From Flavobacterium luteolum (lineage in GTDB: Bacteria > Bacteroidota > Bacteroidia > Flavobacteriales > Flavobacteriaceae): DNA of 64,000 nucleotides. The DNA lies in assembly GCF_027111275.1 (NCBI RefSeq), contig NZ_CP114286.1, forward strand, positions 1,550,001 through 1,614,000. The letters run 5' to 3'. Positions 1-64,000 of the stretch are shown one piece after another. Position numbers and translations under genes: made by a program. Below the pieces are notes generated by a model. The model worked only from the letters and a program-made list of their open reading frames with translations. It ran no database searches and was not told the DNA's origin. The stretch's first letter is position 1; each line of letters opens with the position of its first letter.

Positions 1-2
1 AT

Positions 3-974
3 CTTTTTGACAATGATCAAGTAACGGAAAAATGGCTAAAAGAAAATAATGTTCCTGCTTTAGGAATTGGAATTATTACAGATGGAAAACTAAAACAGAT
101 TAAAGTTTTTGGCGAACTTAAAAAAGGCGTTTCAGCACCTTACAATACCATTTGGAATGTCGCTTCGTTGACAAAACCCGTGACTGCTATTACTGTTCTG
201 AAATTAGTAAGTGCTGGAAAATGGGATTTAGACGAACCACTTTATAAATACTGGATTGATCCTGATATTGCAAAAGATCCTAATTTAAAATTACTGACCA
301 CGAGAATTGTTTTGAGTCATCAAACGGGTTTTCCAAATTGGAGATCTTTTAATGAATCTAAAAAATTAGATTTCAAATTCAAACCTGGAACACAATACCA
401 GTATTCTGGAGAAGGTTTTGAATATCTGCGAAAGGCGCTGGAGAAAAAATTTCATAAAACATTGGATCAATTGGCTTCAGAATTAGTTTTTGAACCTTTA
501 AAAATGACCGATTCCCAATTAATTTGGAATGATAAAATAGACCTTTCGAGATACGCCGTCAATTATGACAAAAACGGCAATGCTTATGAACCAACAAAAA
601 ATAAATCTGCAAATGCAGCAGACGATTTATTGACCACGATTGAAGATTATGGCAAATTTTTATCGAGCATCATGAACAACGAAGGATTAAGCAAAAAAGT
701 TTCTGAAGACATGATTTCGCATCAAGTTCAGACCAAGAAGAATAAATATTTTGGTCTAGGTTTCGAAATTTACGATTTAGGAAATGGAAATTATGCTTTG
801 TCTCATGGCGGTGCAGATCAAGGTGTCCAAACCATTTTTGTTTTGCTTCCAAAAACCAAACAAGGTTTAGTCATTTTTACCAATGTTGATGACGGTTATA
901 AAGTTTACGAAAATATCGTGGTGCATTACTTAGGAGAAAATGGTCAGAAAATAGTTGAGATCGAAACAAAATAA
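3..974 (+). CDS. Serine hydrolase, beta-lactamase class C/esterase family (5' truncated by window edge)
   Basis: The frame is open from the left edge of the window, so the true start lies outside; the internal TTG at 168 is not the start. The SxxK nucleophile motif is visible as SLTK, coded at about 165-176. The second motif reads YSG (in QYSGEGFEYL) rather than the commoner YSN, and an HGG motif sits near the C-terminus. This is the AmpC/penicillin-binding-protein-like fold used by D-peptidases, esterases and related hydrolases; the substrate cannot be told. It lies 317 nt upstream of a second member of the same superfamily, which suggests a local pair rather than one operon. Confident of family, not of function. 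Confidence 0.85.
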   Translation, partial: LFDNDQVTEKWLKENNVPALGIGIITDGKLKQIKVFGELKKGVSAPYNTIWNVASLTKPVTAITVLKLVSAGKWDLDEPLYKYWIDPDIAKDPNLKLLTTRIVLSHQTGFPNWRSFNESKKLDFKFKPGTQYQYSGEGFEYLRKALEKKFHKTLDQLASELVFEPLKMTDSQLIWNDKIDLSRYAVNYDKNGNAYEPTKNKSANAADDLLTTIEDYGKFLSSIMNNEGLSKKVSEDMISHQVQTKKNKYFGLGFEIYDLGNGNYALSHGGADQGVQTIFVLLPKTKQGLVIFTNVDDGYKVYENIVVHYLGENGQKIVEIETK

Positions 975-1291
975 TTCACATAAAATTGAATATCAATACA
1001 AAACATGCTAAAGTTATTTATCCTTTTTTTATTATATATAAGTAAAGTTTTGACTGATTAATTGTGTTTAAAAATATTTGTTAGTTATGAGCATAGATCT
1101 ACTTTTAAAGTAACTGGTCTGTGCTCTTACTTTTTTATATTCTGAAAAAAAATAAAAAATTTGGGTTAATCTTGAAACCAAATCGCAAATCAGTCGTCTA
1201 ACATTTTAGGACATCTTTTTATTTCATTTAAGAAGTTTCAATCATCAATCAAAAACGAATTTCATTAATCTTAAACCATAATCAATCCCTT
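975..1291. other. Intergenic region between two serine hydrolases
   Basis: This 317-nt gap has no ORF of note. It holds a probable terminator hairpin (1089-1138) for the upstream gene and otherwise AT-rich sequence. I see no convincing TAnnTTTG promoter for the downstream gene. Confidence 0.5.
1089..1138 (+). terminator. Probable intrinsic terminator of first serine hydrolase
   Basis: An imperfect stem pairs GAGCATAGATC...ACTTT with AAAGTAACTGGTCTGTGCTC (G-U pairs and a small bulge). It is followed by TTAC and a run of six T. It lies about 115 nt after the stop codon. Confidence 0.45.
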
Positions 1292-2740
1292 ATGAAAAAA
1301 TCAATCAAACTTATTGCACTTTTTGTTGCTTTTCAGCTTTCAGCACTGAGCATTTTTGCTCAAGATAAAGCGCAGCAAATCGAACAGCTTTTAAACAAGT
1401 ATAACGAATACGGACAATTTAACGGTTCTGCCTTGGTAGCAGAAAACGGAAAAGTAATTTTCAAAAAAGGTTTTGGTTCTGCCAATATGGAATGGAATAT
1501 TCCGAATCAAAGTGATACTAAATTTAGACTGGGATCTATCAGTAAACAATTTACTGCACTTTTAATTGTAAAACTGGCAGAAGAAGGAAAAATAAAACTA
1601 GATGTTCCTATTACAACTTATCTTCCAGATTATCCAAAAGAAAACGGTGGCAAAATCACTATTCATCATTTACTGACACATACTTCAGGTATTCCTAATT
1701 ACACTAGCGCACCAAACTTTCTAAGAGACAAAGCAAAAAATCCATATACGCCTGAAGCCTTTGTAAAAACATTTTCTAGTCTATCGCTAGAATTTACTCC
1801 AGGCGAAAAATTCAATTACAGCAATTCGGGATATTTTTTATTGGGTTATATTATCGAAAAAATTACAGGAAAAACGTATGAGCAGAATTTGCAAGAAACT
1901 ATTTTCACGCCTTTAAAAATGGTAAATTCGGGTTACGATCATAGTGATGTGATTATAAAAAACAGAGCTGCTGGTTATGAAAAAGAAGGCAAAAAAATTG
2001 TTAATGCCTCTTATATTGACATGAGCATTCCTTATGCTGCAGGATCTTTATACTCTACTGTAGAGGATTTGTATTTATGGGATCAGGCACTTTATACCAA
2101 TAAACTGCTTTCTGAAAAATCGATGGAATCTTTATTCAAACCTTATATTAAAGCGTGGAATGGTTTTTACGGATACGGATGGTCAACTTATGAGGTTCCA
2201 AACGGAGACAGCAAATTAACTGTTATTGAACATGGTGGCGGTATCAACGGATTTAATACTGTTATCTCTCGCATTCCAAAAGATAAAATTCTTATCGTTT
2301 TATTGAACAACACCGGCGGAACTGTTTTAGGAGAAATGAACACGGCAATTCGCAATATTTTATACAATCAGCCTTTTAATCAGCCCAAAAAATCTCTGGC
2401 TCTTGATTTATTAGATGTTTATAATGAAAAAGGAGTTATTGCAGGAACAGATACTTATAAAAAACTAAAAAATGATCCAACTTATGCCATTAAAGAAGGC
2501 GACATGAACAGAGTTGGATATCAATTATTGCAAACTGGAAAAAAGAAAGAAGCCATTGAAGTTTTCAAAATTAATGTTGAGACTTTCCCAAAATCTGGAA
2601 ATGCTTATGATAGTTTAGGTGAAGCATATTTGGCTGACGGAGACAAAAAACTAGCAATGGTCAACTATAAAAAATCTGTTGAATTGGATCCTACAAATGA
2701 AGGTGGAAAAAAAGTTCTAGAAGAGCTTTCTAAAAAATAA
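1292..2740 (+). CDS. Secreted serine hydrolase (beta-lactamase family) with C-terminal TPR
   Basis: This 482-residue protein begins with a Sec signal peptide (hydrophobic core LIALFVAFQLSALSIFA, cleavage after FAQ or nearby). The catalytic motifs of the class C beta-lactamase/D-peptidase superfamily are intact: SISK near residue 82, YSN near 176 (FNYSNSGY) and HGGG near 316. After the hydrolase domain, residues about 410-480 look like tetratricopeptide repeats (KKKEAIEVFKINVETFPKSG, then AYDSLGEAYLADGDKKLA). That layout is common in Bacteroidota and suggests a periplasmic enzyme acting on peptides, esters or cell-wall fragments with a protein-interaction tail. The ATG at 1292 is the first in frame before the signal peptide. 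Its own terminator follows at 2778. Confidence 0.9.
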   Translation: MKKSIKLIALFVAFQLSALSIFAQDKAQQIEQLLNKYNEYGQFNGSALVAENGKVIFKKGFGSANMEWNIPNQSDTKFRLGSISKQFTALLIVKLAEEGKIKLDVPITTYLPDYPKENGGKITIHHLLTHTSGIPNYTSAPNFLRDKAKNPYTPEAFVKTFSSLSLEFTPGEKFNYSNSGYFLLGYIIEKITGKTYEQNLQETIFTPLKMVNSGYDHSDVIIKNRAAGYEKEGKKIVNASYIDMSIPYAAGSLYSTVEDLYLWDQALYTNKLLSEKSMESLFKPYIKAWNGFYGYGWSTYEVPNGDSKLTVIEHGGGINGFNTVISRIPKDKILIVLLNNTGGTVLGEMNTAIRNILYNQPFNQPKKSLALDLLDVYNEKGVIAGTDTYKKLKNDPTYAIKEGDMNRVGYQLLQTGKKKEAIEVFKINVETFPKSGNAYDSLGEAYLADGDKKLAMVNYKKSVELDPTNEGGKKVLEELSKK

Positions 2741-2777
2741 AGGCAAATAATTGTAAATTAATTTCTTAAAAAAACGA

Positions 2778-2819
2778 CTCCGATAAAATAGCTCTAACAG
2801 TTATTTTATCGGAGTTTTT
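2778..2819 (+). terminator. Intrinsic terminator after TPR serine hydrolase
   Basis: A 13-bp perfect stem CTCCGATAAAATA (2778-2790) pairs with TATTTTATCGGAG (2802-2814), with an 11-nt loop, followed by TTTTTG. It lies 37 nt after the stop codon. Confidence 0.85.
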
Positions 2820-2901
2820 GTTACAACTTGGGACATTCAAATTCGGTCAATTATTTTTTAAAAATACTATTTTAGCCTCACCCAAAATAATTGAATAACC
2901 T

Positions 2902-3345
2902 ATGAAAAATTTGAAAAACAATCGTTTTCTAACTGTCTTGCTATGTCTTTTTATTTCTTCTAAATCTTTATCACAAAGCAATCAGCCATTAATGCCTAGC
3001 CAGCAGCATAAAATTATAATCGATAAAATTGTTGAAGCTACTCATTACAAAAACTACGTAATTGATTTCTGTCTCTCAAAAATAAATGAAGCTTCGGCAA
3101 AAGAAGGCTGGAATGACCAAAAGGCAATGGAAGTTACCCAAAGCATTAACTACAAAAACTTTAGAGATGCGATCTACAACAGTTTTGTAGTGTTTGACGA
3201 AGTTGAATTGGAAACTTTATTAAAAGCCTACGAAAAAGATCCTGCCTATCAAACACAAAATGTCATGACCAACAATAGGGTTCTGATTAATAATCTGAAC
3301 ATTTTTGCGAATGATATTGTTCTTGGGAAATATATTTCTAAGTAA
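2902..3345 (+). CDS. Small secreted protein of unknown function
   Basis: A 147-residue product with an N-terminal signal peptide (NRFLTVLLCLFISSKSLS, then QSNQ). The remainder is mostly predicted helical and soluble, with no motif I recognise and only one cysteine beyond the signal peptide. It faces the penicillin acylase gene convergently. It is a stand-alone gene between a terminator at 2778 and a hairpin at 3379. I assign no function. Confidence 0.7.
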   Translation: MKNLKNNRFLTVLLCLFISSKSLSQSNQPLMPSQQHKIIIDKIVEATHYKNYVIDFCLSKINEASAKEGWNDQKAMEVTQSINYKNFRDAIYNSFVVFDEVELETLLKAYEKDPAYQTQNVMTNNRVLINNLNIFANDIVLGKYISK

Positions 3346-3375
3346 GGTTCTGAGGTTCTGAGGTTCTGAGGTTCT
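3346..3375. repeat. Tandem octamer GGTTCTGA (3.75 copies)
   Basis: Units start at 3346, 3354, 3362 and 3370 (the last is partial) immediately after the stop codon at 3345. Related degenerate strings occur at 29792, 32653, 58559 and 58856, always intergenic. Confidence 0.85.
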
Positions 3376-3378
3376 TAA

Positions 3379-3409
3379 CCTTTGTCAAAGTTTTAAACTT
3401 TGACAAAGG
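3379..3409. terminator. Perfect 15-bp hairpin between convergent genes
   Basis: CCTTTGTCAAAGTTT (3379-3393) and its exact complement (3395-3409) are separated by one base. The spot between two convergent genes suggests a bidirectional terminator or mRNA 3' end structure, although it lacks a clean T tract. The core TCAAAGT...ACTTTGA recurs in the hairpin at 62896. Confidence 0.55.
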
Positions 3410-3451
3410 CTGTAACTTCAAACCTCAAACATGAAACCTCAAACAAAAAAT

Positions 3452-5842
3452 CTACTTCTTAGGTTTTAAAATCAGTTTGGTTGATGTTTTTATGATTTCG
3501 TCTTTGTTTAATTTCATTTTTCTGAACTTTCCTGCGTTGTACATTTCGGCTTGATCGTCGTAATGTTTGCTAAACGGATTTCCAGATTGGCCAGTTGGCA
3601 AAATACTCCAGCTGTTTTCTACATCTGAAAAATCGACAATTCTTCTTGTTGAAGGTCCGCCTTTGGTATAATATTTACCTTCATCGTTAAATCCGAAGAA
3701 TAAATTATTGATGACTTCATTTGAACCTGGAGAATTAAATGGCCCAACATTAAACAATCCGCGAAGCGCTTTGACTTTTCCTAATGGATGTTCGTGTTCT
3801 ACGGTATGCACTTTTCCCCAATTCCATTCTGAAATATTTTCACCTAGCTGATTCTGCAGAGCAACAACAGCATCATGAAAAGATTTTGAAACAACGTCTG
3901 TTCTGGTTTCTTTTATATTTTTTGTTTTGATGTTATCCCACCAAACCGAATTTTCATTTTTTATCTGATTGGCGATTACTTGTTTTCCAAGAGAAATTCC
4001 CAAAAATAAATTGAAATTATCTTTTCCCATTTCGTCTTCAAATGTATTTTTCAAATACAAATAAATCCATTTATTGTAAATCGTTGTCGCGACATCTTCA
4101 ATATTTGTGGTTCCTTTCCAAGATTTTAAAGCATTTATAACTTCCTTTTCTTTGTTAGAAAGCGGTTTATTATCTAAACTTGCAATTAAGTTTTTAGTCG
4201 TTTCAACAGCAACATCAGAAGTATTATCATAAATCATTTTACTAATGCCTTCTTTGTCCCAATCTGATTTTGCATTTAAAATTCCAGAAATTCTTTTAGC
4301 GCGATCTTCAGGCAAATAATATCCTGGATATAAATAACCGTTATCTATAGCTTCCGGCTGATTATTTGCCGAATAAACATATCCCCATTCTGGATTTTCT
4401 GCTGATGGGTTTTCTTCAAAATCTAAAAACTTCGTAATATCATCTTTTCCACTTGAACCGTCCAAAATCAAATGCGTATTAACACCTTCATTATGTCGGT
4501 ACAATTTCCCGCTCGCCCACCAAGCAACATTTCCTTTAGCATCGCCATACATAACATTTAATCCTGGCGCTGCAATTAAAGAAACTGCCTTTTTAAACTC
4601 GGTTGTGTTTTTAGCATGTGAAAGTCCGTAGGCCGCGTCTAAAATCTGAATTGGCTCTCTCGTGTACGTCCAAGACATAGCAATAGGATTCTTCTTTCCT
4701 AAAAGATCTATAAAATCATTCATAACTGGTCCGTGACGAGTAATCTTTACCTCCAAAACAACATCTGATGAATCTTTTACTTTAATCGTTTTTCTTCTGA
4801 TTTTGTATTTACTGAAACCTGTTGGTGTTTGATACTGAGAAGCATCATCTGCTTTATTTTTTTCTTGGTAAAAATCGATATCATCATTTTCAAACATCGT
4901 TAAACCATAAGCATAATCCCTGTTGTGTGCCAAAAGCGGAAACGGAGTTCCAGCCAAATAACATCCGTACAATTCATGCTTTGGTGTTACAATATGCGCT
5001 TCATACCAAGTTGCAGGCTGCGAAAATCCAATATGCGGATCATTAGCAAAAATAACTTTTCCTGTTTTTGATTTATGTGGCCCAACAACCCAGCTATTGC
5101 TTCCAACAAATGGAGGAATTGGAGATTGATCCAACATAGCAGTTATAGATTTTGAAATCTCGGTATACTCTTCTGTTTTCTCTTTAGAAATTCTAATTTT
5201 TGTATTATTAAATTCGCCTTCAATACCTAAATCTTTAAGATAAGTGGCACCGTATTTATTTTTAATATCGGTCAATAACGGATCTGTTTTCTGCGCCATG
5301 GCAAAACTAAAAGACATATATCCAAAAATATTATAAACGTCTTTTATGGTAAATTTTTGTTTTTTTACACCAACCAGTGTAAATTCTATCGGCGTCACCC
5401 CTTCTTCTAAATATTGATTAATTCCATCCAAATAGGCATGTGTCAGTTTATAACTTTCGCTGTTTTTATCCAATTTTGCAATGGCTTTTGCCGAAGCTTC
5501 TTCGATTCCGATTCCAGCAAAAAACTTATCATTTTTAAGCGCTACACCGCCAAAAAGTTCAGATAAACGTCCTGGAGCAATTCGACGTAACAATTCCATT
5601 TGCCATAATCTTTCCTGCGCATGTACATAACCAAGTGCAGTCATAGCATCTTTTTCAGAATCGGCATAAATATGAGGCACTCCAAAATCATCAAAATAAA
5701 CTGTGGTTTCTTTCTCGAGATTATTCAATTGTATAGAACCTTCATATTTCGGTTTTAGATGAAAAATGTAAGCGCATAAACCAATCGCAAGAATTACAAT
5801 AAGAACCAATAATGTCAACAGGATTTTTTTAATTATTCTCAT
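3452..5842 (-). CDS. Penicillin acylase family Ntn hydrolase
   Basis: This 796-residue protein starts with a membrane anchor/signal segment (about residues 5-27) and continues with the penicillin acylase family fold (penicillin G/V and N-acyl-homoserine lactone acylases). The autoprocessing junction is recognisable at GSNSWVVG: Ser248, with the SNxW motif, would become the N-terminal nucleophile of the beta chain after self-cleavage. The alpha chain (about residues 40-247) carries the usual DxxGVPHIYA start of the family. Length fits a single-chain precursor. The likely role is hydrolysis of N-acyl amides in the periplasm or at the inner membrane; the true substrate is unknown. It is divergent from the AsmA-like gene (108-nt gap) and convergent with the small secreted protein gene. 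Confidence 0.92.
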   Translation of the reverse strand: MRIIKKILLTLLVLIVILAIGLCAYIFHLKPKYEGSIQLNNLEKETTVYFDDFGVPHIYADSEKDAMTALGYVHAQERLWQMELLRRIAPGRLSELFGGVALKNDKFFAGIGIEEASAKAIAKLDKNSESYKLTHAYLDGINQYLEEGVTPIEFTLVGVKKQKFTIKDVYNIFGYMSFSFAMAQKTDPLLTDIKNKYGATYLKDLGIEGEFNNTKIRISKEKTEEYTEISKSITAMLDQSPIPPFVGSNSWVVGPHKSKTGKVIFANDPHIGFSQPATWYEAHIVTPKHELYGCYLAGTPFPLLAHNRDYAYGLTMFENDDIDFYQEKNKADDASQYQTPTGFSKYKIRRKTIKVKDSSDVVLEVKITRHGPVMNDFIDLLGKKNPIAMSWTYTREPIQILDAAYGLSHAKNTTEFKKAVSLIAAPGLNVMYGDAKGNVAWWASGKLYRHNEGVNTHLILDGSSGKDDITKFLDFEENPSAENPEWGYVYSANNQPEAIDNGYLYPGYYLPEDRAKRISGILNAKSDWDKEGISKMIYDNTSDVAVETTKNLIASLDNKPLSNKEKEVINALKSWKGTTNIEDVATTIYNKWIYLYLKNTFEDEMGKDNFNLFLGISLGKQVIANQIKNENSVWWDNIKTKNIKETRTDVVSKSFHDAVVALQNQLGENISEWNWGKVHTVEHEHPLGKVKALRGLFNVGPFNSPGSNEVINNLFFGFNDEGKYYTKGGPSTRRIVDFSDVENSWSILPTGQSGNPFSKHYDDQAEMYNAGKFRKMKLNKDEIIKTSTKLILKPKK

Positions 5843-5950
5843 ATTTTAAAAAAGGATGAAATTCGTAATAATGTAACTTTTCTTAAAAATCTTATAAGAG
5901 ACAACAGTCTTTAAAAGTCTAAATTTATGTATTTAAAATTAATCCTATAA

Positions 5951-7507
5951 ATGTCAGTATATAAAAAAATAGCGATTGTTGTAATTTCTCTTCTTGCACT
6001 TGTAATTATTGCCAATATTGGGTTGAATTATTGGATTAAAAAACAGCTTCCCATCATCATTCACGAAAAAAATAAAACCGCATATAATATCAATTACGAA
6101 AAAATTGAAGTCTCTCTTTTTTCTAGAAATATCAACGCACAGACTTTATTGGTTAGTCCTAAAAATGCACCGAAAGACAGCAAAAATGGACTTTTTTCTA
6201 AAATTGAATCCATTACGATCAAACATTTTAATATTTGGGATTTGGCGTTTCGAGATATTATTCAGGCAGAAAGTATCATTATCAATAAACCGCGAATCAT
6301 TTTATACAAAAAAGGCGAAAAACTCATCAATAATAGCAAAAGCATTGAAAAAGAAATTATTGATCCGTTTCGAAAAATTATTGCAGTTTCCAATATTTAC
6401 CTCAACGACGGATCGGTTGATGTGGTCTCTTTAGATACAGATAAACCTATTTTTAGCATAAAAAAAATACTTTTAAAACTGGAAGGAATTTTAATTACCG
6501 ATGCAACTTTAAAAGAAAAAATTCCGATTCAATATAAAAAATATGCTCTCGTTTGCGACAGTTTATTTTACAGACCAAATGGTTTTTATTACATCAATAT
6601 TGGAAAAATAAGCACCGAAAAGAATTTTTTAAAGATTAATAATTTCTCTAATCTGCCTCAATTTGAGCGTAGAGAATTTTTAAAGCGTCTTGAAAAAGAA
6701 AAGGACATTTACAATTTAAAATTTGATTCGGCTCAAGTCGCAAAAATGGACTGGGGTTTCAGAAATAATCAGTTTTATTTCAAAGCAAATTCGCTGATTA
6801 TCCACCATTTTGATGCTAATATTTACCGCGGAAAAATGCTGAAAGACGATCCAAGCAAAAAATATCTTTATAATCATTTATTGCGAAATCTGAAATTTCC
6901 GCTTCAAGTTGACACATTACAAGTTTTAAAATCGAAATTGGTTTATGAAGAAGAACTTGATTTTGCCAAAGGTCCCGGAGTTTTAACTTTCGATAAATTC
7001 AATCTGCAAGCAACTAATTTAAGAAGTGGTTTTGGTCTGAAAAAAACGGACGATGTAAAAATCAAAGTCAAATGTATTTTTATGAAAAATTCTCCGCTTG
7101 ATGTCGATTGGCGTTTTAATGTTCTGGACAAAAGCGACGGATTTCATATTCAGGGCGTGATTTCAAATTTTGATGTTGGAGCTATGACTAGATTCACTAA
7201 ACCCTACATCAACAGTACTTTTACCGGAACTTTCAATAAATACCGTTTTAATTTTTATGGAAATGATAATGGATCGAAAGGAAATGCCTCTTTAGATTAT
7301 GAAGATCTGAAAGTCAAATTATACCAAAAGAAAAATCCTGAAAAAGAAGCCAAACTCAAAACAGCAGTTGCTAATTTACTAGTCAAAAACGATTCGAAAG
7401 AAAAGCCCAAAACCGCCGAAGTCGAAGTCGAAAGGCTTCAAGATAGATCGTTCTACAATCTTTTGTGGAGAAGCATTGCAGAATCCTTGAAGAAGATTTT
7501 GATTTAG
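5951..7507 (+). CDS. AsmA/DUF748-like envelope protein
   Basis: The 518-residue product has one N-terminal transmembrane helix (about residues 7-27) followed by a long, repetitive beta-rich region typical of AsmA-like/DUF748 proteins, which in other bacteria are linked to lipid or outer-membrane homeostasis. Segments such as FNKYRFNFYGNDNGSKGNASLDYEDLKVKLY near the C-terminus and the terminal SFYNLLWRSIAESLKKIL match that family's style. No catalytic motif is visible. It is a single gene with a strong terminator. The assignment is from overall pattern, so the subfamily is uncertain. Confidence 0.65.
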   Translation: MSVYKKIAIVVISLLALVIIANIGLNYWIKKQLPIIIHEKNKTAYNINYEKIEVSLFSRNINAQTLLVSPKNAPKDSKNGLFSKIESITIKHFNIWDLAFRDIIQAESIIINKPRIILYKKGEKLINNSKSIEKEIIDPFRKIIAVSNIYLNDGSVDVVSLDTDKPIFSIKKILLKLEGILITDATLKEKIPIQYKKYALVCDSLFYRPNGFYYINIGKISTEKNFLKINNFSNLPQFERREFLKRLEKEKDIYNLKFDSAQVAKMDWGFRNNQFYFKANSLIIHHFDANIYRGKMLKDDPSKKYLYNHLLRNLKFPLQVDTLQVLKSKLVYEEELDFAKGPGVLTFDKFNLQATNLRSGFGLKKTDDVKIKVKCIFMKNSPLDVDWRFNVLDKSDGFHIQGVISNFDVGAMTRFTKPYINSTFTGTFNKYRFNFYGNDNGSKGNASLDYEDLKVKLYQKKNPEKEAKLKTAVANLLVKNDSKEKPKTAEVEVERLQDRSFYNLLWRSIAESLKKILI

Positions 7508-7510
7508 TTT

Positions 7511-7569
7511 TTTTCTGCCACGAATTCACGAATTTAATTTAAAACAATTTGTGAATTCGTGGCAGAAAA
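7511..7569. terminator. 19-bp perfect hairpin, terminator; contains dispersed GCCACGAATTCAC repeat
   Basis: Arms at 7511-7529 and 7551-7569 are exact complements (TTTTCTGCCACGAATTCAC) with a 21-nt loop. It follows the AsmA-like stop codon by 3 nt. The GCCACGAATTCACGAATT string recurs at about 29834, so this is a dispersed intergenic repeat as well as a terminator. Confidence 0.75.
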
Positions 7570-7658
7570 ACTTTCTCAACAATTTACAAACCTGACAATT
7601 ATCAGGTTTTAGAAAATTCCTTTTTTCAATATTTGTCTCTATTTTAATCCGAATACAA

Positions 7659-9455
7659 ATGACAAAAAATAATCTGCATACTTTTCATATTCCAGTAATG
7701 GGACTTGCTTATACCATAGACAGTCCGATTCGAGTAGCGCAGTACGGAATTTCATCTGTTGTTGCTTTAGCAGACGATGATCTGATTGAAAAGATGCGTA
7801 ATTTTTACAGCACAAAATTCAACATTCCTTACGAAGAAATCACTCAAAAATTTCACGACTACCGCGCTGAAAGAATTACCTCTTATTTAAATTTAGTCGA
7901 TAAAATTGTAAAAGAGAAATTCGAAAACTTCAAAACAGAATTGACAGAAAGCAAAACGGCTTTAGAAAATTTCATGTCAATGCTGCCGAATACTTCTGAT
8001 ATTAAAAAGGGATTTCAGGCTTTATTGGATGACGGAATTGCTTTTAAAGAAAACATTCAAAATTACATTGAATCGCATCTTTTTCCAGGAGAAATCGATG
8101 TGAATATCATGACGAAATTAGACAAAGATAATTTTGTCAAAAACGAACAACTTCCAGTTGAGTTTAATGACGCACACGCAGCTTTAAGAGGTTTTGCTAA
8201 AAGTAACTTGGAATCTTCTGTAGTTCTTTCTGCTGGAATGAATCCAAGGTTGTTTGGTTATTTCGAAAACTTCAAAGATTTTTTTCCGAATGAAAATAAC
8301 GAACTAAAAAAGAAAATCATTTTAAAAGTAAGTGATTTTAGATCGGCAATGATTCAAGGAAATTTCTTGGCGAAAAAAGGACTTTGGGTTTCAGAATACA
8401 GAATTGAATCTGGATTAAACTGCGGCGGACATGCCTTTGCAACTGATGGGCTCTTATTAGGGACCATTTTAGAGGAATTCAAGCAGAAAAAAGATCAATT
8501 GATACAATCTGCCCACGAATTAATGATTAAAGCTTTACAGGCAAAAAATCAGCCTATTCCTGAAAATCCTTTAGAATTAAAAATTACGGTTCAAGGCGGT
8601 GTTGGAACTGCTGCAGAACATGAATTTTTATTGGACGAATATAAAGTTGATTCTGTAGGTTGGGGTTCGCCATTCTTATTAGTTCCCGAAGCAACATCTG
8701 TCGATAAAGAAACTCGCAATTTGTTGATGAAAGCCAAAGAAGATGATTTTTACTTAAGCAATATTTCTCCTTTGGGAGTTCCTTTTAACACTTTGAAAGG
8801 AACTACAAATGAATTTTTAAAGCAAAAACGCATTCATGAAAATAAAGCAGGAAGTTCTTGTCCGAAGAAATTTCTAGCTTTAAGCAAAGAATATGATCCA
8901 CACGGAATTTGCACAGCTTCAAAAAAATATCAGGATATTAAACTGGAAGAATTAGAAGCAAAAAAAGATTCGATATCTAATGACGAATTTGAGAAGAGTA
9001 AAATCAAAATCACCGAAAAATCATGTTTATGTGTTGGTTTGGCCAATGCTTCTTATCTAGAAAACGATATTAAAATAAAAGGTCAGGCTCAAGGCGTTGT
9101 AATTTGTCCAGGCCCGAACTTAGCTTATTTTGATCAAGAAGTTTCTTTAAAAGAAATGATCCAGCATATTTATCAAGGCAAATCGGTTATTAGAACAGAC
9201 CGCCCGAACTTATTTATAAAAGAGCTTAAAATGTATGTTGAATATTTTAGAAATGAGCTTCAGTCTATTTCTGGAGAACTTACAACAGCTCAGCTTAAAA
9301 AATGGACTACTTTTAAATCTAATCTGTTAGATGGAATTGAGTATTATAAAAATTTATTTGAATCGACGTCAGTCTTTAAGGGTCATCTTGATCAACTCGA
9401 TTCTTGTAAATCAGAATTAGTTGGTATTAAAATTCCCGTTTCAGAGTTGGTTTAA
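7659..9455 (+). CDS. Cysteine-rich protein of unknown function, possibly flavin-type TIM barrel
   Basis: The 598-residue soluble protein has no signal peptide. The N-terminus (IPVMGLAYTIDSPIRVAQYG then SSVVALADD) and the segment GGVGTAAEHEFLLDEYKVDSVGWGSPFLL resemble the beta-alpha segments of nitronate monooxygenase/FMN TIM barrels, where a GGIGT-like loop binds phosphate; this similarity is my inference. There are distinct Cys clusters: NCGGHAF, SSCPKKF, HGICTAS, KSCLCVG and VICPGPN, all in the second half, suggesting a metal centre or redox disulfides. A helical insertion lies at about residues 75-150. It stands alone, bounded by terminators. I do not recognise a characterised homologue. 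Confidence 0.7.
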   Translation: MTKNNLHTFHIPVMGLAYTIDSPIRVAQYGISSVVALADDDLIEKMRNFYSTKFNIPYEEITQKFHDYRAERITSYLNLVDKIVKEKFENFKTELTESKTALENFMSMLPNTSDIKKGFQALLDDGIAFKENIQNYIESHLFPGEIDVNIMTKLDKDNFVKNEQLPVEFNDAHAALRGFAKSNLESSVVLSAGMNPRLFGYFENFKDFFPNENNELKKKIILKVSDFRSAMIQGNFLAKKGLWVSEYRIESGLNCGGHAFATDGLLLGTILEEFKQKKDQLIQSAHELMIKALQAKNQPIPENPLELKITVQGGVGTAAEHEFLLDEYKVDSVGWGSPFLLVPEATSVDKETRNLLMKAKEDDFYLSNISPLGVPFNTLKGTTNEFLKQKRIHENKAGSSCPKKFLALSKEYDPHGICTASKKYQDIKLEELEAKKDSISNDEFEKSKIKITEKSCLCVGLANASYLENDIKIKGQAQGVVICPGPNLAYFDQEVSLKEMIQHIYQGKSVIRTDRPNLFIKELKMYVEYFRNELQSISGELTTAQLKKWTTFKSNLLDGIEYYKNLFESTSVFKGHLDQLDSCKSELVGIKIPVSELV

Positions 9456-9461
9456 AATTGA

Positions 9462-9497
9462 AAACCCCAAATTAAATTTTAATTTGGGGTTTGTTTT
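9462..9497. terminator. Bidirectional terminator between convergent genes
   Basis: A perfect 15-bp stem AAACCCCAAATTAAA (9462-9476) pairs with 9478-9492, with T-rich sequence on the right and A-rich on the left. It serves both the 598-residue protein gene and the convergent lipoprotein gene. Confidence 0.85.
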
Positions 9498-9511
9498 TAT
9501 TTATAGAATAA

Positions 9512-9940
9512 TTATTCCTTCTTCTTATTTTTACTATCAATAACAGCACCTGTTCCAGTTCCTAATGCAGCTCCGGCTAAACCGCCAATAATGGCACCTT
9601 CGCCTTTTTTCTTACTGACAATTGCTCCTGTTGCGGCACCTACTCCAGCACCAATTACAGCTCCTTTAGCAGTTGCGCTCCAACCTTTCTTTTTAGCTGG
9701 TGCAGCTGTCGTTGTTGCGTCTTGCTGATGCACTACGACAACTTTCTCTTTTTGAGCTTCGATCTTTTCCTCGTTTAATTTCGCCATTTCAGTCTTCATC
9801 GAATCGATAACACGCTGTTTGTTAATCTCAACTTTCATTGAATCAATGCTGGCTTGCTTGGCTTTATTTACATCTTCTTTGCTCTGATTTTGGCAAGAAG
9901 CTAAAAATATCACGGTTAATAAAATATATAAGCCTTTCAT
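9512..9940 (-). CDS. Glycine-zipper lipoprotein (YMGG-like)
   Basis: The open frame extends upstream to 10069, but the start at 9940 is chosen because it puts a lipoprotein signal (KGLYILLTVIFLASC, lipobox LASC) at the N-terminus; this gives 142 residues. A charged helical stretch (about residues 22-65, heptad-like with repeated EINKQRVIDSM-type units) suggests a coiled coil. The C-terminus is a glycine zipper (AVIGAGVGAATGAIV...IGGLAGAALGTGTGAVI) capable of membrane insertion, ending in KNKKKE. Such YMGG/Gly-zipper proteins are surface or outer-membrane lipoproteins of unclear role, often stress related. Confidence 0.8.
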   Translation of the reverse strand: MKGLYILLTVIFLASCQNQSKEDVNKAKQASIDSMKVEINKQRVIDSMKTEMAKLNEEKIEAQKEKVVVVHQQDATTTAAPAKKKGWSATAKGAVIGAGVGAATGAIVSKKKGEGAIIGGLAGAALGTGTGAVIDSKNKKKE

Positions 9941-10082
9941 GATTGTAAGTTTTAAAAAATTATACATTACAAAGTTCTTAATATCTGCTATAATAATTAT
10001 TACAGAATTTTTTAGAAAGTTTATAAGATTTGAAGTTTTTGATGTTTCTCGCTGCGTTTTATTTTTCAAGCTGAATGAAAAT

Positions 10083-10353
10083 AATCTCGCAATCCCGATA
10101 GCTATCGGGAACGAAGACGGAAAATTTTTAATCTTTTAAATTTAATAGCGTTCAGCTTTAGCTGGATGAAAAAGTGATTAAAAAAAAAAGCTTTAGCCAA
10201 ACTGCACTAGTTTGGCTAAAGCCCCATTAACTTCATCTTTAATACCTCCAGCTTAAGCAGGAGGCAATTCAAAAAAAATCTTTTTAATCCTTTTAATCTG
10301 TGGCAAAAAAACTTTACGCCTTCGTTCCCGATAGCTATCGGGATTGCGAGATT
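10083..10353. repeat. Composite element: 34-bp perfect inverted repeat with nested hairpins
   Basis: Arms at 10083-10116 and 10320-10353 are exact reverse complements; each contains the palindrome TCCCGATAGCTATCGGGA. The 203-nt interior has a 14-bp hairpin GCTTTAGCCAAACT (10190-10222) and a CCTCCAGCTTAAGCAGGAGG near-palindrome (10245-10264). The right arm ends 10 nt from the kynureninase stop codon. The rest of the 9941-10362 gap is AT-rich with no gene seen. Confidence 0.9.
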
Positions 10354-10362
10354 AATAAACCC

Positions 10363-11637
10363 TTACTTTCCTAAAATTCCTTTTTTCAGAATTTGTCCAA
10401 AGTCATACATATCTTCATAAGAGCAATATAACGGAACTGGTGCTAGACGAATAACGTTTGGTTCACGCCAATCTGTGATTACCCCATTTTTCATTAAATA
10501 ATCAAACAATGCTCTTCCTTCTCCGTGAAGGAAAACAGACAATTGTGAAGCTCTTTCTTCTGGATTTGAAGGCGTGATGATTTCAAAAGTACTTTCTACT
10601 TCCTTATCGATTTCATGAAGAATAAATTCCAGATAAGAAGTAATATGGTCACGTTTTTTAATTAAAGCATCCATTCCAACTTCAGCAAACATTTCTACTG
10701 AAGCTAAATATGGTGCTAGAGAAAGAACCGGAAGATTACTAATCTGCCATCCGTCTGCACCGTGAACTGGATCAAAGTTTGGTTCCATTTTAAAGCGACG
10801 TTCTTTGTTATGTCCCCACCATCCCGCAAATCTTGGCAAGTCTGAATTATGATGTTTTTCGTGAACAAAACAACCCGAAGCATTTCCTGGACCCGAATTC
10901 ATATATTTATAACTGCACCAAGCGGCAAAATCTACATTCCAATCGTGAAGTTCTAGTTTAATATTTCCAGCAGCGTGAGCCAAATCCCACCCTACTTTTG
11001 CTCCTGCTTTTTGTCCTGCAGCTGTAATGGTTTTAATATCAAAAACTTGTCCGGTATAATAATTTACTCCTCCAATTAATACCAAAGCCAGTTCGTCGCC
11101 AACTTCTTCAATCTTAGCCAAAACATCTTCTAAACGAATATTATGTTCTCCTTCTCTGCGTTTAATTTCGACAATTGCATCTTCTGGTTTGTATCCGTGA
11201 AAATTCACCTGACTTTGAAACATATATTGATCTGATGGAAAAGCTTTTTCTTCGCAGATAATTTTATAGCGTGTTTTAGTCGGCTGATAAAAAGAAACCA
11301 TCAGCAAATGAAGATTCACTGTCAAAGTATTCATAACCGTAACTTCAGACGGAAGCGCGCCAACAATTTTACTCAATGGCTCAGCAAATCTTTCTTGATA
11401 ATCCCACCAAGGTTTTTCAGCATAAAAATGACCTTCGACAGCAAGTTCTGCCCAATCATTCATTACTTCATCAATATAAGCTTTGGTGCGTTTTGGCTGT
11501 AATCCTAGAGAATTTCCTGTGAAATAAATTACTCGTTTATCATTTACTTTAGGAAAAATAAATTGTTCTTGATAATGATTTAATGCGTCTTTCGAATCTA
11601 GCTCTCGTGCAAATTCGCGTGTATTTTGAAAAGTCAT
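10363..11637 (-). CDS. kynU: Kynureninase
   Basis: The 424-residue PLP enzyme converts kynurenine or 3-hydroxykynurenine to anthranilate or 3-hydroxyanthranilate plus alanine. Hallmarks seen are VIYFTGNSLGLQPK near residue 35, WDLAHAAGN (PLP aspartate), the Schiff-base lysine in WCSYKYMNSGPG and the following FAGWWGH. Length fits the family (about 410-430). No other tryptophan-catabolism gene is adjacent, so it may act with a distant set. It is followed by the 34-bp inverted repeat element and preceded by a repeat-rich intergenic region. Confidence 0.97.
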   Translation of the reverse strand: MTFQNTREFARELDSKDALNHYQEQFIFPKVNDKRVIYFTGNSLGLQPKRTKAYIDEVMNDWAELAVEGHFYAEKPWWDYQERFAEPLSKIVGALPSEVTVMNTLTVNLHLLMVSFYQPTKTRYKIICEEKAFPSDQYMFQSQVNFHGYKPEDAIVEIKRREGEHNIRLEDVLAKIEEVGDELALVLIGGVNYYTGQVFDIKTITAAGQKAGAKVGWDLAHAAGNIKLELHDWNVDFAAWCSYKYMNSGPGNASGCFVHEKHHNSDLPRFAGWWGHNKERRFKMEPNFDPVHGADGWQISNLPVLSLAPYLASVEMFAEVGMDALIKKRDHITSYLEFILHEIDKEVESTFEIITPSNPEERASQLSVFLHGEGRALFDYLMKNGVITDWREPNVIRLAPVPLYCSYEDMYDFGQILKKGILGK

Positions 11638-11682
11638 TGTGTTTTTGTTTTGGATGCTAAAATAACAAAAATTGTTTGTTTT

Positions 11683-12026
11683 GTTTCAGGTTTAAGGTTT
11701 CAAGTTGAATTGCTTTGTGTTTTTTAACCGCAAAGAGCGCAAAGGATTTTTTATCAAGGCTATTGGTTACAAACGCTAAGTTCGCAAAGCTTTGCGTTCT
11801 TTTGCATTTGGCAAGCATAGACTCAGTAAAAAGCCCTTGTGCTCTTTGTTATTTAACCGCAAAGTTCGCAAGGCTTTTTTATCAAGGCTAACGTTTATAA
11901 ACGCTAAGTTCGCAAAGCTTTGCGTTCTTTTGTTTATGGTAAACATATACTGAGCAAAAAAACTTTGCGCTCTTTGCGTTTAAAATTTCTCAACGAATGT
12001 CAAACTTGAAACCTGAAACTTGAAAC
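11683..12026. repeat. Repeat cluster: imperfect outer inverted repeat around two tandem ~128-bp copies
   Basis: The outer arms GTTTCAGGTTTAAGGTTTCA.. (11683-11706) and AACTTGAAACCTGAAACTTG.. (12003-12026) are imperfect reverse complements. Between them, two direct copies (11726-11854 and 11855-11981) both begin AACCGCAAAG and contain ACGCTAAGTTCGCAAAGC and TTTGCGTTCTTTTG. A further diverged AACCGCGAAGTTCGCGAGG copy lies at about 41313. There is no ORF; this fills the 450-nt gap between kynU and queA. Confidence 0.85.
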
Positions 12027-12035
12027 AAATAAAAA

Positions 12036-12064
12036 ACCCGACAGCTTCTTAAAAACTGTCGGGT
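12036..12064 (-). terminator. Intrinsic terminator of queA
   Basis: Stem ACCCGACAG (12036-12044) pairs with CTGTCGGGT (12056-12064); read on the minus strand it ends in a T6 run. It lies 24 nt after the queA stop codon. Confidence 0.85.
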
Positions 12065-12087
12065 CTTCTTTATATTATAAATTCTAA

Positions 12088-13137
12088 TTAAAGAATTAAC
12101 ATCGCGTCTCCGTAAGAATAGAATTTGTATCCTTCTTTGATTGCTTCGTCGTATGCTTTTTTCATTAAATCGTGTCCACAGAAAGCAGAAATCATCATTA
12201 ATAATGTTGATTTTGGTGTGTGGAAGTTAGTAATCATACAGTTTGCAATACTGAAATCGTGAGGAGGGAAAATAAATTTATTTGTCCATCCTTCATAAGG
12301 ATTCAAAGTATTTGCAGAAGAAACAGAACTTTCAATTGCACGCATAGAAGTTGTTCCTACAGCACATATACGTTTTTTCTTTGCTTTTCCTTCATTAACA
12401 ATATCGCAAGCTTCTTGAGTAATGATTAATTCCTCAGAGTCCATTTTGTGTTTAGATAAATCTTCAACCTCAACTGGGTTAAAAGTTCCTAAACCAACGT
12501 GTAAAGTTACCTCAGCAAAGTTTACTCCTTTGATTTCTAATTTCTTCAAAAGGTGTTTTGAGAAGTGTAAACCCGCAGTTGGTGCAGCTACAGCTCCTTC
12601 TTCTTTTGCATAGATTGTTTGGTATCTTTCAGCATCTTCAGCAGTTACTTCTCTGTTGATGTATTTAGGAATTGGAGTTTCTCCAAGTTCAGTCAATTTA
12701 TTTCTGAATTCTTCATAAGAACCATCGTATAAGAAACGTAATGTTCTACCACGAGAAGTTGTATTGTCAATTACCTCAGCAACTAACGAATCGTCATCAC
12801 CAAAATAAAGTTTGTTACCAATACGGATTTTTCTAGCTGGATCAACTAAAACATCCCAAAGGCGTTGCTCCGAATTTAATTCTCTTAATAAGAAAACCTC
12901 AATTCTCGCTCCCGTTTTTTCTTTGTTTCCGTACAAACGCGCAGGGAAAACTTTTGTATTGTTAAGAATTAAAACGTCTCCGTCATCAAAATAATTGATA
13001 ACATCTTTAAACATTTTATGTTCGATAGTGTTTTTTTTACGGTCAATTACCATTAAACGAGATTCATCTCTGTTTTCTGCTGGAAATTCAGCCAAAAGTT
13101 CTTTCGGTAAATTGAAATTGAAGTGTGATAATTTCAT
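12088..13137 (-). CDS. queA: tRNA preQ1(34) S-adenosylmethionine ribosyltransferase-isomerase
   Basis: QueA transfers and isomerises the ribosyl moiety of SAM onto preQ1 at tRNA wobble position 34, giving epoxyqueuosine. The 349-residue sequence has the family signature throughout: [34 protein letters not shown]-like [21 protein letters not shown] [25 protein letters not shown] and [16 protein letters not shown]. It has its own promoter (13202-13233) and terminator, so it is a single-gene unit downstream of aroA. Confidence 0.98.
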
Positions 13138-13201
13138 ATTTGAGTTGTTGATTTTAGAGTGTAGCTTTTAGATTTGTTTATCTAAAAATTTAAATCGGTT
13201 G

Positions 13202-13233
13202 CAAATATACGATTGTGAGATAGGCGTTGTCAA
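13202..13233 (-). promoter_or_regulatory. Promoter of queA (Bacteroidota type)
   Basis: On the minus strand TATATTTG (an exact TAnnTTTG, plus coordinates 13202-13209) is preceded by TTG (13231-13233) with a 21-nt spacer. It lies about 65 nt upstream of the ATG. Confidence 0.7.
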
Positions 13234-13324
13234 GTGTTTTGATGTTTATTTTCAAAAGTCCTTGATTTACTGCACTTTCAGATTGACTTAAAAAGCTATT
13301 CTTTAAGTCAATTTTAACTTTTTA

Positions 13325-13536
13325 GAACCATATAAGGAATATAAGTTCATTTAAAGCAAACCTATAATTTGGCTAAAGCCGAAAAAACATCTATGAAAAC
13401 CTCAGTTAAAGCTAAAGGCAATTCATTTACGAAAAAAATTATCTAAAATTCAACCATAAAAAAGCCTCTGGTTTTAACCAGAGGCTATGTTTTATTGAGC
13501 TTTAATTTAAATGAACTTATATTCCTTATATGGTTC
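13325..13536. repeat. Composite inverted-repeat element A (AACCATATAAG family) with internal terminator
   Basis: 29-bp arms at 13325-13353 and 13508-13536 are exact reverse complements; each contains AACCATATAAGGAATATAAG or its complement. The interior holds a hairpin (13463-13486) and a diverged copy of the CCTCC..AGGCAATTC module. The right arm ends 6 nt from the aroA stop codon. Three sister elements lie at 25066, 40886 and 62834. Confidence 0.9.
13463..13486 (-). terminator. Terminator hairpin inside element A, downstream of aroA
   Basis: AGCCTCTGGTT (13463-13473) pairs with AACCAGAGGCT (13476-13486). On the minus strand it is followed by TTTTTTATGG. The CTATGTTTTATT flank resembles that of the hairpin at 32767. 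Confidence 0.8.
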
Positions 13537-13541
13537 AAAAA

Positions 13542-14771
13542 TTACAATTCTGAGATTTGAAAGTTCAAGGCTTTTAAATCATTCCAAAAATCTGGATATG
13601 ATTTAGAAACTACTTCGGCATCATCAATAATAATTGGAACTTTTATTGCCAAAGGCGCAAAAGCCATTGCCATACGGTGATCATTATAAGTTGCAATGTG
13701 AATATCGTGTTTTATATTATCAGACTTTACTAAAGTTAAACTGTCATTAGTAACAGAAATATTTGCTCCTAATTTAGTCAGTTCTATTTTCAAAGCTTCT
13801 AGTCGGTCTGTTTCTTTAATTTTTAAAGTGTGAAGACCTGTTAAATGGCATCCAATTCCTAAACCTAAACAAGTTACTACGATTGTCTGAGCAATATCTG
13901 GCGTATTGTTTAATTCAAAATTTACATCTTGATAATTAAATCCTTCCACTTTCTCTAAAGTCATTTTATTGTTTTGGAAAGTCGTTTTCACACCCATTTT
14001 TTCGTAAAGAGAAACTAATTCTGAATCTCCTTGAAGGCTGTTTTCTTTATAACTGCTTAATGTGATTTTTGCAGCATCAGATAAAGCTACAAGACTAAAG
14101 AAGTAAGAAGCCGAACTCCAGTCAGATTCTACAACCATTTCTTTTGATTCAACAGTTTCTTTTGGATAAACTTTGATTACGTTTCCTTCAAAACTTGTTT
14201 TAATATCTAAATCATTAAGAAGAGCCAAAGTCATTTTGATATACGGAATCGAAGTAATTTCTCCTTCTAAGGTCAGTTCTAAACCGTTGTCTAATTTTGA
14301 AGCCACTAATAAAAGTGCCGAAATATATTGGCTGCTCACATTTGCTGCCAAGTTTACTTTTGAAGCCGTAACTTTTTTCCCTTTAATTCGAATTGGCGGG
14401 TATCCTTCTTCTTTTTCATAAGAAATCTCAACTCCTAATTGTCTTAAAGTATCAACTAAAATTTTGATTGGACGCTCCTGCATTCTGCTTGAGCCTGTCA
14501 AGACAACTTCTCTTCCTTCGTTAACCGAAAAATAAGCAGTAAGAAAACGCATTGCTGTTCCCGCGTGGTGAATGTCTACAATTTCGTCATTTCCTGCTAA
14601 AGCTTTCTGCATTACTTCGCTGTCGTCTGAATTTGAAGTATTGGCTAAAGTAATATTTGGAAATAATGCTTTTAATAACAATAAACGGTTCGTTTCACTT
14701 TTAGAACCTGTGATATTTAGTTGCGAATCATCAATGGTGAATGGTGAATTCGTCGTTAATTTTAAATTCAT
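13542..14771 (-). CDS. aroA: 3-phosphoshikimate 1-carboxyvinyltransferase (EPSP synthase)
   Basis: The enzyme joins PEP and shikimate-3-phosphate in the sixth step of the shikimate pathway. The frame is open to 14813, but the start at 14771 (MNLKLTTNSPF) is preferred because the upstream 14 residues are translated repeat-like sequence; this gives 409 residues. Motifs include ITGSKSETNR (substrate binding), HHAGTAMRF, GSSRMQERPI, the KETDR loop and YNDHRMAMAFAPLA. It follows the MazG-like gene by about 98 nt and ends at element A. Its distance from the pheA operon means the aromatic genes are split in two places here. Confidence 0.97.
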   Translation of the reverse strand: MNLKLTTNSPFTIDDSQLNITGSKSETNRLLLLKALFPNITLANTSNSDDSEVMQKALAGNDEIVDIHHAGTAMRFLTAYFSVNEGREVVLTGSSRMQERPIKILVDTLRQLGVEISYEKEEGYPPIRIKGKKVTASKVNLAANVSSQYISALLLVASKLDNGLELTLEGEITSIPYIKMTLALLNDLDIKTSFEGNVIKVYPKETVESKEMVVESDWSSASYFFSLVALSDAAKITLSSYKENSLQGDSELVSLYEKMGVKTTFQNNKMTLEKVEGFNYQDVNFELNNTPDIAQTIVVTCLGLGIGCHLTGLHTLKIKETDRLEALKIELTKLGANISVTNDSLTLVKSDNIKHDIHIATYNDHRMAMAFAPLAIKVPIIIDDAEVVSKSYPDFWNDLKALNFQISEL

Positions 14772-14869
14772 GATATTAGTTATGAGTTGCAAATTATGAG
14801 TAACATAATCCAAGCGCGCAATTTACCACTCCTCGCTCGTAAATCAAAATTCACACTGAAATTTCACAA

Positions 14870-15196
14870 TTATTTCAATTTATCGTTGTTTTTGTGACGA
14901 TCTTTATCTCTAACCGATTTTAAGTCCATTTTTTTATCAAAAGCCGCTTGTAAATCTATTCCTGTCTGATTTGCCAAACACAGCACAACAAAAACAACAT
15001 CTGCTAATTCTTCTCCTAAATCTTTGTTTTTGTCGCTTTCTTTTTCAGATTGTTCGCCATAGCGGCGTGCAATAATTCTGGCAACCTCTCCAACTTCTTC
15101 GGTTAGCTGTGCCATATTGGTCAACTCGTTAAAGTAACGAACGCCGTGTTCTTTTATCCAAGTATCAACATCTAGCTGTGCATTTTTCAAATCCAT
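14870..15196 (-). CDS. MazG-like nucleotide pyrophosphohydrolase
   Basis: This 108-residue all-alpha NTP-PPase of the MazG/dUTPase superfamily carries the metal-binding motif as LTEEVGEVARII followed by LGEELADVVFVVLCLAN (E-E-x-x-E ... E-x-x-D). It probably hydrolyses non-canonical nucleoside triphosphates to monophosphates plus pyrophosphate. It starts 3 nt after the last DUF3857 gene and so is likely co-transcribed with that cluster, with no obvious functional link. Confidence 0.9.
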   Translation of the reverse strand: MDLKNAQLDVDTWIKEHGVRYFNELTNMAQLTEEVGEVARIIARRYGEQSEKESDKNKDLGEELADVVFVVLCLANQTGIDLQAAFDKKMDLKSVRDKDRHKNNDKLK

Positions 15197-15199
15197 CTT

Positions 15200-17188
15200 C
15201 TATATTTTTTTAAGAATTATTTTTTCATTTTGGCTTACGATCATTTTCTGAAAAAACTCTTTTATCATTCCGTACTCCTCAGCTGCAAAAATACTATTGT
15301 TGATTTCTTTTTGACTTACAATTTGAATTTTGTTTTCAGTAACTGAAAAATTTAAGATAAAAGACATCTGTTTGTCTTCTGAAGTTATCTTTACTGGTTT
15401 TGGTATAGATTCTACAACATATCCTTCTGGAATCTGAATACTAAAATTATACTTTTCCATGTTTTTATATCCGAAATAAACAGGCATTTGTCTTCTTTCC
15501 TGATTGAAAGGGTTTTTGCTTCGGGTAAAAAACAACAATGGATTGACAAAAATCTTTCCCTGAATAATATCTGAACGACTGCCCGAAGAAAAAGAAAAAG
15601 TTTCAATAACAGACTGATCTAAATTTGATTTCTGATTTTCTATTTTATAATTTGAAATATTCAAACCTCCTAAATTATTTTCAAATTTTTCAAGATAAGC
15701 GTCTTCCGTTTTGGCTTTGTTTTCTTCTCTGAAACTGTATGCATCATATTCTGTTCGCTGCACTCTACCTTGACCATTCATTTTTCCGTCAGGGTCAATT
15801 TTGACTATAAGGCTGTAAATTTCTTTCGACTGTATTGCTGGATCCAATTCAATTTCTTGAGAATTTCCATCTTTCATAATTAATCTTCCCTTCCAATTTA
15901 AAACATTTAATGGTAAAATGTTAGGAGCTGTAAGCTTTCGAGATGCATCTAAAAGAATTCTTTTACCGTCAATTTCGGCTGCTGCTATAACGTAATTGAA
16001 TCCTGTTCTTGTAGGATAAACTGGAAGTCCATTTTGGATTGTACTTACTAAAACCGGATTCGCTTCTATACCAGCCGCGCGAAGCATATTTATCAGAATA
16101 AAATTGATTTCTGCAACATTTCCTGTTTGTTCTTTATAAGCTTTTGCGACGCCTTTTTCTGTATAACAACTATTAATTTCATTCCAATTCATTCGATTTT
16201 TAACGTAAGTAAAAATCAGATTTAATCTTTCATTTTTATCTTCTACATTAGACAATAATTTATTCAGATCATCTGTAAATAATGTAATTTCATTAAGCTG
16301 CTTACCAAAACTTTCGTCTTTAAAAATAGTTTTGGCGACACCTTCCCAAGTTAAACTGTAATCTTTTACAGGCTGATCAGGAAGACGAACCCTTTCAAGC
16401 TCTTGCTGAATGCTTCCGCGATAATTTTCGAGATTATTAATATATGGTTCTTCTTTTAATGCTGGAACATCTTTTCCTGTATAAAAAGTTTCAATTTGTT
16501 TATAGCTAAATGAGTTTGTCTGATTATAAGCGTTATCAAAATTCTGACTGGCATTTGTAAATTTAGATTCCGTTTCAAGCGGAATTCCTCCGATCAAAAG
16601 CGGTTTATAGATATAAAACTCTGGAATCTGTGTTTTATAATAAAAATAGTTAACTGGAATATCAAACTGAATATCGAAATCTGGAAATTTTATAAGGTTT
16701 TCAGATCTTAAAACATATTTGTATTCAATAATAGAACCCTCTTTCACATTTGGCAGAGTGATCGTTTTTTCTTTCCAATACTTATTAATCTTAGTTTTAA
16801 ATTCTCCCTGATTATTTAGTTTTGTTTTTACAATATTTCCGTTCTCTAAATTATAGGTCATTGCTTCCGAAAATTCTAAACGATCCTCGTTTAACTTTTC
16901 ATAACCAATATAAAAACGCACTTTCTGATCGGCCCAACTTAAACCTTCTTTCTTATAAATTTTAATTTTTACCTCGCAGACATGATTGGCATAAAATCCA
17001 ACATCTTTGTTGTAGCCAAAATAAGTCCTTCCTTTTTTAAACAAGATAGCAGCGGGTGCGCTGCTATCTTTAGGATGGACTTTCTCATTTAATTCTGCAA
17101 TCGTTACTTTGCCCAATTCATAATTTTGAGCTTGAATGGTAATTGTACTCCAAAAAAAGGCGATAAAAATTAGGAGAAATTTTGGCAT
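15200..17188 (-). CDS. DUF3857/DUF3858 transglutaminase-like secreted protein (catalytic residues lost)
   Basis: The 662-residue protein has a signal peptide (FLLIFIAFFWSTITIQAQ), an N-terminal DUF3857 beta domain, a transglutaminase-like core and a C-terminal DUF3858-type beta domain. In the core the usual GNCxD nucleophile segment reads GNVAEIN, so the catalytic Cys is Val, and the usual NHV histidine position is Tyr (FNYVIAAAEIDG). Only the acidic position (LLDAS) remains. It looks like a pseudoenzyme, perhaps a binding protein at the envelope. It is the fourth of four consecutive paralogues (gap 6 nt to the third), probably one operon. Confidence 0.85.
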   Translation of the reverse strand: MPKFLLIFIAFFWSTITIQAQNYELGKVTIAELNEKVHPKDSSAPAAILFKKGRTYFGYNKDVGFYANHVCEVKIKIYKKEGLSWADQKVRFYIGYEKLNEDRLEFSEAMTYNLENGNIVKTKLNNQGEFKTKINKYWKEKTITLPNVKEGSIIEYKYVLRSENLIKFPDFDIQFDIPVNYFYYKTQIPEFYIYKPLLIGGIPLETESKFTNASQNFDNAYNQTNSFSYKQIETFYTGKDVPALKEEPYINNLENYRGSIQQELERVRLPDQPVKDYSLTWEGVAKTIFKDESFGKQLNEITLFTDDLNKLLSNVEDKNERLNLIFTYVKNRMNWNEINSCYTEKGVAKAYKEQTGNVAEINFILINMLRAAGIEANPVLVSTIQNGLPVYPTRTGFNYVIAAAEIDGKRILLDASRKLTAPNILPLNVLNWKGRLIMKDGNSQEIELDPAIQSKEIYSLIVKIDPDGKMNGQGRVQRTEYDAYSFREENKAKTEDAYLEKFENNLGGLNISNYKIENQKSNLDQSVIETFSFSSGSRSDIIQGKIFVNPLLFFTRSKNPFNQERRQMPVYFGYKNMEKYNFSIQIPEGYVVESIPKPVKITSEDKQMSFILNFSVTENKIQIVSQKEINNSIFAAEEYGMIKEFFQKMIVSQNEKIILKKI

Positions 17189-17194
17189 AATATT

Positions 17195-19111
17195 TTAGAT
17201 ACGTTTTAAAACTATTTTTTCAGTCTGTTTTGCAATCATTTCTTTATAGTAATCTTTAAGAACCCCATATTGTTCTCTGGATACTATAGGAGAATTAATT
17301 TGGTTTGATACTAATAACTGCAGCATATTATCCTTAACCGCAATATTATATCTAAAAACTCCAAGACCTTCCTCCATTGACAATACGCCTGCAAGAGGAA
17401 CTGTTTCTAAAGCAAATCCCTCGGGAATTCTTATACTAATAGTGTATTTTTCTACAAAAGGGAATCCAAAATCTACAGGATATTCTCTTGTTTCCTGTTT
17501 AAAAGGGTTTTCTGTATTAGTAAAAAAAAGCATTGGTTTAATGTATATTTTATCTCCAATTAACTCACACAAATTGGTACTCGCAAATGAAAAGCTTTCT
17601 ACAGCGGGCAATAAGATATCTTTTTGATTTAAACGACTGTATTCGGTTATTTCGATTTTACCGTATTTGTTTTCAAGATCGTCGATATAAACATCTTCTT
17701 TAACGTTTTCAAAATTATTTCTAGACTCCATTCCTTTGTGTTCGGTATACTGACGTCTTACTTTTCCATTTATTCTATCTCCAGATTCAATTGTATAATC
17801 GATCGAAATATTATCTACTGCAAATTTTTTAGGGACTAAGTCAATGCTTTCTGAGGTTCCATTTTTACGAATTAATCTTCCTAACCAATTTAAATCTCTC
17901 AAAGGAAGTACATTTGGAGCTGAAAACGGATCTGTTGCATCGAGTAATATCATTTCACCTCCTGTTTCAACAGCTGCAATTACATAATTAAAAGCAGTCA
18001 AATTAGGGAAAAAAGCAATTCCGTTGGAACGCGTACTAATCAAAACAGGATTTGCGGTAAGTCCCGCACTTCTAAGCATTGCTGTGAGCATCAAATTAAC
18101 ATCTGCGCAATTTCCTATTTTTTCTTTGTATGCTTTTCGGACACCTTTTTCGCATGAATATCCCGTATGATTATTCCATTTTACGTTTGATTTCACATGC
18201 TCTAAAATCGCTGCAATTTTGGCTGTAACGGTAGTCTTACCTTCCAATACTATTTTAAGATCATCTTCAAAATACCCTGATTTGTTTAATTCCTGCCCAA
18301 AAGAATCGAAATCATAAATGGTTTTAGCAACACTTGTCCAATCTGATGAAAATGTTTTAGACAACTGTCCAGGAACAGCAATCCTTTCTAACTCAAAAGA
18401 AATCCCTGTTCTATAGTTGTCAATATTATTTACATAAGCTTCTTCTCTTATTGCTGGGAGATTTTGAAAAACATAGCTTGTTTCTGTAGCGACATAATTA
18501 TACGTATTGGCAATTTTTGAATTTATTTTAGGAGGAAAAAAACCTTTAAGATTTCTTTTAAATACAAAGGCATCTGGGAAAATTGTTTTAAATTCAGAAT
18601 AATTAACAGGAATGTTTTCTTGAAAATTGAAATTATAAGTACTTAAAAATCCTCCTTCTTCTGTGTACTGATATTCAATAATAGAACCTTCTTTTACTTC
18701 TGGAAAAGCTATTTTTTTAATCCAGTAATTATTATTCGTTTTTTCAACAAATTCGTTTTCAGGCTTTAACTTTGTCTTTACAATCTTTCCGTCTACTAAA
18801 TTGTATGTAAATGCACTGACAATATTTACATAATTTGTTTTTCCAGCTGCGAAATAAATCTGGATATTTGACAGATTATATCCTTCGCCCTTATAAATTT
18901 TAATTTTTTTTGCGGTAGTCTTTTGAGAATTTCCATTCATATGAAGATCTATTGTAACATTGCTATACAAAACAGCAGCAACAGAAGCAGAATCTTTAGG
19001 ATATTTTTTTTCTTCCAGCTGTGCTATTGTAACATTTCCCAAAGAGTTATTTTGTGCATTGCCTTTCAGAAATGCACAAAACAAAAGAATCGAAATCAAG
19101 AGCCTCACCAT
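17195..19111 (-). CDS. DUF3857/DUF3858 transglutaminase-like secreted protein (Cys kept, His replaced)
   Basis: The 638-residue paralogue of the genes on both sides has a signal peptide (VRLLISILLFCAFLKGNAQ). The transglutaminase core retains Cys in GNCADVNLMLTAMLRSAGL, but the catalytic His position is Tyr in FNYVIAAVETGG; the acid is in LLDATDPFSAPN. It may be inactive or use altered chemistry. The C-terminus ends QTEKIVLKRI, as in the upstream paralogue (ETEKIVLKRI), which points to recent tandem duplication. Gaps to the neighbours are 3 nt and 6 nt. Confidence 0.85.
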   Translation of the reverse strand: MVRLLISILLFCAFLKGNAQNNSLGNVTIAQLEEKKYPKDSASVAAVLYSNVTIDLHMNGNSQKTTAKKIKIYKGEGYNLSNIQIYFAAGKTNYVNIVSAFTYNLVDGKIVKTKLKPENEFVEKTNNNYWIKKIAFPEVKEGSIIEYQYTEEGGFLSTYNFNFQENIPVNYSEFKTIFPDAFVFKRNLKGFFPPKINSKIANTYNYVATETSYVFQNLPAIREEAYVNNIDNYRTGISFELERIAVPGQLSKTFSSDWTSVAKTIYDFDSFGQELNKSGYFEDDLKIVLEGKTTVTAKIAAILEHVKSNVKWNNHTGYSCEKGVRKAYKEKIGNCADVNLMLTAMLRSAGLTANPVLISTRSNGIAFFPNLTAFNYVIAAVETGGEMILLDATDPFSAPNVLPLRDLNWLGRLIRKNGTSESIDLVPKKFAVDNISIDYTIESGDRINGKVRRQYTEHKGMESRNNFENVKEDVYIDDLENKYGKIEITEYSRLNQKDILLPAVESFSFASTNLCELIGDKIYIKPMLFFTNTENPFKQETREYPVDFGFPFVEKYTISIRIPEGFALETVPLAGVLSMEEGLGVFRYNIAVKDNMLQLLVSNQINSPIVSREQYGVLKDYYKEMIAKQTEKIVLKRI

Positions 19112-19114
19112 AAT

Positions 19115-21127
19115 CTAAATACGTTTTAAAACGATTTTTTCTGTTTCTTTGGCTATCATTGTTTTATAATATTCCTTTAGCATTTCGTACTTTTCGGCAG
19201 AAACAATAGCCTCATTTATCTGATGTAAGATAGCCAATTGTAAAGTATCTCCATTGGCTATAATATTAAATTTAAAAGCCCCAAGATTATCTTCCATAGA
19301 TACAACAGCTGGAGCTGGCAATGTTTCTACTGCAAAACCTTCTGGGATTTTAATCGTAATATTATACTTATCTGCAAAAGGATAGCTAAAATCAACTGGA
19401 TATTCTCGCGTTTCTTGTTTAAAAGGGTTTTTATCGTTGGTAAAAAACAACATCGGACTTACATATATTTTATCGCCAATTAGTTCGCATAAATTATTTC
19501 CTTTAAAAGAATAAGTTTCTATTATAGGAAGAAGTATATCTTTTTCATTAGTTCTAGAGTAGTCACTAATTTCTATTTTATTATTTTGGTTTTCTAGCTT
19601 CTCTAAATATTCTTCTTCTTTTAAACTTTCAATATTACTTCGGGTAATCATTGCATTATAATCCATGGATTGTCTTCTTGTTTTCCCTGTAATCATTCCA
19701 GTATTATCGATACTATAAGTTAGAAAAACATTATCAGCTGATGTCTTTTCTGGCATTAAATTAATTTCTTCTGATGAGCCGTCTTTTCTAATCAATCTTC
19801 CTGACCAATTTAAAACTCTTAGCGGTAAAATATTTGGAACCGAAAATTTTTCTGACGCATCTAGTAAAATATATCCATTTGGTGTTTCAACCGCAGCAAT
19901 TACATAATTGAATGCTGTTCTATTAGGAAACAAAGCAATACCATTTGATCGCGTACTTACTAAAACTGGATTGGCAGTTAAACCCGAATAACGAAGCATT
20001 GCCGTTAACATTAAGTTTATATCTGCAATATTACCTGTTCTTTCTTTGTATGCTTTCTTAACTCCATTATCACAGCCATAACCAACATAACTATTCCATT
20101 TTACGTTTGATTTTACATGATTTAATATCACTGCAATTTTTTCCTCAGGGGTGCTAATTCCTGTAAGTATTTTTTTTAAATCCTCTTCAAAATAACCCGT
20201 TTTATTTAATTCAGGACCAAAATCTTCATATTCATAAATCGTTTTTACGACAGAATTCCAATCTGTCGAATATTCTTTCATTGGACTATTCGGGAAATGT
20301 GTTAATGACAGTTCATGCTGAATACTAGAAGTATAATTATCGATATTATTTACAAAACTTTCTTCTTTTAAAGCAGGAAAGTCTTGAGCCACGTAGGTAA
20401 TCTCTGTTTCTAAATAGTCTATTTTATCAGAATAGAATTCCGTTTGAGATACACGCCCTCCACTTCTTTCTTTTCCGTTGATTGTTATTGATCTCGAGTT
20501 TTTTAATGTTGTTGCTTTTGGAAATATATAGCCTTTCTGTCTAGGTTTAAAGACATAATATTCTGGATAAGCCACTTTTAACTCTGAATAATTTACAGGA
20601 ATTGAGGTCTGAAAATCCCAATCACGAATAATACCGGCATTTGGACATTTGATCGTATAGCGAAATTCTATTACCGAGCCTTCCTTTACATTTGGCATTG
20701 CGATTTTCTTTTGCCCTCTGTATTTAGAAATAACTTCATCAAAAGTTCCGTCGCTTTTTAATTTAGTTTTTTCAATTTTGCCATTAACTAAATTATAAGT
20801 TACTGCATCTGCAAAAAATACGCGTTCTTTTAAGTTATTCGTATTATAGTACCAAACTTGCTGATTAGCCCATTCGTAACCTTCTTTTTTATAAATTTTA
20901 ATACGCGTTTCTACATCGGTCATCATGTAAAAACCATCATTTTGATCATACTCCATTCTAGAAACACCTTTTTTATAAAGGATTGCCGCTACAGCCGAAG
21001 TATCTTTTGGATGTACTTTCTGTTCAAGTTCTGCAACAGACACTTTTCCGAGTTTAAATTCTTGCGAAATTATTTTTGGACCAAGTAATAAAATCGCACA
21101 AAGGCTAAATAGTTTAATAATTTTCAT
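19115..21127 (-). CDS. DUF3857/DUF3858 transglutaminase-like secreted protein (catalytic residues lost)
   Basis: The 670-residue protein has a signal peptide (IIKLFSLCAILLLGPKIISQ). Domain order matches its paralogues: DUF3857, transglutaminase-like core, DUF3858. The nucleophile segment is GNIADINLML (Cys to Ile) and the His position is Tyr (FNYVIAAVETPNG). It shares long stretches with the 17195 gene (TETREYPVDF-type and KIVLKRI ends). It is second in the four-gene array, 33 nt after the first gene. Function is unknown; a structural or ligand-binding envelope role is an inference. Confidence 0.85.
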   Translation of the reverse strand: MKIIKLFSLCAILLLGPKIISQEFKLGKVSVAELEQKVHPKDTSAVAAILYKKGVSRMEYDQNDGFYMMTDVETRIKIYKKEGYEWANQQVWYYNTNNLKERVFFADAVTYNLVNGKIEKTKLKSDGTFDEVISKYRGQKKIAMPNVKEGSVIEFRYTIKCPNAGIIRDWDFQTSIPVNYSELKVAYPEYYVFKPRQKGYIFPKATTLKNSRSITINGKERSGGRVSQTEFYSDKIDYLETEITYVAQDFPALKEESFVNNIDNYTSSIQHELSLTHFPNSPMKEYSTDWNSVVKTIYEYEDFGPELNKTGYFEEDLKKILTGISTPEEKIAVILNHVKSNVKWNSYVGYGCDNGVKKAYKERTGNIADINLMLTAMLRYSGLTANPVLVSTRSNGIALFPNRTAFNYVIAAVETPNGYILLDASEKFSVPNILPLRVLNWSGRLIRKDGSSEEINLMPEKTSADNVFLTYSIDNTGMITGKTRRQSMDYNAMITRSNIESLKEEEYLEKLENQNNKIEISDYSRTNEKDILLPIIETYSFKGNNLCELIGDKIYVSPMLFFTNDKNPFKQETREYPVDFSYPFADKYNITIKIPEGFAVETLPAPAVVSMEDNLGAFKFNIIANGDTLQLAILHQINEAIVSAEKYEMLKEYYKTMIAKETEKIVLKRI

Positions 21128-21160
21128 TGGTAATTTTTGGTTGGTTTTGGTTTAAAATAG

Positions 21161-23068
21161 TTAGTTCTTGGTTAATATAATCTTAGCATTATCGTTTCTA
21201 GAAACTTGTTCCATAAACAAACGGTATTCATCATATTCTTTATTTGAATATTTTCCTTTGTTAAGGAACATAGATCTTTTATACATTAATTTGTTATTGT
21301 CTTTTTTAATGATTTCGGTCTTGTATTCACCAAATTTTCCTTTTAACTCATAATTGGACGGAAGAAATTCGATGCTGTATCCATCCGGAAGATTAATCTC
21401 TATTTCATCAGTATCCAAATAGCCACGCTGAATTTGAAATGGATTTTTACGATTTCGAACCCGTTTTATATTCCCTGTATTCTGATTAAAGGCATCAACT
21501 ACAAAAATCATTTTATTACCCGTCAGCGTTCCATAATTTGTTGCACTCAACTGAACATCCTCAGTAAAACGAATATTCTCTTTATCGTTGCTAAAAGTAA
21601 TCTTACCCAATTTCAAGTTATTGATATTCTCCCAATAGTCTTTATAATGCTCCTCTTTTTCATTTGGCTGCATGTTTTCTACTCGAGATTTAAGTGCGTA
21701 TTGGCTTCCTTGTGATGCTATTTTTAACGTTCCTGAAAAATTCCCAGTTCCATCAATTGTATAAGTTCCTTTACCATCCTGAATGTTTCCTTTATCATCG
21801 TAAATTTTGGTACGAACAATTTCTCCTCCTTCTGGTTTTACCACCAAAACATCACGATCGTCTGTAAAAATTCCTTGGTAACCAAAAGGATCATCTTGGC
21901 TTGTACATTCTAGCCAGATGTAATTATCTTTATTCGGAATCGCCAGAATCATGTGGTTTCCCTGCATCGAAACAAAATCAGACTGAATATCGGATTTATA
22001 GCGATCTCCGTATAAAATAGTGTTATACGAAGGAACGTCTACAGCCTGTAAAAGTGCTTTTGTATAATTAGACAATGCTTTACAATCTCCATATCCTAGA
22101 CGATCAACATCAGTTGCAAGCATAGGTTTCCAACCACCAATACCAACTGCAATATTTACATATCGGGATTTTTTCTGGACATAATCATAAATGATTTTAG
22201 CTTTCTTTACAGGATCTTTTTCATCGCCAACAAGAGCTTTAATTTTTGCTTTGGTTTCTTCAGTTAAAACTGTAGTTCCAGTTAAGATCTTATCACCATA
22301 CCATTTGCCAAATGCTTCCCAAGTAGTAGCATTTCCATCAACTCCTTCCAAGTGGAAGTTTTCTAATCCCATCATAACTTTAGGAAAAAGATCTGACGGA
22401 GAGGGACTAAGATCTTCTTGTTTTTGAGCAACAATGTTTGTTGCTAAATAACTTAAATTGGTGTCGGTATCAGCTGTTTTTTTTATGTTGAAATTATCAA
22501 ATCGGAACTCTTTTTTCTTAAATCCCAATCCTTTAGGAAAAGTAACATTCAAAATACATTTTTCCACACTTTCATAGTAATTACCGATAAAATACCATTG
22601 TGGAATAAATGCTGTATTTGAAGTTTCTGTTTCGCACGTAAAAGCAATTGTAAAAGGATATGAAATCGGAGTATAGTCCAGATAAACTACTCGATTATCA
22701 GAAAAAAGAGTGCTTCCGCTTACGGCACTTTGATCTCTAAAATCTTTTCTTTTAATTTTCTTTATCTCATTTCCTAAAGCATCATAAACAATCGCTTCAA
22801 TATTTTTTATTGATGTTGTTTTATCATAATGACTAAAAGCGTCAATGTCTTTCAGTCCTTTTTCGTTTAAAACAGAAACGACCCTTTGAGTTTTAATGTT
22901 CATGCTTCTTTGTGAAGCAATAACAATATCCATCTGGTCTAAACGAAGTACAGCGTTGGCATTTTGCGTTAAACTATCGGGAATAGAAAATATAGGATAA
23001 ATGCTCTTTTGAGCAGAAGAATTCGCAATATATAAGAAAAAAAATAATGCGCAAAAAAGGTTTTTCAT
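21161..23068 (-). CDS. DUF3857 transglutaminase-like secreted protein (catalytic triad intact)
   Basis: The 635-residue protein with signal peptide (NLFCALFFFLYIANSSAQ) is the most divergent and the only one of the four with a plausible full triad: Cys in YGDCKALSNYTKALL, His in GNHMILAIPN and an acidic residue in WLECTSQDDPFGY. It may be an active periplasmic peptidase or transglutaminase-type enzyme. It is the first gene of the array, with an exact TAnnTTTG promoter motif 17-24 nt upstream of its ATG. Confidence 0.88.
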   Translation of the reverse strand: MKNLFCALFFFLYIANSSAQKSIYPIFSIPDSLTQNANAVLRLDQMDIVIASQRSMNIKTQRVVSVLNEKGLKDIDAFSHYDKTTSIKNIEAIVYDALGNEIKKIKRKDFRDQSAVSGSTLFSDNRVVYLDYTPISYPFTIAFTCETETSNTAFIPQWYFIGNYYESVEKCILNVTFPKGLGFKKKEFRFDNFNIKKTADTDTNLSYLATNIVAQKQEDLSPSPSDLFPKVMMGLENFHLEGVDGNATTWEAFGKWYGDKILTGTTVLTEETKAKIKALVGDEKDPVKKAKIIYDYVQKKSRYVNIAVGIGGWKPMLATDVDRLGYGDCKALSNYTKALLQAVDVPSYNTILYGDRYKSDIQSDFVSMQGNHMILAIPNKDNYIWLECTSQDDPFGYQGIFTDDRDVLVVKPEGGEIVRTKIYDDKGNIQDGKGTYTIDGTGNFSGTLKIASQGSQYALKSRVENMQPNEKEEHYKDYWENINNLKLGKITFSNDKENIRFTEDVQLSATNYGTLTGNKMIFVVDAFNQNTGNIKRVRNRKNPFQIQRGYLDTDEIEINLPDGYSIEFLPSNYELKGKFGEYKTEIIKKDNNKLMYKRSMFLNKGKYSNKEYDEYRLFMEQVSRNDNAKIILTKN

Positions 23069-23084
23069 TAGTAGGGATTTTCGT

Positions 23085-23092
23085 CAAATATA
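23085..23092 (-). promoter_or_regulatory. -7 promoter element for the DUF3857 array
   Basis: The minus strand reads TATATTTG, an exact match to TAnnTTTG, 16 nt before the ATG at 23068. This predicts a very short 5' leader. I cannot find a clean -33 TTG at the usual distance. Confidence 0.5.
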
Positions 23093-23133
23093 TATTATTT
23101 TCAGAAATCCTTAACAAATGTTTAATAATATTT

Positions 23134-23586
23134 TTACTCCCTGTTTTTGCTGTCTATTACAATCGTAACAGGACCGTCATTTAGAAGATTAACTTTCATA
23201 TCGGCACCAAAAATTCCAGTTTGAACTTTCTTACCAAACTCTTTTTCAATTGCTTGAACAAAGTTTTCATACATTGGAATTGCAAAATCTGGTTTTGCCG
23301 CTTTTATATAAGATGGACGATTTCCTTTTTTAGTGGATGCGTGAAGCGTAAATTGACTTACAACGATTATATCTCCGTCAACATCTTGCACCGAGCAGTT
23401 CATAACGTCATTTTCGTCTCCAAAAATTCTCATTTTAATGATTTTACCAGCAAGCCAATCAATATCTTCCTGAGTATCGGCTTCTTCTATTCCGACTAAA
23501 ATTAATAAACCTTTTTGTATATCGGCAACAATTTTAGAATCGACTGTTACTGACGCTTGGGAAACCCTTTGAATTACTACTTTCAT
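23134..23586 (-). CDS. dtd: D-aminoacyl-tRNA deacylase
   Basis: The 150-residue protein hydrolyses D-aminoacyl-tRNAs (and Gly-tRNA-Ala), a translation proofreading step in the cytoplasm. It matches DTD end to end: MKVVIQRVSQASV start, VGIEEADTQEDIDWLAGKI, SQFTLHASTKKGNRPSY active-site loop and the Gly-Pro motif in LLNDGPVTIVID. Its start codon lies only 4 nt from the left arm of the inverted repeat around the S23 ORF, so the repeat forms its translation initiation region. Confidence 0.97.
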   Translation of the reverse strand: MKVVIQRVSQASVTVDSKIVADIQKGLLILVGIEEADTQEDIDWLAGKIIKMRIFGDENDVMNCSVQDVDGDIIVVSQFTLHASTKKGNRPSYIKAAKPDFAIPMYENFVQAIEKEFGKKVQTGIFGADMKVNLLNDGPVTIVIDSKNRE

Positions 23587-23590
23587 AGAA

Positions 23591-24015
23591 AATTGTGAAT
23601 TGTAAATGGTAAATTGTGAATTATGTAGTACTTAGCTTTTGCTTAGATGTTATAATAATTGAAGCTAAAATTTTATTTATTTCTATAATGTCAGACTTTA
23701 TAGATTGAAATTGAATCTCATTTAAGTAATTGGATTGAAAAAGCAATTCCAGCCAATAATCTGTTTCGTTTGCCTCTTTTTGTGCAATTGCAAGTTTATG
23801 AATAAAGTCCTTTTTACTTTCCGCCTGCTCAGATTCTCTAATTAATGCGCCTATAGCTGTTCCACTTCGAAGTAATTGTTTACTCAGAACATATTCCTTT
23901 TTATCATCTTTTAAAAATTGGAAAAGTTTAATAATTCTAAGTGCAAAATTAAAAGACTTTGTTTTAATTATGTTATCAGCCATAATTCACAATTTACCAT
24001 TTACAATTCACAATT
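23591..24015. mobile_element. 35-bp perfect inverted repeat exactly bounding a four-helix-bundle ORF
   Basis: Arms at 23591-23625 (AATTGTGAATTGTAAATGGT...) and 23981-24015 are exact 35-bp reverse complements. The right arm supplies the S23 ORF start codon (23981-23983) and touches the rsgA stop codon (24014-24016). The left arm contains the ORF stop codon (23621-23623) and ends 4 nt from dtd. The whole intergenic space is therefore the element. No transposase is present, so any mobility would be non-autonomous. Confidence 0.8.
23621..23983 (-). CDS. Four-helix bundle protein (S23/IVS-encoded family)
   Basis: The 120-residue protein matches the family first known from intervening sequences of 23S rRNA genes and related to the Avd accessory protein of diversity-generating retroelements. 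Characteristic stretches are LLRSGTAIGALIRESEQAES and KDFIHKLAIAQKEANETDYW followed by LELLFQSNYL. It forms small basic helical bundles thought to bind nucleic acid, but its cellular role is unsettled. Here it is framed by a perfect inverted repeat between rsgA and dtd rather than in rRNA. Confidence 0.92.
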   Translation of the reverse strand: MADNIIKTKSFNFALRIIKLFQFLKDDKKEYVLSKQLLRSGTAIGALIRESEQAESKKDFIHKLAIAQKEANETDYWLELLFQSNYLNEIQFQSIKSDIIEINKILASIIITSKQKLSTT

Positions 24016-24991
24016 ATTTACGGGTTTCATCACTCGCTGCACGATCTTCACCGTAAGTATCGGTACGATAATGTTCGTCGTCACCTTCAAGGATTTTAAG
24101 ATAACTATTATAGCGTGACCAAGCAATTTCATCTTTTTCTAAAGCTGCTTTTATGGCACAATGTGGTTCTTCTTTATGCAAACAATTGTTAAACTTGCAT
24201 TGATCTTTTAATTTGAAAAATTCTGGAAAATAACCGCTGATTTCTGACGGTTCCATATCTACAATTCCAAAACCTTTAATTCCTGGAGTATCAATAATTC
24301 GGGCATCAAAAGACAAATCGTACATTTCGGCAAAAGTTGTAGTATGCTGACCTTGTTTGCTTTGTTCTGAAATTACCGAGGTTTTCAAATGAAGACTAGG
24401 TTCCATTGCATTTACCAAAGTTGATTTTCCAACACCTGAATGCCCAGAAAACATACTCACTTTTCCAATCATCATTTCTTTTAGCTTATCAACACCTTTA
24501 TTTTCTGTTGATGAAATTCGGAGACACTTATATCCAATTTCAGTGTAAATATGTTGTAAATAAAGCTGATCGTCTAATGTTTGATCATTTAAAGTATCGA
24601 TTTTATTAAAAATAAGAATCGCTTCAATTCCGTACGCTTCGGCTGTAACCAAAAAACGGTCGATAAAGCTTGTAGTTGTTGGCGGATTATCAATGGTAAC
24701 CAATAAAAAAACCTGATCGATATTGGAAGCAATAATATGAATCTGCTTAGATAAATTAACCGATTTACGAACGATATAGTTTTTTCGTTCATGAATATTA
24801 TGAATCGTTCCAGTAACGGCATCCGAAGTTTCATCTAATTCATAATCAACAATATCGCCTACAGCAATAGGATTGGTACTTTTGATACCTTTTATTCTGA
24901 ATTTCCCTTTCATACGGCATTCCACAAAATCTCCTTGTTCAGATTTTACGGTATACCAGCTTCCTGTAGATTTGTATACGGTTCCTGTCAT
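24014..24991 (-). CDS. rsgA: Ribosome small subunit-dependent GTPase A
   Basis: The 325-residue circularly permuted GTPase assists late 30S maturation. An N-terminal OB fold (residues about 1-70) is followed by G4 NKID, G1 GHSGVGKST, G3 DTPGIKGFG and a C-terminal zinc knuckle (CKFNNCLHKEEPHC). The order G4-G1-G3 is diagnostic. It is followed directly by the S23 cassette and dtd on the same strand. Confidence 0.97.
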   Translation of the reverse strand: MTGTVYKSTGSWYTVKSEQGDFVECRMKGKFRIKGIKSTNPIAVGDIVDYELDETSDAVTGTIHNIHERKNYIVRKSVNLSKQIHIIASNIDQVFLLVTIDNPPTTTSFIDRFLVTAEAYGIEAILIFNKIDTLNDQTLDDQLYLQHIYTEIGYKCLRISSTENKGVDKLKEMMIGKVSMFSGHSGVGKSTLVNAMEPSLHLKTSVISEQSKQGQHTTTFAEMYDLSFDARIIDTPGIKGFGIVDMEPSEISGYFPEFFKLKDQCKFNNCLHKEEPHCAIKAALEKDEIAWSRYNSYLKILEGDDEHYRTDTYGEDRAASDETRK

Positions 24992-25065
24992 TCTTTTATT
25001 TTAGATTTCTGATTTTAGATTTTAGATTAAAACCTAAATCTTTTGCAAAGATAAATGAATAATTT

Positions 25066-25249
25066 AAACCATATAAGTTATATAAGTGAATATAAATAGC
25101 CACTTCTTAAAACAGAAAAAATCCCCATCACTTTTTTCAAAGCAACAGGGATTTTTAAAAAACAATCTAATTTTAAATGCGTGATATAATTAAACTCAAC
25201 AACAAAGCTTTAAAAAAACTTAAATTATCTTATATCACTTATATGGTTT
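25066..25249. repeat. Composite inverted-repeat element B (AACCATATAAG family) with internal terminator
   Basis: The left arm AAACCATATAAGTTATATAA (from 25066) and the right arm TTATATCACTTATATGGTTT (to 25249) are near-perfect reverse complements. The interior carries a terminator hairpin (25116-25156). The right arm ends 9 nt from the stop codon of the DAHP synthase gene, so the element closes the aromatic operon. Confidence 0.85.
25116..25156 (-). terminator. Terminator of the aromatic amino-acid operon, inside element B
   Basis: AAAAATCCC (25116-25124) pairs with GGGATTTTT (25148-25156). On the minus strand it ends in a T-rich run. It lies about 100 nt after the aroF stop codon. Confidence 0.7.
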
Positions 25250-25257
25250 CGAAAAAA

Positions 25258-26340
25258 TTATGCGTTGAAAATTTTCTCTTGGTGACCAATACTTTCTTGG
25301 TGGATCGCTTTGAACATTCTCAAAACGAATTCTTCAGTAAGACCTTTTTTCTCACCTTCTAAAATCATTTTCCCTAAGATTTCATTCCAACGGTTGTTTT
25401 GAAGGATTGCAACGTTAGCGTCTTTTTTCACCTGACCAATTTCGTCAGCTACTTTCATACGTTTTCCTAACAATTCTAATAAGTTAGCATCCAAAACATC
25501 GATGTTAGCTCTTAGTTTTTTCATTTTTTGGCTGTACTCATCTGTAGTATCATCTGTTTTTCTGATAGTCAAATCTTTAATGATTTGTTTCAGAGCCTCA
25601 GGAGTTACTTGCTGAGCAGCATCAGACCAAGCATTATCTGGATCGATGTGCGTTTCGATAATCATACCATCGTAGTTCAAATCTAAAGCCTCTTGAGTTA
25701 CTTCGAAAATCATTTTACGATCTCCCGTAATGTGAGATGGATCGATGATTAATGGTAAATCAGGGAATTTATTTTGTAATTCGATAGCAATCTGCCATTC
25801 TGGAATGTTTCTGTATTTTGTTTTTTCGTAAGTAGAGAAACCTCTGTGAATAACACCTAATTTCTCGATACCTGCCATATGTAAACGCTCAACACCACCT
25901 AACCATAAAGCTAAATCTGGGTTTACTGGGTTTTTAACCAAAACAATTTTATCAGTTCCTTTTAAAGTATCTGCAATTTCTTGAACTGCAAATGGATTTG
26001 CCGTTGTACGCGCACCAACCCATAATACGTCGATATCGTGTTCCAAAGCTAGTTTACAGTGTGCTGCAGTTGCCACTTCAGTACCCATTAATAAACCAGT
26101 TTCAGCTTTAGCTTTCTGTAACCATTTTAATCCAATTTCACCAACACCTTCAAATCCTCCTGGACGAGTTCTTGGTTTCCAGATTCCAGCTCTGAATACA
26201 CTTACTTTTGAATCTTTTAATTCGTGAGCGATTTTCAAAACCTGATCTTCAGTTTCTGCACTACAAGGTCCAGCTATCACAAGTGGGTGATTTAAATTGA
26301 AATCTTCTAACCACTTTCTCATTTCTTTTTTATTTTCCAT
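25258..26340 (-). CDS. Bifunctional 3-deoxy-7-phosphoheptulonate synthase/chorismate mutase type II
   Basis: The N-terminal about 260 residues are an AroA-I-beta/KDO8P-type DAHP synthase: LVIAGPCSAET, FRAGIWKPRTRPGGFEG, LWVGARTTANPF, LVKNPVNPD, HRGFSTYEKTKYRN and IIDPSHITGDR. The C-terminal about 90 residues are an AroQ chorismate mutase helix bundle (MKKLRANIDVLDANLLELLGKRMKVADEIG). It catalyses the first shikimate step and the chorismate to prephenate step. The fusion allows prephenate-type allosteric control in related enzymes. It is the last gene of the pheA operon. Confidence 0.96.
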   Translation of the reverse strand: MENKKEMRKWLEDFNLNHPLVIAGPCSAETEDQVLKIAHELKDSKVSVFRAGIWKPRTRPGGFEGVGEIGLKWLQKAKAETGLLMGTEVATAAHCKLALEHDIDVLWVGARTTANPFAVQEIADTLKGTDKIVLVKNPVNPDLALWLGGVERLHMAGIEKLGVIHRGFSTYEKTKYRNIPEWQIAIELQNKFPDLPLIIDPSHITGDRKMIFEVTQEALDLNYDGMIIETHIDPDNAWSDAAQQVTPEALKQIIKDLTIRKTDDTTDEYSQKMKKLRANIDVLDANLLELLGKRMKVADEIGQVKKDANVAILQNNRWNEILGKMILEGEKKGLTEEFVLRMFKAIHQESIGHQEKIFNA

Positions 26341-26352
26341 CGTTTTTATAGT

Positions 26353-27210
26353 TTACTTTTTTATAGTTATTCCGTTTAATATTTCTCTAATTTTATTTAC
26401 ACTTTCCATTTCTTCAAAAATGGCGTTGTAATTGTCGTCTGCCAGCAAATCTCTAAACTGAGTTAAATTTGCAATATAACCTTCTAAGGTTTCCAGAACG
26501 TATTCTTTGTTTTGTTTAAAAATGGGTGTCCACATTGCGGGTGAACTTTTTGCCAGACGAACGGTACTTTCAAATCCACTTCCCGCCATATCAAAAATAT
26601 CTTGTTCGTCTTTTTCTTTGATCATTACTGTTTTTCCAAGCATGAACGAACTAATGTGCGATAAATGCGAAACGTAAGCAATGTGTTTGTCGTGCGAAAT
26701 TGGGTCCATATATCGAATCCTCATTCCTATTTCGCTGAAAAGCTGCAACGCTTTTTCCTGCAATTTGAAAGCGGTTTTTTCCACTTCACAAATAATGTTT
26801 GTTTTTCCTTGAAACAAACCTTTTATCGCCGCCGAAGGTCCAGAAAACTCTGTTCCTGCAATTGGATGCGTGGCAATAAAATTTCTTCTTTTCGGATGAT
26901 TGGCCACCACATCACAGATGGGCTTTTTGGTCGATCCTACTTCAAATACAATTGTTTTGTCTCCAACTGCATCCAGAACTTTAGGCAACACTGTCAGCGC
27001 AACATCTACCGGAACCGAAACGATTACAAAATCTGCCTTTTGTAAATCTTCGAAGCTTCCCGCTTCATCAATAACTCCAAGATCAATCGCTTCCTGCAAA
27101 TGTTTTTCGTTATTGTCAATTCCGAAAATAGTCGCATTCGGATGCTTTTCTTTGATGTCCAACACCATCGAACCGCCAATTAATCCTATTCCTATTACGT
27201 ATACTTTCAT
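26353..27210 (-). CDS. tyrA: Prephenate dehydrogenase
   Basis: The 285-residue NAD(P)-dependent enzyme oxidatively decarboxylates prephenate to 4-hydroxyphenylpyruvate for tyrosine synthesis. The N-terminal Rossmann motif is VIGIGLIGGSM. Other signatures are VFEVGSTK, THPIAGTEFSGP, YVSHLSHISSF and the dimerisation helices. There is no ACT domain, as is common in Bacteroidota. It lies 12 nt upstream of the DAHP synthase gene, in the same operon. Confidence 0.95.
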   Translation of the reverse strand: MKVYVIGIGLIGGSMVLDIKEKHPNATIFGIDNNEKHLQEAIDLGVIDEAGSFEDLQKADFVIVSVPVDVALTVLPKVLDAVGDKTIVFEVGSTKKPICDVVANHPKRRNFIATHPIAGTEFSGPSAAIKGLFQGKTNIICEVEKTAFKLQEKALQLFSEIGMRIRYMDPISHDKHIAYVSHLSHISSFMLGKTVMIKEKDEQDIFDMAGSGFESTVRLAKSSPAMWTPIFKQNKEYVLETLEGYIANLTQFRDLLADDNYNAIFEEMESVNKIREILNGITIKK

Positions 27211-27257
27211 AATTTTTTAAATTCCAAAATTTTAAATTCCAAATTCCAATTAAAAAG

Positions 27258-27284
27258 CTTCGACTTCGCTCAGCCTGACAATCT
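27258..27284. repeat. Dispersed repeat CTTCGACTTCGCTCAGCCTGACAATCT
   Basis: This is a 27-bp exact copy of the right arm at 28577-28603. It lies between the aminotransferase and tyrA genes, inside the operon. Confidence 0.8.
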
Positions 27285-27324
27285 GGATAAAAATCTTGAT
27301 TCTTGATTCTACAATCTTAATACT

Positions 27325-28470
27325 CTAAAATCGATCAATCGCTTCTTGTACTTTTTCTTCTTTTACACAAAGTGAGAATCTGATATATCCTTCGCCGTTG
27401 CTTCCAAAAATGGTTCCCGGTGTAATGAAAATATGTTTCTCATATAATATTTCGTCAATGAACTTCTCTGCTGATTCGATTCCTTCTGGCAATTTTGCCC
27501 AAACAAAAAGACCAACTCCTTCTTTATATACTTTACAGTTTAGCTTTTCAGCTAATTTCTCCGTTAATTCTCTACGGCGTCTGTAAATTTTGTTTTGGTA
27601 TTCGAACCACGATTTGTCACATTTTAAAGCTGCAATTGCGCCTTTTTGGATTCCGTAATACATACCGCTGTCCATGTTACTCTTTACTTTTAGAACCGCA
27701 TCGATAATTTCAGGATTTCCTAAAACCATTCCGACTCTCCAGCCTGCCATGTTGAATGTTTTACTTAATGAATTCAGCTCTAAAGCCACATCCTTCGCAC
27801 CTTCAACTTGCAATAAACTCATCGGATTATCATTCAAAACAAAACTATATGGATTGTCGTTGATCAATAATATATTGTGTTTTTTAGCAAAAGCAACCAA
27901 TTTTTCAAATAACGCTAAACTTCCTCTAGCTCCTGTTGGCATGTGTGGATAACCCAGCCACATAATTTTTACTTTCGAAAGATCCAGTTTTTCAAGAGCT
28001 TCAAAATCCGGTTCCCATCCATTTTCTTCTTTCAAATCATAATAAACCGGAACTGCCTGAACCAAATTAGTTACCGAAGTATAAGTTGGATAACCTGGAT
28101 TCGGAATTAAAACGTGATCGCCTTCGTTTAAAAATGCTAACGAAATATGCATAATTCCTTCTTTCGAACCCATAAGAGGTAATATCTCATTATTCGGATT
28201 CACTTCAACACCAAACTGATCACGATAAAAATCTGCCATCGCCTGCCTCATTTCTGGTAATCCCTGATAGCTTTGATAACCATGTCCATTTTCGTCTTGA
28301 ATTGCTGCGGCAACCGCTTCAATTACTGCTTTTGACGGACTCAAATCAGGGCTTCCAATTCCCATGTTGATGATCGATTTTCCTTCAGACATCAACTGAC
28401 GAACTTCTCTTAATTTTGATGAGAAGTAGTATTCTTCAACTGTGTCTAATCGTTTTGCTGTTGTAATCAT
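27325..28470 (-). CDS. Class I/II pyridoxal-phosphate aminotransferase (aromatic amino acid)
   Basis: The 381-residue fold-type I aminotransferase shows MGIGSPDLSPS, NPGYPTY, the PHMPTGA substrate loop (usual NPTG replaced), INDNPYSFV and the PLP lysine in LNSLSKTFNMAGWRVG. A C-terminal RFSLCVKEEKVQEAI contains the carboxylate-binding Arg. From its operon position between pheA and tyrA, it probably transaminates phenylpyruvate and 4-hydroxyphenylpyruvate, but a broader aspartate or LL-DAP type specificity cannot be excluded. Confidence 0.9.
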   Translation of the reverse strand: MITTAKRLDTVEEYYFSSKLREVRQLMSEGKSIINMGIGSPDLSPSKAVIEAVAAAIQDENGHGYQSYQGLPEMRQAMADFYRDQFGVEVNPNNEILPLMGSKEGIMHISLAFLNEGDHVLIPNPGYPTYTSVTNLVQAVPVYYDLKEENGWEPDFEALEKLDLSKVKIMWLGYPHMPTGARGSLALFEKLVAFAKKHNILLINDNPYSFVLNDNPMSLLQVEGAKDVALELNSLSKTFNMAGWRVGMVLGNPEIIDAVLKVKSNMDSGMYYGIQKGAIAALKCDKSWFEYQNKIYRRRRELTEKLAEKLNCKVYKEGVGLFVWAKLPEGIESAEKFIDEILYEKHIFITPGTIFGSNGEGYIRFSLCVKEEKVQEAIDRF

Positions 28471-28532
28471 TGTTTTTAATTTTTGCTATATGCTTTAAGC
28501 CTTAGGCTTTATGCTTTTTCTTTTTTTGATCT

Positions 28533-28598
28533 GTCACCCTGAGCGAAGTCGAAGGGCTTTCCAATTGGAACATAGGCTTCGACTTCGCTCAGCCTGAC
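28533..28598. repeat. Inverted repeat GTCACCCTGAGCGAAGTCGAAG inside the aromatic operon
   Basis: Arms at 28533-28554 and 28577-28598 are complementary except for two bases, with a 22-nt spacer. The right arm is duplicated exactly at 27258. The element lies between pheA and the aminotransferase and would form a strong hairpin in the operon mRNA without a T tract. Confidence 0.8.
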
Positions 28599-28641
28599 AA
28601 TCTAAAATCTTATTTCGTTAATCTTCAATCTAAAATCAACT

Positions 28642-29481
28642 TTATGACTCAGTCAAAGGTTTTGTGTTTTTATATTCTCCCAACACTTTAAAATATTCTG
28701 CCATGATGTTTAATAACGTTTTGGCTTTTGCAAAATCTTCGTATTTCTCGAATGTTACATCTACGAAGAATGAATATTTCCAAGGTGTTTCAATTTTTGG
28801 AAGCGACTGGATTTTTGTCAAATTCAGTTTGCAGTCGCTCATTACATTTAAAACTGCTGCTAAGCTTCCTCTTTTATGATCTAATTCAAATTTTACAGAG
28901 GCTCTGTTGATTTCGTTTTCTGGCAAAAATGAATTTTGCTTTTTAATGATTACAAAACGAGTCATATTATTTTTAATCGTTTGAATCGATGATGCAATAA
29001 TATCCAGATCGTACATTTCAGAAGCGGTTACACTTGCAATCGCTGCAATTCCGGTCAATTGTTTTTCTTGAATTCTTCTAGCTGTTTCAGCCGTATCTTT
29101 ATCCTCAACCAGTTTGATATTTGGATATTGTTTCAAAAAATCCATACACTGCAAAAGTGCCATTGGGTGCGAATGAACTTCTCTTATATCGTCAATTTTC
29201 TGACCTTTTAAAGCCATTAAATTCTGCTGAATGTTTAAATAATGCTCTCCAATTATGTGCAAATTATTCTTATCAATCAATGCATAATTCGGAATAATTG
29301 GCCCTGCAATTGAATTTTCGATCGCCATAACGGCCTGATCAGATTTTCCGGCAATAAGGCTGTCGATCAATTCTTCAAAAGACAGACATTCATCAATATC
29401 CACATTTTCAGAGAAATACTCTTTCACAACCTGATGATGAAATGATCCTTTAATACCTTGTATTGCAATTTTCGTTGTCAT
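28642..29481 (-). CDS. pheA: Prephenate dehydratase with ACT domain
   Basis: The 279-residue protein converts prephenate to phenylpyruvate. The catalytic domain (residues about 3-180) contains IQGIKGSFHHQVVKEYF, IENSIAGPI, HSHPMALLQC, DTAETARRI and NNMTRFVIIKK, in which the Thr-Arg-Phe triad is intact. The C-terminal ACT domain (RGSLAAVLNVMSDCKLNLTK then IQSLP) is the usual phenylalanine feedback site. It is first in the operon and preceded by a Phe-rich leader peptide with a terminator, so transcription attenuation is likely. Confidence 0.97.
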   Translation of the reverse strand: MTTKIAIQGIKGSFHHQVVKEYFSENVDIDECLSFEELIDSLIAGKSDQAVMAIENSIAGPIIPNYALIDKNNLHIIGEHYLNIQQNLMALKGQKIDDIREVHSHPMALLQCMDFLKQYPNIKLVEDKDTAETARRIQEKQLTGIAAIASVTASEMYDLDIIASSIQTIKNNMTRFVIIKKQNSFLPENEINRASVKFELDHKRGSLAAVLNVMSDCKLNLTKIQSLPKIETPWKYSFFVDVTFEKYEDFAKAKTLLNIMAEYFKVLGEYKNTKPLTES

Positions 29482-29486
29482 ATAGT

Positions 29487-29518
29487 CAAAAAAAAATCCT
29501 GATTTGCATCAGGATTGT
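29487..29518 (-). terminator. Attenuator terminator before pheA
   Basis: On the minus strand AATCCTGA (from 29516) pairs with TCAGGATT (to 29495) around the 6-nt loop TGCAAA and is followed by an unbroken T run. It ends only a few nt before the pheA ATG. Its 5' arm can instead pair with the leader segment at 29564-29573 (10 bp), which would form the antiterminator. Confidence 0.85.
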
Positions 29519-29548
29519 ATATTAGTTTTATTTGTCTTAAATTTTATC

Positions 29549-29629
29549 TCAAATAACCATAGCACAATCCTGACTTCTACTAAAGAAGAAATAAAAATTG
29601 TTGCTAAAATAAAAACGGTTACTTGCCAT
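29549..29629 (-). CDS. Phenylalanine operon leader peptide
   Basis: A 26-codon ORF (ATG at 29629, TGA at 29549) has a Phe/Tyr run in the middle: RFYFSNNFYFFFS, i.e. six Phe and two Tyr within 11 codons. The codons after the run (SQDC) coincide with the sequence TCAGGATTGT that is complementary to the 5' arm of the pheA terminator. This is the textbook layout of ribosome-mediated transcription attenuation: stalling at Phe codons would free the antiterminator and allow pheA operon transcription. The frame and pairing are seen directly; the mechanism is inferred. Confidence 0.8.
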   Translation of the reverse strand: MASNRFYFSNNFYFFFSRSQDCAMVI

Positions 29630-29729
29630 TTTGTTTGTGTTTTGTTTTAAATTCTCTGCGAATGTATAAATTATTTTTAGCGCACCAAAAAAAAGATTGC
29701 ATTTTATGAAACAAAAAGGGATTTCTTAA

Positions 29730-29737
29730 CAAATTTA
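29730..29737 (-). promoter_or_regulatory. Candidate -7 element for the pheA leader transcript
   Basis: The minus strand reads TAAATTTG, an exact TAnnTTTG, about 100 nt upstream of the leader peptide ATG. I see no clear -33 TTG. Confidence 0.4.
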
Positions 29738-29791
29738 GCAGGTTTTGTATGATAATATAAAAAAATCGGCTTAAAATGAGAATATTAGAAT

Positions 29792-29852
29792 GAGGTTCTA
29801 AGGCTCTGAGATGCTAAGGTTCTAAGTTTTTTCGCCACGAATTCACGAATTA
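29792..29852. repeat. Degenerate GAGGTTCTAAGGCTCTGAG repeat plus CGCCACGAATTCACGAATT copy
   Basis: A string of CTAAGG/CTGAG octamer variants (29792-29826) is followed by the dispersed sequence also found in the hairpin at 7511. Confidence 0.7.
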
Positions 29853-29906
29853 GTACAAATCATTGTTGTTGATTCATTCAAATTACACAGATTATTCTCG
29901 GTGTTT

Positions 29907-30010
29907 TTGTCATTTCGAGGAACGAGAAATCTCCACAAGAAGCTCGACAAAGATTGGCGATTTTGATTATGGAGTTACTTGCGAAGATTTCTCGTTCCTC
30001 GAAATGACAA
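29907..30010. repeat. 26-bp perfect inverted repeat downstream of DUF1501 gene
   Basis: Arms TTGTCATTTCGAGGAACGAG.. at 29907-29932 and 29985-30010 are exact reverse complements with a 52-nt spacer. The right arm ends 10 nt from the DUF1501 stop codon. Confidence 0.9.
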
Positions 30011-30019
30011 GATTACTAT

Positions 30020-31186
30020 TTATGTAAACAGTCCAGAAACTGGTTTATTTGCAATCCCGATTTTAGAATAATCGAAGTTCATTTTTTCTTTTAATAAAGA
30101 CGCATAGACACTTCTGAAATCAATTTCATATTTTAAATCGCCATTATCTAAGTCTGCCAGATTTGGATTTCTTCCTAAAATAGTTCCTTTATTATTTCCT
30201 CCGATGATAAACATTGGCGCTGCAGTTCCATGATCGGTTCCGTTGCCGTTGTCTTTTACTCGTCGTCCGAATTCTGAAAAAACTACAACTGTTACATTCT
30301 GTAATAACTGTGACTGCTTTAAATCACAATAAAAACTATATAATGAATCATTTAAATCAGTCAATTTACGTTCATGAATGGAAAGCTGATTATCGTGTGT
30401 ATCAAATCCGTTTAAAGAGGTATAATATACTTTTGAATTAAGATTCCCTTTTATCAATCGCGCAATCCATTCCAGGTTTTTGGATAATTCAGTTTTCGGA
30501 TAACTGATTTCCGTTTTAGATTTCGCCAAAGCTTTCTGAATTTCATCTGAACCTTCGGTAACTGAATTCGCAATTTTTCGAACAAAATCCAAATGCGGAT
30601 TTTTGGACAATGTCACATCTTCTTCTCTAGATTTTACCTTAAATCGGTTCGGATCTTTTACAGTTATAAAATTCGGCTCTACTCCTTTTAAAGCCAAATT
30701 ATCAATCGAATCTAAGTTGATTCCTGCAGTCGCCTGATGTCCGTTGCATTGCAAATCCAGAAATCTTCCAAGCCAGCCTTCATTCATATATTTATTAGAA
30801 TCGGTTGCAGTTTGCCAAATCTCCTGGCTTCTAAAATGGGAACGAATTGGTTCTGGATAACCCACATTCTGAATTACGGTCAAATCGCCATTTTGCTGCA
30901 TTTGGGCAAAATCTTTCAACGAAGGATGAAAAGCCATTCCTTTATTTTTACTAATCACCAAATCTTTATTTAAAGCTATTTTGGCTCTATAATCATAATA
31001 TAATGGATCATCGTACGGGATAAAAGTATTTAAACCGTCGTTTCCGCCATTCAGCTGTACAAAAACAACACATTGTTCTCCTACAATCAAATTGTTCTGA
31101 GAACCAAAAGCGTGTAAAAAATCAGGAAGCACAAGCAATCCGCCTGTAAAAGTTCCCGTCAATGTAAGAAAATTTCTTCTGTTCAT
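30020..31186 (-). CDS. DUF1501 domain protein (exported, sulfatase-like fold)
   Basis: The 388-residue protein begins RRNFLTLTGTFTGGLLVLP, a twin-arginine-like signal, then VFVQLNGGNDGLNTFIPYDDPLYYDYRA, which is the DUF1501 hallmark. FDTHDNQ and FSEFGRRVKDNGNGTDHGTAAPMF contain conserved His/Asp residues resembling an alkaline phosphatase/sulfatase metal site. It is always found with DUF1800 partners; here the DUF1800 gene is 12 nt upstream in the same operon. Function is unknown; an envelope hydrolase is possible. Confidence 0.9.
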   Translation of the reverse strand: MNRRNFLTLTGTFTGGLLVLPDFLHAFGSQNNLIVGEQCVVFVQLNGGNDGLNTFIPYDDPLYYDYRAKIALNKDLVISKNKGMAFHPSLKDFAQMQQNGDLTVIQNVGYPEPIRSHFRSQEIWQTATDSNKYMNEGWLGRFLDLQCNGHQATAGINLDSIDNLALKGVEPNFITVKDPNRFKVKSREEDVTLSKNPHLDFVRKIANSVTEGSDEIQKALAKSKTEISYPKTELSKNLEWIARLIKGNLNSKVYYTSLNGFDTHDNQLSIHERKLTDLNDSLYSFYCDLKQSQLLQNVTVVVFSEFGRRVKDNGNGTDHGTAAPMFIIGGNNKGTILGRNPNLADLDNGDLKYEIDFRSVYASLLKEKMNFDYSKIGIANKPVSGLFT

Positions 31187-31198
31187 GATTACTGCCTT

Positions 31199-32596
31199 TT
31201 AGATTAATTGATATTCGGGAAGTTTGGTGATGTAATTAAAAAGTCTGACCACAGCAAAATCAGCGTGCGGATCTTTGGGATCAAAATCATATTTCAGAAG
31301 ATTCTCCATGTCTTTTTGCATCGATTCGTTTACATCAAATAAAAGTCTATTCGATAATTCGGCAATAATGGTTTTATTGTTTCCGCTGGAATCAAAATCA
31401 ATCTTCACATCGATTTTTTCGAATTCTGCTTTTGGCGACTGAATTTGCCCATCCATTGTGTTTAATATTTTTCTCGAAATTGTCCTTCCATTACAAAGTA
31501 AATCTGAAGTATTGTTTCGCTGCAAATAAACCTGAGAAGTCAACCATGAATTTCCCCCATCCCAACCTTTTACATTCACCTGATTATACAAATCCATTCC
31601 TTGTTGTCTCATGAAAAGTGCAATCATAGCATTGTCAAAATCTTTAATTTCTAATTCATCAATAAGCTGAATAATATAAACCAATGGATCTTTGATTTTG
31701 TTTCCGGCATTTTCTTTCGCGTATTCTTCTGTGAAAATTTTAGTCAGCAAAGGTTCAATTTCGAAGTTTTTCTTTCGAAAGTAATCGCCATAATGAACCA
31801 CCAAATCTTCTGGCGGATTATCATAAATAAACCATTTAAGAATTTTTCGCGTGATTAAATATGGAATGTTTTTCTGTTCAAAAATAATATCGACTAAATC
31901 GTCTGCTTTCCAGTTTCCGGTTTTTCCGAAATACGTTTTGTCGCTGTTATCTTCTATATTTTTTCGATAAACTGCGCCCTCATCACCATAATTTAACCCA
32001 GCCAAAGCCCGTGCGCCGTTCTTAATATCGCTTTCTGAATAATTCCCAATTCCAATTGTGAATAATTCCAATAATTCCCGACTTAGATTTTCGTTGAATT
32101 TGCCCTTTTTATTATCGACATTATCCAGATATTTAATCATAGCATTCGATTTCAGAATCTGTTTCGTTAATTCCTTAAAATTACCAAAAGCATTTTCGCG
32201 CAAAATCATGTTGTGCTGATAAATCCAATAATTGACTTTTACTTTTTGGGTTGTCGACACGAAGTGATTGTGCCAGAAACAGACCATGTTTTCGCGAAGC
32301 GGAAATTCATCTGTCCGCATTTTATCAATCCACCACTTTCTGAATTCTATAGCCGAATAAACTTCTCTTTTGAGAACTTTTTTCTTAGCTACTGAATCAG
32401 CATCTTTAATGGATTGTTTTAATTCCTTTAGTTGAAGAAGTGTTTTAGGATCGTCTTCTAAAAAAGTGGGGAGTTGTTTGTCAACCTTTGAAGCATAAGA
32501 TTTTTTCAGAAATTTTTCAATTCCTAATTTCTCGATTTCATCGGCTTCTTTTCCTGAGAAGCCTAATCGTAAGGACCAAAGACTGCTTTTTTTCAT
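31199..32596 (-). CDS. DUF1800 family protein
   Basis: The 465-residue, helix-rich protein matches DUF1800: LWSLRLGFSGKEADEIEKLG, the central RENMVCFWHNHFVS, DNVDNKKGKFNENLSRELLELFTIGIGNYSESDIKNGARALAG and QGMDLYNQVNVKGWDGGNSWL. No signal peptide is evident at the annotated start. It is paired with the DUF1501 gene. The pair is widespread in Bacteroidota and Planctomycetes without an assigned role. Confidence 0.9.
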   Translation of the reverse strand: MKKSSLWSLRLGFSGKEADEIEKLGIEKFLKKSYASKVDKQLPTFLEDDPKTLLQLKELKQSIKDADSVAKKKVLKREVYSAIEFRKWWIDKMRTDEFPLRENMVCFWHNHFVSTTQKVKVNYWIYQHNMILRENAFGNFKELTKQILKSNAMIKYLDNVDNKKGKFNENLSRELLELFTIGIGNYSESDIKNGARALAGLNYGDEGAVYRKNIEDNSDKTYFGKTGNWKADDLVDIIFEQKNIPYLITRKILKWFIYDNPPEDLVVHYGDYFRKKNFEIEPLLTKIFTEEYAKENAGNKIKDPLVYIIQLIDELEIKDFDNAMIALFMRQQGMDLYNQVNVKGWDGGNSWLTSQVYLQRNNTSDLLCNGRTISRKILNTMDGQIQSPKAEFEKIDVKIDFDSSGNNKTIIAELSNRLLFDVNESMQKDMENLLKYDFDPKDPHADFAVVRLFNYITKLPEYQLI

Positions 32597-32652
32597 CGTT
32601 CAGAAATTATTACAATAAGACTTGAATTTCTTTTAAAGGTTTAATTTTAAAA

Positions 32653-32685
32653 GAGGCTAAGTCGCTAAGATTCTGAGGTGCTAAG
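32653..32685. repeat. Degenerate CTAAG/CTGAGG repeat string
   Basis: This is the same style of sequence as at 29792 and 58559 (AGATTCTGAGGTGCTAAG). It lies in the DUF1800 upstream region. Confidence 0.6.
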
Positions 32686-32766
32686 TTTTAAAAGTCTTTA
32701 GTAATAATTAGAACGGGGAATTTTTAGGGATATTGTTTTCAAAATATTAAACAATCAAAATGAAAT

Positions 32767-32794
32767 ATAGCCCGTGGTTAAAACCACGGGCTAT
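32767..32794. terminator. 13-bp perfect hairpin overlapping a stop codon
   Basis: ATAGCCCGTGGTT (32767-32779) pairs with AACCACGGGCTAT (32782-32794) around 2 nt. The stop codon of the 90-residue gene (32791-32793) lies inside the right arm. The GGCTATGTTATT flank is shared with the hairpin in element A. Confidence 0.75.
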
Positions 32795-33063
32795 GTTATT
32801 AGAAATTCATCTATAAATTTTTTATTTTCATCAACATAAAGAAAATAATTACCGATCTTTTTTTCAGCTTTAGAAAGTTCTAATTTGATTTCAATACAAG
32901 GAGTAGGAATAAAACAATGATCAATTAAAATTGAAATAGATTTTGAAATAATGTCATCATAATCAATATTTCCATATTCCTCGCGATTTAAATTTTGAAA
33001 ATATTGCATTGCCAATTGATAATATTCATTTTTATTATTAGTGACATGTAAATTAGCATTCAT
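32791..33063 (-). CDS. Small protein of unknown function
   Basis: A 90-residue, acidic, soluble product without signal peptide or recognisable motif. The segment CFIPTPCIEIKLELSKAEKKIG has two Cys close together. It follows the lipoprotein gene at 33090 by 26 nt on the same strand, so the two may be co-transcribed. Codon use looks like the neighbourhood. Its stop codon is inside a hairpin. Confidence 0.6.
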   Translation of the reverse strand: MNANLHVTNNKNEYYQLAMQYFQNLNREEYGNIDYDDIISKSISILIDHCFIPTPCIEIKLELSKAEKKIGNYFLYVDENKKFIDEFLIT

Positions 33064-33089
33064 ATTTTTTTGATTAAAAAACTGACCTA

Positions 33090-33566
33090 TTATCTTTTAA
33101 TAGAATCCAATGTTTGTTGATTAATTTGCTTTCTTTCTATCATAAACTTAAACCAGTTTTCCAATTTCTGTTTCTCTTTTTTTTCCATTTTACTAATATC
33201 AATTTGAGGAAAATTGGTATGATCTATTCCATGCTTCTCTAAAATAGCATCGTAATAATCATAGTAAGCTCTTTCATAATTAAAATTCTCCGCCATAATT
33301 TTCGCGTACACCATTACACTATCTGTACTTTCACGAAAACAACAATCTTTAAAACTATAAAAAAGTTCATCATAAGCATCAACATCACCATGCTTTTTAA
33401 CCCGATTAATCAATGTATCATAATTTGTTGTCCTAGAACTTATAGTTCTAACCTCATCTTGATTAATTTTCTCTATATTATTTTCTTTTTGAGTTTGCAC
33501 TTGCTCCACGTTTTCTTTACATGAAATAAGGCACAATAAAAAAACTAACCCTAAAATTTTATTCAT
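33090..33566 (-). CDS. Lipoprotein of unknown function
   Basis: The start at 33566 is preferred (MNKILGLVFLLCLISCKEN), giving about 158 residues; two codons upstream another ATG is possible. The N-terminus is a lipoprotein signal with lipobox LISC. The mature part is helical and charged with a Cys-Cys pair (FKDCCFRES). I do not recognise a family. It probably forms a small operon with the 32791 gene. Confidence 0.7.
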   Translation of the reverse strand: MNKILGLVFLLCLISCKENVEQVQTQKENNIEKINQDEVRTISSRTTNYDTLINRVKKHGDVDAYDELFYSFKDCCFRESTDSVMVYAKIMAENFNYERAYYDYYDAILEKHGIDHTNFPQIDISKMEKKEKQKLENWFKFMIERKQINQQTLDSIKR

Positions 33567-33590
33567 ACACATTGTTTAAATACAATTTAA

Positions 33591-33624
33591 CAAAAAAAGC
33601 AGTTATCATTATAATAACTGCTTT
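33591..33624 (-). terminator. Intrinsic terminator of nrdA
   Basis: AAAGCAGTTAT (33596-33606) pairs with ATAACTGCTTT (33614-33624). Reading the minus strand, the stem is followed by T-rich sequence. It lies about 60 nt after the nrdA stop codon. Confidence 0.8.
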
Positions 33625-33682
33625 CTATTAATTCAAGGAATAATCTTTCCTCTTTACTCTATTTTCTTTCTTCTAAAAGAAA

Positions 33683-36076
33683 TTAAGACCCACACATTTC
33701 ACAATCCTCAGGATCTGCTGCTTGTGCTTTTAAAAGCATCGCTTTATAATCCTCAACACTGATTGCTTCAGTTTCCTGAACTAAAGATGGTGCTGTTTCT
33801 TCTTTTTTATCGTTGTTTAATGTGAATTTAATTGCATCTACAGCCGCTTTTGTTCTTAAGTAATACATTCCTGTTTTTAAACCAGATTGCCAAGCGTAAA
33901 AGTGCATTGACGTAAGTTTAGAATAGTTTGCATCCTGCATGAACAAGTTCAACGATTGAGACTGGTCAATGAAATATCCTCTTTGACGAGACATATCGAT
34001 AATATCTTTCATCGACATTTCCCAAACTGTTTTATAAAGATCTTTCAAGTCTTGTGGAATCTTATCAATGTTTTGAACAGATCCGTTATGACGCATAATT
34101 TCTTGTTTCAAATCTTCGTTCCATAAACCTAGTTTCACTAAGTCTTCTAGCAAATGTTTGTTTACTACAATGAACTCTCCAGACAATACACGACGAGTGT
34201 AAATGTTTGATGTATACGGTTCGAAAGCTTCGTTGTTTCCTAAGATTTGAGAAGTTGATGCAGTTGGCATTGGCGCAACTAATAAAGAGTTACGAACTCC
34301 GTGTTCCATAACTTCTTTTCTTAATGAAGCCCAGTCCCAACGACCAGATAATTCTTCATCTTTCATTCCCCACATGTTGTACTGGAATTCTCCTTGTGAC
34401 ATTGGCGAACCTTCGAAAGTTGAATATGGCCCTTCTTCTTTTGCCATTTCCATAGAAGCGGTTACAGCAGCGAAGTATAATGTTTCGAAAATCTCCTGGT
34501 TTAATTTTTTAGCTTCATCACTTGTAAACGGCATACGCAACATAATGAAAGCATCTGCTAAACCTTGTACACCTAAACCAACTGGACGGTGGCGTAAGTT
34601 AGAATTTTCAGCTTCTTTTACTGGGTAGTAGTTTCTGTCGATTACTTTATTCAAGTTACGAGTTACACGTTTTGTAACATTGTAAAGCGCTTGGTGATCA
34701 AATTGTCCATTATCAATAAACATTGGTAAAGAGATTGAAGCCAAGTTACAAACTGCGATTTCATCTTTAGAAGTAAACTCCATAATCTCTGTACACAAGT
34801 TAGAAGAACGAATTGTTCCTAAATTCTTGTGGTTAGATTTACGGTTTGCCGCATCTTTATACAACATATATGGCGTTCCAGTCTCGATTTGAGATTCTAA
34901 GATTTTCTCCCATAACTCACGAGCACGGATTGTTTTTCTTCCTTTTCCTTGAAATTCATAATCAGTGTATAAAGCTTCAAATTCATCTCCATAAACATCA
35001 TATAATCCTGGACATTCGTTAGGACACATTAAAGTCCAAGTCGTATCTTCTTGAACACGTTTCATGAATAAATCTGAAGTCCACATGGCGAAAAATAAAT
35101 CTCTCGCACGCATTTCTTCTTTTCCTGTATTTTTCTTTAAATCTAAGAAATCAAAGATATCAGCATGCCAAGTTTCGATATAAATCGCAAAACTTCCTTT
35201 ACGTTTTCCGCCACCTTGATCTACATAACGAGCAGTATCATTGAAAACTCTCAACATCGGAACAATTCCGTTTGAAGTTCCGTTTGTACCGCGAATATAA
35301 GATCCTGTTGCACGAACGTTATGAATAGACAAACCAATTCCTCCCGCAGACTGCGAGATTTTTGCTGTTTGTTTTAATGTATCGTAAATTCCGTCAATAC
35401 TATCATCCTGCATTGCCAAAAGGAAACAAGAAGACATTTGAGGTTTTGGAGTTCCAGCATTGAACAACGTTGGTGTTGCGTGCGTAAAGAACTTTTTAGA
35501 CATTAAATCGTAAGTTTCAATAACCGATTTTAAATCGTCTAAGTGAATACCAACAGAAACACGCATTAACATGTGCTGTGGACGTTCTACTATTTTTCCG
35601 TTTATTTTAAGAAGGTAAGAACGCTCTAAGGTTTTGAAACCAAAGTAATCGTAATTAAAATCTCTTGTATAAATAATATGAGAATCTAAAAAAGCAGCAT
35701 TTTCTTGAATCACTTTGTAAACATCATCAGCAATTAACGGTGCATCTTGACCGTTTCTTGGGTTTACATAGTGATACATATCTTTCATCGTTTCTGAGAA
35801 AGATTTTTTTGTATTAGAGTGTAAATTTGAAATTGCCACACGCGCCGCTAATTGTGCATAATCCGGATGGGCAATTGTCATAGATGCTGCAGTTTCTGCC
35901 GCAAGATTATCCAATTCAGAAGTCGAAACTCCGTCATACAATCCTTCGATAACTCTCATCGCTACCTTTACCGGATCTACAAGCTCATTTAAGCCGTAGC
36001 ACAATTTTTTGATTCTTTCTGTAATCTTATCAAACATTACGGGCTCTCTGTGGCCATCTCTTTTTACTACATACAT
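33683..36076 (-). CDS. nrdA: Ribonucleoside-diphosphate reductase class Ia, alpha subunit
   Basis: The 797-residue large subunit reduces ribonucleotides to deoxyribonucleotides. It has an N-terminal ATP-cone ([21 protein letters not shown]), the substrate-site Cys in [15 protein letters not shown], the thiyl-radical loop region [11 protein letters not shown] with ASISLPMF, the [19 protein letters not shown] loop and the C-terminal redox pair CEMC followed by GS. The full ATP-cone suggests dATP allosteric shut-off. It is encoded downstream of nrdB in the same orientation with a 262-nt gap that contains a hairpin. Confidence 0.97.
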
Positions 36077-36294
36077 AAGCTTACCTTTTATAGTTATTGA
36101 AAAAATGAAAGTAACTAGAGAACGGACTCCAGCACTTAAACATTGCGTGTTTTTAAATTAATTTTTGAGAATTACCAAATTCTCAATAGTTACTCATTTC
36201 AAATTCGAAAATCGAATTTAAATGCGTCAAAAATTGCTATTGAATCTGCGACTTGGGGAAAGAGATTCAACCTTAAAATATTCTTGTAATCTTT

Positions 36295-36325
36295 TTTTAG
36301 TGTCTCTAGAAGATAGACACTAAAA
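36295..36325. other. Hairpin between nrdB and nrdA
   Basis: TTTTAGTGTCT (36295-36305) pairs with AGACACTAAAA (36315-36325), 9-nt loop. It is 14 nt downstream of the nrdB stop codon. There is no strong T tract on the minus strand, so it may be an mRNA processing or partial termination site. Confidence 0.6.
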
Positions 36326-36338
36326 GTATTTTTGTTGT

Positions 36339-37316
36339 CTAAAAATCTGCATCAAATGAAATTTTCTGAGCATCGCTGTCTGTGTTCATTACACCAGATT
36401 TTTGATACTCTGCAACACGTTTTTCAAAAAAATTAGTTTTTCCTTGAAGAGAAATCATGTCCATGAAATCAAATGGATTCGCTGATCCGTAAACACGCTC
36501 ACAACCTAATTCTACTAAAAGTCTATCAGCAACGAACTCTAAATACTGCGTCATCAAACCAGCATTCATACCAATTAAACTTACCGGAAGAGATTCAGTT
36601 ACAAACTGTCTTTCGATATCTAAGGCATCGACAATAATTTCTTTAATTCTTTCTTTTGGCACTTTATTTACCAAATGATGATTGTGCAGGTGAACCGCAA
36701 AATCACAATGTACGCCTTCGTCACGAGAAATCAACTCATTAGAGAAAGTTAAACCTGGCATTAAACCACGTTTTTTCAACCAATAAATTGAACAGAAGGC
36801 TCCTGAGAAAAAGATTCCTTCAACTGCAGCAAAAGCAATAAGTCTTTCAGCAAACGAATCTGACTCGATCCATTTTAAAGCCCATTCTCCTTTTTTTGCA
36901 ATAGCCGGAAATACTTCCAAAGCATTAAACAATTCTGTTTTTTCTGCTTCGTCTTTTACATAAGTATCAATCAATAAAGAATACGTTTCACTATGAATGT
37001 TTTCCATCATAATTTGGAAACCATAGAAAAACTTTGCTTCAGCATATTGAACTTCGTTTACAAAGTTCTCAGCAAGATTTTCATTTACGATTCCGTCAGA
37101 AGCAGCAAAGAATGCTAAGATATGTTTAATGAAATATCTTTCATCGTCATTCAATTTATTATTCCAGTCTGTCAAATCTTGGTGTAAGTCAATTTCTTCT
37201 GCAGTCCAAAAACTTGCTTCCATCTTCTTATACCACTCCCAAATATCATGATGTTTAATCGGAAAAATAACGAAGCGATTTTTATTTTCTTGTAATATTG
37301 GTTCGATTTGTGACAT
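36339..37316 (-). CDS. nrdB: Ribonucleoside-diphosphate reductase class Ia, beta subunit
   Basis: The small subunit houses the diiron-tyrosyl radical. The start at 37316 ([15 protein letters not shown]) is preferred over 37355, giving 325 residues. Metal ligands and radical site are evident: Asp in [12 protein letters not shown], Glu/His in [11 protein letters not shown], where the radical Tyr is about residue 112, and the second pair in [17 protein letters not shown]. The eukaryote-like MENIHSExYSLL string is typical of Bacteroidota R2. It is upstream of nrdA. Confidence 0.96.
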
Positions 37317-37651
37317 GACAGATTCTGTTAATTTTTTTATTGAATTTTTACACATTCAGTGCACTACAAAGATTGTCAATTAACGTCAAAAATAAAAGCC
37401 AAACTTATTCACAATCGGACGTAGTTTTTAACAAAGGCTTAAATTTGAAAAATTTTTCAGACAATAATTAATTTACTGCAAATGAATGATTTAAAAGCTA
37501 TACTATTCTTAAGAAGCCCGTAAAATATAGACTTTTTAGAATAAAAAGCAAGAAATTTTAAATAGTTTTAAAAAGTTTTTTTTGAGTTAAAACTTTATTT
37601 TTTTAAACTAAAACATATGGTCAATTAGACTATACTTTTTAATCCAGATTT
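37317..37651. other. Intergenic region upstream of nrdB
   Basis: This 335-nt AT-rich gap has no ORF. On the minus strand AATCTTTG (37367-37374) is one base from TAnnTTTG and could be the nrdB -7 element. I see no NrdR-type box and no inverted repeat here. Confidence 0.4.
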
Positions 37652-38221
37652 TTACGAATTTTTAAGCTCTTCGGCTACCTTTTCAAGTTCCAAATACCAG
37701 TCTTCTCCAAAGCGTCTTATCAACGCTTCTTTTACGAATTTATAAACTGGAACTTCCAATTCTTTTCCTAACGAACAGGCATCATCACAAATATCCCATT
37801 TATCATAATTGACTGCAGCAAATTCTGTGAAGTCTTTTACACGAATTGGATATAAATGACAAGAAACTGGTTTTTTCCAATCAACGAGTCCTTGGTTATA
37901 AGCTTGCTCAATTCCGCAAAGTGCAGTTTTTCCGTCAAAAATTACGTAAGCGCAATCTTTATTATCAATAAGCGGCGTTTCGAGATCTCCGTCAGTTCCT
38001 TTTACCCAAGTGCCTTGAGCTTCGATTGCAGCAATTCCTTCTTTTCTTAAAAAAGGCTTTACTTTTGGATAGATTTCTTCTAAAATTTTTGTTTCGGCTT
38101 CGTTTAAAGGCGCGCCGGCATCTCCATCAACACAGCAAGCTCCCTTGCACGCTGATAAATTACAAACAAATTCTTTTTCGAGGATGTCCTCTGATACTAT
38201 GGTTTTTCCTAATTGAAACAT
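37652..38221 (-). CDS. DUF3109 cysteine-rich protein
   Basis: The 189-residue cytoplasmic protein matches DUF3109/YkgJ-like proteins. Many Cys are arranged as [28 protein letters not shown]...[18 protein letters not shown] and [11 protein letters not shown], suggesting a zinc or iron-sulfur cluster. Bacteroidota homologues are strictly conserved in length. Function is unknown. It stands alone between nrdB and the DUF4412 gene. Confidence 0.9.
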
Positions 38222-38307
38222 TTTGCAAAGGTAACTAAAGATTCAGGAAATAAAAACACTCCTAAATATATGTTCTTAGTCTAAATAACCTGACTTGCAA
38301 ACTTATT

Positions 38308-39090
38308 TTACATGAATTTATAATCCGATTTATTAAAAGTAAAAGCACTCTTTTCTAAACTAACACATTTCAGCGTTGTCACTTTCTTACTTTTTAGATC
38401 TTTCATAGTCATATCCATCAGCAGAGTGCGTTCTTCAGGTTTAAAGTAATTTACAAATTCATCGGGCACTTTCCAGCCTTTTTGATTTTTAAACATATCT
38501 CCAAAACTCACTTTTGCTTCGCTTGTGTAATAACAAATAATATCGTGCTCATCGTTTGTCATTTGTATTCCTTTACAATTGTATCCTAAAAAAGTTTTAT
38601 TCGGCAATGTCTTAATTGTGTATTTTGACTTCTCTCCTTCCTTTTTTGCCATCGACGAATAATCTGGCATTTTTGAAGCTGTCGCCATTTTGCTTTTACC
38701 GTCACCAAAACCCGTCACCGTTATATTATTCTTAGAATCCATTATCATCATCATATTCTGCCCTTTCCCCTGATCAATGTTCATTGCAAAATAAGAAGCG
38801 TTAGGCTCCAGAAAATAATTTGCATTCATTGCCTTGCCTTCATCCGTTTTAATTTCCATGATATATTTCCAGCTAAAAGAATAATAATCTGGAACTACCG
38901 AAGGATCAACTTTATTTTTGCCATAATTTAAAACAGCATTTTCCATACTTGCATTTTGATCAGCAGTTTTACTGCTATTCTGCGTTTTTTGTTCAGCTGC
39001 TTTTTTAATTTGCTGCCAGATTTGGGCTTGTGAACTATTGAACGAAAACAATAAACACAAGAAAACTATAACAAACACCATCTTTTTCAT
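38308..39090 (-). CDS. DUF4412-like secreted protein
   Basis: The 260-residue protein has a signal peptide (VFVIVFLCLLFSFNSSQAQ), then a helical linker and a beta-rich domain beginning YSFSWKYIMEIKTDEGKAM. The pattern of extracting a residue-by-residue mean such as YTIKTLPNKTFLGYNCKGIQ is typical of DUF4412 proteins. It is probably periplasmic. No enzymatic motif is apparent. Confidence 0.7.
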   Translation of the reverse strand: MKKMVFVIVFLCLLFSFNSSQAQIWQQIKKAAEQKTQNSSKTADQNASMENAVLNYGKNKVDPSVVPDYYSFSWKYIMEIKTDEGKAMNANYFLEPNASYFAMNIDQGKGQNMMMIMDSKNNITVTGFGDGKSKMATASKMPDYSSMAKKEGEKSKYTIKTLPNKTFLGYNCKGIQMTNDEHDIICYYTSEAKVSFGDMFKNQKGWKVPDEFVNYFKPEERTLLMDMTMKDLKSKKVTTLKCVSLEKSAFTFNKSDYKFM

Positions 39091-39381
39091 AACCTCCTCT
39101 TTTTAAATTACAACAAATTTACCAATTGATTTTCAGTAAGTTATATTTTTTAACGTTTGATTTCATGAACTCTCTTAAGACAAGTGTTCAAATAAATTAA
39201 GTTCAGAAACAAAACGTCTTTTTTTCTCCGAATCAATAATTTAAACATAATAATGTTACAAATATCACATTTTACACACGTATTAAATGTTTTTATAACA
39301 AAAATACATTGTATCGAAAAAACACCTAACTTTATTAACTACTTTTGCAGCAGTTTTTTAAACCCTAAAAATCAAAGCGAT

Positions 39382-39960
39382 ATGTTAGAAATCGATTTTA
39401 AAGAAATCATTACCGTTAGTATGGTGCTTTTTGCCGTAATTGATATTGTTGGTTCAATTCCGATTATTGTAAATTTAAGAGCTAAAGTCGGACACATCGA
39501 ATCTGAAAAAGCTTCTATTGTAGCCGGAGCCATCATGATTGTTTTTCTTTTTGTTGGAGAAGGTTTACTAAACTTAATTGGTATTGACGTTCATTCATTT
39601 GCCGTTGCGGGATCGTTTGTTTTGTTCTTTTTAGCTTTAGAAATGATTTTAGGAATCAGAATTTATCGTGATGAAGAACCTGGGTCTGCTTCTATTGTAC
39701 CACTGGCTTTTCCTCTAATCGCTGGAGCAGGAACCATGACAACCTTATTATCGCTTCGTTCTCAGTTTCATACAATCAACATTATCATTGCGATTGTGCT
39801 TAATATTATCTTGGTTTATATAGTCTTGAAGTCTTCAAAAAAGATCGAAAATCTGTTGGGAGAAAACGGACTTGGAGTGGTTCGCAAGACATTTGGAGTA
39901 ATACTTTTAGCAATTGCTGTTAAATTATTCGCTGCTAATGTTAAAGGTTTGTTTGTCTAA
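39382..39960 (+). CDS. MarC family integral membrane protein
   Basis: The frame is open from 39253 but the start at 39382 (MLEIDFKEIITVSMVLFAVIDIVGSIPI) matches the family, giving 192 residues and about six transmembrane helices. Conserved motifs include the DIVGSIPI signature, PLAFPLIAGAGTMTTLLSL and a final FGVILLAIAVKLFAANVKGL. MarC proteins were once tied to antibiotic resistance, but their transport role is unproven. Confidence 0.93.
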   Translation: MLEIDFKEIITVSMVLFAVIDIVGSIPIIVNLRAKVGHIESEKASIVAGAIMIVFLFVGEGLLNLIGIDVHSFAVAGSFVLFFLALEMILGIRIYRDEEPGSASIVPLAFPLIAGAGTMTTLLSLRSQFHTINIIIAIVLNIILVYIVLKSSKKIENLLGENGLGVVRKTFGVILLAIAVKLFAANVKGLFV

Positions 39961-40067
39961 ATTTTATTTTTATAAATTTACCCCGTAAAATTTCTAAAAT
40001 ACAACTTTAAGGCATTTTCCCCATAGAGTTCTACTTTATTATTTTTAGACAAAAACAAAACAACCTT

Positions 40068-40271
40068 ATGAAAATTTTCACTTCAATCTTAGTGCTTTTG
40101 GCATTAGCTTTAATCGTTTTTAATATTACGCTATTAGACTTTCAAAACCCTTTTCAAGGAGATAGTATGGTAGCTTTTATTGGAATCGCCGCTTCATTTT
40201 GCGCTGTTTTGATTCTTTTGATTTTTAGAATTTCAAAAAGAATTGAAGAAAAAATGAATGATAACAGATAA
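40068..40271 (+). CDS. Small two-helix membrane protein
   Basis: A 67-residue product with two hydrophobic helices (about residues 4-24 and 33-54) and a basic C-terminal tail. The stop codon overlaps the possible start of the following flavoprotein gene, so translational coupling is likely. No known family is recognised. Confidence 0.75.
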   Translation: MKIFTSILVLLALALIVFNITLLDFQNPFQGDSMVAFIGIAASFCAVLILLIFRISKRIEEKMNDNR

Positions 40272-40878
40272 TATGTTTGATGTTTTAATTATCGGCGGAG
40301 GAGTATCTGGAATGTCATGTGCTCTTGTCTTAGGGTCCGCAAAAAACAAAACTTTTGTTACTGATAAAAAAATCGGAATTTTTACCCACCAGAAGAATTC
40401 TTCTTTACAAGAGGCAATATTTTATAACGCTTACGGAATTACACCAGGAAAATTAGGTTCTGAACTGCTTTCTGAAAGCACAGAGGATTTAGCAACAACT
40501 TACCCACACATTACTCAGATTCCAAATGAAAAAGTAATGAAAATTGAGGGCAGTTATCCTGAATTTACTGTTGTAACCAACAAGAATTCATACCAAACAA
40601 AAAATATCGTAGTCGGAATTGGTTCTGCCAATACTTTCGACATAGAAGGTTTAATGCAATTTGTTGAACCTCACAAAAAAGCGCTTCCAGAAAAACAGCG
40701 AATTCAACTTAAAAATGAAGATCATAAAGTTGCTGACGGCATTTATGCAATCGGGACTTTAGCTGGCTGGAGAAGTCAATTGGCAATTGCTGCCGGGAGT
40801 GGTGCAGCAGTAGCAACAGATATTCTTACTTTATGGAATAACGGTGTACAGACTCACGCTCACGATAGTATTCGATAA
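40258..40878 (+). CDS. NAD(P)/FAD-dependent oxidoreductase, short thioredoxin reductase-like
   Basis: The 206-residue protein has an N-terminal FAD Rossmann motif (VLIIGGGVSGMSCALVLG) and the C-terminal FAD-contact segment DGIYAIGTLAGWRSQLAIAAGSGA. It lacks the NADPH domain and the CxxC redox pair of true thioredoxin reductases. A start at 40273 (MFDVLIIGG) is equally plausible and would remove the 14-nt overlap with the upstream gene. Substrate unknown. Confidence 0.85.
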   Translation: MITDNMFDVLIIGGGVSGMSCALVLGSAKNKTFVTDKKIGIFTHQKNSSLQEAIFYNAYGITPGKLGSELLSESTEDLATTYPHITQIPNEKVMKIEGSYPEFTVVTNKNSYQTKNIVVGIGSANTFDIEGLMQFVEPHKKALPEKQRIQLKNEDHKVADGIYAIGTLAGWRSQLAIAAGSGAAVATDILTLWNNGVQTHAHDSIR

Positions 40879-40885
40879 AATTATT

Positions 40886-40955
40886 AAACCATATAAGTGA
40901 TATAAGTTAATTTATACGCAAAGTATAATATGAACTTATATCACTTATATGGTTT
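40886..40955. repeat. Composite inverted-repeat element C (AACCATATAAG family), minimal form
   Basis: 23-bp arms at 40886-40908 and 40933-40955 are exact reverse complements (AAACCATATAAGTGATATAA..). The 24-nt centre contains TATAC GCAAA GTATA. It lies between convergent genes, 7 nt after one stop codon and 25 nt from the other, so it may be a bidirectional terminator. Confidence 0.9.
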
Positions 40956-40980
40956 ATTTTTTTGAGTGACTGTTTTTCTT

Positions 40981-41298
40981 TTATTTAACCGAAACGATTT
41001 GGGTTACTTTAATATGGTTTTCCTCCTCGGTTTTCCATTTTTCTCCTTTAACAGATACTACATCTCCAATTTTTAGTTGTTTGTAGTTTTGAGGCCCGCC
41101 AACGTTTACAATACTAATTGTTGCAAAGTATACTTCTTTGACGTCTGTTGTAATTTTTGCTGTGTAGCCGTCTTTACCAGCTTCTATACCGTCTACTTTT
41201 CCTGAAACTACAGCATTTGTATCGTTTTTCATAGTTGCACAAGAGATTACAAAAGTCATTAGAAGTGCTAGAAAGCTTATTCTTTTTAAATTTTTCAT
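40981..41298 (-). CDS. Small lipoprotein, unknown function
   Basis: A 105-residue product with lipoprotein signal (FLALLMTFVISCATMKND, lipobox VISC). The mature part is a beta-rich single domain (OB-like alternation: VKEVYFATISIVN...GDVVSVKGEKW). It probably sits in the outer membrane or periplasm. The upstream region has the AACCGCGAAG repeat at about 41313. Confidence 0.75.
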   Translation of the reverse strand: MKNLKRISFLALLMTFVISCATMKNDTNAVVSGKVDGIEAGKDGYTAKITTDVKEVYFATISIVNVGGPQNYKQLKIGDVVSVKGEKWKTEEENHIKVTQIVSVK

Positions 41299-41312
41299 AT
41301 ATTTTAGCTTAA

Positions 41313-41353
41313 CCGCGAAGTTCGCGAGGATTTATGCAAGGTTCGCAAAGTTG
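41313..41353. repeat. Dispersed AACCGCGAAGTTCGCGAGG repeat
   Basis: This is a diverged single copy of the sequence tandemly duplicated at 11726-11981 (AACCGCAAAGTTCGCAAGG there). Confidence 0.7.
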
Positions 41354-41388
41354 TATTTTAAGTTAACATTAAATTATTTAATCAAACT

Positions 41389-41754
41389 TTACGCCAGCTG
41401 AACACAGCTTCCTGCTATAACTTTTAGATTTTTTCCTATTTTTTTCCAGACTCTTATATATTTGAAAACTCCGTTAATCGGATTGCCATCATAAGCCCCA
41501 TTTAATGCGACTGTAACAGTAACTACAGCCGAGTCACCAATAATATTAACGATTTGATCAGAACCTTCCAAAGAATCAATTTTAATCTTTCCAGAACGGT
41601 AGGTCTGTAAATCGATTTCTTTAGTAATGGTTTGCCCATCTGGCATATTAAACAATAAATCATCATGAAGAATGGTTTCCAAAGCCATAACATCCGATTT
41701 TTTAATTGCAGTTAGGAGTTCAATTTCTGCATTAACAACGGTTTCTATTTTCAT
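41389..41754 (-). CDS. NTF2-like/DUF4440 protein
   Basis: The 121-residue soluble protein has the cone-shaped NTF2 fold pattern: an N-terminal helix with AIKKSDVMALETILHDDLLFNMPDG, a central helix and a beta sheet ending FKYIRVWKKIGKNLKVIAGSC. Members include scavenger and ketosteroid-type enzymes and simple ligand binders; nothing marks the specific role. It lies 17 nt downstream of the ctp protease gene. Confidence 0.85.
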   Translation of the reverse strand: MKIETVVNAEIELLTAIKKSDVMALETILHDDLLFNMPDGQTITKEIDLQTYRSGKIKIDSLEGSDQIVNIIGDSAVVTVTVALNGAYDGNPINGVFKYIRVWKKIGKNLKVIAGSCVQLA

Positions 41755-41771
41755 GCTATAAAGATTTGAAG

Positions 41772-43349
41772 TTATTTCTTCGGATTCAGAATTGTTTTTA
41801 TCATGGCATCTTCTTTTAAGATCACATCATAATAATACAATTCTCCATACAGCTGTCGGGCAAATTCAGCCGTAATATGACGGTTTACAAGTGCTTTTGT
41901 TTTATCTAATTTCAAATCCAGACCTGTCATCAAAATATAATTTTTGAATTTTTTGAAATATAGGTCTGAGTTTTTCATTTTAGCCAAAAAATCAGCGAAA
42001 CTATCACCTGCAAAAGCATTTCTATTTTTATCCAATTCTTCGAAAACAAAATGACCAACAATTCCTGTTTGCAGCAAATAAGCAACATTTTCATTTCCGT
42101 GCTCTGCTTCCATTGGCACAAAAACATCTGGAACAATTCCGCCGCCGCCGTATACTATTTTACCTTTTGGAGTTTTAAATTTTAATGAATCAGCTACTTT
42201 TATGCTGTCTTTCGCATACAACTCTCCAGTAGCAATTCTAGATTCTGATTCTTTAAAATATTCTTCGTTTCCTTTTTTATATGGTTTCTGAATCGATCTT
42301 CCTGTTGGCGTGTAATAACGCGCTACAGTCAATCTCACAGCAGATCCGTCGTTAAAATCCATTTCTCTCTGAACTAATCCTTTTCCAAAAGAACGGCGTC
42401 CAACAATCGTTCCGCGGTCATTATCTTGGATTGCTCCCGCTAGAATTTCGCTTGCAGAAGCACTATTTTCATTAATTAAAACGTACACTTTTCCAGTTTC
42501 AAAACTTCCTGCTTTTGTAGCGTATGTTTTCTCAGTAGAGCCGTTTTTACTTTTTGTAAAAACGATTAACTGTTTGTCTTTCAAAAATTCATCGGCAATG
42601 GCAATCGCTTCTTCCATGTAACCACCGCCATTATCGCGAAGGTCAATTACAAGAGACTGAATTCCTTTTTGTTTTAATCTCGTTAAACCAGTTTTAAACT
42701 CATTAAAAGTGGTTTCTGCAAAACGATTAATTTTGATGTAACCAACATTATTTCCTAACAACAAAGAAGCATCAACGCTTTTGATAGGAATAATATCTCG
42801 TTTTACTTTAAATTTTAATTTCTTTTGTTCTGATTTTCTAAAAACAGTCAGCTCGATTTCTGAACCCTGAAGGCCTTTTAATTTAGAAAACAAACTATCT
42901 GAAGGCAGTTTTCTACCGTACAATTTTGTTTTTCCAGCGAATAGAATTCGATCGCCAGATTTTATTCCTGCTTTTGCTGAAGGTCCGTTTTCGACCGGTT
43001 TTATAATCGCAACCGAATCTTTATACATATAAAAATTAATCCCAATTCCCACGAAATCACCTTTCATGCTTTCGGCAACCTCAGCTTGCTCGCTTGGCGG
43101 AATATAAACTGAATGCGGGTCTAATTTGGAAAGTATATTATCGACTGTAAGATTTACAATCGAATCGGTATTGACACTATCAACATATTCGGTATTGATA
43201 AAGTCAATAAGTTTATTAAGTTTGGTTTTAGAGTAATTTTTAGCCAAAAGCTGGTCGCTTGCAGGAGCATTCATAATGCTTCCAGCAATTGTTCCAAGAG
43301 CAAAAGTTGCTCCTATGACTATTGGCAAATATTTCGGATTAAATTTCAT
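41772..43349 (-). CDS. C-terminal processing protease, S41 family
   Basis: The 525-residue protease has an N-terminal hydrophobic anchor (YLPIVIGATFALGTIAG), a PDZ domain (about residues 85-170, FVGIGINFYMYKDSVAIIKP), the S41 core with nucleophile Ser in NENSASASEILAGAIQ and general base Lys in RRSFGKGLVQ. The C-terminal helical extension is typical. It degrades or trims periplasmic proteins from a C-terminal tag. The start codon abuts the dCMP deaminase stop codon at 43349 (one base overlap), suggesting translational coupling. Confidence 0.95.
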   Translation of the reverse strand: MKFNPKYLPIVIGATFALGTIAGSIMNAPASDQLLAKNYSKTKLNKLIDFINTEYVDSVNTDSIVNLTVDNILSKLDPHSVYIPPSEQAEVAESMKGDFVGIGINFYMYKDSVAIIKPVENGPSAKAGIKSGDRILFAGKTKLYGRKLPSDSLFSKLKGLQGSEIELTVFRKSEQKKLKFKVKRDIIPIKSVDASLLLGNNVGYIKINRFAETTFNEFKTGLTRLKQKGIQSLVIDLRDNGGGYMEEAIAIADEFLKDKQLIVFTKSKNGSTEKTYATKAGSFETGKVYVLINENSASASEILAGAIQDNDRGTIVGRRSFGKGLVQREMDFNDGSAVRLTVARYYTPTGRSIQKPYKKGNEEYFKESESRIATGELYAKDSIKVADSLKFKTPKGKIVYGGGGIVPDVFVPMEAEHGNENVAYLLQTGIVGHFVFEELDKNRNAFAGDSFADFLAKMKNSDLYFKKFKNYILMTGLDLKLDKTKALVNRHITAEFARQLYGELYYYDVILKEDAMIKTILNPKK

Positions 43350-43780
43350 TACTCTTCTAAAACAGGAATATGTTCTACCTCTACGCCTGCTTTTATTAAA
43401 AATTGAATTCCAGAATCATCACGATATCCATCTTTATACACCACTCTTTTTATTCCAGACTGATGTATTAATTTACTGCATTCTTTGCAAGGCGAAAGCG
43501 TGATATATAATGTTGCTCCTTCACAAGATTGCGTTGATCTTGCTACTTTCAGGATCGCATTTGCTTCGGCATGCAAAACATCCCAACGTGTTAATCCGTC
43601 TTCGTCTTCACAACAATTTTCAAATCCAGATGGCGTTCCGTTGTAACCGTCAGAAATGATCATTCTGTCTTTTACAATAATCGCTCCGACTTGTTTTCGT
43701 TTACAGTAAGAAAGCAGGCTCCACTCTTTTGCAATTCGTAGATATGCTTTATCGTATTTATTCCTTTTTTTTACTTCCAT
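43349..43780 (-). CDS. Deoxycytidylate deaminase
   Basis: The 143-residue zinc enzyme converts dCMP to dUMP for thymidylate supply. Zinc-binding and catalytic motifs HAEANAIL and TLSPCKECSKLI are intact, with the family N-terminus YLRIAKEWSLLSYCKRKQVGAIIVKD. It lies between the HupE-like gene and ctp protease, with 1-nt overlap and a 5-nt gap. Confidence 0.95.
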   Translation of the reverse strand: MEVKKRNKYDKAYLRIAKEWSLLSYCKRKQVGAIIVKDRMIISDGYNGTPSGFENCCEDEDGLTRWDVLHAEANAILKVARSTQSCEGATLYITLSPCKECSKLIHQSGIKRVVYKDGYRDDSGIQFLIKAGVEVEHIPVLEE

Positions 43781-43785
43781 TTAAT

Positions 43786-44379
43786 TTATCTGTTCCAAAT
43801 TGGGCTTTCGATAATCATCGGAATTACAACTCCAATAATAAAAGCCGACATTACAAGTGCCCAATCACGTTTTGAAAAACGGAAAACGGTCTGCACTATA
43901 TATGAAATTACCAGAACCACAAAAACTACTACTAGCTGAGCAGCTTCTATTCCTAAGGCAAACTCTCCCAAAGGTAACAATTTTGAGGTCGCAGAACCTC
44001 CTAATATTGTTTTGAAATAATTAGAAAAACCTAATCCATGAATAATTCCAAAGAATAAAGTTATGAAAAATACCAGATTTACGCCATCATTTTTTGAGGT
44101 CTTTCCAGCCGTAAATAAATGATAAAGAGCTGTTACCAGAATTGTAATCGGAATCAGGAATTCTACAACATCTACTTTTATGGCAATGATGCCGTAAACA
44201 GAAAGAATTAAAGCCAAAGTATGACCAATTGTAAAAAGAGAAACCAATAAAAAAATTCTTTTCCAGTCTTTAAAAAGATACGGAACGGTTAAGGCGATTA
44301 AAAAAAGAACGTGATCGTAAGCATTGATATCTAAAACGTGTTTTAATCCTATTTGAAAATAAATCCAAAATTGTGACAT
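43786..44379 (-). CDS. HupE/UreJ-like membrane protein
   Basis: The 197-residue multi-pass protein (about six helices) resembles HupE/UreJ family permeases. Conserved elements are GLKHVLDINAYDHVLFLIALTVPYLF near the N-terminus and FFGIIHGLGFSNYF with its His. Classical members carry nickel or cobalt, but no urease or hydrogenase genes are nearby, so the cargo is uncertain. It is the first gene of the operon with dCMP deaminase and CTP protease. Confidence 0.85.
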   Translation of the reverse strand: MSQFWIYFQIGLKHVLDINAYDHVLFLIALTVPYLFKDWKRIFLLVSLFTIGHTLALILSVYGIIAIKVDVVEFLIPITILVTALYHLFTAGKTSKNDGVNLVFFITLFFGIIHGLGFSNYFKTILGGSATSKLLPLGEFALGIEAAQLVVVFVVLVISYIVQTVFRFSKRDWALVMSAFIIGVVIPMIIESPIWNR

Positions 44380-44518
44380 AGGTGTAATATAATTAAATAA
44401 TTAGGGGTTGTAAACTTACGATTAATTTTCAAACTTAAATATTGAAGCCATCAAATCCTTCAATAAAGAAAAGTTAAATTTTATGAGAATTTTAAAATCG
44501 ATAATTTAAAAATAAGGC

Positions 44519-44526
44519 TATATTTG
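44519..44526 (+). promoter_or_regulatory. -7 element for the TerB-like gene
   Basis: An exact TATATTTG lies 21 nt upstream of the ATG at 44548. No clean -33 TTG is seen. Confidence 0.5.
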
Positions 44527-44547
44527 TTTTACAAAAACTTTACAATT

Positions 44548-44979
44548 ATGTCATTTTCAGAATTATTTGATAGCGAATTCAAGCAAAGAAACAAAGGACA
44601 CTTTTCTGCTATCGTTCGTGTAGCATTGGCTGATGGAGTTGTATATCCAGAAGAAAAAGCCTTTTTAGACAAACTTGCTTCTCGTTTAGAAATTACAGAA
44701 TCGGAATACGAAGAAATTCTTAGCGATCCGTTAAAATATCCGATCAATCCACCTTATTCATATGTTCAACGTTTAGAGCGTTTATATGATTTGACAAGAA
44801 TGGTTCATGTTGATCATCATCTTGAAGACAAACAAGAAGTATTATTGAAAAAAATAAGTGTTGCGCTAGGATTCACACCAAGCAACGTAGATTATATCAT
44901 TGCAAAAGCATTGTCGTTAGTTGACAATAAAGTAGATGCAGATACTTTTATCTACGAAATGCAGCACATGCATAAATAG
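44548..44979 (+). CDS. TerB-like protein
   Basis: The frame opens at 44524, but MSFSELFDSEFKQ at 44548 is the natural start, giving 143 residues. The all-helical TerB/DjlA-N fold is suggested by HFSAIVRVALADGVVYPEEKAFLDKLA and a second related half near residues 85-120 (MVHVDHHLEDKQEVLLKKISV), with acidic residues that may bind metal. The protein acts in the cytoplasm. No tellurite-resistance cluster surrounds it, so the name does not imply that phenotype. Confidence 0.85.
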   Translation: MSFSELFDSEFKQRNKGHFSAIVRVALADGVVYPEEKAFLDKLASRLEITESEYEEILSDPLKYPINPPYSYVQRLERLYDLTRMVHVDHHLEDKQEVLLKKISVALGFTPSNVDYIIAKALSLVDNKVDADTFIYEMQHMHK

Positions 44980-45044
44980 TATTCAGTAATCAGTTTTTAG
45001 TGTTCAGTTTTTATACTGAAACTTGACTGCAAACGAAAATTAAA

Positions 45045-45083
45045 AACACAAAACCCGATATTGATTTTATCGGGTTTTGTGTT
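45045..45083. terminator. Bidirectional terminator between convergent genes
   Basis: A perfect 16-bp stem AACACAAAACCCGATA (45045-45060) pairs with 45068-45083. It serves the TerB-like gene and the convergent lipoprotein gene. Confidence 0.85.
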
Positions 45084-45092
45084 TTAAATCCT

Positions 45093-45509
45093 TTATTTTG
45101 ACTGCGTGATATTTATATTATCAAAATAGTTTCCTGACTGTAATCCTATATTAAGAACTCTTTCTGCACCTGTTGTATTTTTACTCATGGTAACAATCAA
45201 GATGTTTCCATTTTTCCTTTCTACCTCAAAAACATCATTTTTAAAGATAAAATTTTCAGCAGACAAATTTACAGTTCCTTTGTCAATTCTTGCTTTGTCT
45301 AATGCAAAACCATTTACCCACCATCCTTTATACTCTGTAGTAATCGTAATTTTGTTGGCTTCTGCGGTAAAAGAAGCTTCCTTTTTAGAAAGTTTAATCA
45401 CATCTCCAGAAGCGCCCGTTGGCAGATCTTTAACCTCATCATTACTGCAGGAAACAAACAAAACTGAAAACATTCCAAATAGAAGCACTAATAGTTTTTT
45501 CTTCATCAT
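45093..45509 (-). CDS. Lipoprotein with BACON-like domain
   Basis: The 138-residue product has a lipoprotein signal (LLVLLFGMFSVLFVSCSND). The mature domain looks like a BACON/Ig-like beta sandwich: ASFTAEANKITITTEYKGWWV, then MSKNTTGAERVLNIGLQSGNYFDNINITQ. Such domains occur in Bacteroidota surface proteins. The protein is probably exposed on the outer membrane; ligand unknown. Confidence 0.8.
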   Translation of the reverse strand: MMKKKLLVLLFGMFSVLFVSCSNDEVKDLPTGASGDVIKLSKKEASFTAEANKITITTEYKGWWVNGFALDKARIDKGTVNLSAENFIFKNDVFEVERKNGNILIVTMSKNTTGAERVLNIGLQSGNYFDNINITQSK

Positions 45510-45647
45510 AATTTACTTTTTAGGTTTGATTAGTTTTAAGGCATTTACAAAAAATTAATCCATAATTTCTCATAAACACTAGGTTCTTTATATAGATTGA
45601 TAAAACTAAAAATAGTTGCGTGTGCTTTTTAATTTATCCTTAAAGCA

Positions 45648-45680
45648 AAACCCGACAGGTTTTAAAAACCTGTCGGGTTT
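45648..45680 (-). terminator. Terminator of the 45737 lipoprotein gene
   Basis: A perfect 15-bp stem AAACCCGACAGGTTT (45648-45662) pairs with 45666-45680. Its core matches the terminator of queA at 12036. Confidence 0.85.
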
Positions 45681-45736
45681 GCATGTAAACTGTAATTAAG
45701 AACAGAACACTTAATTAGTCTTGTGTTTTCTTCATT

Positions 45737-46240
45737 TTAATGTTTATAACCACTTATGTTCTTAATTTCTTTTAAGCTCATACCATAATTTTTGTCCACA
45801 TTTAGATCCCAAACATCAGGTTTAGAGTAAGTGCTTTTATCAAATAAATCTGCACCTTTAACAAATTGTATTGAACCCGTAATTTCTTTAATCATGCCAG
45901 TTTTTACTTTTAAATAATCATAAAGCATATTATTGGATTCACTGACTTTTTCAACAACAATTAAAAAACTCATTTCATTTGCATTTGTTCCCTGTAAGGC
46001 TGCGTTTCTAACATAACCAGAGTTCAAATATTTTACTTTACCCGTAAATTCAACATCATAAGTATGTCCAAAAGATGTATTTTCTACACCATGAACTATA
46101 TTAAAATCTACCAATTCGACATTATCAAAAGATTCTTGAGCTATTTTAGTTTTAATTATATTCTGAATTGCAGCATCTTTTGGCAAATCATTACAGGATA
46201 TAAAAAGCACCAAGAAGCTAAATAATAATGTTTTTTTCAT
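45737..46240 (-). CDS. Lipoprotein of unknown function
   Basis: A 167-residue product with lipoprotein signal (LLFSFLVLFISCNDLPKD). The mature part is mixed alpha/beta with no motif I recognise. It sits 32 nt downstream of fbp on the same strand and may share its transcript. A strong terminator follows. Confidence 0.65.
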   Translation of the reverse strand: MKKTLLFSFLVLFISCNDLPKDAAIQNIIKTKIAQESFDNVELVDFNIVHGVENTSFGHTYDVEFTGKVKYLNSGYVRNAALQGTNANEMSFLIVVEKVSESNNMLYDYLKVKTGMIKEITGSIQFVKGADLFDKSTYSKPDVWDLNVDKNYGMSLKEIKNISGYKH

Positions 46241-46272
46241 AGAGTATTTATTTTTCGTTTTTGCAATTATAG

Positions 46273-47280
46273 TTAATTCGCTTCAGCCATAAATTCTTCA
46301 GCTTTTTCTACCATATTATAGCTTCCGCAGAAGAAAGGCACTCTTTCGTGCAATTCGGTTGGCTGAATTTCTAGAATTCTTCCGAAACCATCTGTTGCTT
46401 TTCCTCCCGCCTGTTCTGCCAAAAATGCCATCGGATTACATTCATACAACAAACGTAGTTTTCCTTTTGGCGCTTTTGAACTTGTTGGATAAATATAAAC
46501 ACCGCCTTTAATCATATTTCGATGAAAATCGGCTACCAAACTTCCAATGTATCTAGAAGTATAAGGTCTGTCTCCTTCTTCTCGCTGGCAGTATTTAATG
46601 TAATTTTTTACTCCCTGCGGAAAATGAACATAATTCCCTTCGTTAACCGAATAAATATTTCCGTTTTCTGGAAATTTCATGTTTGGATGCGAAAGATAAA
46701 AAGTACCTATCGCTGGATTTAACGTAAATCCATTTACTCCATGTCCTGTAGTGTAAACCAGCATGGTCGAAGTTCCATAAATTACATAGCCTGCTGCAAC
46801 TTGATTGATTCCCGGTTGTAAAAAATCCTCGCTAGTTACCGGAGTTCCTATTGGAGTTACTCTTCTGAAAACAGAAAAAATAGTTCCCACAGAAACATTT
46901 ACATCAATGTTTGAAGATCCGTCAAGCGGATCCATTAAGATCACGTACTTATTATTATGACTGTTGTCGCTCCCCTGAACAGTAATAAAATCGTCGTTTT
47001 CTTCAGAAGCAATACCACAGACAATCTCACGGTTTATTAACGTCTGGATAAATACTTCGTTTGCATAGACATCTAATTTTTGCTGGTCTTCTCCTTGGAC
47101 ATTCTGCGCGCCTACAGCGCCCACAATATCTACTAAACCCGCTTGGTTTACTTTATGATTGACCACTTTTGCTGCCAATCTAATAGAGTTGATAATTCGC
47201 GAGAGTTCTCCCGACGAATACTGAAATGCTTTTTGGTTCTCAATAATAAACTCTCCCAGTGTTTTATTGCGTTCTTCCAT
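46273..47280 (-). CDS. fbp: Fructose-1,6-bisphosphatase class I
   Basis: The 335-residue gluconeogenic enzyme removes the 1-phosphate of fructose-1,6-bisphosphate. Metal and catalytic motifs are clear: [45 protein letters not shown] and [22 protein letters not shown] near-consensus -7 (GATATTTG, plus 47313-47320) lies just upstream. It is divergent from the GNAT gene. Confidence 0.97.
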
Positions 47281-47352
47281 TTCTAAATCGTTATAGTTTT
47301 ATTTTTAAGTCACAAATATCGCTTATTTTGTGAGAATGATTTAAAAATTATG

Positions 47353-47380
47353 TTGTTAGTTTGCTACTATTGTATATTTG
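47353..47380 (+). promoter_or_regulatory. Promoter of the GNAT gene
   Basis: TTG (47353-47355), 17-nt spacer and exact TATATTTG (47373-47380). It lies about 70 nt upstream of the ATG. Confidence 0.65.
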
Positions 47381-47451
47381 CTAATAATCTGCAAAAAGCA
47401 CTAGCTAAAACGAAGCTTTTTTAGATATTAAATAGTTAAAAATAGGAATAT

Positions 47452-47940
47452 ATGAATATTAGAAAAGGAAATCCTGAAGATATGAAATCGGTGTTAGGGC
47501 TTATTCAGGAGCTGGCTATATTCGAAAAAGAACCCGATGCGGTTGTCATTACAGAAGATGATTTGATACGTGACGGTTTTGGTGAAAAACCATTATTTAA
47601 TGTTTTTGTAGCGGAGATTGAAAACGAGGAAAAACAGAAAGAAATTGTCGGAATAGCATTATATTACTATCGCTATTCTACTTGGAAAGGAAAGACAATT
47701 CATCTTGAAGATTTGATTGTAAAAGAAAAGATGCGTGGGACAGGTTTAGGTTCTGCCCTTTATGCTGAAATCATGAAACAAGGAAAAAGAGATAATGTTA
47801 GAAGAGTTGAATGGAATGTTTTAGCCTGGAATACACCGGCAGTTAATTTTTACAAGAATTCTGGCGCAAGAATTCTAGAAGACTGGCAAGTTGTGCAAAT
47901 GGATGAGGCAGGCGTTAATTCATTCTTAGAAAAATTATAA
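47452..47940 (+). CDS. GNAT family N-acetyltransferase
   Basis: The 162-residue protein uses acetyl-CoA; the pyrophosphate-binding loop is MRGTGLGSALYAEI and the fold ends NFYKNSGARILEDWQVVQM. Overall pattern (IRKGNPEDMKSVLGLIQELAIFEKEPDAVV) resembles diamine/thialysine acetyltransferases (SSAT-like), so an amine substrate is plausible but unproven. It lies upstream of aspartate kinase with 154 nt between. Confidence 0.93.
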   Translation: MNIRKGNPEDMKSVLGLIQELAIFEKEPDAVVITEDDLIRDGFGEKPLFNVFVAEIENEEKQKEIVGIALYYYRYSTWKGKTIHLEDLIVKEKMRGTGLGSALYAEIMKQGKRDNVRRVEWNVLAWNTPAVNFYKNSGARILEDWQVVQMDEAGVNSFLEKL

Positions 47941-48000
47941 AAAAATATTTAGCCACAGATTATAAGGATTAAATTGATTTTAAAATCTGTGTAAATCATT

Positions 48001-48022
48001 TTATCCCGATAGCTATCGGGAG
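48001..48022. repeat. CCCGATAGCTATCGGG palindrome
   Basis: This is a third copy of the palindrome present in both arms of the element at 10083-10353. It is followed by AGTGGCAAAAA, as near the other copy. Confidence 0.85.
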
Positions 48023-48094
48023 TGGCAAAAAAAATAAATACTAGGTTTCTGTTTGAGTCTGAAATCTAAAATCTAAAAATCTATTAATTAAAAA

Positions 48095-49354
48095 ATGAGA
48101 GTATTTAAATTTGGAGGAGCATCGGTAAAAGATGCAGATGGAATTAAAAACGTATACGACGTTTTACAAAAAGTAGGTTACGAAGACGTAATTCTTGTAG
48201 TTTCGGCTATGGGAAAAACAACAAATGCTCTTGAAGTTGTAATCAAGAATTACTTTGAAAAATCGACAGAACTAAATGCTTCTGTACAAGAAATTAAAAA
48301 ATACCACAATCAGATCTTATTGGATTTGTTTGAAGATGAAAATCATGAAGTTTTCACAGCTGTAAATGCACAGTTTGACGAATTAGAATACTTTTTAGCT
48401 CATAATAAATCTCCAAATTACAACTTTGTTTACGATCAAGTGGTAAGTTTTGGTGAATTGATTTCGACTAATATCTTAAGCCATTATATGAATTTCAGAG
48501 GAATTCAGACGCAATGGCTTGACGTTCGTAATTTCATTAAAACCAATGCCAACTACAGAGATGCAGAAGTTGATTGGGAAACTACACAGCAAAACATTAG
48601 TAAAAATGTTCCAAGAAAACAGCTAAATATTACACAAGGATTTTTAGGTGCTGACGAAAACAATTTCACCACAACTTTGGGCCGTGAAGGTTCTGATTAT
48701 ACTGCTGGAATTTTTGCTTACTGCTTGAATGCAGAAAGTGTAACGATATGGAAAGACGTTCCTGGAGTTATGAATGCCGATCCGCGTTATTTTGAAAATG
48801 CAAGTCTTTTAAACCAGATTTCATATCGTGAAGCTATCGAGTTGGCGTTTTACGGAGCAACGGTAATTCACCCAAAAACATTACAGCCATTACAGAAAAA
48901 AGAAATTCCGTTATATGTAAAATCGTTTATCAACCCGTTATTAAAAGGAACTTGCGTTTCTAAAGGAGTTGATTTAGAACCGCAATATCCATGTTTTATC
49001 GTAAAAAGAGAACAACTTTTAATTTCGCTTTCATCAATTGATTTCTCTTTTATTATGGAAGAAAACATTAGTGAGATTTTCGGTTTATTCCACGAATTTA
49101 AAATCAAAGTAAACTTGATTCAAAACTCTGCAATTAGTTTCTCTGTTTGTGTGGAAGATAAATTTGGAAATTTCCCAGAATTGAATGCGATTCTTTCTAA
49201 AAAATTCAAAGTAGAATACAGCGAAAATGTAACCTTATATACAATCCGTCACTTTACAGAAGAGGCAGCGCAGACTGTTGAAGCTAACAAAGAAGTTTTA
49301 TTGAAACAAGTTAGCCGCGAAACTATGCAGATTGTAACTAAAGAATTAATCTAA
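48095..49354 (+). CDS. Aspartate kinase
   Basis: The 419-residue enzyme phosphorylates aspartate, the first step to Lys, Thr, Met and DAP. The kinase domain has KFGGASVKDADGI, VVSAMGKTTNAL, TTLGREGSDYTAG and DVPGVMNADPR. A C-terminal regulatory part (from about residue 300) resembles tandem ACT segments. It is monofunctional, with no homoserine dehydrogenase fused. A terminator follows at 49397. Confidence 0.95.
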   Translation: MRVFKFGGASVKDADGIKNVYDVLQKVGYEDVILVVSAMGKTTNALEVVIKNYFEKSTELNASVQEIKKYHNQILLDLFEDENHEVFTAVNAQFDELEYFLAHNKSPNYNFVYDQVVSFGELISTNILSHYMNFRGIQTQWLDVRNFIKTNANYRDAEVDWETTQQNISKNVPRKQLNITQGFLGADENNFTTTLGREGSDYTAGIFAYCLNAESVTIWKDVPGVMNADPRYFENASLLNQISYREAIELAFYGATVIHPKTLQPLQKKEIPLYVKSFINPLLKGTCVSKGVDLEPQYPCFIVKREQLLISLSSIDFSFIMEENISEIFGLFHEFKIKVNLIQNSAISFSVCVEDKFGNFPELNAILSKKFKVEYSENVTLYTIRHFTEEAAQTVEANKEVLLKQVSRETMQIVTKELI

Positions 49355-49396
49355 TATTGCTTTATAAAAGGTAATTATTTAATTCAAAGATTATTG

Positions 49397-49428
49397 AAAA
49401 GGCTTCACTTAATTGTGGAGCCTTTTTT
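49397..49428 (+). terminator. Terminator of aspartate kinase
   Basis: AAAAGGCTTCAC (49397-49408) pairs with GTGGAGCCTTTT (49415-49426) with one G-T pair, then T-rich. Confidence 0.8.
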
Positions 49429-49552
49429 AGTTTTTGCCTTCATTCAAATGCCTGATAATAGTCTTTAAATCTTCAATTTGAAACTTATATTGTTTTATTA
49501 TTATTCCATAAACATTAAACATTGTAATTTCTATTTGCCTATATATATTCAT
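49427..49552 (-). CDS. Possible 41-residue ORF downstream of XRE regulator
   Basis: An ATG-to-TAA frame of 42 codons (beginning MNIYRQIEIT and ending IIRHLNEGKN) directly downstream of the XRE gene. Composition is protein-like and ends in a helical segment. It could be a small partner protein or chance; no homology is recognised. Low confidence. Confidence 0.25.
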   Translation of the reverse strand: MNIYRQIEITMFNVYGIIIKQYKFQIEDLKTIIRHLNEGKN

Positions 49553-49571
49553 CAGGCTTTCATAAATACAA

Positions 49572-49781
49572 TCATGTAATTCCTTTTTTAACTAATTTTT
49601 CTGGAGTAATTTCGAACATTTGGCAAATTTTATTAAAATGAATAGCCCAAGAAGTACTTTCTCCACGTTCCATTCTGGCATAAGCCGATTGGGAAATTTG
49701 CAAATGATCTGCGGTCTCTTCTTGTGACATATTTTTTGATTTTCTCAAAACTTTTAGATTATCTCCTACAATTTTATTCAT
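49572..49781 (-). CDS. XRE family helix-turn-helix regulator
   Basis: The start at 49781 (MNKIVGDNLKVLRKSKNMSQEE) is preferred, giving 69 residues. The HTH is canonical: NLKVLRKSKNMSQEETADHL then QISQSAYARMERGES. The rest of the protein is a short helical tail. The usual role is DNA binding for a small regulon or toxin-antitoxin control; no clear toxin gene is adjacent. Confidence 0.9.
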   Translation of the reverse strand: MNKIVGDNLKVLRKSKNMSQEETADHLQISQSAYARMERGESTSWAIHFNKICQMFEITPEKLVKKGIT

Positions 49782-50007
49782 AATTAACAATTTAAAAAAC
49801 GAATATAAATATAAGAAATATTTTACAATTATTCAATTTTAGACTTAATAAAAAATCAAAGTTTGCAAAATGATTTAAAGGGTTCATATACAACAAATAA
49901 TTTTACAGAAATGATACAAAGCGAAAGATATTAACAGAAAATTATTACATTTATCAAAAATATAGAACCTGTTAGCTATAGAATAATTTTAAAACCCAAT
50001 ATATGTT

Positions 50008-50169
50008 ATGTATAAAAGTGTAAAAATCATGACGTGGGTTGTTGTAGCTATTATGATGCTTAATGCCAACCAACATTTTCTTTCAGACAAAATGTTTGCC
50101 ACTATAATGCTTTTATTATTAGTTGCTTTCATCATAAATATAATTGGTTTGAGTTTCAAAAAAGACTAA
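50008..50169 (+). CDS. Small membrane protein, 53 residues
   Basis: ATG at 50008, TAA at 50167. Two hydrophobic stretches (TWVVVAIMMLNA and MFATIMLLLLVAFIINIIGL) flank a short polar loop (NQHFLSDK), ending SFKKD. It begins a run of three short same-strand ORFs spaced 43 and 27 nt apart. Family not recognised. Confidence 0.55.
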   Translation: MYKSVKIMTWVVVAIMMLNANQHFLSDKMFATIMLLLLVAFIINIIGLSFKKD

Positions 50170-50212
50170 CTCAAAAAACAAAGAGAATAGTAATAATCTA
50201 AAAAAACTTAAA

Positions 50213-50410
50213 ATGACCAAAAAGAATTTTTTACTTGTTTTTATTGTTCTTGGTTTATTATACATCGGTATCTCTTTAAGTCCGTTGCTTACAAAGGATA
50301 TTAAAGACATTTCTCATTCCGATTTTAGATTGGTAATTGGTCCTTTTCTATCTACAGTTGGAATCCTTATTACTTATACACAGTTAAAAAAAGGAAAAAC
50401 CAACAAGTAA
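50213..50410 (+). CDS. Small two-helix membrane protein
   Basis: A 65-residue product with two hydrophobic helices (FLLVFIVLGLLYIGISL and LVIGPFLSTVGILITY) and a lysine-rich end. It lies in the small-protein run before the DUF5808 gene. Family not recognised. Confidence 0.65.
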   Translation: MTKKNFLLVFIVLGLLYIGISLSPLLTKDIKDISHSDFRLVIGPFLSTVGILITYTQLKKGKTNK

Positions 50411-50437
50411 TAACAATCACTCTACTATTTCTTGATT

Positions 50438-50662
50438 ATGGAAACTCAAAAACCATCCGAGGAAGAAAAAAACAATTGGCATAATGATCCTGATAATTGG
50501 GTTTGGGGAATATTTTATTATAACCCAAAAGACAAAAGAATGTTTCCTCCAAAGAAAATTAAAGAATTAGGCTGGACGATTAATTTTGCCAATCCCAATT
50601 CGGTTTTTCTTTGTGTTGTACTTATTCTAGTTTTGATGATTATATCTGAAAGTGTCAAATAA
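50438..50662 (+). CDS. DUF5808-like membrane protein
   Basis: The start at 50438 (METQKPSEEEKNNWH) gives 74 residues. The conserved NDPDNWVWGIFYYNPKDKRM block is followed by a GWTINFANPNS linker and a single C-terminal helix. A paralogue with the same block is at 54187, on the other side of the receptor/AraC pair. The stop codon lies 1 nt from the convergent receptor stop codon. Function unknown. Confidence 0.85.
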   Translation: METQKPSEEEKNNWHNDPDNWVWGIFYYNPKDKRMFPPKKIKELGWTINFANPNSVFLCVVLILVLMIISESVK

Positions 50663-50663
50663 T

Positions 50664-52919
50664 TTACCTCGCCCTACTATTCTCCGACTGCTCAACCTCT
50701 GACTTTTTATAAGTCGTCTTTTTTGAATCTCCAAAACTGTATGTTGCAATCAATTTAAAATAATTGCTGGTATAGGTTCGGTGGTAATAAATTTGCGTTT
50801 GTCCGACATTGTAATCACCAGAAACCATAAACTGATGAAAGATGTCGTTTGCTGTAAAATTGAGTTTTAGCGCATCTTTGAAAAAGTTTTTCTCTATTCC
50901 TAAAGTTACGGTCGAACGGCAATTTTCGCTTCCCAATCCATAACTTCTATCGCTTAAATACCAAGCCAAAACTTGCAATTTAAAAAGTTTAGGAATCGTA
51001 AATGTATTATTAGTATATAAATAAATCTGAGGTTTTACAGGACTAAACGCAAATGCATAATAATTGTCTACCGATTTCTGCCAGGTAATGCTTGCTGTAT
51101 TAACAGAATTCCACCATTTAATATTGAAAGCTCTAGAAAGTGAGGCAAAAAAAGTATGTCCTTTTTCGAGATTCAATGCCCTTAAAATATAGCTATTTGG
51201 CGTGTCTCCGCGTAAAGCGGCTGCCGAAATGGGATCAATTTTATAAGTATAGCCAACTTTAAAATCGAACTTTTTGTACATCGCACCTATTTCAAAAGCA
51301 TGTGTTTTTTCTGGAAGCAGATTTGGATTTCCTTCAATTGTAGTAAACGGATCCTGATAAATCACATACGGATTTAGAGCCTGATATCTAGGTCTTGTAA
51401 TTCTGGAAACATACGAGAAATGCCCTTTCCAATCTTCTGAAAGATTAAAATTTAAAAGTGCGTTTGGAAAAAAATTGCTGTACGATTTATCAAATTTCTG
51501 AGTTCCGTTGGCATTTGTAAATAAATCGTAACTCGTTTTTTCCGCTCGTACGCCAAGAGAAAAATTGACTTTTTCATTCAATGTTCCGATATAATTAAAG
51601 TACGCAGCGGCAATTTTTTCGTTGTATTCAAAATCACTCGAAAGTTCGTTATCCAACTCAAAATTTACATCATCATCAGAAGTTAAGAAATCGGTTCCCG
51701 AGTTTATTGTGGAGTAGCTAAACTTCGCTCCTATTTCTAGTTTTGTTTTTTCATCTATTTTCTTCGCATAATCGGCTTGAACTGCAATTATATTAATTCG
51801 GCTACCCACATTATTCTTTAAATATCTTTCGGCATCTATTTCCTCAATCTCGCTGTTTTCGTCAATAAAATCTCTTATCGTCTGATTGTAATTCGAAAAT
51901 TGTGATCCAATAAATAGTGTCGAACCTTTAGCCGTTGTCCAATTATAATTCAAATTAATAAACTGATTTAACAAAACATCATTTCGGTCAACATCAGTGG
52001 CATAAAAACTTTTTCCTGAATTATTAGTAATCGAATTTCTGCTTTCTGTAATTCCGCCCAAATCATTCACATTACCGCTATAAGCCAATGAAATATAATT
52101 ATTTGGAGAAAAACTATATTGAATTCCAAATCCGAAATTTGAATAATTGTTAAATCTCCTTTTCCAATCGGTTGTCAATTCCGATTTCATATAATCATCA
52201 GGATTTGGGCGTGTTCGGGTTGTATACAGCAGCTCGCGGTTTCTTCCTAATTGCAATCCGTAATTGGTAACAAACGAGAATTTTCCTTTAGAATAACTAA
52301 AATCAAAAAGCGTGTTATAACTCGTTCCGCCAAATTTAGAAACGGTTACATGCTGATTAACAGTTCCCATTACACCGCTTTCACTTTTTTTTTTGGTTAT
52401 GATATTGATGACCGCTTTTCCTTCGGCATCGTATCTCGCAGAAGGATTAGAAATGACTTCGATCTTCTGAATTTGCGAAACGGGAATAGCGGCAAAACGT
52501 TCATAATTAATTAGAACTCCGTTGAGATAAATAATGGCTTCACCTTTTCCAATAACACTTATTTCACCGTCGGCAACCACAACATTTGGCACTCTTCCCA
52601 ACAATTCGTTTACCGAACTGCTGGTTGCCAGAACAGTTCCGTTTACATTGACATCAATATTTCCGTTGGCTCCATATTTTAATAATGAAGGTTGGCTTTT
52701 TACAACCACTTCATCTAACTCATTTTGCTCTTTCTCTTTTTCATTTTCTTTCTCTTTAATGATTAGAGTATCTTGAGCAGACTTAAATAACTTTCCGAAG
52801 AGCACATCATCACTATAATGACTTTTATCTGTAACTTTTTTTATACGTTGCGCTTTTATTTCTATTGATGAAAAAATTAGAAAAAAGACATAAACGATGA
52901 CCAATTTTTGAAATCTCAT
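50664..52919 (-). CDS. TonB-dependent receptor-type outer membrane beta-barrel protein
   Basis: The start at 52919 (MRFQKLVIVYVFFLIFSSIEIKA) gives 751 residues. After the signal peptide, the plug domain is recognisable (NELDEVVVKSQPSLLKYGANG, LLGRVPNVVVADGEISVIGKGEAIIYLNG, VEVISNPSARYDAEGKAVINIITKK). The remaining about 530 residues are beta-barrel strands (OMP_b-brl_3 type). The usual N-terminal carboxypeptidase-like regulatory domain is missing or very short. It probably imports or senses a small ligand. It lies downstream of the AraC regulator gene on the same strand. Confidence 0.9.
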   Translation of the reverse strand: MRFQKLVIVYVFFLIFSSIEIKAQRIKKVTDKSHYSDDVLFGKLFKSAQDTLIIKEKENEKEKEQNELDEVVVKSQPSLLKYGANGNIDVNVNGTVLATSSSVNELLGRVPNVVVADGEISVIGKGEAIIYLNGVLINYERFAAIPVSQIQKIEVISNPSARYDAEGKAVINIITKKKSESGVMGTVNQHVTVSKFGGTSYNTLFDFSYSKGKFSFVTNYGLQLGRNRELLYTTRTRPNPDDYMKSELTTDWKRRFNNYSNFGFGIQYSFSPNNYISLAYSGNVNDLGGITESRNSITNNSGKSFYATDVDRNDVLLNQFINLNYNWTTAKGSTLFIGSQFSNYNQTIRDFIDENSEIEEIDAERYLKNNVGSRINIIAVQADYAKKIDEKTKLEIGAKFSYSTINSGTDFLTSDDDVNFELDNELSSDFEYNEKIAAAYFNYIGTLNEKVNFSLGVRAEKTSYDLFTNANGTQKFDKSYSNFFPNALLNFNLSEDWKGHFSYVSRITRPRYQALNPYVIYQDPFTTIEGNPNLLPEKTHAFEIGAMYKKFDFKVGYTYKIDPISAAALRGDTPNSYILRALNLEKGHTFFASLSRAFNIKWWNSVNTASITWQKSVDNYYAFAFSPVKPQIYLYTNNTFTIPKLFKLQVLAWYLSDRSYGLGSENCRSTVTLGIEKNFFKDALKLNFTANDIFHQFMVSGDYNVGQTQIYYHRTYTSNYFKLIATYSFGDSKKTTYKKSEVEQSENSRAR

Positions 52920-53035
52920 AAACTTTAGCAATTAACAGTTTAACTTTTATTTGAAACAAAAGTCATCTGAAAATCAATAAATGAGATTCCAAAAAGCGAA
53001 ATCAGGAGTACGGATTTATAAATCAGTACTTCATT

Positions 53036-54094
53036 CTAGGACTGCACAGCTTGCATTTGGTAATTTAACGGCGTAGTTCCCGTATGTTTTTTGAATGCTG
53101 TGAAAAAAGTTGATTTAGAATTAAAACCAACATCATAACCAACGGATTCCAAAGTCAATTTATCTGAAGAAGCGATAATTTTACAAGCTTCGTTGATTCT
53201 GAATTCGTTTACATAACTGGTAAAATTCTTCCCTAAATTATTATTCAGAAATTGCGATAACTGATGGCTTGATATATTAATTTCTTGAGACAGATCTTGA
53301 AGAGTCAGATTTGGATTTTTATATAAACTCTTTTCATTCATAGCATTATTCAGTTTTTCAAACCAGATTACCGCTTCTGTCGAATCTATTTTTTTATTCG
53401 AAATCTTTCCATTCAATAAAAACAAATCGTCTGTTTTTTTTCTGTACAAAAGAATCGAAATTCCCAAGTATAAAATAAACGAAAAAACCACTGCTCCACT
53501 TATATAGGTAGCTCCTGGTGCTCCCATAATCGCCAAGAAGTAAAATAGAAACAGTAAACAATTTCCAAAATAGAGCATTGAAAACCACATTTCGGCTGGA
53601 GTAGTTTTTTCTTTTCGGCTCAGGATTTTTTTCAAAACACCACGAAGTACAAAACCAGCAGAAACAATGTAAACCAACCACTGAAAATAAATGATTCTTA
53701 TAAAAATGCCATTCCAAAGCTTTGGATATACTTCGTACGAATATAAAATACCAACTGCAACGATTAAAATCCCCCAAAATGCTAGAATAAATTTCCATGA
53801 TTTGGGCATTATCTGAACTTCATCAACTGCCGATTTAATAAAATAATACAAACATGGTCCGATGAAAAAACAAGCTGTAAGTCCAAACTGAAGATACATT
53901 TTTGGCAGTTCGGGATGAAAATAAACAAATACAGATTTTGCGATTCGGATACTTAATGCAAACAAAAGTGCACCCAGAAAATAATTCGTCAGATGCTTTT
54001 TCTTGGTAAAAAAGAAAAAATACACTCCGAGAATAATTCCGTTGAAAGCTCCTAAAGCACTAAAAAAGAATAAAAGTTCTTTACTAGTATCCAT
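53036..54094 (-). CDS. AraC family regulator with membrane N-terminus
   Basis: The 352-residue protein has about seven hydrophobic helices in residues 1-225, then a cytoplasmic AraC DNA-binding domain (NPNLTLQDLSQEINISSHQL and VGYDVGFNSKSTFFTAFKKH, ending GTTPLNYQMQ). This layout is common in Bacteroidota and is thought to sense signals at the membrane. It lies about 116 nt upstream of the receptor gene on the same strand, so it may control it. Confidence 0.93.
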   Translation of the reverse strand: MDTSKELLFFFSALGAFNGIILGVYFFFFTKKKHLTNYFLGALLFALSIRIAKSVFVYFHPELPKMYLQFGLTACFFIGPCLYYFIKSAVDEVQIMPKSWKFILAFWGILIVAVGILYSYEVYPKLWNGIFIRIIYFQWLVYIVSAGFVLRGVLKKILSRKEKTTPAEMWFSMLYFGNCLLFLFYFLAIMGAPGATYISGAVVFSFILYLGISILLYRKKTDDLFLLNGKISNKKIDSTEAVIWFEKLNNAMNEKSLYKNPNLTLQDLSQEINISSHQLSQFLNNNLGKNFTSYVNEFRINEACKIIASSDKLTLESVGYDVGFNSKSTFFTAFKKHTGTTPLNYQMQAVQS

Positions 54095-54186
54095 AATTTA
54101 AATTGATTATATCCTAAACAAAGCTAAAATATTATTTTTAAATGAAAATTAATTAACTTTATAACAGTCAAATAATTCCATGAATT

Positions 54187-54414
54187 ATGAAAAACATTAA
54201 CGATCCCAGCGAAGAAACTAAAAACCAATGGGAAAATGATCCCAATAATTGGATTTGGGGAATGTTTTATTACAATCCAAAAGACAAAAGATCTTATTTT
54301 CCAAAAAGAATAAGTGAATTTGGATGGCATGCCAATTATGCAAATCCTATTTTCATTGTAATCATCGCATTCTTTGTTTTGATAATTTTAGCTTTTATTA
54401 AAAATGGAAGATAG
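54187..54414 (+). CDS. DUF5808-like membrane protein
   Basis: A 75-residue paralogue of the 50438 gene, with NDPNNWIWGMFYYNPKDKRS, then GWHANYANPIF and a single membrane helix. It is divergent from the AraC regulator gene (92 nt). The two copies flank the regulator/receptor locus, both on the plus strand. Confidence 0.85.
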   Translation: MKNINDPSEETKNQWENDPNNWIWGMFYYNPKDKRSYFPKRISEFGWHANYANPIFIVIIAFFVLIILAFIKNGR

Positions 54415-54504
54415 GATATACTATTGACCAATAAATCTAAAATAACCTACACTGCAATTCACAATTATAAATACTACTTTTGACTTTTTAGAGTTAGAGT
54501 ATTT

Positions 54505-57500
54505 ATGTTGAAAAAATTACTGTTTTTGACGGTTTTCTTCTGGTTTTCTGCGCTTCAAGCTCAGGAAACTGAATCACTGTACAAAACCAAAAAAGTAATG
54601 GTTTCAAAAGACACTATTCGGCTTGAAAAAGTTGCTATCAACTCTGGATTTTTTGAAATCTTAAATACAAAAAACCAACCAATCGATTCTACTTCTTATA
54701 AAGTCGATTTTCAAAAAGGATATTTACTCTTAAATGAAAATTTCCAATCGGTTTCAGATACCTTAATTGTCAATTATCTTAATTATCCAGATCTTTTAAC
54801 TAGAGAATACAGCCTTTACAAATCGAATCAGATTGTAAGCGGCGATGTTGGATCAGACAAATTATATCGAATCGACAATAACTCAAATGCAAAAAAAGTA
54901 ACTCCTTTTGACGGTCTTGAAACTTCTGGAAGTATTACGCGTGGTGTTACGGTTGGTAATAATCAGAGTACGGTTTTGAACTCCAATTTAGATTTACAAA
55001 TTACAGGAAAGATTTCAGACAAAGTGAGTTTAAGGGCTTCACTTCAAGACAATAATATTCCGCTGCAAGATGGTGGCTATTCGCAGAAACTTGATCAATT
55101 TGATAATATTTTCATTGAGCTTTTTAGCGATGACTGGAACATTCGCGCCGGCGATGTCTTTTTAGAGAACAGGAAAACTCAATTTTTGGGCTTTAATAAA
55201 AAAGTTCAGGGACTTTCTGCCAACTTTGATTTTGATACCGAAAAAAGCAAAACCAACGTTTTTGCTTCGGTTGCTTTTGTAAAAGGCCAATATGCCAAGA
55301 GTACTTTTACAGGTCAGGAAGGAAATCAGGGTCCATACAAACTAAAAGGGCAAAATGGCGAATTGTATGTTTTGGTAATTTCGGGTTCGGAGCGAGTTTA
55401 TGTAAACGGCGTTTTATTAAAAAGAGGCGAAAACAATGATTATGTGATTGATTATAATGCTGGAGAAATTGTCTTTACGTCGCTTTTTACCATTACTTCG
55501 GAAATGCGTATTAATGTGGAATACCAATATTCTGAACGAAATTACAATCGTCTTGTAACATACGCAGGTGCAACTCACGAAAATAAAAATTGGAGTTTTG
55601 GAGGTTATTTGTATTCAGAAAATGATATGAAAAATCAGCCTTTACAGCAAAATCTCTCTCCAGAACAGGTTCAGATTTTAAGTCAAGCGGGAGATGATGT
55701 CAATTTGATGAAGGCGCCTTCTGCTTACGAAGATACTTATGCCGAGAATAAAATCTTGTATAAAAAAACACTTGTCAATTCGGTTGAAGTTTATGAATAT
55801 TCGAATAATCCTGCCGATGTTTTGTACAATGTTCGATTTAGTCAGGTTGGTCCAAATGCAGGAAATTATATCATTCAAAACAATAATTCTGTTGAACGTA
55901 TTTATCAATATGTCGAACCAGTCAACGGAATTCCACAGGGAAATTATGAACCAATTGTTCAGCTTGTTGCGCCAATGAAACTTCAGGTGGCAACTTTTTT
56001 AGGAAAATATAATCCTGATGAAAAAACATTGGTTGATTTTGAATTGGCCGTCAGTAATAATGACCAGAATTTGTTTTCTACCATTGACGATTCGAACAAT
56101 GAAGGAATTGCTTTTAAAACCAATCTTAAAAAACGCCTTTTTTCTAGAAGCTGGAATTTAGATGCTTTTGCGAATTATCAATTTGTACAGCAGAATTTTA
56201 AATCGGTGGAACGTTTGTATAATATTGAATTTAATCGCGACTGGAATCTAACGGGAACACTTTATGGCAATCAAAGCCTTTTGGTTACGGGTTTGAATTT
56301 TGATTTATTTTCGAAAAAAGAAACCTCTAATATTGGTTTGTTAACGTATCAATTCGAGAAATTGGATTTTAGCGAAAGCTACACTGGAACAAGACATACA
56401 ACAAATGCTTTATTCAAACTAAAAAATTGGACGATCGAAAACAATGGAAGTTTCTTAAATTCTGATGCTACAGCTTCGACTTCAAAATTTATTAGAAACC
56501 AAACCAGAACCAAGTATCATTTTGGAAAAAATTGGGTTGGAGGAACTATGCAAATAGAAGACAATCAGCAAAAAGACAAAATTACCAATCAGTTTTCGGC
56601 TTTAAGCCAAAGATTTTCAGAATACGGTTTATTTACTGGGCGCGGTGATAGTACAAAAGTTTTTGTTGAAGTAGGTTTTCTGCAGCGACGAAACGATAGT
56701 TTGCAAAACGGATTACTGCAGCATGTCAACAATTCGCAGACATATTATTTAAAATCAAAACTAATTCAAAACAAAACAACCGATTTGGCGGTTTATGCGA
56801 GTTACAGAAATTTAGATTTTACAGATAAATCGAGACAGAATGAACCTTCTTTAAATTCGAGAATTCTATACAACGATCGCTTTTTTAATCAATTCATGCA
56901 AATTGGAACGGCTTACGAAACGAGTTCGGGAACTATTGCCCAACAAGAATTTACGTATGTAGAAGTGCCAACAGGTCAGGGAGTTTACACTTGGAACGAT
57001 TATAACGGAAACGGAATTCAGGAATTGGAAGAATTTGAAGTTGCCGTTTACCAAGATCAAGCGCGCTATATTAGGATCTTTTTGCCGAATCAGGTTTATA
57101 TTAAGACCAACCAAAATAAGTTTTCGCAATCCTTAACTCTGAATCCGCTACAATGGCAAAATGAAAAAGGATTCAAAAAATTACTGTCTTATTTTTATAA
57201 CCAGACTTCTTTCATAATGGATCGAAAGATAAAAAGTGATGGTGAAAAACTAGAACTCAATCCGTTTGATTCATCAGAAGAAAATATTTTGGGTTTGAAT
57301 TCGAGTTTCAGAAACAGTTTATTTTATAACCGAGGCAAACAAAAACATTCGGTTACGTATTCTTATCTTATAAATAAAGGAAAGAGTCTGCTTTCTGTTG
57401 GTTCTCAGCATGTGCAGAATTATTCGCATCAAATTCAGTATACACATTTATACCAAAATAGCTGGCTATTTAATTTCTTCACCAAAACCATAAAAACCGA

Positions 57501-57939
57501 TTTGGTTTCAAAAGATTTTGCTGAGAAAAATTATGATATTCAAGGTTGGCAGCTGGCACCAAAAGTCAGTTATTTGTTTTCTAAAAACACCAAATTGGAT
57601 TTCTTTTATGAGCTTCAAAACAAAAAAAATCAAATTGGAAATCTCGAAACTTTAGACCAAAACAGAATCGGGACTTCTTTTTCTTATGCAGGCGAAAAGA
57701 AAGTTACGGTTAATGGAGAATTCTCTTTTTATGAAAATAAATTTAATGGAAATGAATTTTCATCAGTCGGTTTTCAAATGCTCGAGGGACTTCAAGCGGG
57801 ATCAAATTTGGTTTGGAAACTGCTTCTGCAAAAGAACATTACGTCTTTTCTAGATATTAATTTAAATTATCAAGGAAGAAAAAGCGAAACCGGAAATACG
57901 ATTCATACAGGAAATGTTCAGCTTCGTGCATATTTTTAA
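54505..57939 (+). CDS. Large outer-membrane beta-barrel protein of unknown function
   Basis: The 1144-residue protein has a signal peptide (KLLFLTVFFWFSALQAQ). An Ig-like N-terminal part precedes the segment SGSITRGVTVGNNQSTVLNS and then LRASLQDNNIPLQDGGYSQKLDQFDNIFIELFSDDW, which is reminiscent of strands found in the giant SprA barrel of the type IX secretion system. Dozens of amphipathic beta strands follow, to the C-terminus RAYF (aromatic end). I infer a large barrel, possibly translocon-like; no direct evidence for T9SS membership. Confidence 0.75.
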   Translation: MLKKLLFLTVFFWFSALQAQETESLYKTKKVMVSKDTIRLEKVAINSGFFEILNTKNQPIDSTSYKVDFQKGYLLLNENFQSVSDTLIVNYLNYPDLLTREYSLYKSNQIVSGDVGSDKLYRIDNNSNAKKVTPFDGLETSGSITRGVTVGNNQSTVLNSNLDLQITGKISDKVSLRASLQDNNIPLQDGGYSQKLDQFDNIFIELFSDDWNIRAGDVFLENRKTQFLGFNKKVQGLSANFDFDTEKSKTNVFASVAFVKGQYAKSTFTGQEGNQGPYKLKGQNGELYVLVISGSERVYVNGVLLKRGENNDYVIDYNAGEIVFTSLFTITSEMRINVEYQYSERNYNRLVTYAGATHENKNWSFGGYLYSENDMKNQPLQQNLSPEQVQILSQAGDDVNLMKAPSAYEDTYAENKILYKKTLVNSVEVYEYSNNPADVLYNVRFSQVGPNAGNYIIQNNNSVERIYQYVEPVNGIPQGNYEPIVQLVAPMKLQVATFLGKYNPDEKTLVDFELAVSNNDQNLFSTIDDSNNEGIAFKTNLKKRLFSRSWNLDAFANYQFVQQNFKSVERLYNIEFNRDWNLTGTLYGNQSLLVTGLNFDLFSKKETSNIGLLTYQFEKLDFSESYTGTRHTTNALFKLKNWTIENNGSFLNSDATASTSKFIRNQTRTKYHFGKNWVGGTMQIEDNQQKDKITNQFSALSQRFSEYGLFTGRGDSTKVFVEVGFLQRRNDSLQNGLLQHVNNSQTYYLKSKLIQNKTTDLAVYASYRNLDFTDKSRQNEPSLNSRILYNDRFFNQFMQIGTAYETSSGTIAQQEFTYVEVPTGQGVYTWNDYNGNGIQELEEFEVAVYQDQARYIRIFLPNQVYIKTNQNKFSQSLTLNPLQWQNEKGFKKLLSYFYNQTSFIMDRKIKSDGEKLELNPFDSSEENILGLNSSFRNSLFYNRGKQKHSVTYSYLINKGKSLLSVGSQHVQNYSHQIQYTHLYQNSWLFNFFTKTIKTDLVSKDFAEKNYDIQGWQLAPKVSYLFSKNTKLDFFYELQNKKNQIGNLETLDQNRIGTSFSYAGEKKVTVNGEFSFYENKFNGNEFSSVGFQMLEGLQAGSNLVWKLLLQKNITSFLDINLNYQGRKSETGNTIHTGNVQLRAYF

Positions 57940-58002
57940 TGTAACACGAAAAAGATGACAATAAATTGTTTAATTTTAATTGAAATTTAAACTTTTAGCC
58001 TT

Positions 58003-58557
58003 ATGAAAAAATTAGTATTGTTCTGTTTGATGGTTGTTTTCTCTTCTAATTTTTATGCTCAGGAAACAACTGCAAAAACCACGAAAAGTAAAACTGAAAC
58101 TTCGGCGAAAAAAGCGAAAGCAAGTGCTGACAAAGCTTCGGCTGACGCAAAAAAAGAAGCCACAAAATCTAAAAAAGCCGCTGACGATGCAAAAGCTGCT
58201 TCAACAAAAGCCAAAAAAGAATCTGCTGACGCAGCAAAAAAGACTGCCGACAAACAAGCGACAAAAGCTAAAGCTGATGCCAAAAAAGCTACTGTAGAAT
58301 CTAATAAAGCAAAAACAACTGCTGACAAAACCAAAGCCGACGCCAAGAAAACAACCGCAAAAGCTGATGCTACAAAAAAAGACGCCACTGCTGCTAAAAA
58401 AACAGCTAGTAAAACTTTAAAAGAAACTAACGAAAAAGCGCCGTCTGTACCAGACAAAATAACCGGCGAATACAACGGTAAAAAAGTATATACTGGTCCA
58501 AGAGGTGGTAAGTACTACATTAACAAAAATGGTAATAAAACGTATATTCAGGATTAA
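58003..58557 (+). CDS. Secreted Ala/Lys-rich protein with PBCV-type basic adaptor tail
   Basis: The 184-residue protein has a signal peptide (LVLFCLMVVFSSNFYAQ), then about 120 residues made almost only of Ala, Lys, Asp, Thr and Ser in short repeats (KADAKKATVESNKAKTTADK), i.e. a histone H1-like helical rod. The last about 34 residues (GKKVYTGPRGGKYYINKNGN) match the PBCV-specific basic adaptor domain consensus GPRGGxYY. It lies 63 nt downstream of the giant barrel gene on the same strand, and a terminator follows at 58614. Confidence 0.8.
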   Translation: MKKLVLFCLMVVFSSNFYAQETTAKTTKSKTETSAKKAKASADKASADAKKEATKSKKAADDAKAASTKAKKESADAAKKTADKQATKAKADAKKATVESNKAKTTADKTKADAKKTTAKADATKKDATAAKKTASKTLKETNEKAPSVPDKITGEYNGKKVYTGPRGGKYYINKNGNKTYIQD

Positions 58558-58558
58558 T

Positions 58559-58600
58559 TAAAGGTTCTGAGGAACTAAGGGACTGAGGTGCTAAGGTTTT
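58559..58600. repeat. CTGAGG/CTAAGG repeat string (left copy)
   Basis: AAAGGTTCTGAGGAACTAAG continues as GGACTGAGGTGCTAAGG. An inverted, diverged copy is at 58856-58895. The pair frames the region 58558-58970, which contains a terminator, a 22-bp inverted repeat and no gene. Confidence 0.7.
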
Positions 58601-58613
58601 AATACGAGACTTT

Positions 58614-58648
58614 GAAGAAGCTGTCCTTTTGGACAGCTTCTTCTTTTT
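58614..58648 (+). terminator. Terminator of the Ala/Lys-rich protein gene
   Basis: A 13-bp stem GAAGAAGCTGTCC (58614-58626), TTTT loop, exact complement (58631-58643), then TTTTT. Confidence 0.9.
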
Positions 58649-58702
58649 GTAAGCTTCGGAGAAGCAAAATATTTATAGCAAATAATGAACATTTATATAT
58701 AA

Positions 58703-58762
58703 AGCTCCAGTGGAGCGACACATATTTTATTGCGAAAAATTATGTGTCGCTCCACTGGAGCT
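58703..58762. repeat. 22-bp perfect inverted repeat (GCTCCAGTGGAGCGACAC)
   Basis: Arms at 58703-58724 and 58741-58762 are exact reverse complements with a 16-nt spacer (TTTTATTGCGAAAAAT). Each arm has a nested palindrome CTCCAGTGGAG. Confidence 0.9.
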
Positions 58763-58855
58763 CTTTGTCTTTTCGCAATTGGATTTCTATAAATATTCTT
58801 TTAACTCTAAATGACTGTATTTTTGAGATAACCTCTTTTTTATTCAATCCAATAA

Positions 58856-58895
58856 ACCTTAGAGCCTTAGTTCCTCAGCACCTTAGAACCTTAAA
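58856..58895. repeat. CTTAG/CCTCAG repeat string (right copy, inverted)
   Basis: CCTTAGAGCCTTAGTTCCTC continues as AGCACCTTAGAACC; inverted relative to 58559. Confidence 0.7.
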
Positions 58896-58970
58896 TTAAT
58901 AATTTAGTAATACCTTCGAAATAACACAGAAAACATATTTGTCTATCTTCGTTTTTAAAACGTGTTAAAA

Positions 58971-60050
58971 ATGAGCATTGATTATTCTGCGAATAAAACA
59001 ATTTTAGTAGCTCCATTAAATTGGGGACTTGGACATGCCACTCGATGCATTCCGATTATCAAAGCGCTTCAAGAGAATAATTATATTCCGATTATCGCCT
59101 CCGACGGCGTTGCGCTGGCTCTATTACGAAAAGAATTTCCTTATGTACAAACTTTAGAATTGCCTTCTTATCATATTGAATATGCCAAGAATGGTAAAAA
59201 TTTTAAATGGAAATTGATTAAAAATCTTCCGAAAATGATTACTGCCGTTTTGGATGAGAAAAAAATGGTGAATCATTGGATTAAAAAACATGGCATTGAT
59301 GGCATAATCTCAGATAACAGATTGGGGGTTTTCAGCAAAAAAGTACCTTCTGTTTTTATGACTCATCAATTGAATGTAATGACTGGAAATACGACTTGGT
59401 TTACCAGTAAATGTCATCAGTATTTCATAAAAAAATATAATGAATGCTGGGTTCCTGATACTAATGAAAAAGTGAACTTAACGGGAGATTTGGGGCATTT
59501 AAAAAATAATGAACTGAATCTAAAATACATCGGCCCGTTGAGCCGTATGAAGAAAAAGGATACTCCCAAAATATATGATTTGATGATTATATTGTCTGGA
59601 CCTGAACCTCAGCGCACTTTCTTGGATGAAAAACTGCAAAAAGAAGCTGCAAATTATCCAGGAAAAGTGGTTTTTGTACAAGGTAAAGTAGAAAAATCGC
59701 AAGAAAAATGGCAGGCTGGAAATGTTACCTATTACAATTTTATGAACTCCAAACAGCTGGAACAGACTTTTAACGAAAGTGAGTTTGTATTATGCCGTTC
59801 GGGCTATACTACAGTAATGGATTTGGCTAAGCTGGGCAAAAAAGCTTTTTTTATTCCAACGCCAGGTCAGTACGAACAAGAATATCTGGCCATAAAACTT
59901 CAGGAAGAAAATCTTATACCTTATGCAATGCAGGACGATTTTAGCATTGAAGATTTATCGAAAGTAAAATCGTTTAAAGGACTATCTCAATTTGAAAATA
60001 ACATTGACTGGGATTCGTTATTTAAGGTTTTTGAAGACAAAACAGCATAA
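58971..60050 (+). CDS. Glycosyltransferase, MurG/GT28-like
   Basis: The start at 58971 gives 359 residues. The N-terminal Rossmann half has ILVAPLNWGLGHATRC with the Gly/His donor/acceptor loop. The C-terminal half holds LMIILSGPEPQR and the donor-binding LCRSGYTTVMDLAKLGKKAFFIPTPGQYEQEYLA, with the conserved Ser/Gly and Glu residues of UDP-GlcNAc-type enzymes. The acceptor is unknown; a lipid or cell-surface glycoconjugate is plausible. It is convergent with the porin gene across a composite repeat. Confidence 0.9.
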   Translation: MSIDYSANKTILVAPLNWGLGHATRCIPIIKALQENNYIPIIASDGVALALLRKEFPYVQTLELPSYHIEYAKNGKNFKWKLIKNLPKMITAVLDEKKMVNHWIKKHGIDGIISDNRLGVFSKKVPSVFMTHQLNVMTGNTTWFTSKCHQYFIKKYNECWVPDTNEKVNLTGDLGHLKNNELNLKYIGPLSRMKKKDTPKIYDLMIILSGPEPQRTFLDEKLQKEAANYPGKVVFVQGKVEKSQEKWQAGNVTYYNFMNSKQLEQTFNESEFVLCRSGYTTVMDLAKLGKKAFFIPTPGQYEQEYLAIKLQEENLIPYAMQDDFSIEDLSKVKSFKGLSQFENNIDWDSLFKVFEDKTA

Positions 60051-60063
60051 CTGCACGTTGATC

Positions 60064-60219
60064 AAACAGATTTGCTATTGCAAAGACGCGGATTAAGCGA
60101 ATTTTACTTTTATTTTCCACTACAATAAAAAAACCTCCAGCTTAAGCTGGAGGCAATTGAGTTTTTTCTTAAATAAAAAATCAGTTTTTATCAGCGTCTT
60201 TGCGATAGCAAATCCGTTT
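60064..60219. repeat. Composite inverted-repeat element with CCTCCAGCTTAAGCTGGAGG core
   Basis: The outer arms AAACAGATTTGCTATTGCAA.. (60064-60089) and their near-exact complement (60194-60219; two mismatches) frame a perfect 20-bp palindrome at 60134-60153. That core plus GCAATT is shared with 10245-10264. The arms end 14 nt from each convergent stop codon. Confidence 0.9.
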
Positions 60220-60232
60220 AATCTGTGTCTTT

Positions 60233-61543
60233 TTAGAAGTTAAATTGTGCTTGCAGTCTCAGGACATTTCCTTGTTGTCTGTTTATTGGCAGTGCACTAT
60301 CTTCAAAAGTCCTGTCTGCTACTACATATTCTGCAGTTAATTCTAATGCTTTGATTGGCTGCCATTCAATACCGAATTCATAATCTCTAACTACGTAGCT
60401 TCTAGCATCTTTTTCATATTTTTTCCCTCCGTCATAATATTGAAATTTGGCGAATGGATAAATACGTTGTTTTTTAATATCCCATTTATAGTTTAATAAA
60501 ATGTAACCTCCGTTCAAATCGGTTTGGTCGATTGTATTGGTAAGTGTATTGTATCGAGGTCCTGTTCCGATATTGTATTCAGTCTGAATACCAAATGGTC
60601 TAGGATATAAAACAAAAGTTGCCCCCACTCGCTGATCTTTTACATATTGAGGATCGTTAACAGTAACTCCTGGCGAAACTTCTCCTGTAAAAGCCCATTT
60701 ACCGGTATAAGCCTGAATTCCTGGTTCTATAATCTGACTTCCAATTACAAAAGGGTATGATACTCTCGTTACTACATTTAAATCTCGATTCCCATCCAAT
60801 TTATTAGCAATCTGCCCATTATAAACACCAAAGGCAAAAACTCCAAAATCTCCAGAACCTTTATAGCCATCTCTAACCAGCATTTCAAAACGCTGTCTAA
60901 TTTCGGCTGGAGCCCAATAAAAGAATATCCCTAAATCACGTTCATTTAAAATTGAGCTGTTGATAGCGTCGGCACGATCTAAAGATAAACGCTGTGAGCT
61001 TGACTGCATATTTTCGAAGCCGTATGGAATTTTACTCTGTCCAACGCGAACACGATATTCTCTTTTTTTATCAAAAGAAAGATCAAAATACAAATCACGA
61101 ATCTGTACGAAATTATTAATACCGCTAACTGGAGAACTCGCAAAGTCTGGCTGGAAATAGAAGAATACATTCGGGTGAACTTGTCCTGAAAATACTAAAC
61201 GGGCACGACGAATAAAAAGTCCGTTGTTTGCTTTGGCATCTGGAGCTGTAGAAGTTGTTCCCCAAGATTTATCACATTGTTCGCAAGAAACTTTATCATT
61301 TGTAGAAAAAAGACCATTGTATCTAATTTGTGCATAACCTCTCAAAGAGATTCTATCATACCAATGTTCTTCAACTCCTCCTCCAGATTTAGTTTCCGGA
61401 AGTTTCGCTTTATTTATAGAATCTAAAATACGCATTACCTCGTTTTTTACATCCTGTTTGTTTAATTCTTTTTTATCTGTTTCCTGCGCATTAGCAGCAA
61501 AGGTTAGCAGTAATAAAACAGCTACTAGTTTTCTTTTTATCAT
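60233..61543 (-). CDS. OprO/OprP-type phosphate-selective porin
   Basis: The start at 61543 (MIKRKLVAVLLLLTFAANAQ) gives 436 residues with a clear signal peptide. Family features are the barrel start ISLRGYAQIRYNG, RRARLVFSGQVHPNVFFYFQPDF, RVGQSKIPYGFENMQSSSQR, LNERDLGIFFYW and the final RLQAQFNF (terminal Phe). Lys/Arg-rich strands could bind phosphate or polyphosphate. It is downstream of a PhoR/PhoB-type pair and its promoter carries Pho-box-like repeats. Confidence 0.92.
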   Translation of the reverse strand: MIKRKLVAVLLLLTFAANAQETDKKELNKQDVKNEVMRILDSINKAKLPETKSGGGVEEHWYDRISLRGYAQIRYNGLFSTNDKVSCEQCDKSWGTTSTAPDAKANNGLFIRRARLVFSGQVHPNVFFYFQPDFASSPVSGINNFVQIRDLYFDLSFDKKREYRVRVGQSKIPYGFENMQSSSQRLSLDRADAINSSILNERDLGIFFYWAPAEIRQRFEMLVRDGYKGSGDFGVFAFGVYNGQIANKLDGNRDLNVVTRVSYPFVIGSQIIEPGIQAYTGKWAFTGEVSPGVTVNDPQYVKDQRVGATFVLYPRPFGIQTEYNIGTGPRYNTLTNTIDQTDLNGGYILLNYKWDIKKQRIYPFAKFQYYDGGKKYEKDARSYVVRDYEFGIEWQPIKALELTAEYVVADRTFEDSALPINRQQGNVLRLQAQFNF

Positions 61544-61573
61544 TAGTTCTCTAATTCCCTTAATTTCAGGATG

Positions 61574-61639
61574 CAAAGATGGAGCACCTATGTTAAGAAA
61601 TCATTAACCAGATGTTACTATAATAAAAATTTAATGTTA
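61574..61639 (-). promoter_or_regulatory. Candidate Pho-box array and -7 element upstream of the porin
   Basis: On the minus strand TAACAT occurs three times at exactly 22-bp spacing (plus 61634-61639, 61612-61617, 61590-61595), with TAATGA at the intermediate 11-bp position (61601-61606). CATCTTTG (61574-61581) follows, one base from TAnnTTTG. Spacing matches the 11-bp direct repeats bound by PhoB/PhoP-type regulators. Confidence 0.5.
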
Positions 61640-61706
61640 TGACCTAAATTCAAATGTTTATTTATTGTTAAACACCTTTGTTTTAGGGCTTTTAACAAAA
61701 CTGAAA

Positions 61707-62792
61707 TTACGATTTTTTAACGTCAGTTTTTGCTGTTTTATTTGCTTTTTCGAGCGTAAAAGAGAATTCAGAGCCAATTCCGAACTCACTTTCTACATAA
61801 ACTTTCTCTTTGTGTGCTTCAATAATATGCTTTACAATTGCCAGACCTAAACCAGAACCACCTTCAGATCGTGTTCCGCTTTTATCCACTCGGTAAAAAC
61901 GCTCAAAAAGTCTTGGAATATTTTGTTTTTCAACGCCTTCTCCGTTATCACTAATACGAATTAAGACTTTTTTCTTGGTTAAATTTACTACGCCAACTTC
62001 AGTCAGACCGCCTTCTTTTCCGTACTTAATAGAGTTTACAATCAGATTTTCTAAAACTTGCTGTATTCTGTCCTGATCTCCTCGAATCATTACAGACTGC
62101 ACATTTTTACTTTCAAAAGCCAATTTGATTTTCTTTTTATCGGCTTTCATTTCAAGCAGTTCAAAAACATTCTGAATTAATTCGACAATATCAAAATCAG
62201 TCATATTGAGATCTAAATCGCCCGATTCTAATTTGGTAATCATATCCAAATCTTCTACAATATATATAAGACGTTCTACTCCTTTTTCGGCACGTTTTAA
62301 ATATTTCTTTCTGATATTTTTATCGTCCATTGCGCCGTCAAGCAAAGTTGAAACGTAACCTTGAACAGTAAATAAAGGTGTTTTCAATTCGTGCGAAACG
62401 TTTCCTAAAAACTCTCTTCTATATTGCTCACGGATTTCGAGCATTTCGATTTCTAGTTTTTTATCTGTCGCAAACTTTTTCACTTCACGCGAAAGCGTTT
62501 CCATATCGGTATTAATCGGCTGATTGATTAATGTTGTGGATTCTAGCAACGAAACCTCATCGTAAATTTTCTTCACCCTTCGGTAAATAAAGCGTTCTAC
62601 ACGATATTGTAAAACCAGAAAAGAGAAAATATAGATTACGATTATGAAAATTATTCCAAACGCAACTTGATGTTTTAGTTGATTTTTATAAAATAATGAC
62701 ATTAACATCAGTACAAATGCTGTTGTAAAAAGACTGATATACAATGCCGATTTTATGGCGAATTTGTATGTTTTTTTAAAATTAATTTTCAT
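61707..62792 (-). CDS. Sensor histidine kinase, PhoR-like
   Basis: The 361-residue membrane kinase has two transmembrane helices (about residues 13-34 and 42-62), a short linker, the dimerisation/phosphoacceptor helix EFLGNVSHELKTPLFTVQGY (His is the phosphorylated residue) and a HATPase domain with NLIVNSIKYG, DNGEGV and GGSGLGLAIVKHIIEAH. The pairing with a PhoB-type regulator and phosphate porin suggests phosphate sensing. It is separated from the regulator gene by element D. Confidence 0.92.
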   Translation of the reverse strand: MKINFKKTYKFAIKSALYISLFTTAFVLMLMSLFYKNQLKHQVAFGIIFIIVIYIFSFLVLQYRVERFIYRRVKKIYDEVSLLESTTLINQPINTDMETLSREVKKFATDKKLEIEMLEIREQYRREFLGNVSHELKTPLFTVQGYVSTLLDGAMDDKNIRKKYLKRAEKGVERLIYIVEDLDMITKLESGDLDLNMTDFDIVELIQNVFELLEMKADKKKIKLAFESKNVQSVMIRGDQDRIQQVLENLIVNSIKYGKEGGLTEVGVVNLTKKKVLIRISDNGEGVEKQNIPRLFERFYRVDKSGTRSEGGSGLGLAIVKHIIEAHKEKVYVESEFGIGSEFSFTLEKANKTAKTDVKKS

Positions 62793-62833
62793 TGAAATAG
62801 TTAAATATTAAAACCAATTAAAGATTATTTTTC

Positions 62834-62993
62834 ACCATATAAGTAATATAAGTTCATTTAAAAATAACTTTTTTTGGGAATAAATAATAATTTTGAAAAG
62901 CCCATCTTTATCAAAGTCAGACTTTGACAAAAATGAGCTTTTTTATTTTAAAGTAAACTATAATTTTAAATGAACTTATAATACTTATATGGT
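62834..62993. repeat. Composite inverted-repeat element D (AACCATATAAG family)
   Basis: 30-bp arms at 62834-62863 and 62964-62993 are complementary with one mismatch (ACCATATAAGTAATATAAGT..). The interior has a terminator-like hairpin (62896-62942). The right arm ends 18 nt from the response-regulator stop codon. Confidence 0.9.
62896..62942 (-). terminator. Terminator-like hairpin inside element D
   Basis: AAAAGCCCATCTTTATCAAA.. (62896-62918) pairs with 62920-62942 with a few mismatches around one base. It could attenuate read-through from the regulator gene to the kinase gene. Confidence 0.6.
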
Positions 62994-63011
62994 TCATTTT
63001 TTATAGAAATA

Positions 63012-63695
63012 CTAAACTTCAAATTTGTAACCTACACCTTTTATGGTTTTAAAAAGATCTTCGCCTATTTTTTCGCGCAGTTTTCTGATGTGAACATCGA
63101 TTGTTCTTCCTCCAACCACAACTTCGTTACCCCAAACTTTATCCAAGATTTCGTCTCTTTTAAAAACTTTACCTGGTTTTGAAGCCAATAGATAGAATAA
63201 TTCGAATTCTTTTCTTGGCAAAGCAATTTCTACATTGCCTTTTATGATTTTGTATTCCTCACGATTAATCTCGATTCCGCCTACATTTAAAGTATCTGTA
63301 ACAACTTCTTGTTCCTTTAATCTTCTTAACAGCGCCTTTACTTTTGAGACCAATAATTTTGGTTTAATTGGTTTTGTAATATAGTCATCGGCACCTGCAT
63401 CAAAACCAGCTACTTGAGAATAATCTTCGCTTCTTGCTGTAAGGAATGTTATGATAACATTATTTAATTCAGGAATTTTTCTAATATGCTCGCAAGCCTC
63501 CATTCCGTCCATTTCTGCCATCATCACGTCCATAATGATTAATTCTGGCAACTCTTTCTGTGCTTTTGCTATAGCATCTTTTCCATTAGAAGCTGTAACA
63601 ATCTGATAGCCTTCCTGAGCAAGGTTATAGCCAACGATTTCTAAGATATCTGGTTCGTCGTCAACTAATAAAATCTTAGTTTGTGTTTTTTTCAT
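63012..63695 (-). CDS. Response regulator, PhoB-like (OmpR family)
   Basis: The start at 63695 (MKKTQTKILLVDDEPDILEI) gives 227 residues. The receiver domain has acidic pocket Asp12/Asp13, phosphoacceptor Asp at about residue 56 (IIMDVMMAEMDG) and Lys in DYITKPIKPKLL. The C-terminal winged helix ends VVGGRTIDVHIRKLREKIGE and TIKGVGYKFEV. It probably activates the Pho regulon here. Confidence 0.94.
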   Translation of the reverse strand: MKKTQTKILLVDDEPDILEIVGYNLAQEGYQIVTASNGKDAIAKAQKELPELIIMDVMMAEMDGMEACEHIRKIPELNNVIITFLTARSEDYSQVAGFDAGADDYITKPIKPKLLVSKVKALLRRLKEQEVVTDTLNVGGIEINREEYKIIKGNVEIALPRKEFELFYLLASKPGKVFKRDEILDKVWGNEVVVGGRTIDVHIRKLREKIGEDLFKTIKGVGYKFEV

Positions 63696-63802
63696 AAATA
63701 GCAAAAATTGAGATTTTTATATCGAAACTTCTTCATTAAACATTCGATATTTCTTATTTCACAGGGTAAATATACTAACAAAAGAACCTTTAAAAAATGG
63801 TG

Positions 63803-63872
63803 TTAACCGTAATTTAATCTCGTAACAATTTGATAATCTTAACAACACAAAAACATAACAAGTCGGTAACAT
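63803..63872 (+). promoter_or_regulatory. Candidate Pho-box-like repeats upstream of the right-edge gene
   Basis: TTAACCG (63803) and TTAATCT (63814) are 11 bp apart, and ATAACAA (63855) and GTAACAT (63866) are 11 bp apart; TAAC occurs five times in about 70 bp. TTTCTTTG (63892-63899) could be the -7. Weaker than the array at 61590. Confidence 0.35.
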
Positions 63873-63938
63873 GGACTTCACAGAGCGGTTCTTTCTTTGC
63901 ACAAAAATAATTAAGACACAAACACAACACTGAAAAAA

Positions 63939-64000
63939 ATGAAATTCAATCTAAGATTTCTCTTTATTGCATTATTTATCTGTACGATTTCGATCGCGCA
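63939..64000 (+). CDS. Secreted or outer-membrane protein (cut by window edge)
   Basis: ATG at 63939 begins a 20-residue signal peptide (MKFNLRFLFIALFICTISIA, 19-20 residues visible). Only the signal sequence is inside the window, so nothing more can be said except that it is exported. It is divergent from the PhoB-like regulator gene. Confidence 0.7.
   Translation, partial: MKFNLRFLFIALFICTISIA

What the first reader, a model, noticed from the sequence alone, without database searches (positions are those of the whole stretch)
23591..24015. S23 four-helix-bundle ORF framed by a perfect 35-bp inverted repeat that supplies start and stop codons
The two arms are exact reverse complements. One contains the ATG of the S23-family ORF and touches the rsgA stop codon; the other contains its stop codon and forms the region just before the dtd ATG. 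The family is known from mobile rRNA intervening sequences and is related to Avd. Here it sits as a self-contained cassette inserted exactly between two housekeeping genes, with no transposase. This looks like a protein-coding non-autonomous mobile unit whose ends are read as genes.
Basis: partly seen in the sequence, partly recalled or inferred. Interest (0 to 1): 0.8.

Follow-up and report, generated by a model that had tools for sequence, protein, structure and literature searches.

The report
S23 gene between inverted seven-base arrays
A small gene of unknown role sits between two mirror-image stretches built of a repeated seven-base word, and many of its relatives in other bacteria sit beside similar stretches with other words, which suggests that the gene's product reads these words and may help spread them.

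Summary
In detail: two exact 35-bp inverted arms (23591-23625, 23981-24015) hold start and stop of an intact S23/TIGR02436 ORF between rsgA and dtd. Each arm is an array of about five degenerate 7-mers (GWNARTK). This proved general: 8 of 8 S23 loci here, 75 of 79 from a similarity scan, 88 of 107 in a phylum sample and 18 of 22 in the family of G463 have 7/8-mer arrays or inverted arms beside the ORF (2-6% when shuffled); both flanks carry arrays less often (32 of 107). The unit is shared by the two arms of a locus and tracks S23 identity across unrelated sites. DNA similarity between sites almost never passes the arms. ORF-less arrays are scattered in intergenic DNA; their fit to this genome's own S23 codes is only suggestive. 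The published Xanthomonas heptad GGGAATC flanks S23 genes in the family of G463. Most likely an IVS-like element whose pentameric protein recognises its own heptads; recognition and movement are inferred. Against simple mobility: the rsgA-dtd copy is old and selected, no target duplication was found, the arms hardly change in concert, and arrays occur without S23.

The parts
23591..24015 (-). whole unit: arm, S23 ORF, arm (425 bp) between rsgA and dtd
23981..24015 (-). 5' arm (of the S23 gene): heptad array, holds the S23 ATG and overlaps the rsgA stop
   Evidence: inverted repeat; period 7
23591..23625 (-). 3' arm: heptad array, exact reverse complement of the 5' arm, holds the S23 stop
23621..23983 (-). 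S23-family ORF, 120 aa, PF05635/TIGR02436; closest solved chain 2rld (5 chains)
24014..24991 (-). rsgA (ribosome small subunit-dependent GTPase A), upstream neighbour
23134..23586 (-). dtd (D-aminoacyl-tRNA deacylase), downstream neighbour
3345..3444 (.). ORF-less array pair (octads AGGTTCTG, then heptads) around a stem-loop; the octad unit resembles the arms of S23 locus L008 of this genome (0.79)
24998..25028 (.). ORF-less heptad array (ATTTTAG), nearest own code L005 (0.72)
48058..48094 (.). ORF-less array, nearest own code L005 (0.69)
58855..58893 (.). ORF-less octad array (AACCTTAG), nearest own code L008 (0.78)
12002..12026 (.). ORF-less heptad array (AAACTTG/AAACCTG); no close S23 code in this genome (best 0.60)

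Best explanation
It is an IVS-like genetic element made of an S23 gene and two inverted arrays of about five heptads. Shown: the anatomy, its generality, one unit shared by the two arms of a locus, the unit following the S23 lineage across unrelated sites, and selection on the protein. Inferred: the S23 pentamer recognises its own heptads (perhaps one unit per subunit, hence about five units per arm), and this recognition lets the unit, and ORF-less array pairs of the same code, be kept and now and then copied to new intergenic places, much as RAYT proteins serve REPINs. How strands are cut and joined is unknown; host replication or repair acting on the hairpin of the arms is the simplest guess. 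At rsgA-dtd the unit is now mostly inherited vertically.
For: Array or inverted arms beside 8 of 8 own S23 loci, 75 of 79 loci of the genome-contig scan, 88 of 107 of a phylum sample not chosen by arm or subfamily, and 18 of 22 in the family of G463, against 2-6% for shuffled flanks. Against real neighbouring ORFs: arrays in both flanks 48 of 79 versus 2 of 148, inverted arms 67 of 79 versus 4 of 148, thresholds set at the controls' 95th percentile. Arms of one locus share the unit (0.77 versus 0.55). Among same-period pairs without detected shared flanks, unit similarity is 0.65 at 60% protein identity or more and 0.48 under 33%, also with GC matched; outside the main cluster 0.55 (n=114) versus 0.46 (n=1159). 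Units per arm peak at 4.5-5; 148 of 274 arms have 4 to 5.5; both PDB hits have 5 chains. Similarity between sites goes past 100 nt on either side in 0 of 51 pairs at 75% identity or more and in 1 of 120 sampled at 68-75%. dN/dS about 0.06. Of genomes whose S23 has GGGAWTC arms, 6 of 7 hold at least 10 GGGAWTC dimers, versus 8 of 52 others (Fisher 0.0004).
Against: No binding, excision or movement has been observed. No target-site duplication or clean empty site for an ORF-less array was seen in the part that was shown. Similarity between sites covers both arms in only 12 of 51 of the closer pairs; in many it ends inside the ORF, and where it enters the arms this may just be the shared word. 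Concerted change of the two arms is weak (28.68 versus 28.13 permuted, 104 of 5000). The fit of own ORF-less arrays to own S23 codes (0.677) is reached by 13 of 500 random code sets, by 116 of 2000 when the pool is held under 40% GC and by 246 of 2000 under 38%, so it is suggestive only. Six of 39 genomes without detected S23 still hold at least 10 GGGAWTC dimers. In the phylum sample 19 of 107 loci show neither feature and only 32 have arrays in both flanks. Eighteen of 79 loci share one kind of flank, so some spread may be hitch-hiking. The ORF is broken in 3 of 24 orthologue rows. The GGGAWTC classes were set by eye after seeing the data and are not corrected for kinship.
Confidence: 0.48

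Rival explanations
1. RNA-level intervening sequence: the arms pair in the rsgA-S23-dtd transcript and RNase III cuts the unit out, as for IVS in 23S rRNA; what is kept is the stem.
For: S23 ORFs with complementary ends are the IVS design; in Coxiella the IVS is 428 nt and the RNase III site lies at the first of the heptameric repeats before the S23 ORF (PMC4990558, passages). In 30 of 44 loci with both neighbours found, S23 and both neighbours are co-directional.
Against: A locus's own arms match each other hardly better than arms of other species (28.68 versus 28.13 of 32); many loci have an array in one flank only; the protein is under strong purifying selection, unlike the decaying Coxiella ORF (PMC4990558); no Rfam match in 20 loci searched.
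Confidence: 0.15
2. Heptad arrays arise by themselves through slippage, form hairpins, and S23 genes or other small cassettes merely land in them.
For: ORF-less arrays outnumber S23 loci (39 in 464 kb sampled, 8 S23 in the whole genome); some arrays beside S23 are greatly expanded (30 of 274 arms have 8 units or more); 19 of 39 ORF-less arrays have no own S23 code at 0.69 or better; the rsgA-dtd gap holds other repeats in relatives.
Against: The unit follows the S23 lineage at unrelated sites, also with GC matched; both arms of a locus share the unit.
Confidence: 0.2
3. A regulator with its own operators: S23 binds arrays overlapping its start codon and near other genes and controls them; it is not a mobile element and spreads only by ordinary gene transfer.
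For: 58 of 125 detected upstream arrays reach within 12 nt of the S23 start, and 84 of 117 downstream arrays begin before or within 12 nt after the stop; strong selection on the protein; arrays are intergenic (43 versus 2 in coding sequence).
Against: It does not explain dispersed ORF-less inverted pairs, or S23 loci of one subfamily in 29 different contexts.
Confidence: 0.14
4. An ordinary conserved operon gene with a chance inverted repeat.
For: The gene is kept at rsgA-dtd in part of the genus.
Against: The general statistics.
Confidence: 0.02

Closest known systems
23S rRNA intervening sequences (IVS) encoding S23 protein (Leptospira, Coxiella and others)
   Same: S23-family ORF, about 430 nt, complementary ends; the Coxiella IVS has tandem heptamers (GACAGAT) directly before the ORF (PMC4990558, passages)
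   Different: Here between protein genes, not in rRNA; intact ORF under strong selection; inverted heptad arrays on both sides; several codes per genome; ORF-less arrays elsewhere
REPIN/RAYT systems (PMC3116915, abstract and outline)
   Same: Dispersed short inverted repeat pairs forming hairpins in intergenic DNA, related to a gene with the same kind of repeat beside it
   Different: The protein is a four-helix bundle without a known catalytic domain (only PF05635 matched in Pfam); the repeats are arrays of 7- or 8-mers; the match of dispersed arrays to own S23 codes is only suggestive
Heptameric GGGAATC repeats of Xanthomonas and GGGGA(C/T)T of Nostoc (PMC4692102, passages)
   Same: Heptad arrays, with 70 and 75 convergent pairs in two Xanthomonas genomes; the same unit flanks S23 genes in the family of G463
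   Different: Described there as quadruplex-forming repeats; the term S23 does not occur in the text
TAACTGA direct repeats of Beggiatoaceae (PMC4679880, passages)
   Same: Intergenic heptads; TAACTGA read as GATAACT is one letter from GWNARTK; the author considers a repeat-binding protein as the mobile part
   Different: Almost all direct, not inverted (169 direct sets and one indirect in the draft genome, start of abstract); a link to S23 was not tested here
Avd of diversity-generating retroelements (PMC10053308, passages)
   Same: Described there as resembling PF05635
   Different: No reverse transcriptase domain found in this genome

Membership tests
S23 / PF05635 / TIGR02436 protein family | Match above curated cut-off over the full domain | tested here: met
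   PF05635 99.3 bits (cut-off 33.8), TIGR02436 104.6 bits (cut-off 24)
23S rRNA IVS | Encodes S23 protein, ends complementary | tested here: met
23S rRNA IVS | Lies inside a 23S rRNA helix | tested here: not met
   between rsgA and dtd; no Rfam match at gathering score in L001
23S rRNA IVS | Excised by RNase III | not testable with these tools
   needs RNA work
REPIN/RAYT | Y1/HUH tyrosine transposase gene | tested here: not met
   the only ORF of the unit matches PF05635 alone in Pfam at 0.001
REPIN/RAYT | Dispersed inverted repeat pairs matched to the gene's own flanking repeat | tested here: inconclusive
   own arrays fit own S23 codes better than 487 of 500 random sets, but than only 1884 of 2000 and 1754 of 2000 with GC held under 40% and 38%
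IS / MITE with terminal inverted repeats | Target-site duplication at a clean empty site | tested here: inconclusive
   relatives without S23 have rsgA-dtd gaps of 0-216 bp and no duplication was identified
DGR accessory Avd | Reverse transcriptase partner | tested here: not met
   0 RVT_1 matches in the whole genome
CRISPR array | Repeats separated by unique spacers | tested here: not met
   units are head to tail without spacers

The most novel reading that the evidence does not exclude
S23 proteins are the recognition factors of a large, cross-phylum class of dispersed heptad/octad array elements: each S23 lineage reads its own seven- or eight-letter word, one unit per subunit of a pentamer, and so maintains and spreads both ORF-bearing units and ORF-less hairpin pairs. 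The rRNA IVS, the Xanthomonas GGGAATC repeats and perhaps other orphan heptads would be parts of one system.
Probability: 0.35. Interest if true: 0.93.

Novelty: new variant of a known kind. Interest (0 to 1): 0.8.

Why it matters
S23 proteins have had a solved structure since 2006 (cited in PMC3936711 and PMC10053308) and are still called proteins of no known function (PMC4990558), and heptad repeats have been reported in several bacteria without a protein. Linking the two gives the protein a concrete candidate ligand, written beside each gene, and gives the repeats a candidate protein. Both become testable by a simple binding assay.

Tried and rejected
Perfect inverted repeat as a conserved transposon end: rejected, orthologous arms match at 25-32 of 32 positions.

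Concerted evolution of the arms as proof of copying or pairing: tested, weak (104 of 5000 permutations reach the observed value, not corrected for kinship; arms were placed on one common heptad reference).

Empty sites and target duplications for ORF-less arrays in the syntenic stretch of five relatives: gaps differ, arrays are often replaced by arrays of other codes, no duplication seen; the printed output was cut in the middle, so some elements were not read. The printed table was also cut; the statistics used all its loci.

Own ORF-less arrays against own S23 codes: on checking, the first control (13 of 500) was not matched for GC; with GC held down the result weakens (116 and 246 of 2000). 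An early wording that similarity between sites covers ORF plus arms and then stops was also too strong: both arms are covered in 12 of 51 close pairs. For these two mends I lowered the main reading from 0.55 to 0.48 and the novel case from 0.40 to 0.35, and raised two rivals slightly.

A link to a reverse transcriptase: none in the genome. Rfam families near 20 S23 loci: none.

Presence of GGGAWTC arrays as a simple function of having S23: weak (8 of 20 with S23, 6 of 39 without, Fisher 0.039). Only the code-matched comparison is clear. Two loci with CGGGACTC arms (L283, L286), whose genomes have 0 dimers, were counted as another code; counted as the same code the figure would be 6 of 9.

Rows dropped: L091 (short flank); two phylum loci with short flanks; in the six genomes, 3 of 15 matches (below Pfam's cut-off, not found by my profile) were dropped, and 6 of the 12 scored loci are the same as loci already in the genome contigs set, so that set (10 of 12) adds only 6 new loci, 5 with the feature. 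L028 and L067 are the same locus reached twice (contig length 244286); L028 was left out of the statistics, and L028, L065 and L069.

Literature: ten searches; nothing in the listings or passages seen links S23 genes to inverted heptad arrays in general. The library lacks most subscription journals. PMC4990558, PMC4692102, PMC4679880, PMC3936711, PMC10053308, PMC5524665 and PMC9879509 were seen as passages, PMC10910872 as one figure legend, PMC3116915 as abstract and outline. PMC10910872 and PMC3936711 list 23S rRNA IVP proteins near CRISPR arrays or cas loci; heptad arrays mistaken for CRISPR arrays could play a part, not tested.

Full report
The observation. The inverted repeat is there: 35 of 35 bases between 23591-23625 and 23981-24015, 38 of 40 when extended. 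It encloses a 120-aa ORF on the minus strand, 23621-23983, whose ATG and stop lie inside the arms; the right arm overlaps the rsgA stop and the left arm ends four bases before the dtd start. The ORF is a clear S23 protein (PF05635 99.3 bits, TIGR02436 104.6 bits). The 32-nt core occurs exactly only in these two places of the 5.36-Mb genome, and in 4 more with up to 3 mismatches, with 0 for the reversed control.

The arms are arrays. TRF reports period 7 with 4.7 and 4.6 copies. The genome has 8 S23 ORFs, none with internal stops. Each has a period-7 or -8 array in at least one flank and 5 have one in both, each with its own unit: AATTGTG here, then AATTATT, AATTATG/AGTTATG, an octad related to AATTAGAT, GATTTTT, AAAGTCG, AAGAAGC and the octad AGGTTCTA.

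It is general. A scan of genome contigs gave 272 related stretches, of which the best 80 were kept. Of 79 with enough flank, arrays above the control's 95th percentile stand in both flanks in 48, against 2 of 148 neighbouring control ORFs, and inverted arms in 67 against 4 of 148. 127 arms of these loci fold to a common heptad, G-W-N-A-R-T-K, in records titled from Flavobacterium to Deltaproteobacteria, Chlorobiaceae and Anaerolineales. That scan starts from this S23's own subfamily, so I also took PF05635 hits from 61 genomes of the phylum: 45 have a match, with up to 16 copies in one genome, and 109 loci were read. These were taken in order of score from a listing that was itself cut, so weaker S23 are under-represented, and sister species contribute orthologous copies (173 array-bearing loci of the sets then in hand fall into 83 contexts). 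Of 107 usable, 88 have an array or inverted arms, 71 an array in at least one flank, 32 in both, 65 inverted arms; shuffled flanks give 3.3, 1.8, 0.0 and 1.5%. In the family of G463 it is 18 of 22, and in six genomes reached through loci of other phyla 5 of 6 loci not already counted.

Code and lineage. Both arms of one locus share their unit (0.77 against 0.55 for arms of different loci). Between loci with no detected shared flanking genes and the same period, unit similarity is 0.65 at 60% protein identity or more, 0.62 at 50-60, 0.51 at 40-50 and 0.48 below 33; matching GC does not change the trend. Outside the large cluster that holds this gene the effect is smaller but present, 0.55 (114 pairs) against 0.46 (1159 pairs). 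Pairs are not independent. The word changes as the protein changes.

What is shared between sites. S23 loci in different surroundings were compared as DNA. Between the rsgA-dtd site (L053-L067) and a second Flavobacterium site (after a gene that reads as mazG; L070, L071) similarity reaches 25-52 nt 5' of the ORF in 30 of 30 pairs, about one arm, and ends between 17 nt before and 31 nt after the stop, so the 3' arm is often not covered. Outside Flavobacterium, of 51 pairs at 75% protein identity or more, similarity enters the 5' flank by at least 20 nt in 25, the 3' flank in 21, both in 12, and passes 100 nt in none; of 120 sampled pairs at 68-75%, 35, 29, 13 and 1 (an earlier sample gave 2 of 149 past 100 nt). 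The clearest pair is L107 and L111 (Allopseudospirillum and Methylomonas by title), 91% by my scaled identity, 475 aligned bases. So the shared piece is at most ORF plus arms; that the arms travel with the ORF is likely but not proved, because a shared word alone would also extend an alignment. The 79 array-bearing loci of this scan fall into 29 context clusters. One cluster of 18 shares flanks that look to me like type I restriction genes (reading only), so some spread is probably by hitch-hiking.

The rsgA-dtd site. Dtd was found in 31 of 31 genus genomes; 30 loci were read, in 28 of which rsgA and dtd are seen side by side. S23 lies between them in 6, nearby in 1 (L043), and is absent in 21; 6 of these have no gap at all. 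L031 keeps 19 bases that look like the end of an arm. Two relatives without it (L025, L026) have other repeats there. Eighteen of the 80 genome-contig loci also sit at rsgA-dtd (19 hold both genes, but in L068 the S23 lies after mazG). Three of 24 orthologue rows (23 distinct) are broken; 18 intact ones give median dN/dS 0.059 over 83 usable pairs of 153, with dS near 1 and so approximate. This copy is old and selected, not freshly arrived.

What is conserved in the arms. Across 20 orthologue rows with both arms, 32-base cores match at 25-32 positions; own pairs are only slightly better than permuted pairs (28.68 against 28.13, 104 of 5000; 19 rows). This points to a protein that reads units rather than to a stem that must pair.

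ORF-less arrays. In 464 kb of this genome (window plus 20 evenly spaced stretches) there are 43 intergenic 7/8-mer arrays against 2 in coding sequence; resampled sequence gives 4. Four belong to S23 loci; among the other 39, reading the list shows eight inverted pairs less than 200 bp apart without an ORF. Their fit to own S23 codes is 0.677, against 0.612 for random sets of equal size (13 of 500 as high) and 0.36-0.63 for sets from 11 other genomes, which are smaller sets. With the pool held under 40% GC, 116 of 2000 draws are as high, and under 38% GC, 246 of 2000; 9 pool members are of the same genus. I take this as suggestive only. Twenty of the 39 reach 0.69; AAACTTG, the octad CGCAAAGT and AAATTCC have no close code here.

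A check on published repeats. PMC4692102 describes GGGAATC heptads in two Xanthomonas genomes, 70 and 75 cases as convergent pairs, without the term S23 (passages). The exact 21-mer occurs in 1 of 369 genomes of the class of G091, namely G463. In its family 20 of 59 genomes have S23. Seven of the 22 loci have GGGAWTC arms by eye (L287, L288, L290, L291, L295, L298, L300). Six of these 7 genomes hold at least 10 GGGAWTC dimers, against 8 of the other 52 (Fisher 0.0004; no correction for kinship; dimer counts are inflated by long tandems). Six genomes without a detected S23 also hold many, so arrays can outlive or do without the gene. In Coxiella, PMC4990558 reports tandem GACAGAT heptamers just before the IVS S23 ORF (passages), one letter from GWNARTK.

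How it may work. Both PDB hits have five chains (2rld at 6e-40, 2gsc at 0.011), and 2gsc (XCC0516) was published as five four-helix bundles (title in reference lists). Units per arm peak at 4.5-5, with 148 of 274 arms between 4 and 5.5 (the detector truncates ends). One unit per subunit is an attractive guess, comparable to ring proteins that read repeated triplets in RNA (recalled), but only a guess. Because the arms are inverted, the same word faces the protein at both ends only in DNA; in RNA they would pair. I therefore favour DNA, single-stranded or hairpin, as the target. Positions Q36, R39, E50 and E73 (the numbering plus 2) are the commonest residue in 95-100% of 197 S23 proteins; whether they are structural or active is open.

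Verdict. The deeper finding is the frequent pairing of S23 genes with inverted heptad arrays in lineage-specific codes. Mobility is supported by comparison only, and less firmly than the pairing itself.

Noticed in passing
L076, L123, L033: The S23 ORF at rsgA-dtd is interrupted in 3 of 24 orthologue rows.
   Followed up: partly
L025 and L026, rsgA-dtd gap: Relatives without S23 carry other repeats (AAATTCC-like heptads) in the same gap; L038 has a tandem of a longer unit there.
   Followed up: no
L073, L078, L079, L082, L084, L092, L093, L096, L103, L105, L111, L112, L114, L120-L122, L125, L126: 18 S23 loci of distant bacteria share one kind of flank that looks like type I restriction genes; S23 may ride in defence operons.
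   Followed up: no
L107, L111, L120-L122, upstream of the matched ORF part: An array in the opposite sense lies just before, or is read as the start of, the S23 ORF, so some loci may have a third array that codes for an N-terminal extension.
   Followed up: no
window 3345-3444; L135 6933-7139; L136; L139; L148: ORF-less inverted array pairs, one around a stem-loop that looks like a terminator; codes AAACTTG and octad CGCAAAGT have no matching S23 in this genome.
   Followed up: partly
window 11711-11976: A 128-bp unit in about two copies (83% matches) with CGCAAAG words.
   Followed up: no
S23 protein, residues 36, 39, 50, 73: Q, R, E, E nearly invariant in 197 S23 proteins; possibly an active or binding site.
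   Followed up: no
   Followed up: yes
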